From Phialocephala subalpina (Eukaryota; Ascomycota; Leotiomycetes; Helotiales; Mollisiaceae), in contig FJOG01000006.1 in the NCBI GenBank assembly GCA_900073065.1, positions 788,881 through 852,880 of the forward strand: a stretch of 64,000 nt of DNA. The letters run 5' to 3'. Made by a program: the position numbers and the translations under genes. Positions 1 through 64,000 of this stretch are shown piece after piece. How positions within the stretch are numbered: the stretch's first letter is position 1; each line of letters opens with the position of its first letter. The notes below the pieces were generated by a model. It searched no databases and was not told the DNA's origin. It saw only the letters and a program-made list of their open reading frames with translations.

Positions 1-720
1 AGCTTGGGATCTTCATGCAAGGCGATCCACTGGAAGTCTCTTCGAAGTACTGTATGCACGATGCACAAGACTCTTGGACAACGGTCTTGACAGCATGAGG
101 AATAATGCCACAAAGTCCAACATCATGCCAGTATTTTGTTCCATTCCGGAGCTGGACTTTAACAAAAGGACGCAGAGTGCGATACATTCGAATACAACCT
201 ATGCCTTGTCATTGGCAGCTGCCATATCTGAACCGAAAAATGTTCCTCATGTAAATATTGAAGGTCGATTCAGCGTCACGGCCGTCACAAATACCATCAA
301 GGCAGATATGCAGCAGAAGAAATGCAGAAGCTTTTCAATCAAAATCTATCACGACATGGGACAACCACAGGGACGAAATTCCGACAATGAACGCCAAATC
401 TCCCTTTCTATATGCCGCTTTCCGAAATCAAGACGATCTTCCTTATATCAGAAGGCAAGTCTGCTGCAGATACACGGAAATGTCAGCAATATTGTTCTGG
501 GAGCTTTCTTCAGAGTATGCTGCAACCTCTTGCCAAAGATGGTCATCTTCTGTCTGGTCCACTTGCTAGGATGTCAAAGCAAGATTGCTTATGAACAGGA
601 CCAACATGGGCATGATTGACACGGGATCTTTGTCTTGCTGCTCCAACAAGTCTTCCAGTGTAGCGGGCCAATATCACTTTCAGGACGCATCGCCAGATAT
701 CGATAATTTCTGCCAAGCTG
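1..720 (-). pseudogene. Decayed unidentified protein gene, left end of window
   Basis: Read on the minus strand, one frame gives protein-like stretches such as LRPFVKVQLRNGTKYWHDVG near 105-200 and KGDLAFIVGISSLWLSHVV near 340-410. The frame is interrupted by in-frame stops at 209-211, 335-337, 428-430, 443-445 and 566-568, and the reading moves to another frame near 680. Each stop could come from CGA, CAA or CAG by C-to-T change, as in repeat-induced point mutation. The complementary register on the plus strand stays open from 74 to 619 but lacks an ATG at its start and gives a less protein-like sequence. The family is not recognised; a HET-type or other fungal-expanded family is only a guess. 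Confidence 0.38.
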
Positions 721-1435
721 GAGCCCTCTCTATCGCCAAAGAAGTTGGGAATTGCCTTTAAGTTTATGTCATCTTTCTTTTATTTTGCTCTTCCACTTTG
801 TATCCTGGTAGTTGCTACTATTGCCGTTGTTGTGGATTGGCTAGTGGCCTGCTTTAAGATTTATTTCGAGTCCTCAATATCAGAAGCTTGAATCAGCATG
901 TGCCTTAAATTGCCCAAAAGGTTCGTACTCACTCTCCTAGATGTATTTACGATTATATCTGCAGGTTTGTTCCGAGATCACCTTTTTCATTTGAATATTT
1001 TTGGGTGAATCAAAGGCGGCCTTGGGTGAAGTATTAGCAGTGAGATCGGCAGTATGTTTCCAAGATTGACCTTTTTGTCCTGTTGTCAAGATTTCCAAGT
1101 AAAAGGCGATTATGGGATGTGTTGTTGGCAATGGATCTGCGGCGTTGTTTCGCCGAGGCCAAGGCGCCCTCGAGAGGCTCACAAGAGCTTGGCTTTGCAA
1201 ACCTACAAGGCTCAAGCATTCGGTTTTTTCGTTATATCAGCCTTGATGACTTACATATCTATTTCCAGAGCATGTCAGCCAAAGTAACACAAGCAGGGAG
1301 CTCCATGAGATCGAAAGAGGTTCTTCATACATGATGGCTTGCGCTTACCTTGAGTGAGGTTGGATCGAGTCACTGTCTTCGAGATTGAGCGTGCACCTCA
1401 CCTGACGCTTCCTTCAAAAGTGGCAAAATGAGAGC

Positions 1436-2020
1436 TCATTGAAAGATTTCGGACCACCAAGTCCAATGTAGATTCCTAGAGAAGGGTCTGGTCCTTTGGA
1501 CATTACGCACGGCTTGTCCAATACTCCAGTCCAAGTTCCTCATTTCCACCAAAAAGATGTCACTAGGACGAATTGATAGCACTAAGACTTCCTCGTCACA
1601 TTCGAGGCACCATTCCTGCCCATTCCGTCTCATGATGAAGGTATCCTTTAGTCTTCGCCAAGCTACTTTTTCGGGTCTCCAACTGTATCTTTCTTTCGTA
1701 ACAGGAGGATCTGTCTCAAGCAGAAGATCAAATCATTCTCCAGGCTCGCTTGACCAGTCCCACGGTCTTTATGTTTTAAATAGTTCCCCCTTGGGATTGA
1801 CTCGCCGAACTGAAGCATCATCGTGCAGGGGCCATCAGAACCTTATGCAACACGTCCAGGTTATCTGACCAAAACATTCTTCACTAGGATGCTCACTATC
1901 TGATACCCAATGGCCGGATCTCACAACTGATTGGGGAAGGATAAACTGGTAGAACGAAGGCCAAGCCGTTTGTCGATCTGCAATGCTCTTTACGGTCTCA
2001 GAACTGCTCTCGGATTGCAC
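1436..2020 (-). pseudogene. Decayed unidentified gene, possibly the upstream part of the 1-720 relic
   Basis: A single minus-strand frame runs from about 2020 to 1436 with three internal stops (TGA, TAA, TGA) before the last TGA. The stretch near 1690-1550 (RYSWRPEKVAWRRLKD, then RNGQEWCLECDEEVLVLSI) reads like real protein. The segment between 720 and 1436 holds only short scraps in changing frames. Together with 1-720 this could be one dead gene of about 2 kb. No family is assigned. Confidence 0.33.
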
Positions 2021-2040
2021 CTCCCCGAGATCTAGCTTAC

Positions 2041-3971
2041 CAATGAAGGATCATCACGTGTATGAGGCACTTCCCGCTTCAGGACGAGGCTGAAAGTCTG
2101 GTATACAGATCTAGGCCACGTTTCTTACTCGCGGCCAGTCCCGAGCTGGCTTAACCTTACCTGCAGGCCGAACAATTGTTGGAAACTTCTCAACATCGAA
2201 TTTGAGCCATGAGACTATTGAATCATGTCCCATTAGGCAGCTTGACTCGCTCTAATCATGGCATTCCAACCGTTCCCATCTGATAAGTTTGTGACTGGAA
2301 TAACCTTGCCGTGGATTTAGATGTGCAATTGGTGGAGGCAACGTTCTTGTGGCTGAAGCGTTAATCCCACCAGCCAATAAGCGTATTTGACGCCCGCCCA
2401 AAATGGGTTCACAGCTAAAGATACACTTCATTGGCTGAAGAAAATTGCAGAACGTTCCTCAAGTAGCATTCCACCAATTCCAAGACTTCCAACGGCCTGG
2501 CACCAGATCTCGACCTCCCAACATCCAAATGACCACCGGCTTGAGCAATCTGAATGACGATGGCGAGGCAATTATCTCAGATCGGAGAATAGCCTCCTTG
2601 TCAGGGACTTGTCCGGCTCCACCTCGTCCGTGTCGTCGTCTTGTCAGATGAACTCGATGAGACGAGACGCCAATCCCTGCCACCCGCTCCCACCATCTCA
2701 GTGTTCCATTGTGCGTGGTGCAGTTCAGCAACATCCGTGAAACCATGGGCCGTTGGAAGGAGAGACGACGGACAAGCTGTGGTTCCATGGTGAAGCTCGT
2801 GCATGAGAGAATCGCAGGTAGTGTGGTCACTGGTTCGGATGTCGACCGTAAAGGGGAGACCAGGGTGCCATCACAACGTGCCGTAGGCGGTGGGTGGAGA
2901 TGAGCGAATCCATTGCGTCCCCAAGCGCCGGGTCCACGGGGCGTCAGCCTTCTTCCTCGCTGCCAAGTAGGTTATTTGAACGAGCTCGCTCCCGTATCGA
3001 AAGAATCACACAACTTCGAGCATCTCTTCGCCGGAATCTGCCCACTATATACTCTCATCATTCAAAAATCGTACGATATTCTTCATCGTACGATTCCCCA
3101 GAATCTAGCCGCCCATTCACACGGTCGGTCGAAAACCTAAAACATCAGATAAGATTCACAGGCGGGACCGAGAGACTCGGTTGTCAATGCGTCCGAGGCT
3201 CTGCAACACTTCACGTCTCAAACTTTCGATCACGGCTGCCAAGCTTTTTTGACACGGCTGAAGTCCCCTGCGAAACGATCACTTGCGTCCCATCAGTGCC
3301 CATCCGCTGTCGTATTGATCCATTCTCTGATATCGGATTGATCTGATACTGGGCTATCTGGCTCCCGAAACCATCTGCTACGTCTGATCTTCCAGACACC
3401 TGTGAGATCTCAACACTTCCTCCTCTTTAAGCTCAGATGGCATGTCATCACAGACGGTGACAGACACAAGCGAAAGAAGACAGCCCTTGAACAACCCTCG
3501 TCCCGTCCTCTGAGCCTCTGAGAAAAGCCTGTAAGGTTTCATGGAATTATTGGTATCCGATTTCATTGCTCTGCCCCGCATAGAACACCGCTCGAGCTCC
3601 AAACCATCGCCGGCACTGGCTAGGAACTAAGGATCACGAACGGCACGATTCCTCGTACGAACCCTTTATCATCCTCCCACACCCCAACCCCTGGATTGCT
3701 CTTTTCTTCCTCGTGCGGCCAGGTAGAAAACAAGCTTTTCACCTTCAACCTTCATATCTACCGCTCCTGCTGGTTCAGACATTCTCTTCTTGGTGGTCGT
3801 TCATTCCTTCACAGTACGGCGACGTGGATACAAACTTTAATACTCGAGTACGATTTCGAAGACACCGTCACTCGTTCCGCGGCTGTCTCGTCACCGACGA
3901 CTGCGCCTTCACAGCAGTACCGTCGCTGGTCGACATTTAATATTTCTTGGGGAGTTGTATAGGATATCATC
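2041..3971. other. Non-coding region upstream of noxA
   Basis: About 1.9 kb with only short overlapping open frames on both strands and no recognisable protein. It becomes pyrimidine-rich close to the noxA start, as fungal 5' leaders often do, and probably contains the noxA promoter and 5' UTR. Confidence 0.5.
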
Positions 3972-5834
3972 ATGGGGTTCGTCCAGACAGTCAAGACGCA
4001 GGCGACGGGGTCGAAGTTATTGTTCAATGTGCTCTTCCATGGCTTCCACATTGGGCTTTTCATATTAGGATGGTAGGCAGGTCTCGAGCGGTGGAGGAGG
4101 ATTGGCACTGACAGTGATACAGGAAGAAACAACAAGACGATCCAAGGCTGGCAGGTCTGAACTCACTGACCTTCTCAGTTTGGATATCTCGAGGTGCAGG
4201 TCTCGTTTTGTCCGTGGATGGTGCAATGATCCTGTTACCCATGTGTCGTAACATTATGAGATACATCAGACCGAAGGTCAAGTTCTTACCTTTGGACGAG
4301 TCGATATGGTTCCACCGACAAGTCGCCTACTCGATGTTGTTCTACACATGTTTGCATACCGCTGCTCACTATGTCAAGTCAGTTCTCGCCCAAGCGGTTT
4401 ACTTGCTCTGCTAACCTCAATAGCTTCTTCAACGTCGAGAAAACCCAGATTCGACCTGTCACAGCACTACAGATCCATTACACGGAAGCTGGTGGTATCA
4501 CTGGTCACATGATGCTTCTTTGCATGCTGCTCATGTACACGACGGCCCACGCCAAAATCCGCCAACAATCCTTCGAGACTTTCTGGTACACTCACCACCT
4601 GTTCATTCCCTTCATGCTCGGTCTCTACACCCATGCAACTGGCTGCTTCGTGCGTGATCTTGCACTCCCACTCTCACCATTCGCTGGAGAGCAATTTTGG
4701 GCTCACTGCATAGGATACGAGGGATGGCGTTGGGAGCTCTGGGGAGGTGGATTCTACTTGATTGAGCGTCTCTACCGTGAGATCAGATCAAGACGTGATA
4801 CCAAGATCGTGAAAGTCGTTCGCCACCCATACGGTAAGTTTTTCAGATTGCCTTTCTTCGAAACCAGCTGACCACGAAAAGATGCCGTTGAGATCCAATT
4901 CGTAAAGCCCTCAATGAAGTACAAGGCGGGACAATGGCTCTTCCTCCAAGTCCCATCCGTCTCAAAACAACAATGGCATCCCTTCACCATCACATCCTGC
5001 CCCTTCGACCCCTACATCTCCGTCCACATCCGCCAAGTCGGAGATTTCACCCGCGCCCTCGGTGACGCCCTCGGAGCCGGCTCCGCCCAGTCCAAACTCT
5101 ACGACAACGTTGACCCGATGGGCATGTACGAAGTTGCTCTTCAAAATGGTCAAACCATGCCTGCGCTAAAGATCGACGGTCCGTACGGAGCACCAGCTGA
5201 AGATGTCTTCGACAACGAAATCGCCGTTTTGATCGGAACCGGTATCGGTGTTACTCCCTGGGCCGCTATCCTCAAGAACATCTGGCACATGCGCAATTCT
5301 CCCAATCCACCCACTCGTCTCCGTCGTGTTGAATTCATTTGGGTCTGCAAAGACACCACCTCATTCGAATGGTTCCAAGTCCTTCTCTCCTCCCTCGAGG
5401 CCCAATCGCAAGAAGCCGCTAACAGACCTGGAAACAACGGTAACGAGTTCTTGAAGATTCATACGTACTTGACTCAGAAGCTGGACATCGACACGACGCA
5501 GAATATTGTGTTGAACAGTGTCGGTGCAGCGCTGGATCCGCTTACGGAGTTGAAGTCTAGGACAAATTTTGGACGTCCGGATTTCTTGCGTTTGTTTGAG
5601 GGGATGAGGGATGGGATTTTGGATAGGACGTATTTGAATGGTTTGGAGGGAAGCATGAGAACGAACGTCGGTGTTTACTTCTGTGGTATGTCCTTCCCTT
5701 TTAATTTCATCATATTTGAACAATTCATCTAACGAATAACAGGACCCAACGTAGCAGCACGAGAAATCAGGAAGGCAACCAAGAAGGCCACGTCTCGCGA
5801 AGTCAACTTCTCATTTTGGAAAGAACATTTCTAG
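3972..5834 (+). CDS. noxA: NADPH oxidase catalytic subunit NoxA
   Basis: Five exons: 3972-4072, 4123-4377, 4424-4833, 4882-5685 and 5743-5834, giving 553 aa, the usual NoxA length. The protein moves electrons from NADPH through FAD and two haems to oxygen across a membrane, making superoxide used in fungal differentiation and infection structures. The N-terminal half is a six-helix ferric-reductase-type domain with the haem-ligand histidines in FHRQVAYSMLFYTCLHTAAH and GGITGHMM...YTHHLF. The FAD motif HPFTITSCP lies near residue 287, the NADPH motif GTGIGVTPW near 374, and the C-terminal CGPNVAAREIRKA motif follows the last intron. It starts MGFVQTVKTQATG and ends NFSFWKEHF, as in filamentous fungi. 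There are no N-terminal EF hands, so it is the NoxA/NoxB class and not NoxC. Regulatory partners (NoxR, Rac) are not in this window. Confidence 0.96.
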
Positions 5835-6440
5835 ACTGTTGTTCCCAGCCCTTATTTTCCTGCTGGCTTGCGGTTCATAGCCATCTGGTTCAGGAATGAG
5901 AAACGGGGTTTTGATGAAATGAGGCATTTCCGTGAGCGTGGGTGTATATTTGGTGTGGTGTCAGGTTTACCGTATATTTGTAGTGTCATCTGGTGATGGA
6001 AAAATATAATCCCAGGACCTTTAACCCCCTTGAAACTGCTTTCTTGCCAAGTTCGTATGATTTCGGGTGATGTTGTGACTGCAAAAGTTTTAGTGCTGTT
6101 CAGGAAGGCAGGACTCTGTCCCTGCGCGTGCATTCGGCTCCTTCGCCGCCCCCTTGCTCTACTCTCGATCCATCGGGGATCGATCGATTGCAGATGTCGG
6201 CACTAGTTAAGGTTCTTACTCAGTCGCTGAATGCTTTGCACTTTATCTGATCATCATTCTCATGCAGATTAAGGTTTAAGGTTCTTACTGCATTTTGACT
6301 TCCTCCATGATGTCTCCATCAGTGGATTGTCTCTACTTCAACTAATGATGTTCGAGACTAAGTGCCTCCTCATGCGTGTGGATTTTGATGTCTCATTGTT
6401 TCTTGATCGTCAGGAGCTGCCTCATCTATAGATTCTATAC
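5835..6440. other. Convergent intergenic region between noxA and the oxidoreductase
   Basis: Presumed 3' UTRs of two convergent genes. A short direct repeat, TAAGGTTCTTACT, occurs near 6208 and again near 6278. No gene is seen. Confidence 0.4.
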
Positions 6441-7519
6441 TTATAACTTGCTCTGCCCCTCCTGTGGAACCTTCACCACAACCTTTCCCCACGTCCCCCT
6501 ACTCCCCAACGACCTCAACGCATCCGGCACACTCTCCAACCCCACAAACTCCTTATCCGTAAACACCGTCCCCCTAAACTTCCCCTCATCAATAAGCTTA
6601 AAGATGCCATCCCACACAGGTCCGATTTGCTCGGGTTCGTTGATCGCGTATGCTCCCCAATGAATCCCAACGATCGAGATGTTTTTCAACAACACCTTAT
6701 TCATCGCCACCTTCTCAATCGCCCCAGCAGCAAACCCCACCACCAAAAGTCTCCCATTCCAGCGTATGCATTTGGTGCTCTTATCGATCATCCCCACAGG
6801 ATCATACACGATATCTACTCCCCTCCCCTTTGGCGTCAATTTCTTGACTTGTTCCGGCCAGTTCGCCTCCCCATAGTTGATGGTATAATCTGCGCCGAAG
6901 GATTTAGCTACGTCGAGTTTATGTTGTGTCCCCGCTGTCGCAATAACAGTAGCACCAAACGCCTTCGCAATTTGAACAGCAGCCAACCCCACCCCACCAG
7001 CAGCAGCATGAACCAGCACCCAATCCCCAGCCTTAACATTAGCTCTCGTAACCAAAGCCCCATAACTCGTAGGTGCAGTAACGAACAGTCCCGCCGCCTC
7101 AAAGAAACTCCATCCTTTAGGAACAGGCTTCAACGCCTCCTCTTTAGCACAAACTTTCGTAGCATATCCTCCTTGTGAAGCTCCGAAGACTTTATCTCCG
7201 ACTTTATATTTCGGTTGTCTGCTGTTTGGCAGAGCAGAGGGGATGGATAAAATGACTCCAGCGAATTCGGAGCCGGAGATCCAAGGGAGGGGCGGTTGGT
7301 GTTGGTATTTTCCGGCGATTTGGAGGAGGTCGAAGAAGTTGGTTGCGGAGGCGTGGATCCCGATTGTGTATTGGTCGCGGGCGGGTGTTGGGTCGGGGAG
7401 CTCAGTTACTTGGAGCTCTTGGGGTCCCTGGAGATGGCAGATGTTAGCAGATGGAAAGCGACATTGAAGGGTTGAAAAAGGCTGACCTTGACGTATTCTT
7501 TGATTTGGATTCCACGCAT
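6441..7519 (-). CDS. Zeta-crystallin-type NADPH:quinone oxidoreductase (MDR family)
   Basis: Two exons, 7519-7487 and 7427-6441, join to 339 aa starting MRGIQIKEYVKGPQELQV. This is a zinc-independent medium-chain dehydrogenase/reductase. The N-terminal GroES-like fold (to about residue 110) includes PLPWISGSEFAGVI. The nucleotide-binding fold carries the AAAGGVGLAAVQIAKAFGA dinucleotide signature. The zinc-binding cysteine cluster of alcohol dehydrogenases is missing, which supports quinone or enone reduction with NADPH. The substrate cannot be read from sequence. The last residues SKL, at the very C-terminus (GQSKL), match a type 1 peroxisomal targeting signal, so peroxisomal location is possible. 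It is convergent with noxA. Confidence 0.88.
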
Positions 7520-8660
7520 CTTGGCAGATTGAGAAGCAGATGGAACAGAGATTGGAAGAGAAGAGAAGAGAAGAGAATGAATACGATTGAGCTGAATTGG
7601 ATCAATGGAATATGCAAGAGAGAAATGTGGAAGAGAGATGTTTACAGTCTCGGTCAACTTACCTGGTTCAACTCGGATCTACAGTCGCGGGGAAGATGCC
7701 GAGGCACATCACGTGCCTGTTTGGATCGAGTTTTGATGTGGAGAGGGACATTAGAAGCTTTGAATATCGTTACAAATTCCTAACGATGGCGTAATAGGCT
7801 AGCATCGAATCAATAACTTCCATTCAATCTACCGTAGAGTTCTTAAGAAGCTCTCGAACAATCATAAAACGTTCAACCAAGCTAGCGGCCGCACCACGTG
7901 ACACAACTGGTCTAAGAACCAAAGCTGTGACAAATGGATTATATAATAATATTTAATATATCCTTTATATAATTATAAGAAAGTATTTTAATAATTTAAT
8001 TAAATAAAAAGTAATAATATTAAAATAACGTTTAATATAAATATAAAATTTATTAAAATATTTTTTTTATTAAGAATAAAAATATTAGATTTCCTAAGAT
8101 ATTATTCATAATATTATATATAATACTTTAGACTATTCTTTTTTATTAATTCAAATTAAAGAAAAATTAAAGAATAATAAAAATGGTATGCCGAGAAGCT
8201 CTTGAAGGTTGTGGTCCATGTGAACGCCGACTTTTGGTTTGTAAAGGTCGTCGCTGTCCTGAAATGCGGGGCGATAAGTGATCGGTGGCTCGAGAAGGAG
8301 GAAGACGCGAATGGAAGGAGCTTTGAAGGAAAGTCTCACCCCATTCTGTTGTACCTCGATTCCTAGAACAATTGGATACGGTGCATGAATACGAGAAAGC
8401 ACATCACAAAGCCCCTCGATATCAACACTTTTAACGGCTTTGCGAAACTTTCATCCGGAAGTTGTCAAGCGGACCCTTGTGCTAGCGACCACCGTTGAAC
8501 GTCATATCGCCGCCTCGTCTCGATCTGTCGATAACGCCAGACAGAGCAAACAACTTCAATCTACCACGTCCGACGCCCGAGCCTCGTGGCACACCTGCTC
8601 TTCTCCCTGTACATACCTGATCTCCCTCGTTTCGACTTGCTAATTAATAAGACCACCGAG
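7520..8660. other. Intergenic region with an AT-rich core
   Basis: Divergent spacer between the oxidoreductase and DSK2. It holds a GA-rich microsatellite at about 7556-7577, an AT-rich island (listed separately) and the presumed DSK2 promoter and leader after 8400. No gene is supported. Confidence 0.5.
7932..8185. repeat. AT-rich island
   Basis: Roughly 250 bp made almost only of A and T, with runs such as TTTAATAATTTAATTAAATA and poly-T up to eight. The flanks are of ordinary composition, so the borders are sharp. It carries no open frame. It may be a heavily mutated repeat fragment or an AT-rich spacer; no terminal repeats could be identified. Confidence 0.6.
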
Positions 8661-10162
8661 ATGAGTTCAGAGGACGCGGCTGCTGCTGAGGGCGACCCTC
8701 AACTTACCTTCAATGTCAAAAGCACCGATGGCAAGCACACCATCACCAGTACGTGAAATTGTGCCCTTTATTTGGAGAGATATTCAGAGCCGAGTTGTTC
8801 GCGATTGCTGCTGCCTCGTGTCCTCTCGCGTCCTCGACTCCCAAATTATACTTCGAATTACTGATTTATCTATAGTATCGGAGGGTGCGACCGTACTCGA
8901 TGTCAAGAAGAAGCTCTCTGGCGCAGAATATGCAAACATCCCGGCGGACAAGATGCGCTTGATCTATTCAGGCAGAGTAATGAAGGACGACCAGACTGTT
9001 AAGAGCTGCAACATCAAGCCAGGCAACACTGTACACATGGTCAAGAATGCATCAAGCAACGAAGCACAGAAGCCTCCTGGAGGAGCATCTTCTACTGGCA
9101 CACCAAGCGCTGCTGCTGGAGTTCCTACGAATATGGCTGCTGGCACGGCGAACAATCCTCTTGCTGGTTTGACTGGCGCTCGTTATGCTGGACATCTTAA
9201 TCTACCAAACATGGATATGTTCGGCGCAGATGGCGGAGTGAGTGATGGACGTATATGCCTACATAGTAAAGACTGACAAGTCGCAGATGGGTGCGCCTCC
9301 AAACGAAGACCAAGTCGCAGCTATGCTCGATGATCCGAACATCCAACAAACCATGAACGAAGCCCTCCAAAACCCCGCGATGGTCGATATGATGATCAAC
9401 TCGATTCCAGGTCTACGAGACAACCCCGAAGCAAGACAGATGTTCCAGTCGCCAGAGTTCAGACGAATGATGACCAACCCAGACGCTCTCCGACAAGCTG
9501 CTGCGATGAGAAGAATGATGCAAGGTGGAGGAGGAGCAAATGCATTTCCAGCACCAGGTGCTACAGACACAACACCAAGCGGAGCTGCTGCCAGCAACGC
9601 AACCCCAGGCGCTAATACAACCCCCTTTAACCCTTTCGCTATGCCTGGATTTGGTGGCTTCGGTGGTGCCCCTCCAGCAGGCGGCGCTGCCAACCCATTT
9701 GCACAACTATTCGCTCCTCCAGGCGGCCCAACACCTTCACAAACACCACCTGCTCCTGCATCTGCTGGCCAGGCTACACCTCGCTCTCCGAATGCCGACC
9801 CCAATGCACCAAACCCTTTTGCTAGCCTTTTTGGTCAGGCTGGAGCTGGAGCTGGACCTGGAGGTCAGGCTGCGAACCCATTTCAAATCCCAGGCATGCC
9901 ACCTATGACACCCGAGATGATGCAACAAGCTATGGCGGCGCTCAACAACGGGCAACTAGGCAATATATTCGGTGCTGGCAGTCCATTCGGAGGCGCTACA
10001 AGCCCACCACCACCTACGGATAACAGACCACCAGAGGAGCGATACGCAGATCAGTTGAGGCAGTTGAACGATATGGGTTTCTTTGATTTCGATCGGAACG
10101 TGGAGGCACTCAGACGAAGTGGTGGAAGTGTTCAGGGCGCGATCGAGCAATTACTGAGATAA
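8661..10162 (+). CDS. DSK2: Ubiquilin (DSK2), UBL-UBA proteasome shuttle
   Basis: Three exons, 8661-8748, 8876-9237 and 9287-10162, give 441 aa. Ubiquilins carry ubiquitinated clients to the proteasome. The N-terminal ubiquitin-like domain spans about residues 17-90 (LTFNVKSTDGKHTIT..., IYSGRVMKDDQTV). A central STI1-like region follows (MLDDPNIQQTMNEALQNPAM, then PEFRRMMTNPDALRQAAAM). A long Ala/Pro/Gly/Asn-rich linker leads to a C-terminal UBA domain (QLRQLNDMGFFDFDRNVEAL) that ends at the last residue. Order and length match fungal Dsk2. The start ATG lies 87 nt before the first intron in an ORF coding straight into the UBL fold. Confidence 0.94.
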
Positions 10163-10499
10163 TTCAAGCATGCATGCAGGTGGGAGCGTTTTTTTGAGGG
10201 CCGGATTTTCATGACTTTGGAAGGGAAGCATTGTATCACTTTATGGCATTGGCAGATCACTTGCAATGAACGAGATACACGATTCCAGGTAGCACCCTAG
10301 TCAGGCCGTCAATGAAAGTCACTTAATGAAGCCCTGGGACCTTGGTTGAGCACGACTGTGACAGTTCGAATCCACTTCGGAGAAAAGTCGACGAAAAATT
10401 CTTCTCGGCTTCCTGCACAAGCGAAGAGATTTTGGCACCCAACGGCAACATGGTCGTACATATTTAAATAACAACTTTTACACCCATCAAATACCCAAA
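10163..10499. other. Spacer between DSK2 and tRNA-Lys
   Basis: Presumed DSK2 3' UTR. A TATTTAAATA box at 10461-10470 ends 30 nt before the tRNA 5' end, a good place for a TATA element of the downstream tRNA gene. A B-box-like GTTCGAATCC occurs near 10370, but no tRNA folds around it. Confidence 0.45.
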
Positions 10500-10536
10500 G
10501 CCCGGGTAGCTCAATCGGTAGAGCGTGTGGCTCTTA

Positions 10537-10548
10537 AGCTATAAGATA
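10537..10548 (+). other. Canonical tRNA intron in the anticodon loop
   Basis: Twelve nucleotides between A37 and A38 of the tRNA-Lys, the position cut by the tRNA splicing endonuclease. Internal TAAGA is complementary to the anticodon-loop TCTTA, the usual anticodon-intron pairing. The exact border is ambiguous by one or two A residues. Confidence 0.8.
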
Positions 10549-10566
10549 ACCTCAAGGTCGCGGGTT

Positions 10567-10621
10567 GTAAGTAGTTACTATCTTGACTTGAAAAAATGAA
10601 TCAAGCTAATAAATTCTGCAG
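10567..10621 (+). other. Spliceosomal-type insert 1 in the T loop of tRNA-Lys
   Basis: Fifty-five nt starting GTAAGT and ending TGCAG, with a CTAAT branch-point match at 10606-10610, 11 nt before the 3' end. Size, ends and branch point equal those of protein-gene introns in this window. It lies between T55 and C56 of the T loop and splits the polymerase III B box. Confidence 0.8.
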
Positions 10622-10630
10622 CGAGCCCCG

Positions 10631-10682
10631 GTAAGCTCAATAATCTCTGATTTGGAAGAACGTAAAACTAATAGATATTCAG
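10631..10682 (+). other. Spliceosomal-type insert 2 in the T stem of tRNA-Lys
   Basis: Fifty-two nt starting GTAAGC and ending TTCAG, with ACTAATA at 10667-10673 as branch-point match. It is inserted before the last base of the 3' T-stem strand. It lies only nine nt after the first insert, so the tRNA segment between them (CGAGCCCCG) would be a 9-nt micro-exon. Confidence 0.8.
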
Positions 10683-10691
10683 CCTCGGGCT

Positions 10692-11059
10692 CAATTCCCG
10701 AGTTCATGATGACTCGTTTACTTTTTTGCTGATTTTTTGAACTTTTGGAGTTGATGACTTTTTTCGTTTGCAGTTTTTTAAAGTGGAGCATCGAGGGGTA
10801 TCAAGCGAGAATCCCAGCTGGTGAACTTGACCTTCGCATGTACGTCCGTCACAGATTCAAAATTGCTTCAGTTGTACAGTACTCTAATCGCAATATTGAA
10901 CTTCTTATTTGTTCTACATTATTGTAGCATCTGCAGTATCCCCTCCTGCAGTGGACTTGAAGCTAAGAGCAGTATGAGATCATTGCTGACTTTCTGATCG
11001 GTCTTTGATCGACCTCCTGCCCATTGCCATCGACTTCCTTCTCCTTCTCCCCGCACTTA
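10692..11059. other. Spacer after tRNA-Lys
   Basis: Apart from the two T runs near its start, nothing gene-like is visible before the first small membrane-protein gene. Confidence 0.4.
10722..10738 (+). terminator. T-run terminators downstream of tRNA-Lys
   Basis: Two runs of six T (10722-10727 and 10733-10738) begin 31 nt after the tRNA discriminator base. T runs of this length stop RNA polymerase III. Their presence argues for, but does not prove, Pol III transcription of the interrupted gene. Confidence 0.5.
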
Positions 11060-11540
11060 CTACATATCACAGCATCCTTCTGCCTTCCAGGAAACCGAAC
11101 TCTTCGTTAGAGAGTATAGTAGCGCCGTCGTGATGCTGATCGTGGTCGGCCACGTTGTCCAACTCACCATCTTCACAAACACAAACTCCGACCTTAACCC
11201 CGTCAGTACCACCACCGCGAACCCCACCAGTCCAGCGATATATCCAAACAAACGGACTCTATCCCCAACTTCCTCGTCGAATACGGATAGCCTATAGTGT
11301 ATCTCACTCACACTATAGACCCATATTCCGATAGTTATGATGCATGCGATAAACGCGAAGATGGCAGATCCGTCTCCGAACTCCTCTTTGAGGGCTTGGG
11401 CGTTAAGATGTCCTTTGGATGAGTGCGTAGAGGACTAGGTTTGTGAATAGGAATTTGAAGAGTGGGTAGAGGGATTGGATGAGGGACTGTTGCTGGATGC
11501 GTTGGTAGTAGGAGTCGAGGTATCGCTTTGGAGGAGCCAT
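11060..11540 (-). pseudogene. Small membrane protein, paralogue 1, frameshifted
   Basis: From the ATG at 11540 the frame reads MAPPKRYLDSYYQRIQQQ and a hydrophobic segment LYPLFKFLFTNLVLYALI, then stops at TAA 11403-11405. A second frame resumes in the same place and continues through IFAFIACIITIGIWVYS and two more hydrophobic segments to a stop at 11060. It contains MVSWTTWPTTISITTALL, matching paralogue 2. A single base change in length near 11410 would rejoin both halves into a protein of about 160 aa with roughly four membrane helices. No intron with usable ends can make the join. It is either a recent pseudogene or an assembly indel. Function unknown. Confidence 0.5.
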
Positions 11541-11835
11541 TGTGAGTGAGGTATGTGGAATTGTTTCCTCGATAATGAAAAGAGAAGAAACAAGGAATGG
11601 AGAGGACCAAGAAGGAAAAAAGAAGAGGGATGAGGTTGGAATGCAGACTAGCAAGTGCTAAAGTCTTGAGTTTAAGTCGGGGTTAGTAGAAGGCGAACAT
11701 GGGCCGAGTCAGGGCTACTTGTTAATTTTTTCAGCTTTACTTTGAGAAGTACTGATTGTATTTCTGAGTTGTGCTAACACCTTCATTAAGGCTGATGATA
11801 CCTGGTCTGTCACCTGATGCCAATAATTTCCTCGT

Positions 11836-12368
11836 TTACTGCCCGTTCTTCCCACATTCATAAGATCTCGCCCACTCACACTTCCCCCAAGGCGGCCCCA
11901 TCTCATCATAACAAGCCACCAAAACCATCCATACAGTACTCAGCGTCATCGGCCAAGTCGTCCACCTCACCATTTGCGCCAACGTCGCCTCGCTTCCATA
12001 ACCAAGCACCGGCATCGCGAAACAAATCACCCCACAACAAGCTGCAGACAACAAAGTCATCTCGGCATATTCTCTATCGAATGATAGAAGACTGAAGTGA
12101 ACACCACCTAAGAGGAAAACCAGGCGACTGTGTCGGAGACTAGGAGGATGATCAGGATAACGTCCCATCTTTGGTTAGGAGTGGAATCGCCCGGAGTCAA
12201 AGCAACGCCTTTTGACTTGGTATGAATCACTTTGGGGGAAAAGAGAGGTTGGTTGAAGATGGCATGAAGGATCAGATTTGTGAAGACGAGGCCGAAGATG
12301 GGGTAGAAAGATTTTGTAAGTGCCTTCTTTCGTTGGTCGGCATTTTGGCGATTTGCTGTCGTCGCCAT
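11836..12368 (-). pseudogene. Small membrane protein, paralogue 2, frameshifted
   Basis: Starts MATTANRQNADQRKKALTKS at 12368. The first hydrophobic segment FYPIFGLVFTNLILHAIF aligns with paralogue 1, and a second, VILIILLVSDTVAWF, follows. The frame ends at TAG 12108-12110, while the frame shifted by one continues through LLSAACCGVICFAMPVLGY and MVRWTTWPMTLSTVWMVLVA to TAA 11836-11838. Motif MVxWTTWP is shared with paralogue 1. One indel near 12112 would restore about 175 aa. Function unknown; several membrane helices are the only clear feature. Confidence 0.5.
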
Positions 12369-12788
12369 TATGAAGATCTCTGCTATGGTAGGATTAGAGA
12401 TGTGGTTGCGGATGAAGAGGGATGAGAGGTGACAGTATGGAAAGTTTTAAGGAAATCTAGTAGCCTTGAGACCACGTCTGATAAGTGCTAGTGTAAGGAT
12501 TGGAATGCGACTGGGTGTTCAAGACTGGTGGTTTGGAACAGCTCCGGGCCGTGGACACTCCTTGAGCTGAATAGGTATAGTTAAGTAAGTCTTCCATGTC
12601 ACATTTATTATATTATATTAACCTAGTTGCTGAACTCTGTATCTCGATCCACAATCACTGTCTCATCAATTCTCAACGACGTAGATAGCAGCCGATACGA
12701 ACTGGTAGCACAAATAATAACCCGTTGTGGAAACGAGGGTCGTAGGCCATATTATCCATCTGTACAAGAATCTCCGAGTCAGCGAAGC
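12369..12788. other. Spacer inside the membrane-protein array
   Basis: Only short frames; presumed promoter of paralogue 2 and 3' end of paralogue 3. A short AT-rich stretch lies near 12605-12625. Confidence 0.35.
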
Positions 12789-13172
12789 CTAGCCAGTATT
12801 GGAAACGTTGCTGACATAGCTCACCATGTCCCGAAACCCAGCTTCACTACCAATTCCAGACACTGTCCACGCGAAGCCGAGAACTCCGCAAAGGATACTG
12901 GGAAGGAACACTCCATCGGCTACACATGTTCCTAGTTGTCCTAAATTGGTACACTGGAAATATAGACTGACGCTCCAAACCACAATGTCCGCAAGGACGA
13001 GGAATTTTAAGAAGAGGTAGTAGTCTAGGACGAGGATAAAACTGTCCTTAGATTGGTTGCTAGGTGGAGACGTGTAAGCGGATATTGTGTGTATGACGAG
13101 GGTCGTGAGCTAAATACTGAGGAGGAAGTAGAAGGCTTGGAGCAGTGCTACGATTTGTTCTTCTGTCGCCAT
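12789..13172 (-). pseudogene. Small membrane protein, paralogue 3, one in-frame stop
   Basis: Starts MATEEQIVALLQAFYFLLSI at 13172, meets TAG at 13110-13112, and stays open for another 106 codons in the same frame to 12789. The later part has hydrophobic segments FLKFLVLADIVVWSVSLYF and FLPSILCGVLGFAWTVSG, then GSEAGFRDMVSYVSN, which lines up with the GSEATLAQMVRW region of paralogue 2. The stop falls within the first helix and could come from TGG or CAG by one transition. Function unknown. Confidence 0.48.
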
Positions 13173-13511
13173 TTTGAGTATAACATACGAGGGGAAGATG
13201 GGAGAGTGGAAGGTGACCAAAGGCTACCCGAAGCGGCAGGTCACACTTTTTTGGGGTGTATATTGTCCCATGTGTTGAAGGTCGTTGTCTTCCGGGCCCA
13301 AAGTTGCAGAAAGCTTGGATCATGTTGGTGAATCGCGGCTTGTTTTAGGGAAGGTGCAGATCTTAGATTGTTCTTGCCCAATTCGATAGTCTAGTCAAGT
13401 TCGTGACGCGAGAGCGTTCCTCGTCAACTTCGACACAACATGTGATTGTCAATACATACAAATCAGCGCAGAAGTCAATCTCCCAGGACATTGAAACAGC
13501 ATTCGATCAAT
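13173..13511. other. Divergent spacer between paralogues 3 and 4
   Basis: About 340 bp between head-to-head members of the array; likely promoters. No gene is seen. Confidence 0.4.
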
Positions 13512-14056
13512 ATGTCTGCCTCCAATACCCACCTTAGCTCACGCATAGAGCCTCCACGAATCGAGCGCTGCCTCTGGTACCTGATCGGCATCTGGTTTGG
13601 GGCAATCATGTTCCACGATAATATCACAACGCCCAACCACGGTGATACCCTCGAAATGTCCCTCCTCGGCTGGAGCATCTCTATCTACACCTGGTCCAGT
13701 CAGGATCACGTCTACGACTTGAAATCGAATAATAGCATCCATTTCTCGTAAGACAGATATCCCTCAAAATTCTTCCTACTGACCTTCTCTAGGCATCTCT
13801 TATTGTCCGGCAAACTTAGGACATTTCCTACGCGTACAGGTCATAGGTTCTTTGAGCAGTGGCATACGTCTCTTTTGGCTTTGCTACGTTTGCTCCACAT
13901 CAACATCAGGGTTCAGCCTTGTTTGTACAGTATTCACGAAGGTCTCTAGGGAGCATGGAATGGAAGGATTGGCATTATCAAATGGAGCTTCTTTGCGACC
14001 CGTAGCATACCATTTGAGAGCTGCCCAGTTCCGAGATGGTTGGTGCATGAATTTTG
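13512..14056 (+). pseudogene. Small membrane protein, member 4, probably broken
   Basis: From ATG 13512 the frame reads MSASNTHLSSRIEPPRIERC then a hydrophobic segment CLWYLIGIWFGAIMF, ending at TAA 13749-13751. A GTAAGA donor overlaps that stop, with a CTCTAG acceptor near 13793. Splicing there leads into a frame that soon ends, whereas another frame continues through LFWLCYVCSTSTSGFSLVC to a GTAAGC near 14057. Either there is a frameshift or the gene model is more complex. It resembles its neighbours in size and hydrophobicity, but direct sequence similarity is weak. Confidence 0.35.
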
Positions 14057-14320
14057 GTAAGCTTAGGCAAGCGCCCTGGATGCCCGAATACGTCCTCTTC
14101 AAGCTTACAGCTATCTCTCCTTTAGAAGCTGCTAGCCGTTCTAGAAACTGGCACCGGAGACTTCCAAGTCAGGAAACTACTTCTTGTCAGTGACCTGCAC
14201 CTTTTTCGCAAGCACGTTCTTATAGTCTCACAAATCTTTTTCTCTATCAAGACTGTGTTCAATAACCTCCGAACGATCTTCTGCATACGACTTGCAACTT
14301 CTTTCATAACACGTTTCATC

Positions 14321-14596
14321 ATGTCGAACTTCAATGATGACCCCACGATCGAGCTGCAAGCAAGGCACCGCCGCGATTTCATAAAACAGAGCCCCCTCCA
14401 CCTAGAATTTTTTTGGATCACTATACTGATCTTGCAAATCACCATACTTCTCAGCTAGAACTTCAAGGAAACTACTGACTTCTACATCTTTTATATCTTC
14501 GCTAGCTTTGCCTTCATTTCCACGGCCGCGCGACCTTCGCAGATTTCAACGAATATCTGTTTCTTGCCTACTAGGTTACGATTATCCTACAGATAG
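14321..14596 (+). pseudogene. Small membrane protein, member 5, one in-frame stop
   Basis: ATG 14321 gives MSNFNDDPTIELQARHRRDF, then the helix LEFFWITILILQITILL, then TAG at 14456-14458. The same frame continues with DFYIFYIFASFAFISTAARP to TAG 14594-14596. The layout (charged N-terminus, helix, stop, helix) mirrors paralogue 3. Further hydrophobic scraps in other frames reach about 14720, for example a stretch around GDALMVVSAGVWSMALV. Confidence 0.38.
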
Positions 14597-15246
14597 TTAG
14601 TGGATGAGTCTTGTTCTCTGCCGTGGAGAGATTCTCACGTCCACTGGACTCCGGAGACGCCTTGATGGTGGTCTCGGCTGGAGTTTGGAGTATGGCTTTG
14701 GTGTCTACGGTCATGGTTGGACGTTGTTGGTGGTTGTGAAGAGGGAGGATATGCTTCAGAAGGAAGAGGATAGTCGGAGGTTTCCTGCCACTGTCGCGGT
14801 CACGGGTCTTACGGTCAGAAATTCTGAGGACGTCGTGGATGTCGAGAAAGGTGGGATGGACCTAACGAATGCGGACTTGACTGTTTGAGATTCATATTCA
14901 GAACCGGTATCAAGTAGGTCCTCAGCACCTGATTGTATTTTTTCTGAATAATGATCGTGTTCAAAGAGATAGTGATGAACAGAAATCCGCCAAATATCGA
15001 GGTTACCTTCGGATGATACTCTTCTTGATTTGTGATTCTGACAGCTGTCAGACTATGTGTCCGCTTCTGATGTTGGGACTGGTTTGGAACATCTCCAGCC
15101 CATCTCTGACGGGATGAGATCTATGACCTCACCAAGAGCTTCAACGCACATCTGCTTATCTCTTTCTTCACTCCTTGACACCTTGCGTATTTTCACCTCG
15201 TTGCTCTTCCCATCGTCGACCTTCCAACTTTCGTCTACGTATCACA
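14597..15246. other. Spacer with scraps of a membrane-protein gene
   Basis: The first 130 bp still encode a hydrophobic stretch in a shifted frame, probably the tail of member 5. The rest shows no coding signal. Confidence 0.35.
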
Positions 15247-16071
15247 ATGGCCGATCACCTGGATGCAAGCAGCGAAAAGCATACTGAAAGAGAGCACTCC
15301 ACAGCCACGCGCCACACTTTCAACAGGATTTTGGAACATCATTTGTGCGAACCGCACGGACTACTCCTGCAGTGGCTGCCGAACTTTCTATCAAAAAACA
15401 TGCCCGTACGCACTCATACCCCTTTGGGCTGGCACCATCGGTCTCCTAATCGATTTCACGGAAAGGGGTGAGCGAACACGAGGTGGTTGGTTGTATCGTG
15501 TTTCTATCATCACGATAGCCTCCGCTCAATTATGGATATTTTTTGAGCAAGCAGTGCATTGACCAGAAGTTGCCATCGCTCACAGCCTTGGTATATATTT
15601 CTGCCGGCTTGTGGCCCTTCTTTCTGTGCAATTTGCCGGGAATCGAGATGGAGCAATATGGCAATGTCCTATTCAGGGTGGCGGTGGATATCTTGGCGCA
15701 CATACTTGCGTGTACTGTACGTTTGTGGCGGTCCGAGTTTGAACGAAGAAGCCGAAAGAGGAGCTTGACGCTGAGGAAGGCACTCTTTCGAAGGTTGTGG
15801 CTGCTGAAATTGTCGAATTCCAATGCAAAAAGGGCTTCAACTCTTCTTGCATCGACAGCGAGGGAAGAAAATTCGCCCCGAAGGCTTGTCTCTCTGGACT
15901 TGTTATCATCTGGATGTCCACAGCAGCTTCGCACGGATGCCTTCTGTTCAAAGAAGAGGTGGACTGTCGGTATATTATGTGGCAATGGCCTTCATTGGTA
16001 TTCTGCTCCTTGGATGGGATATGTTGTTTCAGTCCATACGATCGATTGAAGGAAGCTTCCCATATCGCTAA
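15247..16071 (+). pseudogene. Small membrane protein, member 6, several frame changes
   Basis: ATG 15247 opens with a hydrophilic, His- and Glu-rich N-terminus (MADHLDASSEKHTEREHS). Membrane-like segments then appear in successive frames: YALIPLWAGTIGLLI and LYRVSIITIASAQLWIFF in one; LTALVYISAGLWPFFLCNL and FRVAVDILAHILACTV in the next; YYVAMAFIGILLLGWDMLF in a third. A charged stretch, KPKEELDAEEGTLSKVVAAE near 15750, also reads as protein. A multi-helix protein whose frame has been broken at least twice explains this best. Unrecognised introns could account for part of it. Confidence 0.35.
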
Positions 16072-17056
16072 TTCTTGATCTGTTGTTCAGCATATGTCTG
16101 GCCTGCGATTGCGTGCCGGATGCTTGGGATAGAGGGGAGTCAGGAAGTCTTACATGTACCGAGTTTGTGGATGCCACTACCTGTGCTTACGTACGTGGTG
16201 GGACGCGTGACGGCCCCAGAACTCAGAAGGAAAAACACACAGGAGGCCAAAAAAGGAACGTGGACGTGGGACAGGTTTACTGTGACCAAAAAATGGGAAG
16301 CTGCCACGTTGGTCGATTTGGCGACTTAACTCTACAATCAGGCCGCGGAGAAAGATGAGGGTAGGATCAGGCTGTGACTCCTGCAGGGGGTATAAACTTT
16401 TGAAGTGTCTTCCCAGAATTATTGCCATTTTGAAGCATGGCCCGGGACGTTCCCTTAGTACCCAAGATTAGAGTTCACACCTATTCCTTTTGGGCGCAAA
16501 TGGGACTACTAGAATTACGAAAACTTGGTTTTTCCAGAAATCCTGCTTTAATTCTGCAAATATGGACATTTCCCATACTTGATTTCTCCCTCTTCATTCA
16601 ACTTCCGTAGTTCCCCACACTGATTACCTCAAATGGCTTCCCAGCAGGGCAAACACACTGGGACCAGCAAACGGTAGCCCTTTTACCGGCTTTTTTGATA
16701 TGGGAGCAAAATTGCACTTCCGATTGCGAACGTAACAAAGAAACATTAAGCGATTTTTGCAACGAACGGTCCAAGAGAAAGCAAGCAATGCAAACACCGA
16801 ACGGGCGATACTCGAGCATATGGGCACTTAAAACACCCTGGATTTGTATCTTGCTCCCACAGCTCGGTCTCATGGTCGGTGCGCAAGGAAAGAATTCGAT
16901 ACTTCCTGGATCCATTCCGTCACATTGTACTCATCTCTCTCTTTGATACCGATCATGACGTTCATATCTCTCTCTCGCTATACTATATCTCAGTATATCT
17001 AACAGCCCTGATGAACATCTTGGTTTTTTTTATCACTCATCGGACCTATATTGACT
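16072..17056. other. Region with fragments only
   Basis: Short frames with occasional hydrophobic stretches, for example LALLYYIS-like coding near 16960-17040 in a shifted frame. Probably the decayed upstream part of member 7 or other array remains. No complete gene is supported. Confidence 0.3.
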
Positions 17057-17482
17057 ATGACAGCTTCGGATATGCCGTCGCACAAGCTACTTGGCGAAGT
17101 TGTGAAAATTTTAGCTACCTTCATCACGGACGATGGTTTCAAGAACTTGGATAGTACACGGTGGGAGAAGTATAGCTCGGCTGCCGACTCAGTCATTCGG
17201 TCTCTTCAAGAACTCGGGCAAGTCATGTATGGAGTCGAGCTGGCGAAATTCGTCTGGATATGGTAGATGGTCATCACTTCGGTTGTCTTGACCATGGTTA
17301 TTCTTGTGCTGCTGATGGAGGACGGAATCGCGTCCTCGATCATGACCTTAAGACTGGCCGTGGAGGACAGACAAGGTTCACCGATCACGGACCCAATGAG
17401 AAAGTCCTATCGCAGCAGGAACAACGCAACTCGGGATGTCACCAATCGCCACAATATGAGAATGCCTTGTTGCTGGAGTTAG
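17057..17482 (+). pseudogene. Small membrane protein, member 7, one in-frame stop
   Basis: ATG 17057 gives MTASDMPSHKLLGEVVKILA and about 69 codons to TAG 17264-17266. The same frame then continues with the strong helix MVITSVVLTMVILVLLM and ends at 17482. Overlapping in another frame, 17260-17766 stays open and includes a charged helix-like stretch near 17500-17560 (VRWLVSNASEEEKERIRF). This may be the continuation after a frameshift. Function unknown. Confidence 0.38.
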
Positions 17483-17817
17483 TAAGATGGTTGGTGAGCA
17501 ATGCATCGGAGGAAGAGAAAGAGAGGATCAGATTTAGACACGAGCGACATCTGGCCCGCCAAGATTTAGCGAAATCTAGGTGCAGGACATGGATCCGGTT
17601 CTGGTATGTATTCTCGAAGAAGTCGCATATAGGTTTTCTAAAGAGAAGAAGATGCGTGTCATTCAGCAAAGAGCTTGGTATATGCCTCGGAGGATTGCCA
17701 CGGACGAGAAAGTCGGCTGTTCTGTGGACGGAAAGACATTGGCTTGAGCGATACCTGTGTCCGTAGTTGTCTAAAGGACTACAAAGTTTTGAAGCTGCTT
17801 GCAGCTCTCTCTAGATT

Positions 17818-20631
17818 TCAAAGCGACAACCCCACTAAGAACGTCAACAGCAAAGCGAACCCAGCTCCCATGACAACACTCTCCACTCGCCCACCTCCAG
17901 AGCTCGGTACAGTCCCTGGACCAGTACCATTCGAGCTCGTTCCATTGTCCGTCCCTCCATACCCAATCTTAAACACCCACGCAAACTCATCCCCGTTCTT
18001 AACATTATCACCCAAATCCAACACCAAACTCCCATTCTCCGCCTTCCTACTCGGCACCACCGTCCCACTCGCATTTCCACCCACGGCCGTCACCTCATCT
18101 CCCTCAACCCACGGCACCGGACTTCCTATCACCAACTCACTCCCCGGCTTCACCAAACTACAGATATAAAACGCATCTCCCGTCTGGGTGAACCTCAACT
18201 CCTTCCCCACTCCATTCTCTTCAGGAGTGATGAACCAATACGTCGTATTGAAGATTGCTTCAGCATGATTCTTAATCCATACTCCCGCTTCACGGAGATT
18301 GGCGGCTTCGATGTCTAGGATTGTGCCGTTGGCCATAGGTCCTATATCTAGGAGGAAATTCCCGTTTTTGGAAACGATATCTAGGAGTGAGGTGATGATT
18401 GTTGATGCGTTCATGTATGAGGCTGTTGGTGTGGCGCGGTTGTAGCCGTATGAGAAGGGGTCCATTCCCAAGTTTGACTTTGGTGGTCGTCAGTATGAAG
18501 TCTCGCTTGAAAAGGGGTGAGGAGAGTGGCACGAACTTCCCACTTTCTGGTCTGCACGGCATCATAGCGCGCATATTCAGGCGTATCAAAATCCCCCGGT
18601 AATCCACAGCGATTATCCATCACCACCTGTCTTCCACTTTCGGCAGCTGTATTGAACCAAGCTGCTGCAAATTCGGCAGTCATATTTGGGCCACCTGCCA
18701 AATCTCTAGATCAGTACTTCTTCGTGCAATTCAAAGATCCGAAGGGGATTTCCCAGGACGATCGCGACAATCGAGGTTCTCAAAGCGAAAAGAAAGTGAA
18801 CATTGCTCGAAGAACGTGACTTACCAATATCGCACCACATAATCTCTGTTCCCATATCTGCGAGTGCATTCATCTGAGGCACAATGATATCAGGGACATA
18901 GTCCTCAACTTCAATAAACCCCGTATACGGCAAAGTTTCGTTCGTATATGGATTCGTAGCATTCCCTCCTGGCCAACTCCCAAATCCGTATTCCTTATAA
19001 GCCGGGTTAAACCACTCAGGAAGCGAAAAATACGTAGCCCTATGCAATTGCGGCTGATACTCCTTTGCCGCATCAAATAACTCCTGTAGCAAATTCCTAT
19101 GAGGATATTGAGCTACCGAAGTCCTCTGGGTGACGTTGGCCGGCAAGTCAAAGAGTGCATATCCGTCGTGGTGTTTAGAAACTTGAACAAAATAGTTGGC
19201 ACCAGCGGAGGCGAAGAGATCTACCCATTCTTCGGGGTTGAAAGCTGAGGCTGTGAAGTTTTGGATGAAGTCGTCGTAGTTGTGGTTTGGGCCGTAGGTG
19301 GCGAGGTTGTATTGGTATGTTTGTTCTGGGGTGGAGGGGCCGAGGTTTTGGTCGTACCAGTACCTGAGATGTATTAATTCCGAGAGGATGTTTAGTATGG
19401 GATGAAGGGACATTTACCACTCTGCGTATGTCTCGTTCTTTCCAACATTGCCCCATCCGGGTACGGAATACACTCCCTATTTCTCCTCAGCGTCTCAATA
19501 TCAAGTGGGGCATTCAAGATCCGCACTTACCCAATGAATGAAAATACCGTACTTTGCTTCATTGTACCAATTCGGCGTCTCATGAGAGTAAATAGACTCA
19601 TAGGTTGCCTCGTAAGGCGCAATTCCGTAGGTGGCGTTGAAAGCATATGAGGAGTCTACACCTACCCCGTTCACAACCACAGTAGCCTCCCCGACCGTGC
19701 CAGTAGCAACGCCACCAGCGTTCACAACTCCAACTTGAACCCTCACCTGATCACCAGGCTGAAGCCTCTTGATGTATCCTGGAACAACGGTCTCGTATCC
19801 AGGAGACGAAATCGACACTCGAGCGCTGTTGTTCGAAAGAACCCATTCCTGACCAACATTATTAATCACCACCTCAACAATCTGGGTCTTATTCGTCCCT
19901 TCCATCCAAAGCTGCGTAGACCTCGCATACTGGACTTCTAGATCTATCCCCGATCCTGTCGCTGGCAACATCGAAACAGAAAACAAATGCAACCTCGTCT
20001 TCACCGCCGCACCACCAGGTCCGGAATTCGACCCCGCCGTGACATTCGGTAACGTGATTGACACCAACTCTTTCGTTGAGTCAAGCCAGTTGATTGTTTG
20101 ATAGAACATTGATCTGTTGTAATCGATGGTCGTGTTTGTGTAGTAATACGGTAGGATGATATCTCCTCCTGCGGGGTACGGCCAATTGTAAAATGCTGGA
20201 ACAAGAACTGGGGAGGAGGACGTAGAATTATCGGCGTAGGTTGCGTCGATATAGCCTGATGCTAGGCCGTTCTCGCACGAAGCGAGCATTTGGACGCTGA
20301 AGTATCGGCCGCGAGGGACCTCAACTGTCTGTCCCAAGGCGAGGACATTGTCGTTTCCGGCGGTTTTGTATTGTGGGAAGGTAAAGTTGATGCCATTGAA
20401 GACAAAGCTTGATGGTGGTAAGGACTCTGCAGGATAGCCTACTCCATAACCGTTGAGGTTGGAGTCATTGGGTCTCATGGCAAACCCTCGATTGTTGAAG
20501 AAACTTGAGAGGTCCAAGGGCAACGAGGGGTTTGTGCTGGATGAGCCATAATCGATGTTCTTGGGATTGAATACTACTTGTGACTGTGCTAGTGGAAGCA
20601 ATAATAATGGGGAGAATGTGTGTAAATGCAT
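17818..20631 (-). CDS. GPI-anchored alpha-L-fucosidase, glycoside hydrolase family 29
   Basis: Five exons: 20631-19531, 19476-19418, 19363-18825, 18694-18537 and 18477-17818, giving 838 aa. A signal peptide (MHLHTFSPLLLLPLAQSQ) leads into an N-terminal domain of about 340 residues rich in Asn glycosylation sites. The GH29 barrel follows from about residue 345 ([25 protein letters not shown]-type opening, cut here for length), with FVQVSKHHDGY and EIMWCDIGG. The Asp of the last motif (about D565) is the expected catalytic nucleophile. The tail has a Ser/Gly/Thr-rich linker and a hydrophobic end GAGFALLLTFLVGLSL, typical of a GPI-anchor signal. It should act on fucosylated glycans at the cell surface. 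The long N-terminal domain is larger than in bacterial GH29 enzymes. Confidence 0.9.
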
Positions 20632-21384
20632 GACTGAATTGAGGATGCAGGTCCAATCCTCTAGAAGCACTTGCTTCAACTGATATAGTCAAGCCAGAAG
20701 TATCGTCCTCCACAACCGGAAAAATTCCCAGCCTTCTTCGGGACAATTCGCACCTAAGTCAAACATTTTGCGAGCGAGTCAAATGAAACGTAACAGACGA
20801 TCACTAGATCAAAAGCTGTAAAGTGAAGGGTTGATAGTAAATCTGCGGTTGAAGTTGCTGCCAGAAAGTGGGGGATCCGCGCACCCGCTTCACAGTAATG
20901 CGGGGTACAGTAGCGAGGAGGGGTACAGTATTGGCAACCTCGAGGCAACCTCTCCTAAACTCCTGAGCTTAGCTCATAGGCATCTAAAATCAGTTTAGAA
21001 TAATTACAATCTGTAGTTGGCGGTGTCTTCGAGATGTGATGGAAAAGGAACAAGCTCGCGCCGGGAAAAAAAAAGGAGATGGTTGGTTGGACCACCCGAG
21101 ACAAGCTAAGTTGCTGGGGGCTCGCACCAATATTCCAGATTTTGAAGCTTCACATCGCTAAATTTACAGCAACCAGTGAGGGATAATCGACCTCAAGTCC
21201 CTGAGAAAATGCCAATAGACTTTTGGGTAAAGCCATCAACACTTTCAAAAGGCGAGACGGTCTGAATTTCTCACACAGAGAGAGGCCATAGCTCGGAGAG
21301 CCAAGAGGTCTCTGGGTGGAATTGTCATTTACTCGCCGTAACGTACGCGAGGACCCTCGCAAGCATTCAGCAACTGCTCCTTCC
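20632..21384. other. Spacer between fucosidase and methyltransferase
   Basis: Contains the fucosidase promoter and leader, a GGGGTACAGTA sequence repeated near 20900-20925, and a poly-A run at about 21066. No gene. Confidence 0.4.
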
Positions 21385-22282
21385 TCAAAGTTTCCTCACA
21401 ACAGCCCTCAACCGCACATACCCAATCCACTCCCCACCCCCCGGACTCTCACAAACACTCTTCAAAACCTCACATACCCCCGTCTCCGCGCTCTCCCTCT
21501 CTTCACCCTCACCAAGCACGTCAAAAAACTGCTTCCCCATCAACCTCACCCACCCCTCAATACCACCCTTATCCACCTTAGTCGGTCTATACTCCCTCTC
21601 TATCTTTTCAACTTTCCATCCTCCAACTTCCTCTTCAAGCATCCTTGTCATCCACACCTCATCTGGGAAGAACCAAGGATCAATCTCCCTAACTTTTTCA
21701 AGACCGATCTTCCTCCCGATAACGGAAAGGAGAGCGGTTCTCATCTCTGCTACATTTCCCATTCCACCCATTTCGAACACGAATTTCCCACCTGGTTTGA
21801 GAGCTTCTTTCACGCCGATGAAGAAATCTTTCCGTTTCTCCTCTGGGCGAAGAATCCAATGCATAGCAGCATTTGAGAATACTTTATCAAAGTTCCCTTG
21901 CTGGAGTTCGGGTTTTGATTGAAGAGAAGTAGCGTCTATGACTTCAAAAGTACAGACTTTAGATGCTGCTGTATCTTCTGAGGCGGCTTTCTGGGCAGAG
22001 GAGATCATCGAGGCGGACGAATCGACGCCATGAATCTCGCCTGCGCCGAGGGAGAGCGTTTGGGCGATTTGGAGATTGAGGACTCCATCTCCGCAGCCGA
22101 CGTCGAGAATCACATCATCTTTCTGAACATCCAACCAACCAAGCACTTTCGTTGCTAGTTTTGGCACGAAAGAAGCTGAGTTCTGGTACGCCTGTCAAAG
22201 TGATGTTAGCCTTGCCACTTATGTACCGCCGCTCGTTGAAACTTACTTGGCTGGACCAATGGTCTTGTTCTTTGATTGTCAT
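21385..22282 (-). CDS. SAM-dependent methyltransferase, class I (type 11-like)
   Basis: Two exons, 22282-22247 and 22191-21385, give 280 aa starting MTIKEQDHWSSQAYQNSASF. Motif I VILDVGCGDGVLNLQIAQ (about residues 43-60) binds S-adenosylmethionine. The acidic residue at GVDSSASMI ends strand 2, FDKVFSNAAMHWI is motif IV, and LKPGGKFVFEMGG is the post-motif. The arrangement and NAAMHWI resemble trans-aconitate 2-methyltransferase and similar small-molecule enzymes. The true substrate cannot be told. The short first exon was chosen because it supplies an ATG and the usual N-terminal W-Q-Y-Q pattern and is joined by GTAAGT...ACAG. Confidence 0.85.
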
Positions 22283-22740
22283 ATTTCTCCTTGCAGTATC
22301 TTGAATTAAATCAAGATGAAGTTGTAGCTTTTGAGATGTTGTGAAGATTGCTGTGTTGATTTATATCAAGATGGAGAGAGATGGGTGAGGGGCGTTCGTA
22401 CCTACTGCTCCGAGATCGGAAGCCAAGCTATCTACGCCCCCCCTTTACTCAGAAAGAGACACAGGGAAGGTGCATTTACTCCTGCCTTATTGAATGAGGA
22501 ATACTCTATATATGCATAACATGCATCAGGAAATGCGTCAGCAAAGTGACCGGCTTTATGTCTTCGAGGTCGGATGAAAATGATTGGGCCTCGTACACCC
22601 CTGATGTGGTAGGCGAGAGCGAAATAGGGGGGAATGGAGAGAGGCAACCTAGAGAGCTTGCAATACGTCGACGATTATTTTGTGATTTAGATTTTAATTC
22701 AGCGCTTTTGCCCCATGTTACTCCGAACTCGCAGGCATTT
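22283..22740. other. Spacer between methyltransferase and amidase
   Basis: Methyltransferase promoter on one side and the amidase 3' end on the other. No coding signal. Confidence 0.4.
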
Positions 22741-24676
22741 TCAATCAATCTCCATCAATTGGTACTTGACATCACCCAGCGCATCCTCAATTCTCTGCAT
22801 CACAGCAAGGACCTTCTCTTCTTCCAATCTCCGACCCACGACCTGCACCGCGACCGGAAGACCATGCATAGCTGTCGCGTCATAGAGTTTGTATGCTCCT
22901 TGTGCAACGCCGTTCAGCTTCTTGATCTTGAAGTCCAAGGGAAGTTGATCCAGAGACTTGTCAACGTGGGTGATTGGCATAATGCCACAGGTATAATCAG
23001 TCTATCACCTCATTAGCTTCTATGTTGCATATGCAAGAGTTCAACATTTACAAGATTGAACAAGAAGGTGTAACCACAGCTGCTGACAGCCTGTGCCATA
23101 CCATCGTGAGGAACAGCAGGTGTAGCATTTGGAGGAGTGATCATCACATCGATCTTTGCTTCTTGCTCCCACCACTAGAAGAAGGGGGAGTCAGCATTTG
23201 CCCTTTAAAGGATGTCTTGGGAGAGTGTCTCGGGAGCAATGTCATGAGGTATTCCCAAATAGGAAAAAAGGTGTATCTCCCGTTTACTTACGTCGTGAAA
23301 CTTAGCTTTGTATGCTTCTCTCTTGGCAACCAATTTCCATTGCTCGTACGCAGATTTTGGGGTCCAATCCTTAATTAGACCAGCCCAGATATCGTCTCGT
23401 CGAACATATTTAACCCAGAGATAGTATACGTATTTGAAAGGACTTGGCAGGCTCATGAGCCAACTCATCTGCTTCGCACCCGGATCTTCCCACTCTCCTG
23501 TTCTGAAAAATGACTTGAACGTTTTGCAGCCATCCGCATTGAGAAGTTGAGAGGCAATTTGGAGGGCTTCGTAAGGAGAGGGAGGTTCGACGTCAGCCAC
23601 TTCATGACCTTCCTTCTTTAAGGCCGCGACTACTTCGTCAACAGCTCTTGCACATGCCGGACTTGGATCGACTACACCATCAGTCCTCAGCACGCCTACT
23701 CTGAGTTTCTTCTTTTCCCGATATTCTTTGGCTACGTCTTCCCTCCAAGGAATGGGATGAACCGAGTGATCATACTTCCATGGTTTCATGCTGATCATGG
23801 ACTTCGTAAAATATGACAGATCTCCTAGTGTTCTGGTCATAGGACTGAACACACTTGGAATTCCCTCTTGACCAGGCATACTCGTAACCATTCCGTTCTT
23901 CGGCCATCGTCCTGTCGAACACCGCAGACTGTAAATTCCAGAGAAATGTGCCGGTGCTCGTACACTTCCAGCAACATCTGAGCCAATGCCAATTCTTCCA
24001 CCACCGGCAGCCATCAATGCCGCTTCACCACCCGTCGACCCTCCAGGTGAGTACTTATTGTTATGAGGATTCGTGCAGCGGCCCCAGACATCATTCGTGC
24101 TCTCAAAGCTCAATAAAGTGATTGGTAAATTTGTCTTGACGTAGGGAATCGCGCCGGCATCCTTCAATATCCGGACCATCGTTCCATCCCTTTCCCCCTT
24201 GTTTCCAACATTGCGCGAATAGCCAACTGTGGTATCAAACCCGCCAACCACAATCGAGTCTTTGAGTGAGATTGGTATGCCGGCGAGTGGTCCCTTGAGA
24301 TTGATGCTTCCATCTTTCGTCCATCCTTCTGCAGCGCCGATCATGACTTCTGTAACAGAATTCGTCTTCTCGTGAGCTTTGAGGGCAGCTTTTCCGTAAG
24401 CTCTAAGAATGTCGATCGGTTGCACGGCTTGCTTATGGACATCTTGTACCAACTCCTCGACAGATTTTGCGAGGACTTGTCGTTCTGAAGCGGTGAATGG
24501 GCCATGATAATTCGTGAGGCCCGCTATTCGTTTTGCGCGTTCCGTTTGCTTGAATTTGCTGGGGAGGATGTCAATGTTAAGTTCAGGAGCTTTCCCCGCG
24601 ATATGTAAACAAGAGAATGCGGGGTAGCTACATACCAGTCTCGGCGATGCTGGAAATAATCAAATGGGTACACCAT
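22741..24676 (-). CDS. Amidase-signature family enzyme (acetamidase/fatty-acid-amide-hydrolase type)
   Basis: Four exons: 24676-24636, 24558-23292, 23174-23052 and 23001-22741, giving 563 aa. The Ser-cisSer-Lys triad family is shown by the lysine in GIPISLKDSIVV, the cis-Ser loop SPGGSTGGEAALMAAGG and the nucleophile region GIGSDVAGSVRAPAHFSG. The tail NLTDYTCGIMPITHVD and MHGLPVAVQVVGRRLEEEKV is typical of fungal acetamidases. It hydrolyses carboxylic amides to acid and ammonia; the substrate is unknown. No signal peptide, so probably cytosolic. Intron 2 (117 nt) is longer than its neighbours. It shares a 279-bp divergent promoter with the next gene. Confidence 0.92.
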
Positions 24677-24955
24677 TTTGAGCCTTTAACTCCTGCACGG
24701 CAACGGTGAAAAGTATTACGGCTCGTAAGAACGCAAAAGAGGAAAGAAGAAGAAGAAGAGAAGGTTGAGCTCGGAAAGGGAGGGCTTTAAAGTGAAGTGC
24801 AGCTGGCTGTACCTTCCCCTTTCGGACCACTAATCGATAACCGATAAGCCTCCATGCTCTTCTGTCAAATCCCACCTTCACGCTCCCTCGTGACCTCACA
24901 ACGTCGTGTCTCCAAGATTAGATACAGGAGGGGAACTCCTCACTTCTGATATAAG

Positions 24956-26659
24956 ATGTCGTCCTACCCCACTCCCAAGGCCTCGACATCTAACGCCCCT
25001 ACGCCTCGCTCAGTCCCAGAATCAACACAACAGGCTCCAATAGAAGACGAAGCAGAACATCAACAGCTCTATCAGCAGCCCAGAACCTCTACCTCTACAC
25101 CTCATTCCGTCTCAACTTCAGTATCAACACCAAAGGTTAACCTCCCGTTTGTGGATTACATCGAAGAGCCATTCCACGAGTACGGCCAATCATCAGAAAA
25201 CAACATGACATCCACGACCGACGACCTCCTAATCTGCACCGCCTGCGGTACCCAATACGACATCGATAATCCCTCAGTTCTAACTCGATGTCGAATATGT
25301 GATGATCCCAGGCAATTCGTTCCTCCCACAGGCCAAGCTTTCACCACACTAGCGGATCTCAAAAAAGGAGAGTATAAAAACGAATGGAAGCCATTTGATG
25401 GCGATGAACGGTTCTGGAGTATCTGGACGGAACCGAAATTTGCGATTGGGCAAAGAGCGGTGCTCATAAAGACAACTCAAGGAAATGTGCTGTGGGATTG
25501 TATCACGTTTCTTGATGTGGAGACGGTGGAGTGGATTAATGGGATGGGAGGGTTGGCGGCAATTGTCATAAGTCATCCGCACTATTATACAACGCATCTA
25601 GAGTAAGCGGTTTTCACTTTTTGTTGTCTGTCCTTCGTTCACGTACTGTTCTATACTTCAAGTCCCACACTTTTCAGGACATCCTGAAGTCGAGATTGTT
25701 CGGACGCATTTTGAACATTTGATTTTCTCGAACGCCCATGCTGTGTCAGTACAATCAGCAATCTATCATGCTTGATATCCGGCTTCGGGCTTCCGTTTGC
25801 CCGAATGCTATTGCTAGAGAGAGATATCTCAAACTTATATTTTCCTATCGTCGCTAGGACATTCAAGTACCTTTGAATGTCTGTACTTTTCCCGGTACAT
25901 CCGACCATAGCCGAATGTCTGTACCACGTTGGTACGTTCAATTCTTTGCATGTTCAAATTTTAGCGGTGAACATTTATTTTGCCCATTTTTCCAATCTCG
26001 GGCATACTTATTTACAATTTCACCCTCTCTTCGCCAAATTTCGAATTTCCACAATATTTTCAATCTCATCCTAATCGGGAACATCCTGCTAACAGACCTC
26101 CAGATGGGCACAAGCGTTCTCCTGCCCCGTATACCTCTCCTGGGAAGACAAACAATGGCTCAACCGACTCGACCCCATGGGTGCCTCCCGCACCTTCATC
26201 CACTCCCGCACCGAAGAGATCGAAGTTCGCGGTGAATCCACCGGCGTCCGCGCCCTCAAACTTGGCGGGCACTTCCCCGGCTCCTTGGTCTGTTTAGCAC
26301 ATAATCGCCTCCTGATAGCCGACACGCTCGTCACCACTCCCGCCGGCCTAGGAGACTGGTCTAAAGGCCCCGGGTCACGATCAACCATCGACTCCAGACC
26401 TCCAGGAATGAACTCCTACTCTTTCATGTGGAGTATACCGAACATGATACCTTTGAGTCCGGAGGAGATAGCGGGGATGTGGGAGCTGCTGAAAGGATAT
26501 GAATTTGAAAGTACGCATGGCGCGTTTGTAGGGACTGAGGTTAGGGATGGAGGAGGAGGGAGTGGGAAGCGGGTTAAGGAACGGGTGTTGGACTCGATGC
26601 AAATACAAGTGAGATATATGGGGTGGAAGGATCATGTGTTCTTGAAGGAGAAGGTATGA
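24956..26659 (+). CDS. Metallo-beta-lactamase-fold protein with a Cys4 zinc motif
   Basis: Two exons, 24956-25602 and 26104-26659, give 400 aa. Residues 1-70 are Ser/Thr/Pro/Gln-rich and likely disordered. A zinc-ribbon-like CTACGTQYDI...CRIC (two CxxC pairs, about residues 92-112) follows. The hydrolase-like part has AVLIKTTQGNVLWDCITFLD, then VISHPHYYTTHLEWA in place of the classic HxHxDH, then LKLGGHFPGSLVC and LLIADTLVTTPAG, which match later metal-ligand positions of the fold. The exact reaction is unknown. Unusually, the single intron is 501 nt, ten times the local norm, with GTAAGC, CTAAC and CCTCCAG signals. Confidence 0.8.
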
Positions 26660-27363
26660 TCTGCCAAAATAGTCAATGAAGACAATCCCAACTCAAGTTG
26701 ACATATACTTGTGCAGAAGGTGAAGGGATCAAGTTCGTAAAGCCATAGATGCATGAATTGAAGTTGAAGAACCTAAAAGTACATATATCCTGATCCCAGA
26801 CGAAACCAGAACCCTCACAACTCCCAAAGACAAAAGAGCTATTTTGATGTCAACATGTGACATGACTCCATGCAAGTAAGACGAAAGAACTCCGAGGAAA
26901 ATACAAGTATGTGCAATGTGAATGTCGATTCCATCTCTGTGATTTCTGCTCATGAATCATTCATGCATCTTTCTTCCCTCATTCCCAAACCGTCAACTCC
27001 AAAAGAATATCAATCCGTTAGATATCATCCAACGCCAATGAGATAATGCTTTCCATATACACAGCTCTTTCCTTTCTCTCGTCTGGTTTCGACCGTATCT
27101 AGTTCCAATTCGTCCCGGGTCCGTGGGTACTTGACGTCGGATAATATTGATGAAACACCATGTTTCATCTCATCCCATCTCATCTGGCGAGCCTCGGTCC
27201 CTCTTCTCGCTTATGCTTATAGCCGTTGTGAAACCTTCGGGCCCACATGGCCAGACCATTCTTTCCATACAGGCCTGACTCTCATCATCAATCATCATGA
27301 GATCCAATTTTATCTACCTCTCATCGTTGGCGTGTGGTACCTCTCATTCGTTCGGCGCATTGA
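26660..27363. other. Convergent spacer
   Basis: Presumed 3' UTRs of the metallo-beta-lactamase-fold gene and the Zn2Cys6 regulator. No gene is visible. Confidence 0.45.
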
Positions 27364-30357
27364 TCATCTCGGTCGCTTGGCTGCCATTCCCTGATCATCG
27401 TAATCCCAATGTCTCTTCAATCCGCCTTCATAAACGCTCGCCACGCTGTCTTGCCACATACTGGGAGTCACAAAGGATGGGATGGGCGCTCCAGAATATT
27501 GTTGCGGGGGAATGGGTTGTGAGTTTGGTGGTAGGGAAACGTTCGGTAGGGTCTGGAGCTCCGGGAGGGTGGGGATTTCTTGTGCACCTGAAACGGCAAG
27601 TTTTAGAGGAGTGGCTTGGGGAGCAGAGGTGCTTGCAGGTTGCGTACCGAAGGTGGTATTCCACTGACTAGAAAGGTGTTAGTAAAATAGGTAAAGGGGA
27701 AAGAAATGTATTGAGCTTACTCAAAAATCCTCGAGGGGTTCCAAGTCGCCGGGTCAGGCATTGGAACCCCGGTACCAATAGGTGGCTGTGGTCCACGCTG
27801 CCCAGTGGCCATCATTACCAGAGACTGTACAGCAGGAGAGTCACTCTTCGTGTCCACACCTCCGGCTGAGATAGGTGGTGAGATAGGGTGGGCGGTATAA
27901 CTGACTTGTTGTGCATGTTGTTGCTCCACATTCTGATGCGAAGAAGATTGATTGATCACCTGTCGATATTGACTAGCTCGTGGTGGACTGGTGTGGGAGG
28001 GTGCTCCTGGACTTCCATAGGGGAAAGTTGGCTTAAGCACGAATGGTTTCCTGGTATCAGCAGAAAAGGCTTCCCGTAGGGCATCGATTTGGTGTTGCAT
28101 ATCTGGCATTGGCCATGAGCTAGTACAGGTTTCGAGTATCCTCATATGTCGTGTGAAGTACTCCCGAGCATCGGCGTTGAGGTCTGGATCTGGTGAAGTG
28201 AGTGCAACCTAGGCATATTCAGCATCTTTGAAATGTTTCAAAGGGTTTTTTTACTCACCAGGTGAAGAACAGTGCAGGTTAGGACGCAGTATATGGTGAA
28301 GTTGATCCCTCGCTGCATGCACAAGAGACCGGTCATGCCGAATGACTGCAATATCGCCTCTTGTAACCTACAGAGTAATTTTGCAGATGAATAGCATATC
28401 ATCATGTGGTGTTTCCATCCTCCATCCATGCCCGTGGGTTCCATGAACGTGAGCTGAGGTCGGTGAAGCATGATGATGCTGAGGTAATAATATGAATGAA
28501 GATTCCCGATGAAGTGAGAGGGTATCCATGGCGGGCCTCCGTTCTCAGGGAAGGAGATCTGCAAGTCTCCGGGCAAATCGTTCATCCAGGATTCGAACGA
28601 GGGGTTCAACTGCACGAATTCCGGGTCGATTCCCCACTCTTTCTTCTTCTTTATGCGAGAATAGACGTTGTTCATCCTCCTGACATTTCGAACGACCCTG
28701 GTGAAATAAGCAAAATTTCGCGTGGTGTGAAATTCGGTTTCATCGTTTCCAACAGTTGTCCTGGGTATGCTCAAATCTAGGGACTCCATGTCCACTGCCA
28801 AATCTGTTCGACCTTGAGGAGATCCAACCATCAGTTCGCAAACGAAGATCGTCTGCCAAACTCGAGCCTTGGTTATGCAATCAGCAGCATCAGAGCCACA
28901 AGGTCTTCCGGCCTTATGCTCCTCAAAATGTTCGTCGAGACCCAAATCTTTCGCCATTTGTACACATTGTACAACAGTCATCCAAGATCGAAAGTAGTAC
29001 CCTCGCTTTGGAGCCGACTCTCGAGCTTTCAAAACAATTAGCATTCCCTGAAGAGTACTCAACCGCGGGACGTCCATGAACGAATCAGCATGTTCTACGA
29101 TCTGATTAGCTGTGTTATTTGAAGCTTGATGAAAAACTCACTTGATGCAAGAGCCAGCCACTGATGTCCTTGGGATGGTTCGTCAGCGAGTCGTCCGGCT
29201 ATAGCAAAAATAGCTTCAAGAATCAAGGGCGAGATCGACTCTCTGTTCGTATGCCACTGTTGGTAGAAGAGGGCTTTGTTGAGAACCGGTACGTAAGGAT
29301 GGACGTTCATGAAATACGTGTCGAAGTAAGACAATATCGTTTCTTCGTCTGGCATCAGCTCCGGTGGTATCCTCACTTTGAGATCAGGACCGGACAGCGA
29401 AGTCTGTAGGACATGTTTGAACTCGTCCGGCTCTTCGAATGCTGGTTCTTCAACAAGAGTTTTCGTTTTGTTCTTGTTGTTCAGATATGGAGCTAGGTGT
29501 TATGAGCACTAAAAAATAGAGTGCAGGGGTGAGATTCCTACCTGTTCCAGCTTCGTTCATTCTCAGCTCACCAAGCAAATCTGCCAAATTTTGTTGTCCA
29601 TATTGGTCTTGCTCGTAGGTTTCAGGCGAATCTGGATGTGAAGGTTGTTGTGCCAGTGGTGGTGTTGGAAACACAGTCTGAGGGGGATAATGCTGATGTT
29701 GGTCAATCACACTGACAGGAGTTTGCATGCTCGCATAGTGCATGCTGGGCTGACTGTGGCTAGAAGAAGGTTCACCATAAGGTCCAGACTGGTATACTCC
29801 AACAGGATCAGGGTAAGGAACTTGCGCCGTATAGATGGGAGGTATGTTTTTGTGCGGCCCAGTCATATGCTGCTGCATAGAAATTTGGTGCTGATAGTCC
29901 TGGTCGTCACCACTTCCACCACTTTCGTACTCGACTCTCTCGCCTTCGAATCCTCCTTGGGGGTTTTGCGGGAAGTCGCGATCATAATTGACAGTTGGTG
30001 GAACACAGTGCAACTTCAGTCGTATACATGCCGAGCATGGCCAGGTATTGGTCGTTGCCGCATCACACTTGATCTTTCTCCGTCGACATCCTTCGCAAGC
30101 CCTCATCACTGCGACCGTCAGTATCCCAAAGATATTCTCCAGAGGCAAACATACCCTTCAGGCGCTTGTGTCGGTTGTGTTCATCAACGAAAACATAGTC
30201 TGGACTCAAATCAGTTGCTTTCCTATGTTTGCGCAAGAGATCAGAAATGTATACTTTTCTGGTTTTCTCTTTGCCCAAAGTTATTTGGCGCAAATGAGAA
30301 GCTCTGCATTTGTGAGCTTTGTGGGAGTAGTCTCCTCGTCCCTGGGTCTCCAACCAT
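27364..30357 (-). CDS. Zn(II)2Cys6 transcription factor with fungal-specific regulatory domain
   Basis: Seven exons: 30357-30255, 30199-30155, 30108-29542, 29492-29142, 29094-28259, 28208-27721 and 27667-27364, giving about 897 aa. The binuclear zinc cluster reads MRACEGCRRRKIKCD...WPCSACIRLKLHC, starting near residue 51 just after the basic HNRHKRLK. A Gln/Tyr/Pro-rich linker follows, then the fungal-specific middle homology region with FMDVPRLSTLQGMLIVLKA, YYFRSWMTVVQCVQMAKDLG and PQGRTDL. The C-terminus is Ser/Pro-rich and ends DDQGMAAKRPR, a possible nuclear signal. It is a nuclear DNA-binding regulator with unknown targets. The start is the least certain part: 30309 (MQSFSFAPNN) is an in-frame alternative, and exon 1 depends on a 55-nt intron with GTATAC donor. 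Confidence 0.85.
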
Positions 30358-33317
30358 TGTGTGTCGGATGCGATGCGCTCTTTGAAGTGTCTGGCCTCCG
30401 GTTGAATGGCAATGCGCACTTTCAGAAGGCAGGTACGCCCAGAGATGTCGGGGCAAAAGTGCCTGGGTATGGACCTCGATAAGCCGACTGGGTGAAGATA
30501 CAAACAGTGACGGATATGGAGTGCTGATAGAGATATGTAAACTTTAAAGTCCGGGAAGGTTCCGACAACGACCCCCCAGTAATGATTTAATTGCCCTGTG
30601 AGTGTCTTAGCAAGGCCACGAGTCCTCGGACTAATTAAGAATAAAAAGGAGCTTGGGTATACGAAACCGCATAAGGCGATCAGGGCATACCTTTATTTGG
30701 AGCGAGTGGGTTGGTTGTACCAAATCAGTACCAGATGCATATAAGCTACACAGAAAGAGAAGTGACTGTGATTGTCAATTACTCAAGCCGCCAGCTTACC
30801 CGCGCAAACGGCAGATTGATTGCTCCTCAGAGGTGGTCGCTTTACAACCATGCACGAACTGCTGGTTCGGTGGAAGAATGTATCGAGTCCCACGCCTGGC
30901 AGACTAGAGCGCAGCAAGGTAGCGCAGTAACCGCGAAAAGATTCGACAAAGGCTGCCAGGAACGCGCTTCAGTGCATCAATGAGGAGTCCCTGTGGTGTG
31001 GTTATGGCCCATCCAGAAGTCCCAAGATTCGCTGTACAGAGGCAGCTTGAAGAGGGGAGGGGAGGGATTAGAACAATGGTATGGGCGTCTGGGGTGTCAA
31101 ATCCCTAGTGGAAACGGCTAGTGCAAGTGTATCGGTTCCCTGTCGAAGTGACGGGGGGTTGTCAAGGTTATTTGCCCCTCTTTCAATTTTGAAAATGAAA
31201 GCTTCAGGCCCTTGCCAGGTTCCCCATCACCCTGGGTCGACAGAACGTTGCGATGGTGGGCTTCCTTCTTCACGTGCGATAATTCCTTTGAAGGGCTCAG
31301 ATGCCGAGGAAGCGGTCAGGCGGAGGCACAGTGGCTGGTAAATCTCCCCGCGTCGTGGTACGGTGGTACAGAGATGCCTTCAGGCAAGTGAAGAGGTATC
31401 GTGAATGGTGTGGCTCGCGCTGCCGCAAAAACAAATCTGCCTGAACATTGGACGAAAGGCGGTATGGAGAAGGAGGCACGCGTTGGAGATCGGATTCTAT
31501 TTCGAGATGTTTGGGAATGGCGATCTCAGGAGCTTGATTGCTGGGACAATTCTAGAATAGAGCAGTGACAGCATATACTATAATTGTCGCTGTGAGCAAA
31601 GGGAACGTGAGGCTGAAACGCAGCGAGGAGTGGCACTGAGGTCTTCGCAGGACGTCGTTCTGTCGTCGTGGTCAGTGTCGTTGCCGGCAGGCTTCGCTAC
31701 TCGTCAGTCTGTTAGATTCGTAGGCAGGTTCGTCAGGGCAGTGTTGACGCGAACAGCAGCAAAGGGAGGGTTGCAGAGGAGCTGCGGCGCGGTGTCTGTT
31801 GGTGGAGTTTATTTCGTCCTGCGCCTGCGGTCTGCGGTCTGTAGTCTGCGTGGTTTGCGTATCCTGTGGCTGTTTTGGCATATGCCGTACTTCGACCACT
31901 AACACCCAGCCTTGCCGCTGTCAAAGTGCGTGCGATAGCGTGTTGCAGCGCATGAGTGTTGAGGCCGGTGGAGTAATGGAAAGCCAAAGTAATTACCTAA
32001 CAGTGCTTAGTGCACAGTGGTCGAGCCCGAAGTGGAGTAGCTGGTTGACCGAGGCGTGATCTTCGAACCCCCCTGATCCTGCACCGTGTTCAGAGTTCAG
32101 AAACTACAGATCCACTTCCAACCACCGCACAATCAGGAGTCCAGGAGGCCAGGAGACCAGGAGACCAGGAGGCCGCCAGGAGCGCAGACGGCCCGCAATT
32201 GCAAGCAGGTCTCCTGCAGTGCATCGCCAAGTGCTTGCCAGGCCAGAGCACCAGAGCTTGGGTGGAAAGGTGTGGTGGTGAATGGGTGAACAATGGGGCC
32301 CAGAGAAACTCGTCAAACGACAATCATCAACGGCTCTGCGCATTCCGAGAGTTCCTGTCCTGCAAAATCAAAAAAGTCCGGACACCCGCCACGCTACCGA
32401 AAACCAGCATCTCTCCACCCACCGGATCGATCTAGGAGGCAGCTTGCGTGAACTCTCTGGAGGTGGTGCAAACCGTGCGGCCGCACCCTTTTCAGCGGGG
32501 TCTGTACTGTATTGTCAGGCAGGGCATGGGCACAAAGTCTCCTGGTTACTTGGATATGGCCCCCGAAAACCTGCCACTCTATCGCATCCAAAGTCAAAAT
32601 CTAGAAGAAACTCGGTCGAACAAACCCCTCTTTGATGGCCCTATTACTTTTCGAACGAGCGGGAAAACCCTGAAGCGACACTTCGGCAGTTCGATATGAG
32701 ACTGAGTTGTGAGAGCCAGAGCAATGCTCACGAATTGTAGGAGAGATCCTGCAACACCTGCTGCAATTAACTATCCCGCGTGGCGAGCTGCGACGTGATA
32801 GCACGAAAGTATAAATCGTGTCTTTTTCTTCAGCAGTTTTCGATGAACGTTTCCAACCTTTCCATCCACACGCGGAACAGGGATGCATGCGGGAGAACAT
32901 TGCCATTGTTCTTCCATGCATAATAACTACCTCCACGGGCTTGGTGCGGAAGACCGCGGCAGGCCGCAGGATATCAGGTCTTATGCGGCTGCGTGCAGAA
33001 CAATTGGCGGTCGGTTTCCACAAACCACGATGCAATGGATGCACGTTCTAGATAATACCGATAATACCAGAGAGGTCTTTTCCTGGGTAATGTGCGCCCC
33101 TAAATCTTCTCGATGGATGAGGACCAAGAGAGTGCTTCCCTCGAGCCGACTCCGAGGACCGGTAACTTGGGATCAGGTTTGACCGCCCGTATTTCGCGCT
33201 GAAAAGTGCTGATCTTGTAAGGTTAAGCCTGGGACGGGAGGAGTAGCGGCGCCTTGTTCCTGCCTCGCTTGCTACTTTCCAGAACCAAGACCAAGTATTT
33301 GGTTCTGCATAGGCTCG
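30358..33317. other. Gene-poor region
   Basis: About 3 kb upstream of the regulator. Only short frames; none resembles a known protein. It contains a small tandem repeat near 32138-32180. It may hold a long promoter, untranslated leader or non-coding RNA, but nothing is demonstrable. Confidence 0.4.
32138..32180 (+). repeat. Short tandem repeat, 8-nt unit
   Basis: Four or more tandem copies of a unit close to GRCCAGGA, slightly diverged toward the ends. Probably slippage-derived. Confidence 0.6.
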
Positions 33318-34010
33318 CCCTCATTTGACACGACGATGCCATGTGCGATCCAACACCGGGAGATTTGTGGCATGGTGATACGGTAACGCCGTCAGTTTGA
33401 GGTCATCGTACCGACAGACGGGACAAATAATTTTGCCAAGCTTTGATAGCCGATCTCTTCCTCTAGCAGCTTTGGTACAGTAGAATCGTCGATGTTTAAT
33501 GAAATGTCTTAAAGCCAGCTGGGCCAGAGTAGAAAGGAATCGCAAGACGGCTCGCTCGTCCCTTCCGTCGTTGACTTCGCTTAGAAACTTTGGCTACAGA
33601 CTTGATCAGGTTCTAGGTGCAGTGGCATGTCGATCATTGCACGCAGCTGCGTGGTAGCCACGTTCCCAATTCGTCCCATCTCCTGCAGGTCTGAAGACCA
33701 CCACAAGAAACGGGTAAGGCTCTCAGGAAATGCCTCGGAAGATATGGCTCCTTGCGGGCTCAAGAAGAGTTCGATGCAAAGTGCTGGGTCTAGATAATCT
33801 GGAAATCTGAAGCTGGAAATTGTTCTGGGAGTTTGAACGTGTCTGACAACACAACCTGTTATTGCGCTTCCTTAATTTGACATCAGAGCGATCTTTGTGT
33901 ACAAAGTATAGCATATTGAAGTATCAGTACTTGCTGGTGATGACCGTGGAAACAGACTTGCTTCCTTGTTTTTGGAGATGTAGGAAACCATGGAGGTTGA
34001 AAGGAGTTGA
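33318..34010 (-). pseudogene. Relic of a fungal gene of unknown family
   Basis: Minus-strand reading gives convincing protein in two adjoining frames. From about 33815 to 33581: FPDYLDPALCIELFLSPQGA and SLTRFLWWSSDLQEMGRIGN. From about 33590 to 33321: SEVNDGRDERAVLRFLSTLA, ALRHFIKHRRFYCTK and KLGKIICPVCRYDDLKLTAL. The two frames meet near 33585, where the first hits TAA; an additional stop lies upstream near 33878. No intron with normal ends bridges the junction, so a one-base frameshift is likely. The family was not recognised. Confidence 0.45.
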
Positions 34011-34312
34011 AGAGAGTGCGCTCCCCTCTTACCCGTTTTGTCATTAGCGGGGTACTAGGCCTCTTATCGATAAGAAAAAATAATGCTCCGATCCGGAGAA
34101 GTTCAAACCGTCGACGACAACTCAACGAAAAATATCACAACTCGACGACTGCGCCTTTCACAAATCTCGAATCACTCTCGCAGATTCCAGATAAAGGAAA
34201 GAAAAGCGCGTCCATCATTCCGAGAGATCAAAAGCTGCGCAGAAACCTCCGTCTTCAGCCTACGCCACCCCCGCACTTTACATTCCATCATACCATCACA
34301 GGGCAAGCCAAG

Positions 34313-35171
34313 ATGCTTGATAACGCGAATCCAACGATCCTGAGTGTGTCGGAGCTTCCCACACGTAGGCAAAGACGTCAGAGAAAGGAACAGCCCAAGA
34401 AAGGCGGAATCAGGGACATGTTCTATGGGAAGCCAGAGTGGGAGATGGATCCATACTATACGTTAGACTACTCCGACGTAGACTCTGACGATTCGGCCAT
34501 AGAACCCATCGATGAACAAGAGATCTATGGTGAGTTTATCCAATATTGAGCATGCTTCATCCTGCATTTCTCAAACCTCCCCATGGACAGTTTGTCGTGC
34601 CGTTCCATGGGAGTTCCAATGGTTGCCAGTGGCAATTTCAGTTATATTTAGCTACGGAATCTTATTATTAAACTTTGTTTGTTTCAGCAAGAAATATCCG
34701 ATGTGTTTGTTGTACTGTTTCGTGGGCAACTGGAGAACCTGGGGCGGTTTTTGACGATCTGACGACTGATGTTTCATAGACCTCATTGCCCCAATATCTG
34801 ACCCTGAACACCCTCTATCACTCGAGTCACTTGGGGTAGTCAAGCTTCAAGACGTCCACCTCATCTCGCCACCAAATCTCACGAATCCCGCTGCTCTCTC
34901 GCGCGTCCTTGTCGAGCTCACCCCTACCGTCTCGCACTGTTCACTCGCAACTGTCATTGGTCTTGGCGTCCGTGTTCGTTTGGAACAAGCTTTGCCTCCA
35001 AGTTTCCGGGTCGAGGTCAAAATAAAAAAGGATACGCATGGACAAGCCGAGGAGGTCAATAAGCAACTTGCAGATAAGGAGAGGGTTGCAGCCGCCCTAG
35101 AGAACAAGAGCCTCATGGGGATATTGAGGAAGATGATGCAACCTTGCATGGAATCGCTAGAATCTGAATAA
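34313..35171 (+). CDS. CIA2: MIP18-family cytosolic Fe-S cluster targeting protein (CIA2)
   Basis: Two exons, 34313-34529 and 34780-35171, give 202 aa. CIA2/CIAO2 proteins are part of the complex that hands iron-sulfur clusters to cytosolic and nuclear apoproteins. The conserved domain runs from about residue 70: DLIAPISDPEHPLSLESLGV, then LTPTVSHCSLATVIGLGVRV with the reactive cysteine in HCSLAT, then NKQLADKERVAAALENK. The N-terminal 70 residues are charged and acidic (DYSDVDSDDSAIEPIDEQEI), as usual in fungi. The intron is 250 nt. The frame remains open upstream to 34007, but family alignments favour the ATG at 34313. Confidence 0.93.
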
Positions 35172-37250
35172 TACCTTCTATACGACACGGTTCCTCTTGT
35201 GTGCATAACAGCGTTGATCTTTCAATAGTTCGAGTACGTGTATATACCTGTTATACCTCCACAGCCAGGGTTTCGGTCTTCTAGAAGAGGCAAACGTTGA
35301 GTGCCAAATTATACTTTCATGGAACATTTCCAAGGCTATATCGGTTTCATCCCTGGGTATATCATCTACCCCAGTCAACCAGGCATGAGATTGCGGCAAT
35401 CGCCATCTGCACTGATTCTGCATCGAACACCCATGGCCCTGTCGCCTGCAACCCCGTCGCATTCGGTCACATCCTTGGCAAATCGACGCTCTCATCGATC
35501 GCCACAACCGCACAATGCCCCTGATCCCTCCCAACCAGCAACATTAGACGAAATCAGCGTCACTTTTCGTCGTAGCCAATGATCACAGCTGCCACTCCAA
35601 AGAATAACCCTGTGACGAATCAGGGCATCATTCCTTTCCCAGCACACCAAAGTCTCGGCCCCACCTCATCGTCTCCATGCTTGAAAATGGTGCCCTTGTG
35701 CGTGCGGTGTCCCAAGAGAATTTGTCCCCTGCTGATGCCATGCCACGCCAAGTTGAACACTGGCCGTTGACCCACGGACGGATTATTTAATTGAGCGGCC
35801 TATTTGGTCAATAATCACTTGCACACTAAACCCGAAATTCGAAAAAATTATTAAAAATTGTGAACCCGAGTTCCCCTCTCGTCCCCTCCCGTGCAACTCC
35901 ACCTCTGGCATCAGGGTCTTCACATCTTCCACCATGGCACCACCACCCAGGATTCCAGGAAGATTGAAGAGACCTCGGTGATTTAAGGCGTCATTATTCA
36001 CACGCTACAGCACACCTCCCATCATCTCCCACTTACGCGGCCCCTCACCAGCCCTGCCATTCCACAGATATCTCCTGTACAAAATCGATAAACACCAGCC
36101 GCCAAAGCCCTGACTCTCCTCCCCGCCTATACTCCACGATTTAAGGGTCTTGTCTCTCTTTCTTCCCAGGGTACCTGATCACTAATGCGAGCTGGTACAA
36201 CGGGTGCCCGTTAGACGCGAGAAGAAATGAGATAAGCATAAACCTGATACGACGGACACGACGGCTACGACAAAGGTTTGCCAAGGCACGAAAACGGCTT
36301 TACAAAGTGTGGACGGCCGACCCAGTGAGGAGGATGTGGCGTCAGTCCACGTGTGCTGTGCCACTACAAGCTACAGTACCACGCCGCACAAATATCAAAC
36401 AAAAAAGTTAGAAAACAATAAAGCATCAATTTCCAGGGACTTGGTAATATGAGCCTCAATATAGCTTTATCTTAAAGAAACGAAATGGGTGTACGCGGCC
36501 TTCCATTATTCCATGACATTTCCATCTCGAGCTTCTCGAATAACGAGAAGAAAATACGAAGAATTATTGGCAATTAATTTACCTAGTGAAGTGCAATAAT
36601 CGTAGCAAGAGGTGAAGATTGTCCAGTAAGTATTGATTCGGAACCTATTTCCTGGGATGCGGATGAGGGTGCGGGTTTGAGTTTTGCGTTACTCAAGCCC
36701 GGTTAACGTTCTGCTTGCCCGCGAACCTGCAAGCAGGGCCACAAACTGGCATGAGAAGATGAGGACATGCAGAAGCAAGCGTGGACTAGCGAGAACTAGC
36801 GAACGCAATGGTCATGTACTGCACTGTACGCTGCATGTACACGGTACATCTGTGAGGTTCGGCGGATATGGCAGTTCGGCGTTCCCGTAAGGCAATGCAT
36901 AAAGGGGAATCCAATCACTTGGAGATTAGGGCGACCCTGTCAGCATCTGCTGACATCGTCGAAGAGGAAGTTACCAAGGTCCAAGGTCGTTCCGCATTGC
37001 TTTCCAGATTGTGAGATATGAGAGAAGTGACTTCTAGAACAGATTTGCAATTAGGGTTTCGTAACGGCCGCCAAAAGATGGTGTCCACCGCCGTTTCTTC
37101 CCTTCGTTTTGTTTGGTCTAGGAACTAGCTATCCTACACATGCCGCCCTACATTGACAGAATAACGCCGAAAAGATCCCCAGCTTCGTTCGAATCGAGAT
37201 CATGCAATGCCAACTCCCAAGAACACATCTATCATTCGCTGCACTTTTAT
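35172..37250. other. Convergent gene-free region
   Basis: About 2 kb between the 3' ends of CIA2 and SNU114. No coding or RNA gene is recognised. Long for a convergent spacer here. Confidence 0.4.
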
Positions 37251-40200
37251 TTACCCATCCAATAAACCACTTTCTTTCAAAGAGGAGAACAGCTCTGGCT
37301 CGAGGAACTTGGCAACGCTAACATCTTCGCTCAAACCCTTTCTCCTCCTTGTCTTCAAGACGAAATCTCTCGCTGTCGCTTGGGCACTGGCTGGCTCTAG
37401 TGGTCTCAAGATGACGTCCTTATCGAGGGGATCTCCAGGAACGATGCTCCAACGGTCGAACACCAAGCTGACCGTGGCCTGACCCTGGGTATGGATGCGA
37501 AGATCGGTTTCGAAGCCGAACGAATCGATGACCGGAATGAGACCACTGACACGATACAGAGGTGTACCGGCAATTGGACCATCTGATAAGACGTGACCTC
37601 GACGGCGGGCGAGAACAGTGTACAGTGAGGTGACCGAGTCTGCAGGTCCGGTCATGGAACATGAGAAGACGGGCTCCATCAGTCGTGGAGAAGCCATCAA
37701 GAACGACGAGTAGCAGGCGCGTCGGGAAGTGGGGATGATTTGGCCGCCTCCCCGGAAGATCGCTTCGGGAGCCAATGTAACGTCCATGATCTTGAACCTG
37801 CCATTTCGGATTGCTACAAGGATGTCAGAAAGGAACATTCGGAACGGCGGTATTACTAGCCAATGATAGGCTGTTCGAGTGCGAACTTCACCGCTCTAGA
37901 TCTTTGACAAGAAAACGCGGAATCGAGATCTATGAAAGAGGGGGTCACTCACGTTCTTCACACAACGGGCCTTCTCGAGTTGCCCAACTGAAACCCTGGC
38001 GAATCGTATCCCTGACACTCAGTAAAAGTTTCTTGTCCACCTAGTGCTGGTCAGCTTTTGAGTTCTTCCACAGTCTGAGCGGATCATATGACTTACTTCT
38101 GACGGCAAAGTATCATCTTGAAGGATGTTTGGTCCCAGTTCGTCGGGTCCAAAAGCCCAAATGCTTCTAGAAGCAAGCAGGTCCCAGCCATAGTTCTCTT
38201 CGAAGAACTTACCGATGACACGATTGGGGCTTTTGATGCTGACCTTTCCACTCTCGATGTCCTCCGCGATACCCTGGTCTAACGGCTCGGCGACCATAGT
38301 GATCTTGTTCTTCTTATTCGGCGTCTGAGCATAGCATTTGATGGCTGACGTCTCAACTACCGTCTCGCAGAATCGCGTTACTGGATCGGAGACTTTTATT
38401 TCCATCTCAGCGTACAGCCGGCGCAGGTCGTGCAGAACGCAATCCATGTAGAGCTCTCCCGTGCCGAGTATGATATGTTCCCCGGATTCTTCCACCTTCG
38501 TCGTGATTAGCGGATAGCTCTTGTTAATTTTTCTGAGGCCATCCAACATCTTCGGGAGCTCCGACGGATTGATCGGTTCGACAGCAACCTTGAATACCGA
38601 TTCTGTGAAATGTGTAATTGGCTTGAAGATGTAGGCATCTTCTCCTCCAGGTAAAACAGGAGGAACCAATGTGGCAGACTTGACAATGGAATTATCAACA
38701 CCACCCAACATCACCCAGTTGCCAGCCGGAACGCCGTCGGTGGGAATACTGTACCGTGTTTCAGCAATCCAAACGTCAGAGATGGTCGCCATGCTCATGT
38801 CTTCTTCGTCGTCGATTGAGTACCCTTCACCAAGGACTCTGACCTGGGATCCAGGTGTGGCCGTTCCGCTCATGACTCTTCCAAACGAATGGAATCCTTT
38901 GGCATCGCTAGTGTTGAACAGTTTGGTGATTTGAACCACAAGTGGCCCATCTTGATCACACTCTTTCATTGCTTGTGCAACAGCGGTATCCAGGGGCCCA
39001 GTGTAATACCTCTCGACCTTGCTGGTAGCCGCTTCGACCGGGGAAGGGATGTGCTCAACAATCATGTCGACAAAGCCATTTGATCCACCAAAGAACTGTT
39101 CGCAAACAAGTTTCAGAAGTACCTTGGCGTCCATCTTGTATTGTGACGGCTTGAGTGTGATACCAAGCGAACCAAGAGTATCCTTCAAATCCTCGGGACT
39201 TTCGCTGATGGTGTGGGAGTATAGCTTGTATATTGGCTCGAGAATAAAGTTCACGAAAGATCTCTTAGACCGCTCCTCGGTACCTTTCCGTGTGAATGAT
39301 CGTTTCTTGGGATTGTAAAAGATGTCACCCCATAACCGGCGAGCAAATTCTGGCACATTTATGCCTGGAGAGCTTTTGTTTCTGGGAGGATAGTTCTGTG
39401 CATACATCTTGGCGAAAGATTGTAGAGTGAAACACCATCCCATACTACTGCAAGCAAAGAGGACATTGCCCTTCTCTGGGCTGAGCCTTCTCTTTTCCCC
39501 TTGACCAGGTAGCGTGTTCTCAATGACAGTGTTGACCTCTTCAATGACATGCTTGAGCTTGAAATAAGCGTCAGTCGGAGGCAGCTTTAGCTCTAGGATC
39601 AATCGATCCATCTTGTTGACCACGAGCGTCATAGAGAGACCTTCCAGAACCGCGTGCTTGATTATCTGCTCTGTGTTGACCTGCACTCCTTCCACGACAT
39701 CGACAACGAGCACAACACCATCGACAAGTCGTAGTGACGAAGCGACCTCATCCACGAAGTTGACATGGCCTGGTGTGTCGAGTATGTTCAAGAGATGCGA
39801 CTTCCCCTGGGTACTTTGCAATACCAAACTCATTGGCGCCGATTTGATGGAAATCCCGCGCTCGCGTTCCAACACATGGACATCGGTATAACGTAGTTGC
39901 TCGTCTCGCTTCTTGCCAGTCTTCTTCTCCAGTCGGTCTGTAATATCGTGGGTCTCTAACACTAACATGTCCATAAGCGCGGTTTTGCCATGATGAAGAT
40001 GTCCAGCAAAGGCAACATTTCGTATTTGTTCGGGAAAGTTCATAAGATCCGTCATAAAACTTCGCTCGTAGAAGATTGGAGGCAGGTCGGCTTCCTGTAT
40101 TGTGAACTTCTTCTTCTCGACGGGTGCGATGATCGGTTGGGTCAACGGCTGAGCATCCTCCTCCTGCACCATAGTTTCGACATCTTCGCCGTATACTTGC

Positions 40201-40520
40201 TGAGCTGTGGGATAGTACTGCTTGTCTTCGTGTAATATGACCGCATTTGAAGGACCTTCGTCTAGAGAAGCAGTCAGTTCCGCAGTCTTGAGAGAGTCGC
40301 ATAACATCTTACCATCCAATTCCATCAGCTCCTGGCCTGTTGCTTCAGGCGCCTCCTCAGGGTAGTCTTCATCGTAGACGTAGGCACCCGCATCAATGCC
40401 ATGTTGGCTGTCGTCCTCAGATTCTTCAGCTTCGCCGATGAAGTTTCCGAACCTATATAATCATTAGAAAGGGTTTCCAATACAGATGGGGATTTCTTAC
40501 TCGTCATAGAGGTCATCCAT
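37251..40520 (-). CDS. SNU114: U5 snRNP GTPase Snu114 (EFTUD2)
   Basis: Five exons: 40520-40501, 40452-40313, 40261-38097, 38040-37953 and 37813-37251, giving 991 aa, the normal length. Snu114 is the EF-2-like GTPase of the U5 snRNP that controls Brr2 and spliceosome activation. The acidic N-terminus [17 protein letters not shown] is diagnostic. G1 is [13 protein letters not shown]3 [11 protein letters not shown] and G4 NKMDR. Domain II ([19 protein letters not shown]) and domains III-V follow, with [14 protein letters not shown] and [18 protein letters not shown]. The 51-nt second intron is a multiple of three and lacks a stop, so its retention would add 17 residues. Promoter lies in the 699-bp spacer shared with the thiolase gene. 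Confidence 0.97.
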
Positions 40521-41219
40521 CCTGATTGAGATTACAAAAGGGAAATGGTCGCTCGAAATCGCAAATGCGCCTCTCGTCACAAGCTTCAACGTTTTGGTCG
40601 CGAAAACGTTAGTGCGCTAGTCTCCAGCCTCGTGGGTGGGAATAATATATGATACGATTACACCCACAAAGACTGGATTTTGGAACGTTACCAAGGTCCA
40701 GAAGCTGCACATATCCTTAATTTTCATTCATTCTTCAGGCTGAGACGCTTATTGAGTATTACAATTAATTTAAAAATACAGTATTGAGTTGCTAACTTCT
40801 AATATTTAAATTTTCGACAGGAGTGAGAACATCAAGGAGTATAATCTCACCCGCCAGCCTCAAGAACCCCTCCATTTCTCACGCGACTCTGCAGCAGCTA
40901 CCTTAAGGCCAGTTTTTTGTGTAGAAAGTTGGGATCAATTGGAGATTACTTTTGAATGTCTGAGTTCTACTAGGTAGTTTGGTATTTTATCTCAAGTTTC
41001 TATGTCTTCCTTCCCCTCACATCTAGGCCAATCGCGAGGAAAGTGGTACCTGATTTTAGCGCCGCTGCGAGGCGGTGAACTTTGTTGAGGCTTCATTTCA
41101 TTTCAAAATATTTCCCTTTTTTGTTGATTACTGATTTTTCCGCTCTTACCTGCCTTCAAGAGTCTCCTCCCCTAAAAACCCATACTTCAAACTTCCACAA
41201 TTAGTTCACAATTGCAACC
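40521..41219. promoter_or_regulatory. Divergent promoter region SNU114 / thiolase
   Basis: 699 bp between head-to-head starts. The half nearer the thiolase has CT-rich tracts typical of strong fungal promoters. No defined factor site is asserted. Confidence 0.4.
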
Positions 41220-42579
<1,360 letters not shown>

Positions 42580-43205
42580 ATATCCCGTCTGTTAGCAGAA
42601 TTCACATAAATAAGCTATAATAATACAGCCACGAATCACGACAACAAACCGATACTTGTTCTTAGTTCTGGTGACGATACTATGTGCGATTTTTCGGGGC
42701 CTGTTATAAGTGTTCACCGATTGCTTCCACTGTATATGCCAAGCGGGGTCCAAATCTTGTGATTACTTGCTCGTGAATCTAGGCCATTACCAAGAACATA
42801 CCAAACACTGCTTTTCCTTACTCGAAGGAAGTACTGGGATGATATTTTGCAAGGCTGAGATGGGCTCATGCGAGGCTGACAAGCAGCCTGATTAACGTTC
42901 AGCCCGATTTTAAGAACCCACCCCGTGGCTTGCAAGAAAATTCAGCTCCACGAGAGCCTGTATTTAAAACGTTGACGGGCATTTTGAAGTGCTTTCACAT
43001 TGCAATGAAATCGACCTTCGGATTTAGCTTTTGTCAGCCTTGTCTTATCGGCACGCTAGCCTTATCAGAGCTATCGTGAAAAAAAGTTCGAGGCGGGCAA
43101 ATCTACCAGACAACCAGCCAACATTTCCCACTCTCCTTTACCAATCTGCGAGTGTATGTCACCATCGAGAGGACATCAAACTGAACGGTGCATTGGAGGG
43201 TCAAA
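42580..43205. other. Spacer between thiolase and KRE33
   Basis: Thiolase 3' UTR and KRE33 promoter. No gene seen. Confidence 0.4.
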
Positions 43206-46200
43206 ATGGTGCAAAAGGCAGTGTGCGTAATCTCTCAGGACATTTTCAGACGCATATACTTCGAGAAAATAAACTAACTTGCTGTCAGAGACTCGCGCAT
43301 TCCAGCGCTGATTCGAAATGGCGTCCAAGAGAAGAAGCGTAGCTTCTTTGTGGTAGTAGGAGACCGGTCGAAGGATGTCATCGTGCATCTTCACTACATT
43401 ATGTCCAGCATGGACATGAAGCAGAATAAATCCGTGCTATGGGCATACAAGAAGGACCTTCTTGGATTTACCAGGTGCGCATATTCTACTTATAATTTTT
43501 GCGATTGAGGGACTGACAAACATGCTGCCAGTCATAGGAAGAAGCGCGAGAACAAGATCAAAAAGGAAATCAAACGAGGCATTCGAGAAGCCAATAGCGA
43601 GGACCCATTCGAGCTCTTCGTTTCCCTCCACAACATCCGCTATGTCTACTACAAGGAGACCGAGAAGATACTGGGAAACACTTACGGAATGTGTATTTTG
43701 CAAGACTTTGAAGCCATCACGCCCAATCTACTCGCGAGGACAATAGAGACGGTTGAAGGAGGAGGCCTAGTAGTCCTGCTATTGAAAGGAATGACCAGCT
43801 TGAAGCAGCTCTATACTCTGTCCATGGATATCCACTCTCGGTACCGGACCGAAGCACATGATGATGTTACTGCGAGGTTCAACGAGCGGTTCATATTGTC
43901 CTTAGGAGGATGCGAGTCGTGTCTGGTCATAGACGATGAACTCAACGTGCTGCCAATATCAGGTGGGAAGAACGTGAAGGCTCTACCGCCTCCTGATTTT
44001 GATGAACCAAAGACCGAGGTCCAGAAGGAATTGGACAGCATGAAGGAAGAGCTGCAAGATACACAACCAGTTGGTCCTCTGGTGACCTTAGCGAAGACTG
44101 TGGATCAGGCAAAAGCATTATTGACTTTCGTCGATGCTATTGCTGAGAAGACCTTAAGGAGTACGGTGACTCTGACTGCTGCCAGAGGTCGTGGAAAATC
44201 TGCTGCCCTTGGTGTTGCAGTTGCGGCAGCTGTAGCCCACGGATATAGTAACATCTTCATTACATCTCCCAGTCCAGAGAACTTGAAGACTCTGTTTGAG
44301 TTCATATTCAAGGGTTTTGATGCGCTGAGCTACTTGGACCACGAGGACTATTCTATCATCCAGTCTACGAATCCAGATTTCAAGAAGGCTATTGTAAGGG
44401 TGAACATCCATCGTCAGCATCGACAAACTATTCAGTACATCAGACCTCAAGATGCTCATGTTCTTGGCCAAGCTGAACTTCTGGTAATAGACGAAGCTGC
44501 GGCAATTCCTTTACCTTTAGTCAGGAAATTGATGGGTCCATACCTTGTGTTCATGGCTTCCACAATTAATGGCTACGAAGGCACTGGAAGATCATTGTCT
44601 CTGAAACTGATAAAGCAGCTCCGAGAGCAATCTGCAGGATTTTCGAAGACCAATGGAGACTCGGAATTGGCAGATCGCTCAACTGGGAAGGCTGCTAAGG
44701 TGCAGGACAATAGCTTTTCAGGTGGACGTCCATTGCGAGAGGTAACACTCTCAGAACCAATCCGATATGCAAAAGGCGATGCAGTCGAAAAGTGGCTGAA
44801 CACAGTATTGTGTCTCGATGCTACTCTACCACGGTCGAAATTGAACACTGTCCAAGGATGCCCAGATCCCGGACAATGCCAGCTTCTCAACGTCAATCGC
44901 GATACCCTCTTCTCATTCCACCCTCTTTCGGAAAAATTCTTGCAGCAAATGGTTGCCTTGTATGTTGCGAGTCATTACAAGAATACCCCCGACGATCTCC
45001 AACTTATGAGCGATGCTCCTGCACATGAGCTTTTCGTCCTTGTACCACCCGTCGAGGAAGATACCAAGCACCTTCCAGAGCCTTTGTGTGTTATTCAAGT
45101 AGCACTTGAAGGTCGCATCAGCAAAGAGAGCGTCATGAACAGCTTAAGCAGAGGCAAAAGAGCAACCGGCGATCTCATCCCCTGGATTGTCAGTCAGCAG
45201 TTCCAAGACGATGAGTTCGCTGGTCTATCTGGCGCTCGAATTGTGAGGATAGCAACAAACCCAGACTACGTTGGTATGGGATACGGGCGCAAAGCTATCG
45301 AGCTTCTCACGGACTTCTACGACGGGAAATTTGCGGATCTCAACGAGAACGCTACTGGAATCTTGGATATGAAGATCACGAGAGTTACCGATGCAGAGCT
45401 TGCAAATGCATCTCTGCTAGATGACGATATCAAGATTCGGGATATCCGAAAGTTACCTCCTCTTTTTACAAAATTGACTGAGAAGCGTCCGGACAATCTG
45501 GATTATGTTGGTGTCAGCTACGGACTGACAAAGCCATTACATAGATTCTGGCAGAAGGCCTCATTCGCTCCAGTTTACCTCAGACAGACACAGAACGAAC
45601 TTACCGGCGAGCACACCTGCGTCATGATCCGACCTATAGGAAGCGGAGACGACGTCGCTTGGTAAGCGAAGCCCCTTTTCCTACTTCAATTTCAGACCCC
45701 AATCATAAACACAATCAACTAACAATATCCAGGCTCGGCGCATTCTCCCGCGATTTCCACCTCCGATTCCTCAACCTCCTAAAATACCAATTCAAAGACT
45801 TCCCTTCCGTCCTCGCCCTCTCCATCGGCGAATCCGCAACAAAAGGCTCCATCCTCGACTCCTCCATTCGGGCCCCTCCCTTCTCAAAATCCGAACTCGA
45901 CCGTCTCCTCTCTCCTTACGATCTCAAACGCCTTGAATCATACGCAAACAATATGCTTGACTACCACGTCATTCTGGACCTCGTACCGCGTATCTCCATG
46001 GCTTATTTCACCGGCCCGTTGAAATCTTCGGTGAAGTTGACTGGTGTACAAGAAGCTATTTTGTTGGCAATTGGATTGCAGTGTAAGGAGTTTGCTGAGA
46101 TTGAGAAGGAGACGGAGTTGAGTTCTGTGCAGACGAGTCAGTTGTTGGCTATGTTTATCAAGATTATGAGGAAGATGAGTAGTCATTTTGGGACCTTGGT

Positions 46201-46682
46201 GAGTGGTGCGCATGAGGCAGATATGCCGGCGAGGGATACGATCGGTGTCAGTAGGGCGGATGCAAGCGGTGCTCATGATGACGAGGTTGTTGATGATCGA
46301 TTCGTCGCTCTAGAAACTGGTCTAGAAGAGGAACTTGAAGAGGGTGGTGACGAGGCTATGAAGGCTTTGAGGGAGAAGCAGAGGGAGTTGATTGATGCTC
46401 TGCCGTTAGACCAGTAAGTTTCTCATACCACAAAACTTATCAAACGCTAACCATTTCACCAGATACGAAATCGAAGAAGGGGCGCCAGGCTGGGCAGATG
46501 CCGAGAAACAGGTTCTCACCGCTTCGAAACACGGCCAGAAGAACCCTGTCGTGAGTGTCAAGAGTTCGAAGTCCAAAAGGAAAGCGGGCGAGAGTGCAGC
46601 AGAGATCTACGAACAGGAACTTGGCGAAAAGGCGCATAAAAAGGTGAAAAAGGACAAGGGGTCCAAAAAGAATAAGTCGTGA
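43206..46682 (+). CDS. KRE33: RNA cytidine acetyltransferase KRE33/NAT10
   Basis: Five exons: 43206-43222, 43289-43474, 43532-45661, 45733-46413 and 46463-46682, giving 1077 aa. This nucleolar enzyme makes N4-acetylcytidine in 18S rRNA and, with Tan1, in tRNA-Ser and tRNA-Leu, and is needed for small-subunit assembly. The start MVQKAVDSRIPALIRNGVQ is conserved. An ATPase/helicase module has Walker A ARGRGKSAALG and Walker B VIDEAAAIPLPL. A GNAT domain has GARIVRIATNPDYVGMGYG. The basic C-terminal tail ends KVKKDKGSKKNKS, a nucleolar-type signal. The 17-nt first exon was taken because it supplies the expected N-terminus after a GTGCGT donor. Confidence 0.96.
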
Positions 46683-47953
46683 CCAGGTCTTGTAGATAGG
46701 AGTTTGGTGTGATTAGCATCGTTTGCATGGACAAATCAGATACATTGTCAAGTAGCATTTACAAGCTTGATGACTATTGAAAGTGGAGCTTTAGGAGAGA
46801 GGACTTTTTCTAACATTCCATTTTTATCGGATCTAACTTGCCCAATCTCTATATATCACTGCTCCTCTCTGGGGACTTCTCACACTCAGCGAACAATTCA
46901 TACTACATGAGAGATTTTGGTACTCCCTCTCTTAGTCGTTTTCTATTGATGCAAATTCCTTGTAAAAGGTCCGTTCTCTTGCTGGACAATTTTGAGCGGA
47001 AATATGTCCGAAGTGGATTTCATAAAGTACAGACTTTCAACAAAGTGCTGACTTATCCCTGATCATTGAACTTGCTTCAAGTACGATGTAATGTTCCTCA
47101 AGCTTTGAGTTTGATTACCCGATCGGACAGCAGTCTTATCTCCGAACTAGCAGGAATTTTTGAGTTCAAACCTCGTCTGTGGGGTTTCACCAACCTTTCA
47201 ACCATAAAACTTTGACAGCATCACAACCTACCAAAAAACGAGCTAGAACACCCCCGCATGAGCTTGCTCCAGATCTCAATCACGACTTCTCCTGAAGGCT
47301 GCATCGTATTTTTCTTACAAGCAAGGACAAGCTGCAGCATGCAGGCCACAGTGGGCTCGTCAGACCACCAGCCATCTGAATCGCCTTTGAGGGGGATCAG
47401 CATCGCCACCCCGGGACCCTGCTGCAGGAAGGAATTATGAGTGGGGAGATATCGAGGACCCTGTCTTTTCTGAAGATCCCAACGGCCATCGACTCGACAA
47501 ATTCTGCAACTTTACATGAAAATCCCCGCGATCAGCGTCGCAGAAGGGTCCAGACGAAGATGAGAACATCTCCTCCTTTTTCACACGAGAATGCTCACTA
47601 ATGAGACGTAACTTCGGTAAAGGTGTTCTGGTGAGAAAAGCCAGAAGGAGCATGCTGTCCTTATTTGGCCTGCGCACAAGATGTGACAGGAAGGATAGCG
47701 CCACTGCCGTCACTTGCATCCATGATGGGATCTCAAACTGACCATTTTCAAAGAAATCCATGCATTATGTCCCATGCTCAGCGCCCTACGCTGGCTAATA
47801 TACACTTGATGCAGTCGATGCCGCAGAAGCAGATCTATAAGCGCCTAGCCCTCCCAGTCATCATAGAAATCCCATGCACAATCATCTCTCCCCCAAGAAG
47901 AACCCTCCCATGACCCGGTAGAATTCTGTCCGCCACTTCGTAGAATAGGTGAC
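46683..47953. other. Convergent gene-free region
   Basis: 1.3 kb between the 3' ends of KRE33 and the next minus-strand gene. Only short frames. A minus-strand frame at 47435-47761 was considered and rejected. Confidence 0.4.
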
Positions 47954-48739
47954 TTAGATCGAAGATCGAGCCGTAGTACCTGGTAGGAAATTGACATAAG
48001 GCAAGGGGTAGCCAGTGTCATTGTCGATCCAATGATAACCATTATGAGCAGCGCGAGCCTTTGTGTTCATGTAGGTATAAATCTTCTTGCGTAGTTCGAT
48101 TGTATCGTCCTTTGATGATTCAACACCTGCCAACTCAAGTTGGAGGCACAATCTCCGAGTAGCAGCTTCAGCTTTATGACGCCAGTTCTCTTGTAGCTTG
48201 ATAGCTTGCTCCTAGGTAACAAGTCAGAATTCTACCTTGTAGTGGGTGAGCAAAAGTGAAACTTACCTTCATTGGTATAGAATTGTCACGGCGAGCACCA
48301 GCACGAGTAGTAGGATGATCAGCAGGCCGAGCCGAGCTGTTCCAGAATCGCTGAGCATACTGGACCTTGACGTGCGTTCCGGGACCACCAGGTTGTACCA
48401 AGACCTCCCAGAGTGCATGGTTGACAGCATTCTTGACCTCTCTACCAGCAAGGTTTTTACCACCAATGTGAGTGACCAACCAGTTGCGACGGGCTAGGGG
48501 TGGTAGATTAATGATGACCGTCTTTCCACGAAGACCACCACCTTGGAAGGAAGACAGCTTTCGGGTTTGAGCCATCGCCACTGAAGATATCAGCTTCATT
48601 CCCACACCTCCAGGTAGAATTATAACTTACTGTTGTGACGTTGGTAGTATTCTGGAAGTGATGTTGGTAGTGTTTCTGAGGTGAAGGTGAAGCGATATTG
48701 ATGGATTTGGGCTAAGCTTGGTCGAATTATGGCTTGCAT
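47954..48739 (-). CDS. Unrecognised protein, possibly mitochondrial
   Basis: Three exons, 48739-48631, 48580-48267 and 48211-47954, join with GTAAGT donors to 226 aa. The family is not recognised. From the first in-frame ATG the N-terminus MQAIIRPSLAQIHQYRF is basic and free of acids, like a mitochondrial presequence. The body has LSSFQGGGLRGKTVIINLPP, NWLVTHIGGKNLAGREVKNA and QPGGPGTHVKVQYAQRFW, followed by a basic stretch and a C-terminal helix EQAIKLQENWRHKAEAATRR. The frame is open further upstream without an ATG. An alternative start is the methionine pair MAMAQTRK at exon 2. It lies head to head with the exonuclease gene, and both are unusually rich in the TGGTA/TACCA motif. Confidence 0.6.
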
Positions 48740-49331
48740 AGGTTGCTGAGAAGGCTTCAAAGAGCAGATGAGGTGGTAGTATTCCCAGGTATCTTCATAC
48801 CAGGAAAAGGTTGAGGTTGTCAAGATGATGAAGAGATGGAGATAAAGAATTGACCTCTTGTGGTGAGGTGAAATAGCTTAACGAGGTGCCTACTGTGAAG
48901 GTGACTGCCAAACGTGGAAGTCGCGACTTCCTAAACTCAGTGAACTTTCTAACCTCAACACCGCGTCTTCCCTCTCAACTCCTCCAACGCATGACCACCA
49001 CAACACTTGAATGGTATAATCAAGTGGTGCTGGGGCTTCATATTGTACCAGTCATCCTGTTAGACGCGTCCACGGTGGTATTATCAAGCAGTACGCAACT
49101 GGATGACTCTGAGTGTCTCTCTGGTATGAACTTTCTCATCTCACCAATAATCGAGCTAATGGTGGTAGAATTACCACTCCATCCTTGGTGCTGGATGGTA
49201 GTGTTCCATGGTACCCAAACAGCGGACTTGATATCCATCTGGTATGAGATTTTCCTTGCATCCCACAGTCTGGTAGCTTCTAATAAGACTTCAGCCATCA
49301 ATCGAGCCTATGGTTGGTAGAATTTGACGGG
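48740..49331. promoter_or_regulatory. Divergent promoter dense in TGGTA motifs
   Basis: The 592 bp between the two divergent genes carry about thirteen TGGTA/TACCA pentamers; about one is expected by chance. Several extend to TGGTAGAATT or TGGTATNATT (for example near 49012, 49076, 49163 and 49315). From 49012 to 49315 the spacing is mostly 20-45 bp. They occur in both orientations. Confidence 0.45.
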
Positions 49332-51041
49332 ATGCCGAAGCTCACGACAGCCGAGAAAGGCGACAAGAAGGTAGAGAAGAAGCCATACGGAGGGTACAAG
49401 CACAAGAATAAGAGAGCAACGAAGCCCATCATCTGCGAAACCTGCGGAATAGACCTCCAACCTTTCAGCGGCACTAATCGACAAAAGCACAAGTTCGAAT
49501 GTGCTGGCACCGTATTCAACTGCAAGTGTGGATATTCTACTACCAACTTCAGCAGTAAATACTCGCACGAGAGACACGGATGCTATCGAAATGTCACCAA
49601 ACGATCATGCGAAAGGACCAAGAAAGAGGCAGAGTTGTACGCAAAGCTCGTGAAAGATCTACCATATGAAGCGGAGGATATTCCCTTTTGGCTTGGTAAG
49701 ACTGAAAACCCTCTCCTCACGAAAATGACATACGCGGATTGGTTTTCATACCACATCGTCGGACTCCCAACCGAGGAGACTATCAGCTTGATGGAACAAC
49801 AAGTCATGGACAGTCAAGAAGGTATTATTACCCTTGACCAGGAAGGCGATCTCCAAGTGTCGACTTCTACCCAGGCTCCTGCGAACGACAAAATTCGCGC
49901 GTTGAATGAAGCAGCCATGGCCAGGCTGGGTGTAACACAATCCCCCTGGACGGAGAAAACTACCCACTGCCGTGGATTTGGATGGGACCATGGTCGAATT
50001 GCTTGTGCCAACAATGTTGTCTTATCGCTCGATAATTGTATGGCGCCGGTGAAGAGAGAAGGGTGGACCAATCCAATCTACTGGGTAGGACATTGTCGAA
50101 GCTGTGAAACGTTGAAGCAAAGAATCATCAAATGGAGAGGAGAATCTCGTACCAACGAGTTGGGAATTCCTTTGTGTAGAAGGTTCAGCTGCGATGAGAT
50201 TGCTCTGCTACCGTTCAAGGAATGCAAGGAACATCACGGTAAGTTTCTACCTGGACCAGATAACACCAACGCTAACAGTGTTCTAGAGATTCGGAAGACA
50301 CAATTAACGACGGCTATCCACCGCAAGCTCCTCCTGAAACCCGATGATCCTACCAATCCTAGACACGGGAAGCCTGGATCCGAGATCACCAATCCCGAGC
50401 AGGCGGTAAAATTCTTGTCCCACAAGAACCCTGTCGATTGCGGAGTCTACTGGAGAAGAGTCAAGTCAGGTGCGCCGTTCTTCTCGATCGACGTCGAATT
50501 CTACCAATTGAGGGGGAAGTCGCGCTTGTTGCAGGTTGCAGTCAGGGATCAACATGGAAAAACGGTCATGAATGAGTTCATCGATCAAGGAACAACCATC
50601 GAGAAGTTATACCAGGAGGCTGATGATTTTTGGGTCGCGTGTACGAAGATCCAAAAAACTTATATGATGTCTTGGAAGGATCCAAAGATATCTACCACGA
50701 TGGCGTCTGGTATGGATCTGTCGAAGGCTGCTGAGGAGTTCGGTAGGATTATACCAAAGGGTTCGATTTGCGCACAATGGGCTAGGTCGAGCACCGATTA
50801 CCGCATACTCTGGGAACATTTCAATAGTGTTGGTATGGAATGGGTTCTACCACGACAAGAGTATTGGTTGAATCCAATGAGTGTGTGGCGAAGTCTGGTC
50901 CCTGGTTTTGCCAGCTGGCAGTTGGAGCTTGCTTTCAAGATGTTCTGTCCTGATGAGACATTTGTTGGAGCACATGAGGCTGGAGTTGATACAGAAATGT
51001 TATACCATATGGTCAAGAAGGTTTGCAATTACGTCAAGTAG
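49332..51041 (+). CDS. DEDDh-type 3'-5' exonuclease-like protein with N-terminal zinc-finger region
   Basis: From ATG 49332, with a likely 48-nt intron at 50239-50286 (GTAAGT, CTAAC, TTCTAG), it encodes 553 aa; without splicing it stays open at 569 aa. The basic N-terminus leads to two Cys/His clusters, CETCGIDLQPFSGTNRQKH with C after it, and CKCGYSTTNFSSKYSHERHGC. The C-terminal third carries exonuclease motifs: SIDVEFYQL (DxE, motif I), QWARSSTDYRILWEHF (motif II Asp) and GAHEAGVDTEML (HxxxxD, motif III). This supports hydrolysis of nucleic acid 3' ends; the substrate is unknown. It lies only 135 bp upstream of the histidine kinase and divergent from an unknown gene. Confidence 0.7.
   Translation: MPKLTTAEKGDKKVEKKPYGGYKHKNKRATKPIICETCGIDLQPFSGTNRQKHKFECAGTVFNCKCGYSTTNFSSKYSHERHGCYRNVTKRSCERTKKEAELYAKLVKDLPYEAEDIPFWLGKTENPLLTKMTYADWFSYHIVGLPTEETISLMEQQVMDSQEGIITLDQEGDLQVSTSTQAPANDKIRALNEAAMARLGVTQSPWTEKTTHCRGFGWDHGRIACANNVVLSLDNCMAPVKREGWTNPIYWVGHCRSCETLKQRIIKWRGESRTNELGIPLCRRFSCDEIALLPFKECKEHHGKFLPGPDNTNANSVLEIRKTQLTTAIHRKLLLKPDDPTNPRHGKPGSEITNPEQAVKFLSHKNPVDCGVYWRRVKSGAPFFSIDVEFYQLRGKSRLLQVAVRDQHGKTVMNEFIDQGTTIEKLYQEADDFWVACTKIQKTYMMSWKDPKISTTMASGMDLSKAAEEFGRIIPKGSICAQWARSSTDYRILWEHFNSVGMEWVLPRQEYWLNPMSVWRSLVPGFASWQLELAFKMFCPDETFVGAHEAGVDTEMLYHMVKKVCNYVK
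50239..50286 (+). other. Probable 48-nt intron in frame
   Basis: GTAAGT donor, GCTAAC branch point and TTCTAG acceptor within the exonuclease gene. Because 48 is a multiple of three and no stop is inside, both spliced and retained forms keep the frame. Confidence 0.7.
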
Positions 51042-51176
51042 GGTGGGGTATGTCGCTAGGATTTTGGGCCCTTTTTAACTTATTTCTATTAATAGCTATT
51101 GCTATCACTATCGCTGCTGGAGCGCTATTTTGTACCTAACTACGAGCTGGAATTCATTTAACTTGCATCATCAACA

Positions 51177-53269
51177 ATGGACGTTTACAACGAGAATCTG
51201 GTGGCCGAACTAATCAAAGAGAACACGAGATTGCTGGCGAATGAGGCAGCTGCTAAAGAGGCTAGTCGCCTGAAGAGTCAGTTCCTTGCTAACATGTCTC
51301 ACGAGATTCGTACTCCAATTGCCGGTGTTATTGGAATGGCAGAGCTACTCTCGGATATGGATCTTGATGAAGAACAGAAAGATTGTGCGGACAACATCCA
51401 GAGATCGGCCAATGGCCTACTCACTGTCATCAACGACATCCTCGACTTTTCAAAGGTTGAGTCTGGCCGGTTGGATATCGAAGAAGTGCAATTTTCATTG
51501 TCCGTCGTCGTCGGGGACGTTAGCAAGATGCTTGGCTTTGCCGCTGAACGGAAGAATCTCATGTTCCAGTCAGAGATCGAAGTTGGTGTAGAGAAGGACC
51601 TGATCGTAATGGGTGATCCAGGCCGAGTGCGCCAGATCATAACGAATTTACTCACCAACAGTATCAAGTTCACCAGCGAAGGATATGTCAAGTTCTCTGT
51701 TCTCAAAGGGCGCGAGACCGCAGATACGTTCGAAGTCAAGTTTGTAGTCGAAGATACTGGTATTGGAATCGAAGAAGAGGTTCGGAAACGTTTGTTCAAG
51801 CCCTTCAGTCAAGCCGACTCTTCAACAGCAAGACGGTTCGGAGGCACAGGTCTTGGTCTTACGATCAGCAAGAATCTGGTGGATTTGATGCATGGTCGAA
51901 TTCAGCTTGAATCCACGCTAGGATCTGGGACAACGGCAACTTTCTGGATTCCATTCAACAAACCTCAATTCCACGATGGAGCCACACTCATCGATATTGG
52001 AAGTCTTCCAGATCGCCTTCAATCCGAGATGAGTGTATCATGCAATAGTTCAGAGTACGAACAAGCGATGGGAACGCCACCAATTCAAAGCCCGATCAAT
52101 CCTCACAAACATCACCGCCATCACAAGCCAAGGTCGATCAGTATGACCCCACCAATAGCTCCCGAACTCGAGTTGTCACCAGCAGAGAGAGCAGAAATCA
52201 AGATATTGCTAGTTGAGGATAAGCAAGTCGTCTAACCCGGAGTTCAAACCTCTAATCACTAACATGGACTTTTAGTGCCATCAACCAGCAAATCGCCCTC
52301 AAGACAATCAAGAAACTCGGTTTCGTCGTCAATGCGGTCTGGAACGGCAAAGAAGCACTCGACTACCTCCTCGCAGCCGATGGCGAAAATCCACCACACC
52401 CGAAACCAGACATCATCCTCATGGATGTCCAAATGCCCATCATTGACGGCTATAAAGCAACTCATCTCATCCGGCACCACTCGCCCTACAACGTTCTCTC
52501 CAGGAACATTCCTATTGTAGCTATGACTGCGTCAGCTATCCAAGGCGATCGCGAAAAGTGCAAAAAAGCGGGAATGGATGACTATCTCGCTAAACCTGTG
52601 AAGGGGAAGACATTGGAGAAGATGCTCGTAAGATGGGCCATCAGTCGTCGTGCACCTCGAACTCCAGGAGAGAACGAATTCGATGGATCAGATTGCTCCG
52701 AACCAGGAGAACACAATTGCGGCACAGCAGCCATCCCAATCTTCGGCCAAGGCAAATCAAAAGAGAAAGAGAAAGCACCCGAACAACCTAAAACTCCTGT
52801 CCTCCAAGCACCCAGACCGACAATGAGCGAGCGCCAAAACTCTCATACCCTGACCCTGCCCGGGACGGAGAGTGAAGGCGATAGAGTCGAAAGAAGAGAG
52901 CACGCAGAAGAGAAAGCTACAGCCCTCCGAGATGAGAAATTAGTCGAGGCCGCGGCGGGACATTCGGGTAAGAGGCTGGCGCCGCCGGCAAATGAAAAGA
53001 GGGATAGAGGACAGAAACTAACAGTTGAGAATGTGGGGAAGTTGGATAGGGAGGTGGGATATTCCGGAAAGACTAAAAGCAAAAAGGAGGGACGGACTCC
53101 GAGGAGTGAGTTGGTGAGGAATTTGAGTGTGGAGGTAAATGTGCTTAGTGGTGGTAGTGGAGACAGGAAAGAGGGGAGCGAGAAGAGTGAGAAGAGTGGT
53201 GAGCGTCCTAAACTTGAGAGAAGGTTTATGGACAGTGAGAGGACTGTCACGGGGAACGAGGGGAAGTAG
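51177..53269 (+). CDS. Hybrid histidine kinase lacking a visible sensor domain
   Basis: Two exons, 51177-52222 and 52276-53269, give 679 aa. Domain order: short coiled N-terminus; HisKA with phospho-acceptor H42 in [20 protein letters not shown]; HATPase with N box [16 protein letters not shown]1 [11 protein letters not shown] and G2 [15 protein letters not shown]; receiver with ILLVEDN, phospho-acceptor Asp in [14 protein letters not shown] and the conserved Lys in LAKPVKG; then a long Lys/Glu/Arg-rich tail. It relays phosphate His to Asp and onward to an HPt protein such as Ypd1. Similar fungal kinases have PAS or other sensors before HisKA; here only 41 residues precede His, and the upstream exonuclease ends 135 bp away. 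The intron is GC-AG (GCAAGT donor). Confidence 0.9.
52223..52275 (+). other. GC-AG intron in the histidine kinase
   Basis: The receiver motif VEDNAINQQIA is restored only by splicing AA|GCAAGT...TTTTAG|T, a 53-nt intron with a GC donor. All other signals are normal. Confidence 0.85.
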
Positions 53270-53751
53270 GGTGTTGGTTGCGTTTATATATGATGTGATG
53301 AGATGAGATTCTGGTTCCGGCGTCAGGTTGGACTGTCAGTCTTTTGGATTTTGGATTGATTAGGATTGGAAAGGTTGCATCAGCGAGCATAGCCTTGCAT
53401 GGCTGGTTGGGTTGGCTGGTTGGGTTGGCTGGTTATGAAAGTATAAAATTATGGCATGTTATTATTAATGATTAGGCGGGAATAGACTGGGAATGGGTCT
53501 TGATTAGGTATGGTTACGAGACCTGTAGATATTGGAAGGAAGAGTTAGAGAATGAAATGTATATTGATTGACACCTCATACTCCCTCTCTCCTTTTCTCA
53601 TTATACTCCTCATTGCAAATTATCCCAACCCGAGAAAACAGCAAATAGCTCGACGCTCAGTTCCCAGTCCGAAGTGATCCGAAAGTCAAAGGAGAAATTT
53701 CAAACCGCGCCATGAAAGAAAGGCCAGAACTTCAGATACAGATGCAGGTTT
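53270..53751. other. Convergent spacer
   Basis: 3' ends of the kinase gene and the minus-strand gene. Holds a 13-bp tandem repeat listed separately. Confidence 0.45.
53401..53434 (+). repeat. 13-bp tandem repeat, 2.6 copies
   Basis: Unit GGCTGGTTGGGTT repeated twice perfectly plus eight bases of a third copy. Confidence 0.85.
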
Positions 53752-54989
53752 TCAGTTCCACTTTCCCTGTTCCCGATCATGATCATGCATCACAATCCCC
53801 TCCTGAGCATTAAAGGTGTACCACATCCCCAAAATCGCCTTCCTCTCCTCACCAGTACACATGCTCCATTCCTCATTCCCCTGCTTTAGCAGTGCCGCTT
53901 TTTCTTTATCCTCTTCACTTCCTCCAGTTAGTCTAGCGACTTCCTCATAGACACCTTTGAATGCGTAGGCGGAAATACCGACGGCTCCAGCGACGGGTTT
54001 GAATACGGCTCCACCAATGCCTTTGCCTAGGCCGCCGAAGAAACCTAAGACACCGCCTTCTTCGGCACCTTTGGCTGGTTGGGTGTAGAGGCCTGAGAGA
54101 CCGTCCCAAAGGCCGTAGCCAAATCCCTGAGTTGAGGTGTTAGTAACGGAGCATTCTATAGTATAGGAACGAAGACGGAAACAAAAAAAAGCTCACCTTC
54201 CCAGCAGCTTCCAACCCACTCACGACACCATCAACCTTCTCAACTGGCCTCACAGTCTCGTCACCATAGAGTTTGGGCGCATTCGCAAAGCCCCTCGAGA
54301 TGTTCATTGTGAAGTCTCCCGGGGCTCTCAGCCCAGTTCCGATAATCCTCGATACGCCTTTGTTGCTGTCCATTGCAAAATCCGTGGCTAGGCCTTTAGC
54401 AACATCTCCACCTGCTTGGACTATTTTCGTGATCTCGACTGGATAATCGGCGATGCCTTGTACAATACCACCGACGGTACCATGCACAGATTTGAAGATA
54501 CCGGAGATGGGGTCGCTTGGTCCTTGATCTGCCTCTTTGGCTTGGTTATGGTAGCTGTATTCGATTGTGAGCATGGAAATGAAGGAAACACGTGACAGGA
54601 AGGGAGGCTTACACATCAAGATCCTTGGTGTTGATAATGCCCTGGTGAAGTAAAATAGCGGCTACAAAAGCAGAAAGCCTGATATTCGTATCCTTGATAG
54701 TCCATACCGCAGCCCGACTAGGCAGGATTGAACATTGTGCTTGCTCTACAGCACGAGACCGGGAGCTCGAGGCTTCATATTCCGGCAGCTCTTCTGAGCG
54801 TCGGTTATGGCCGAACGAGTTATCTATATCATCTTGATCGAATAGCAGCTCTCGGTCTTGCTCAATTGTCATAGGCGTGTTGGTTCCGGATGAATGTGGA
54901 GTGAGGCTGTGGTGGTTGAGCGTAGTGGGGCTGGATCGCGATGACTCGGCGTCGAGATCTGAGGGTTGGGGAGTCTTGGTCATTGTCAT
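53752..54989 (-). CDS. Protein like the C-terminal region of fungal sterol glucosyltransferases, without the catalytic domain
   Basis: Three exons, 54989-54613, 54554-54197 and 54126-53752, give 369 aa. The first 75 residues are Ser/Thr-rich. The core resembles the glycine-rich region behind the GT1 domain of many fungal UDP-glucose:sterol glucosyltransferase-like proteins: ISGIFKSVHGTVGGIVQGIA, LATDFAMDSNKGVSRIIGTG, RGFANAPKLYGDETVRPV, LGFFGGLGKGIGGAVFKPVA and GISAYAFKGVYEEVARLTGG. No UDP-sugar-binding motif is present. It may be a stand-alone membrane- or lipid-associated accessory domain. Function unknown. The assignment rests on remembered family features and is moderate. Confidence 0.6.
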
Positions 54990-55478
54990 TTTGAGATGAG
55001 ATTATGACTCTTGAGTGATTGTTTGAGGGTGGGTCGGAGGTTGAGATGTAGATGTCTGTTGCCTAGAAGAGAGTCGTAGCCTTCTCAGATGGCTGAGATG
55101 TCAGCCCTCCTCGCTTTCTGCCGTTTGCATGGAGACAGCCAATGATGAGGCTTAACGACTGGAAATTTCCAAATGCCTGTTTTAAATTTGAATGAGAACG
55201 TAGGAATTACGTGAATTATATTGTTGGTTTTGCTATGACATGTTAAAAGCGGAGATCGCTTTTGTAGTCTACCACAAATTGTGGGACATTCAGATCTCGA
55301 AGACAGGCAAAAGAAAGTCCGTTCTGTGGTTTGTGACTAGATGCTAGAATTGAGATTCGGCTCGTTTGACTCACATTCAACACCGTAAATTTTGTAAACT
55401 TCGAGAGAGCCTTGGGCTAGACAGACAGTACAAATAGCCCCTCGTACTTCCAAAGTTGAGAAAGTTACAACAACAAAA
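54990..55478. promoter_or_regulatory. Divergent promoter region
   Basis: 489 bp between head-to-head starts of the sterol-glucosyltransferase-like gene and the rhodanese gene. No defined sites. Confidence 0.35.
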
Positions 55479-56054
55479 ATGGCGGAAATAACACAACCAA
55501 AGCAAGAGAATTGGTGGGACGCATTCCCTGCTCCTCGAGCAAAATGCGGGGAAGTTACATCTGATGAGCTTTATCAAATGTTCGATGATATGGACATTAA
55601 GCCTGAGCTGAGACCGTTCTTGCTGGTAGATGTTCGTAGGGCGGATTGGGAGGCAAGGCATTCGAGACGTACAGGTATCACAGGTTTGCTAACTCATTTA
55701 GGGGGGAACTATCAAGACCTCGATCAACCTACCCGCTCAAAGCTTCTATCAGACTCGCAAGACTCTTCTGGATCTTTGTGAGAGAGCAGGCATCCAGAAA
55801 GTCATTTTCTATTGTGGTAAGTATCCTCAAACCATTCCAAAGTCAGTACATTGAATACCACAGGTGCATCTAATGGCAGAGGACCTCGCTGTGCCAACTG
55901 GATGCAAGACTACATTGATGATGTAGCTAAGTTTGGTCACAAAACCAAGCTCCAAGTCCTCGTTCTCAAAGGTGGTATTAAGAGCTGGGTCAAAGATTTC
56001 GAGGGAAGCATGATGGATGGCTTCGAGGAGAAGTACTGGGAGCAATTCAAGTAG
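55479..56054 (+). CDS. Rhodanese-fold CDC25/ACR2-like protein (arsenate reductase or phosphatase type)
   Basis: Three exons, 55479-55652, 55702-55816 and 55864-56054, give 159 aa. A single rhodanese domain: FLLVDVRRADWEGGTIKTSI, INLPAQSFYQTRKTLLDLCE, and the active loop FYCGASNGRGPRC, a CX5R signature as in Cdc25 phosphatases, Acr2 arsenate reductases and Ibp1. The CX5R loop argues for phosphatase or arsenate reductase rather than sulfurtransferase activity; which one is not decidable. The first intron (55653-55701, 49 nt) needs a GC donor (GAG|GCAAGG), which restores WEGGTI. Confidence 0.88.
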
Positions 56055-56245
56055 TCCTCATGCCAATACCAAGAAGCAGAGTTGGTAGAAAATCCGTATT
56101 CCATTGACTTTCCATGCGTGAGATGGTATTATCGAAGCCAGCAACGCCATGTGAATCATGTAACAACTTTTGACCTCCCAGCTGCGCCTGGTTCTCTCTT
56201 TCTCGAGGGTCGTGAAAGACGTCCCTGCGTTGAGCCGCCAAAGAT

Positions 56246-56766
56246 TTATCCTCGGTCTTCTCGTCCACCGCCTATTCTCTCCAAAGCCTCAAGCATAACA
56301 ACGGAATTGCCTCGAATGACCTGTGCAAACATTAGCTCTTGCTTCTCTCTAATTCATAATTCAAAAAGCGCGCAGACTAAGATAACGTACCACCATCCCT
56401 AATCGGACCTTCTCTCCGCCATCTTTCTCCTCAACCGCATCATCGAGCACAATGTTCAAGAAGACCTGCGCACTTCATTAGCCTCCTTCAATTCTCATCT
56501 CCGAGGGTGGAACCAACATCGTATCCTCGCAGAACACCAATGACTTTCCTGCTTCCGTTCAACTGGACGAAGAGCCTTTTATCGAGGTACTGCAATACAA
56601 ATTAGCCAGCTGCTCCCTTCAGTCCCGCGTTTTCGTAGAAGTTCGTGCTTTAAGCAAGTTGATGTCGTATGGAAGGTCTGAACAGGCCGTTGAAACGCGC
56701 AAACATTGACGCTGAGTTGGAAGAGGAATAACGTACCTTCTTGAGCTCTGGCTGAGCTTGAGGCAT
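56246..56766 (-). CDS. SMX2: Small nuclear ribonucleoprotein SmG
   Basis: Four small exons, 56766-56737, 56589-56518, 56465-56391 and 56320-56246, give 83 aa. SmG is one of seven Sm proteins forming the ring around U1, U2, U4 and U5 snRNAs. Sm1 motif YLDKRLFVQLNGSRKVIGVL followed by RGYDVFLNIVLDDAV; Sm2 motif MVVIRGNSVVMLEAL; ends RIGGGREDRG. The start MPQAQPELKK is the usual one. Three introns in an 83-codon gene make up more than half of the locus. The second intron has a weak donor, GTTGGT. Confidence 0.96.
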
Positions 56767-56979
56767 CTTGATATCGTTTTGTGGGGTATGCTCTGCGTTG
56801 GGGAGGGGAAAACGTTCTGATGAAGATAAATTCGACCTTCAATGTGCTAGGCTGTAATCACGTGGCGATAGTGACAAGGCTATCAATTGTTTTTCTCGTC
56901 CTCACCAACTTCTCTCAGTTTTACCAGAAGCGCGTCAATCATCTACTGAGACTCGAACGGACATTCAAAGCTGGTCATC
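56767..56979. promoter_or_regulatory. 213-bp divergent promoter SmG / NTR2
   Basis: The ATGs of two spliceosome genes are 213 bp apart and point away from each other, so one short region must serve both. Confidence 0.55.
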
Positions 56980-58422
56980 ATGATTAAATCCGCATTCGGG
57001 TCGAAAAGGAAGGCGAGGAAGATCCAGGTCAATGACGATGAAGAGGTAGACAAGAAGGACAACCAGGGCGCGGAGAACACAGCTCGTAAGTCCTTCCAAA
57101 TCACAGCTACGAGCCTGGCTGATTGTGCGAACTTCAGCTGACCAGATAATATAGCTTCTAGTGTATCCTCAAATCCCAATCGCAAAGCCTTTAAGAAATC
57201 CTCTTTACGACAAAGTATAGCTTTCGACGATGGAGACGAGAACGAACATGACACGAATAAACCCACGATCGGTAGATCCAGTTCCTTGATGAAAAATAAG
57301 AAACCTGCTACTTCGAGATTGTCTTTTGGGCCTGGAGAGATCATTTCTGGAGATGCTGCGGAAGCGCTGGAGGATGATGAAACATTTACTCCCAAGAAGG
57401 CGACTCTGGGGAGAAGAGTGGTGGAGGGGAATGCGGTGCGGAGGAGTCTTCCTTATCAAGGGTTGCCGGTTAGGTCAATTGAGGATGATGATGAGAGGCC
57501 GACGTATAGCAAGGATTATCTGAATGAGCTTAAGAGCTCTACGCCTACGACACCAAAGGATCTACAAGCTTTACATGCTACAGCTGAGGATGAGGAGATG
57601 CTGGATGCGTCAGAGATAGAAGGCGCTACGGTCGTAGAAGCAGAACCAGGTGCTGCTTATATACCCACGGAAGCCGAGATCAAGGAGAAGAAAGAACGAA
57701 GAGCGCGGTTAGCTCACGAGAAAGATTTTATATCTCTGAATGATGATGGGGATGATAGGCGGCAAATCTCACTCTTACCACGGAAGAAGGAGAAGGAGAC
57801 CAGGTTAGTGAGGGAAGATGAGGATCTTGGCGAAGGGTTCGATGAGTTTGTAGATGATGGAAGGATTTCCTTGGGCAAGAAAGCAGAAAAGGCAGCGAGG
57901 AAACGCCAGAGAAAGGAGATTGCGGACATGATCCACCAAGCAGAAGGCAGTTCGGAAGATGAGTCAGATGATTCTGAAGCAGAACGGAGAGCTGCATATG
58001 AAGCAGCGCAAACTCGAGCTGGAATGGACGGGCTTCATAAACCCGAGGAGCTGGATCGAAGTACTGTTCAGATGCCTTCGAAGATCACGTCTTTGCCGAA
58101 TTTGTCAGAGTGTCTTGAGAGACTGCAAAGCACGTTGAACTCGATGGAACTGGAATTAGCGAAGAGGCAAAAGAAGATAGAGGAGTCGAAGCAAGAGAAG
58201 CTTGATATTGGGAAGAGGGAAGCCGAGGTTCAAGAGCTGTTAAAGCAAGCCGGCTCGAAATACGCTGCTTTGAAAGCAGATACGAAAGGGGCTATTTCTG
58301 ATCCGCAAGCTGTGTTTGATGCTCAGAGCAGTGGATTTGCCGCCCCATTGATATTTGATCGTGGATTAGAGAGCTTTGGGAACACCCCTATAGCGAGGCC
58401 TAATATGGAGGATGTCGGTTAG
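56980..58422 (+). CDS. NTR2: Nineteen-complex-related protein Ntr2-like (spliceosome disassembly)
   Basis: Two exons, 56980-57085 and 57155-58422, give 457 aa. Ntr2 with Ntr1 and Prp43 releases the intron lariat from spent spliceosomes. Features: RKAFKKSSLRQSIAFDDGD and GRSSSLMKNKKPATSRLSFG near the start; SIEDDDERPTYSKDYLNELK and STPTTPKDL; GAAYIPTEAEIKEKKERRAR; EDLGEGFDEFVDDGRISLGK; and a C-terminal coiled coil ELAKRQKKIEESKQEKLDIG. The order of these blocks fits fungal NTR2-domain proteins. Charged and mostly disordered; nuclear. Confidence 0.82.
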
Positions 58423-58894
58423 CTAGATGAAACATAATACCATCAAGCTTCCAGGCCATTGTCTGTCTCGAGAAGAAATCCTGGTGCCATCAACAAATTT
58501 TTCAAATATCTCTCGAATAGCTTAAGTTCTGACATTACTACATTGTCCTCAATCAAGCTAACTCTTTAAGAGCGAAGATGTACTCACTAGAACATGTGCT
58601 CACCAGCCTCCTCAGATAAGGTGATATGCCCAAGAATTGCAATATTGTGCCCACGTAAGGGTTTACTTACGCGAAGATGGCCTTGAAAGGACTTTGCTTC
58701 ACTTTCTCACAGAAGTCACAAACTCAGCAGGAAATTCGTCTTTATGAAATAACCTTATCCTTAACGCTAGAGCACCTTACAAATACTATACAGCATGTTC
58801 CATCCTCCTCCTTCTTTTAGGGCTAACGATATTCGAAGCAGGTAAAGCTGGATCTCAAGTCAGCTTCCATTTCAAAAACATGGGGTATGGACGA
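58423..58894. other. Convergent spacer
   Basis: 3' ends of NTR2 and the secreted-protein gene. No gene seen. Confidence 0.4.
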
Positions 58895-60036
58895 CTAACT
58901 CTCTCCTACAGGCTTCGGCTCCGTGACAAGGACGACATACTGCCCATCAAGCTGATTCATAGCTGGGATCGATATCCTGTCCTCGGGCAATTCTCTTACT
59001 TGTTGAACACCGGGGTTGACTGGCAGAAATTGTCCGCTTGTAGCGTTTAGTGCTCGTTTGGCTACTGTGAGCATAGTTGATGGTGAAGAACCGGCAGGCT
59101 TCATTGCTACCAGCATGTTACGATTGACTGCTTCGTGTCAGTACATCTGCAAAGACTACCCAGGGCTCGAAGAACTTACAAGGAACCAACATCTGAGCAT
59201 TGATTTGGTTGAACGGCGCACTCGTATTAACAATCCACATGAACGAATTCAGCGACTGTGTATTAGCCGGCAACGTCCCAGGATTAACCCCGTTCTTGAT
59301 ATCGACGTTCATAGTCATCGACATATTGGTCTGAACTGAGAAGCGAAACCCATCAATGAACTCCGCTTCTTGAATACCAGGACCACCTGTGATGTTGACC
59401 GTTCTTGTTGCGCCTTGCCCATACTGGACGAAGATATTACTCGTATCTACCGTCTGTCTTCCAACAAGCATATATTCCCCATCCAGGGAGGTCATCTTGA
59501 TGATCCTGGTATTGTTCTCGCTACGATGAACATTTCTTGTCGCGTCATCGATTACCCAGCTCTTCTTATCGGAGGACATGGTAGCGACATAGGTATTAGC
59601 CTCTTGGACACCCACTTTGTTGAGCATGGTTACGTCGTAGGGGATCTCGATTTTGGCGATCAGGTCGTTGGCTGTTTCGTTCATTTGGACGATGTAGGAG
59701 TAGTTTGAGAGCGCGACGAAAGGCTCTCCTGAGTTACCCGTTATGAATTTGGCGCTGAGGGGAGAGGTGTTTTGCTTGACGGTGAGGGTTCGGTTTTTGG
59801 GAGAGAAGAGGTCGAGTGCTAGGCCGTCTTTGAAATCTTGGTCTGTTCGTTCCATCTTGAATTTGTTAGAAGATGCCAAGTTTTGTAGGTATGCAACTTA
59901 CAGCTCCGAGCACTTGCACTGTATCCCCGAATCCGGGCAACACTCCGGTCTCATTCTGGGCCAATACCAAATTAAAGAAAAATTGAAGATACAAAAGAAC
60001 GGCGAGAGCACCTCGCAGTCGAGAAGAGAAAGCCAT
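58895..60036 (-). CDS. Secreted N-glycosylated protein of unknown function
   Basis: Three exons, 60036-59902, 59855-59180 and 59127-58895, give 347 aa. The N-terminus MAFSSRLRGALAVLLYLQFF followed by NLVLAQ is a signal peptide with a cleavage site near residue 26. At least six N-x-S/T sites are visible (NETG, NRTL, NYSY, NNTR, NITG, NTSA). The body is beta-rich with no Cys pairs or catalytic motif, and there is no GPI signal or membrane helix at the end (EPKPVGES). Family not recognised; a cell-wall or secreted beta-sandwich protein is a guess. Confidence 0.75.
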
Positions 60037-60879
60037 GCCTGTGGCTGGGTATTGAACGAAAAGAGTGTTATGAACAAACTACAACCAGCGTGAAGCCATC
60101 ACAAATTTGACGAACGTCATGACCGAAGATATATAGAATAATAGCACATCGTGATAAAGCAGCCCCACGTTCTCAGTTTAGGCTGTCGGAGGACAAGCTT
60201 CAGACAGGAGATCCATCCGGACGATCTCAAACGACTGGAACCCAATGAGAGCTCGGGAGACCTCCGCCGGGTTCGCCAAGATCCCAATCATATCTGATCT
60301 GAATGTCGTTCTAGTGCCAAGAGTAGGTTATGGATGTTAAGAAACATCGACGAAACAAAACCAAGAAATCAAAGCGCGGGGTGTTAGGGTGAGAACTATT
60401 CAATTGAAGCTAGTGACATTCATATTCTCGGATTCAGAGATTCCCTTCACTGAATTGGAAGCGAGTGACAGCTGAAGAAACACTCACTTCTGCTTTTCGA
60501 GGGGATTGTTCCATCTCAGAAATAGATGAAGCTGGACGCTTGAGCAGGACTCATATTTTGGACGCGGGAAACGCTAAGACCGATGCGAGGGCTCAATAAG
60601 TCGCAGGACACTGTGACCATAGTAAATGTGATTGCACACTTAGTTCAAAAGTTGCACCAAAGGCGTAGACACCTTCAAATGAAGTTGATGAGATGTTGAA
60701 GAAGTGAGTTAAAAGAGGGCGATGTCAGCCTCAAGCGAACCCCTGGTGGAAATCTCACCGCCGTGAGTCACGGCGGCAGAACTGGGAGAACACGCAAAAA
60801 TCTGCCCACCACCACCCGATTTATAAATCCTTCCAATTCCTCTCAATTGAACATCAAACTTCAATTGAGTGTCTCCATC
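60037..60879. other. Divergent region upstream of LYS1
   Basis: 843 bp between the secreted-protein gene and LYS1. Carries the palindrome listed separately; no coding sequence. Confidence 0.5.
60758..60776. promoter_or_regulatory. Perfect 19-bp palindrome with a Gcn4/CPC1 site, LYS1 promoter
   Basis: CCGCCGTGA-G-TCACGGCGG: two 9-bp arms around one G. Its centre is TGAGTCA (60764-60770), the binding site of Gcn4/CPC1, activator of amino-acid synthesis genes. It ends 103 bp before the LYS1 ATG, a normal place for an activating site. Confidence 0.7.
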
Positions 60880-62274
60880 ATGTCGGGAACCACTCTTCAC
60901 CTCCGTTCCGAGTGTAAGACCCCGTTGGCATGATGTTGCGGAACCTACTAATGCGTTCGTCAGTGGGCAAGGCCCTCGAGCATCGATCTGCCCTCACACC
61001 ATCTACCGCCAAAGCACTCATTAATGCTGGATATACAGTCAGAGTTGAACGAAGCCCAGAGCGAATATTCGACGATGAGGAGTTCGAGAAGATTGGAGCT
61101 ACATTGGTGCCAGAGAACACATGGAGAGAAGCCCCTACTGATCATATCATAATTGGATTGAAGGAGTTGCCAGTTGAGGAGTGTGAGTCGCAGAGCCCCA
61201 ATTGGATCTCAATTCATAGCTGATTATATGCCAGTCCCTCTCAAGCACACACATGTCCAATTCGCACATTGTTACAAGCAACAAGGAGGTTGGGAGAAGG
61301 TGTTGGCTCGGTTCCCTCGCGGCGGTGGAACCTTACTAGACCTCGAATTTTTGACTGACGACCGAGGACGCCGGGTCGCAGCGGTACGTGCTTAATTCTG
61401 TACTAATTTGCTGTTCTCTTGTATGGGAACTCCGGAGTTTTGAGCTATCTTGGGAGCTGAGACGCTCCATTTGCATGTAGGCTCTTGAGAGAGCTCTCAG
61501 CTCCGGAACCTTCTGCCAATAAATGTCTATTTACAATACTAATTTGTTGGGCAGTTTGGATATCACGCTGGCTTTGCAGGTGCAGCTCTGGCGTTGGAGA
61601 CATGGGCCTGGCAACTCACGCACCCGACTTCTGAGCCCTTCCCTGGTGTCTCAAGCTACCCCAACGAAGATGCGTTGATCGTCGACGTCAAGAAGGCAAT
61701 TGCAGCAGGCAAGGAGAAGAGCGGACGGGATCCTCGAGTTCTAGTCATTGGTGCTCTAGGACGATGTGGCAGCGGAGCAGTAGACATGTGCTTGCGAGCT
61801 GGTGTACCAACCGAGAACGTGCTCGAGTGGGATCTGGCAGAGACAGCCAAGGGCGGACCTTTCCCCGAGATCGTCGAAAGCGATATCTTCGTCAACTGCA
61901 TATACCTGATGTCCAAGATCCCCAACTTCGTCGATATGAAGAGCCTCGATACCCCCGACCGCAAGCTGTCGGTCATCTGCGATGTCAGTGCCGATACCAC
62001 GAACCCCAACAACCCTGTCCCGGTCTACACTGTGGCTACGACTTTCACGGAGCCGACGGTTCCTGTTGAGGTCAAGGGTGAACCCAAGCTGTCAGTCATT
62101 AGCATTGATCACTTGCCAAGCTTGTTGCCACGAGAGGCAAGCGAGGCGTTCAGCAAGGACTTGTTGCCAAGTCTCCTGACTTTGAACGAGTGGCGAACCA
62201 CCGATCCTTGGGCAAAGGCTGAGAAGCTGTTCCAGGAGAAGGTAGCTACTTTGCCCAAGAGCTCCTTAGAATAG
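60880..62274 (+). CDS. LYS1: Saccharopine dehydrogenase (NAD+, L-lysine-forming)
   Basis: Four exons, 60880-60913, 60964-61182, 61235-61383 and 61555-62274, give 373 aa, the same length as yeast Lys1. It performs the last step of the alpha-aminoadipate lysine pathway, saccharopine to lysine and 2-oxoglutarate. Landmarks: LHLRSE near the start, [75 protein letters not shown] and the nucleotide-binding [20 protein letters not shown]. The third intron is 171 nt and structured. Expression is probably under general amino-acid control through the upstream palindrome. Confidence 0.97.
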
Positions 62275-62435
62275 GTCGGTCGGTCGTTTGTTTAGCGGGA
62301 TAGACCAAGTGCTCAAGCAAAAAAGTAATGATCTTTCCTTCTCCCTAAAATGTTTGTTTTTGAGCTTATACCGTGACGATTTTTGCTGGCATGAGATAGT
62401 TCTTATTAGGAACTAGAAACTTGGACCAAAAAGCA

Positions 62436-62441
62436 AAAAAT
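62436..62441 (-). terminator. Pol III T6 terminator of tRNA-Ala
   Basis: Six T on the minus strand, starting two bases after the tRNA discriminator. Confidence 0.75.
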
Positions 62442-62442
62442 T

Positions 62443-62532
62443 GGAGATGATAGGATTCGAACCCATGACTTCTTCCATATTCGAATCTTGTTAGATGCGA
62501 AGGAAGCACGCTACCAGCTGCGTCACAGCCCC
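62443..62532 (-). tRNA. tRNA-Ala(CGC) with intron
   Basis: Acceptor GGGGCTG pairs with CATCTCC at six of seven positions, including G3-T70, the alanine identity pair, with discriminator A at 62443. D stem ACGC/GCGT; anticodon stem CTTCC/GGAAG; loop TTCGCA with anticodon CGC; intron of about 18 nt after position 37 containing CGAA, able to pair with TTCG of the loop. T arm ATGGG-TTCGAAT-CCTAT with an intact B box. A TATA-like AATATTATA lies 29-37 bp upstream (62561-62569). One C-T mismatch in the acceptor stem is a mild oddity. Confidence 0.88.
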
Positions 62533-63429
62533 ATTTTGAATTACAGAATTTTGCTCATTTAATATTATACATACACTTTAGCAATTGAGTGTGAATCCGC
62601 TTCGGCCTTACTGTGGCAATATTTGGACAAGGCACGACGAGTGGGTCTTCACAGCAGCGATTTGGCTTTCGCAACATTGCTTCACGCTTTCTGCTCTCTC
62701 AAATTAACTCGAATGAAGCTTTATTTCCAGATTCCCTCCTCAGCTCTGAAATTCTTAAAGATCAATAGTTACATATCGTTTGAATGAAGTCCTATATATT
62801 CTTATACTTCACTTTGTGTTCTCGTTGCACATGAGAACATTCTCGGATACAGTTCTATGTTACTTACTCTTATACAACCAAGGTAGATCTCCGTGGAAAG
62901 CCTTGCAGCTGTGGTTGATTGAGACTTTTAGTATACATTCTGTTGTTGCCTAACCAACGTACCTGCAGGTGGCCCGTGACAGCGCATGAGGCTGTGCGGA
63001 TATCACAAGTCATCGGCACCCGCAAGGCTCTCACCAGGCAGCCTCAAATAACTCAACTCCAACATACATCAATTCAAAGACTCGATTCTACATCCATTGG
63101 TACGTCGGCTTATTGACACCTATGCCTGCGACTATTGACTGCTCCAGGCTTTGGGGTTTCTTTCCCAAAGCACCCTCTTCCCTCCCCAACCAGCCACACT
63201 CCCAGCAGAGAGGCATATCTCTTTTTCTCTTACCATGTTATAGAGCTAATTCAAGTCTAGTTTCCACAAGCTAAGGATCGAATACGAAAACGAAAACAAT
63301 CGCAAGAAGCTAAAGCCCTCCCACAACTACGACTCCCTCTCAAAAGTGACCGCGGACGTCTCTACCAAGAACTCCTGTCGAGAACTCAATCGGCGAGAAC
63401 GCAGTGGTCGGTGTCGGTGGGAAGGAGAT
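62533..63429. other. Spacer between tRNA-Ala and the HET relic
   Basis: Only the TATA-like element upstream of the tRNA is notable. Short frames; no gene. Confidence 0.4.
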
Positions 63430-63830
63430 CAACCCATCTTCCAACATCTATACACAGCTGAGATTGACAGCGCATCAACTTCGTTTTGTCGATCTTCTTC
63501 CTAGCAGGAGAAATGAGGAGATCAGATGCAGTTTATGGACCGACTATCTAAATCACCAACAGTGGGACCGTACGAAGCGTTGTCGTACGAATGGGGAGAC
63601 TTAAACGGGTCGATGCGAGAGATTAAGCTTGAGGGAAATCCTTTCCTTGTCAGAGAAAACCTTTGGATGGCTTTGCAATGCTTCAGATCCTCGACGGAAA
63701 AGCAAACTTTCTGGATCGACGCCATTTGCTCATATCTTGATCGATACCGAACGAAATACCGCGGAAATTCGAGGCTTGAACCTCTGTTTTCTGAGGGGTT
63801 TCGTTCCACGCTAGTCGACAAGTGACGAGG
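63430..63830 (+). pseudogene. HET-domain gene relic, frameshifted
   Basis: The plus strand shows the heterokaryon-incompatibility (HET) motif run GPYEALSYEWGD (63560-63600) and FWIDAIC (63708-63730). The region before (LRFVDLLPSRRNEEIRCSL) is in a different frame, and the region after (LIDTERNTAEIRGLN) in yet another; these correspond to the start of the HET fold and to the usual ERN-QV stretch after AICIN. At least two one-base frame changes are needed, near 63545 and 63735. It ends in a stop at about 63823 and lacks the rest of the domain. Likely dead remnant; intact members trigger cell death on non-self recognition. Confidence 0.6.
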
Positions 63831-64000
63831 TCCTCGGCTATAATTTCTCAGACTCCAGATACCCTCCTAAGTTTTCAAGCACACAGCATGTCAACCTTTT
63901 AATAAAGGACGTCTTCTGATATAAAACCTTCCTTTTCGTTCCTCTATTAATTCGTGAAGCATTCAAGCACAATTGAAGGTGAAGAGCCGAAGGAGCATAA

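Follow-up and report, generated by a model that had tools for sequence, protein, structure and literature searches.

In 1993, Rogers et al. reportedly described mRNA-type introns, which are spliceosomal, in the nuclear rRNA genes of fungi. Such introns would be like those described below in lying within the gene for a structural RNA, and unlike them in that the RNA is rRNA and the polymerase is Pol I. The U6 snRNA gene of fission yeast also has an mRNA-type intron (Tani and Ohshima; PMC10484740). This is a spliceosomal intron in a fungal small RNA gene transcribed by Pol III, as proposed here, and it demonstrates that transcripts of this kind are open to splicing. However, U6 is a single snRNA gene, whereas the genes considered here are tRNA genes, and in the fungus studied here the U6 and 5S rRNA matches over the cut-off are free of long inserts.

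For tRNA genes, ectopic introns have been described in Cyanidioschyzon merolae (PMC4090602, PMC3978253, PMC9602550), where tRNA-Ile(UAU) has introns with bulge-helix-bulge motifs in the D, anticodon and T arms (PMC9602550). The nucleomorph of Guillardia theta, a reduced endosymbiont nucleus, likewise has ectopic tRNA introns, many of them without a defined bulge-helix-bulge motif (PMC3978253); the one sentence that this source gives to them does not mention spliceosomal signals. According to a 2026 review, the splicing of tRNA belongs to the spliceosome-independent kinds (PMC13149111).

The gene analysed here lies on the forward strand at positions 10500-10691 of the window, which is the whole stretch of 64,000 nt of DNA under study. 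The organism is Phialocephala subalpina, a root endophyte of the Helotiales. The paper on its genome gives a size of 69.7 Mb and '91 tRNA genes coding for all amino acids' (PMC5148876); the mentions of tRNA in the main text of that paper consist of this sentence and a table, and interrupted tRNA genes are not described in it. Four blocks of the gene join to give a 73-nt tRNA-Lys(CUU), with inserts of 12, 55 and 52 nt between them (Table 1). As in C. merolae, there are several nuclear tRNA introns outside position 37/38, including the T arm, beside one at 37/38, and introns outside 37/38 are also shared with the G. theta nucleomorph. Unlike C. merolae, where the introns are of the bulge-helix-bulge type and are assigned to the tRNA endonuclease, the central helix of that motif is here no commoner than expected by chance, and the inserts carry spliceosomal signals. 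An earlier note on this DNA had stated that no nuclear tRNA with spliceosomal introns was known. This agrees with a search of the open-licence literature, among whose listed matches no report of spliceosomal introns in nuclear tRNA genes was recognised; the subscription literature lies mostly outside that search, and absence is therefore unproven. Judged from the sequence, it is very probable that the tRNA-Lys(CUU) of P. subalpina is a working nuclear Pol III gene whose transcript is doubly processed, and that it is one of at least 14 tRNA genes with spliceosomal introns.

Table 1 Features of the tRNA-Lys(CUU) gene of the window, followed by the insert positions in the whole set of interrupted tRNA genes.
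Feature	Window coordinates	Strand	Position relative to the tRNA	Basis
TATA-like element TTTAAATA	10463..10470	+	30-37 nt 5' of tRNA start	promoter scan
Exon 1a, contains A box TAGCTCAATCGG (12/12)	10500..10536	+	1-37	sequence, box scan
Anticodon-loop intron, 12 nt, ordinary tRNA-endonuclease type	10537..10548	+		4/4 pairing, anticodon side with intron
Exon 1b	10549..10566	+	38-55	copy comparison, border scoring
Intron 1, 55 nt, GTAAGT..CTGCAG	10567..10621	+	55/56 (T loop)	border scoring
Exon 2, 9 nt	10622..10630	+	56-64	copy comparison, border scoring
Intron 2, 52 nt, GTAAGC..ATTCAG	10631..10682	+	64/65 (T stem)	border scoring
Exon 3, acceptor 3' strand, discriminator U73	10683..10691	+	65-73	ARAGORN, copy comparison
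B-box-like GGCTCAATTCC, 10/11, candidate B box	10688..10698	+	across tRNA 3' end and trailer	box scan
Trailer CAATTCCCGAGTTCATGAT, 19 nt, same in all four Lys copies	10692..10710	+		copy comparison
T6 run, likely Pol III terminator	10722..10727	+	30 nt past gene	sequence scan
Lys, four genes (window gene, L031, L032, L052), two inserts each			55/56 and 64/65	
Arg-UCU L023, one insert			6/7	
Thr-CGU L036, one insert			5/6	
Met-like L037 and L042, one insert each			6/7	
Ser-GCU L046, one insert			6/7	
Leu L048, one insert			9/10	
Gln-UUG L043, one insert			9/10	
Trp L041, one insert			variable loop	
Trp L047, two inserts			D stem, and the variable-loop place shared with L041	
Arg-CCG L045, two inserts			both in D arm	

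The two T-arm inserts are as the earlier note had described them, with GT..AG ends and branch motifs, the latter being a CTAAT located 12 nt before the end of intron 1 and 11 nt before the end of intron 2. The 12-nt anticodon-loop intron that it had reported is also present. Its claim that removal of the inserts restores the tRNA stems holds for the tRNA structure, but passed over two irregularities: one of the seven acceptor-stem pairs is G-U, and the anticodon stem has a U-U mismatch at 29-41, in the middle of the stem. The mismatch is found in all four copies of the gene, and counts against the explanation preferred here. With all three inserts removed, ARAGORN identifies the window gene as tRNA-Lys(ctt), with the CUU-anticodon cloverleaf and conserved T loop of a nuclear tRNA-Lys(CUU). 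From the unspliced window it gives no tRNA, and the Rfam match to the unspliced gene is sub-threshold (24.9 bits vs 29 needed).

The borders of the inserts can be located from tRNA structure without reference to splice signals. Two deletions of 40-70 nt were floated over the T arm and scored on base pairs and T-loop consensus only. Over 144,150 two-deletion configurations, the highest score goes to two GT..AG inserts and is equalled only when intron 2 is shifted by 1 nt; the same optimum is obtained in each of the four copies. The inserts in the window gene are thus not a chance pattern, since the structural optimum coincides with the GT..AG pair.

The copies were found using the first 67 nt of the window gene as the query, anticodon intron included. 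This located four copies of tRNA-Lys(CUU), on contigs C43 (that of the window), C42, C39 and C51. A 20-base pattern, allowing up to three mismatches, matched the same four exactly, together with two further sites at three mismatches, neither of which looks by eye like a tRNA gene; the reversed control of the pattern gave 11 matches. Both T-arm inserts are found at the same places in 4/4 copies. The 73 nt of the mature tRNA and the next 19 nt are identical in all four, and the inserts are 56-74% identical between copies (shuffled baseline 51%, measured on intron 2), while the 60-nt flanks are 48-77% identical. This looks like purifying selection on the mature RNA, with the introns drifting freely. 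The earlier note had proposed looking for other copies, and for random decay of this copy in relatives. No intact (insert-free) tRNA-Lys(CUU) was found by these searches, which detect near-identical copies only, and the copies present show no random decay, their mature parts being identical and their inserts diverged.

The earlier note knew of one such gene, but the pattern is wider. There are 20 inserts in 14 genes, among 51 tRNA loci seen (Table 1). The Rfam tRNA search scored 63 of 2,196 candidates and listed 49 matches; L052 and L094 were not among them, and were added by further sequence searches. The census is therefore incomplete, and 14/51 should not be read as a genome-wide rate; the other 37 loci were checked for further inserts by eye only. 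Over the set, the intron sites fall in the acceptor stem, D arm, variable loop and T arm. The inserts are 47-60 nt long, and all 20 have the ends GT..YAG, a count that is not independent, because the final matching demanded GT..AG; it is the structure-only tests that are independent. Position +5 is G in 19/20. A CTAAY motif is found within the last 20 nt of 18 of the 20 inserts, compared to a mean of 1.45 of 20 in shuffles, with its adenosine 9-14 nt from the insert end, and the two inserts that lack it carry CTTAC instead. ARAGORN finds a tRNA in all 14 genes when spliced, the four Lys genes being returned as tRNA-??? until the anticodon intron is also removed and then as Lys(ctt). When run on the unspliced genes, it finds two of the 14, of which L023 has a wrong 5' border and L043 a wrong identity.

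For the introns on the 5' side, in seven genes, the structural optimum includes the GT..AG insert in 6/7. Five of these six optima are tied with a 1-nt shift, and that of Met L037 is tied additionally with an unrelated solution that is not GT-AG. The seventh is the Met-like L042, for which a non-GT-AG border scores highest (8.0), and this counts against the proposal. The restored acceptor stem alone is weak in five of the seven genes (P 0.085-0.415 vs shuffled upstream sequence), the others being Leu L048 (P 0.010) and Gln L043 (P 0.005). What carries weight in this case is that structure and splice signals agree.

The inserts have the features of U2-type introns, namely a GT 5' end and YAG 3' end in 20/20, with borders backed by structure alone in the four Lys copies and in six of the seven genes with a 5'-side intron, and a CTRAY branch motif near the 3' end, which both inserts of the window gene possess. 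At 47-60 nt they fall below the size of group I and group II introns. Of the known machineries, only the U2-type spliceosome fits the inserts. A comparison is available within the window, where the Snu114 gene (37254-40520, minus strand) has four coding introns of 48, 51, 56 and 139 nt, with the 5' sites GTAAGA, GTAAGA, GTAAGT and GTGAGT in that order; three of the four (48-56 nt) resemble the tRNA inserts in length and 5' site. The tRNA introns would thus seem to resemble ordinary spliceosomal ones, with tRNA genes as a new host, as far as the literature search goes. Snu114, whose protein in the window has 99% identity to one named Phialocephala subalpina, is a GTPase of the spliceosomal U5 snRNP, and its nearness to the Lys tRNA gene is probably chance.

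Several of the interrupted genes have uninterrupted paralogues. Once spliced and freed also of its 10-nt anticodon intron, Gln-UUG L043 is found verbatim within the uninterrupted L001. The spliced Ser L046 is the same as the uninterrupted L094 over its first 29 and last 41 nt, across the junction, and the two differ in the orientation of one anticodon-stem pair (C-G against G-C). The spliced Trp L041 and L047 are identical, and L041 lacks the intron that L047 has in its D stem. The intron-free Trp L021 differs from the intron-bearing Trp genes at six positions, four of which make up two compensatory pairs, 28-42 and 49-65, the second being close to the variable-loop intron. The introns of the Gln, Ser and Trp genes are therefore not indispensable. 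In the Met-like family, pair 7-66 varies between T-A, G-T and A-T and keeps its pairing, and in L037 and L042 base 7 comes directly after the intron. Two findings count against the proposal: there are unpaired stem positions in this family (two in L039, and one in L042, in the D stem), and minimum-energy folds of the unmodified spliced RNAs are cloverleaf-like for Arg-UCU only, and not for Lys or Arg-CCG.

Some side observations concern the same genes. The initiator-Met-like family (L012, L017, L037, L039, L042) is divergent, with changes in the D, T and acceptor stems that mostly keep pairing. L042 (1-601) has an initiator-Met-like body and an AAU anticodon according to ARAGORN, and two Ser-like bodies read, by eye, ACC (L038, 1-601) and ACU (L019, 1501-1581). 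These three genes with odd anticodons could be pseudogenes, recoding tRNAs or sequence errors.

It might be supposed that the interrupted genes are disrupted pseudogenes, broken by short insertions, and that the fungus relies on other copies. This would suit the uninterrupted paralogues of the Gln, Ser and Trp genes, and the Met-like L042 with its AAU anticodon and D-stem mismatch; the census is moreover partial, and more intact copies may exist. But broken genes would not be expected to keep 73 mature nucleotides identical in four Lys copies while inserts and flanks diverged, nor to show compensatory changes as in the intron-bearing Trp genes, and the inserts retain their branch and 5' signals. 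For Lys-CUU, Arg-CCG and Arg-UCU, no uninterrupted near copy was found on which the fungus could rely, and we regard disruption as very unlikely.

Two further readings were considered. One holds that the inserts are introns of the ectopic tRNA-endonuclease type, with bulge-helix-bulge motifs, and have GT and AG ends by accident; introners, on the other hand, supply splice sites on insertion, and a mobile, introner-like family could have brought its own. The former has a model in the C. merolae tRNA-Ile(UAU), with such motifs at the introns of three arms (PMC9602550). However, only the central helix was scored, and one of 4 bp is possible at 2/20 inserts, neither of them in the window gene, against 13% for random sequence and 6/8 for the anticodon-loop introns (whose borders are approximate); nor are GTRAGT and CTAAY expected of bulge-helix-bulge introns. 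The central helix being at chance level, we reject this type as extremely improbable. A mobile family finds some encouragement in one pair, intron 1 of Lys L032 and the intron of Ser L046, which has a local score of 15 against a shuffled maximum of 10 and may have a shared origin. At least four other pairs score 10.5-11. Against this, of the 158 cross-isotype pairs only those five stand out: among the top six listed, the sixth scores no higher than the maximum of 10 seen in shuffles, and no clear mobile intron family emerged from this comparison, one high pair apart. We give it next to no chance, and it would concern the origin of the introns only, the spliceosome still being required. The preferred reading is therefore of spliceosomal introns within working tRNA genes.

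Whether interrupted genes are the only source of a tRNA was considered for other isotypes. No further near copy of Arg-CCG or of Arg-UCU was found by a search that detects near-identical sequence only, so that the only genes found for these two tRNAs carry introns. A query for Lys-UUU matched only the place of L052, and one for elongator Met gave no match; since an elongator-Met tRNA must exist, the search is insensitive, and neither result proves absence. In viral contigs there was no match to the Lys exon, nor any relative of the upstream gene. The window itself holds another tRNA (62442-62532, minus strand; Rfam 48.1 bits), which has an anticodon-loop intron and no spliceosomal-type insert, and whose anticodon is by eye CGC (Ala).

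The window gene shows three marks of a type 2 Pol III gene, namely a 12/12 A box, a T6 run after the gene, and a longest internal T run of 3. A T run of at least 4 follows within 80 nt in 14/14 interrupted genes. In the 20 inserts there is no TTTT run at all (shuffle mean 3.4, P 0.027), a modest depletion, and AAAA occurs 11 times (shuffle mean 12.4). A TATA-like element is found 5' of 12/14 interrupted genes and of 25/29 other loci scanned (37/43), and tRNA genes of this fungus apparently have TATA elements in addition to A and B boxes. Elements like TTTAAATA lie 21-71 nt upstream of tRNA loci.

The internal B box of the Lys gene is split by intron 1, leaving a best in-gene match of 7-8 of 11, and GGCTCAATTCC (10/11) is present at the 3' end and trailer in 4/4 copies. 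This 3'-end element is a putative replacement for the split B box. A 3'-end B-box-like element is also found in the three Trp genes (10, 11 and 11 of 11). The Trp T-arm sequence CGTTCAAATCG scores 9/11 (L021), and in L041 and L047 the best in-gene match is 10/11, in the anticodon arm. The 3'-end match is at most 8/11 in the other eight interrupted genes and in 28/29 loci that lack spliceosomal-type introns, Trp L021 alone exceeding it. A weak internal box does not always go with a 3' box, since five of those 28 intron-free loci (L003, L007, L012, L017, L024) have a best internal match of 8/11 and yet no 3'-end box. The A box is affected in two genes. An intron of Trp L047 has TAG at its end, and the A box is thereby rebuilt as TAGCGCAACGG. 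In Arg-CCG L045 it is split by an intron with no evident substitute, the best match being in the anticodon arm, which counts against the proposal.

On the basis of these observations, we propose that RNA polymerase III transcribes the tRNA-Lys(CUU) precursor. Since the internal box is split by intron 1, it probably does so by way of the B-box-like element that spans the end of the tRNA and its trailer. The major (U2-type) spliceosome would take the two short GT-AG introns out of the T arm; the 12-nt anticodon-loop intron would fall to the tRNA splicing endonuclease and ligase, to give a mature tRNA that is presumably put to use. The suggestion in the earlier note, that this tRNA may need both the spliceosome and the tRNA endonuclease, is thus the best-supported reading, with no intact copy found and no decay among the four copies. 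The trailer offers a side observation: in the window gene and in L031, L032 and L052 it can, by eye, pair with the acceptor 3' strand (CTCGGG/CCCGAG). This pairing is a T-arm look-alike, and might compete with the acceptor stem before 3' processing.

We think it likely, with somewhat less assurance than for the Lys gene itself, that every copy found of Lys(CUU) (4/4), Arg(CCG) (1/1) and Arg(UCU) (1/1) needs the removal of spliceosomal introns, which would make the decoding of some codons spliceosome-dependent; that these make up one more class of nuclear tRNA intron; and that Pol III promoters have been re-drawn around them, by the 3'-end B box and by the rebuilt A box of Trp L047. Several tRNA genes of this root fungus would then probably need the mRNA-splicing machinery, an unexpected step in the making of tRNA. 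If true, spliceosome-dependent tRNA maturation would be new, and would link tRNA and mRNA splicing, which are treated as separate. It would also mean that small, folded Pol III transcripts can accommodate spliceosomal introns, even beside exons of only 5-10 nt, and that such genes are overlooked or wrongly read by standard finders, ARAGORN having returned nothing for 12/14 when unspliced. The presence of interrupted and uninterrupted paralogues in one genome makes the gain of tRNA introns, and possible rebuilding of the internal promoter, directly testable.

Finally, the other small RNA genes were searched. There are 23 matches to 5S rRNA over the cut-off, all spanning 120 nt, and seven to U6, spanning 103-112 nt, with no long insert in either. 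Five weaker 5S matches fall below the cut-off. A weak partial match to U6 (L064, G000:C34:684989-685035, minus strand; model positions 1-48, E 0.8) may be fortuitous, or else a fragment of a U6 gene that is interrupted.
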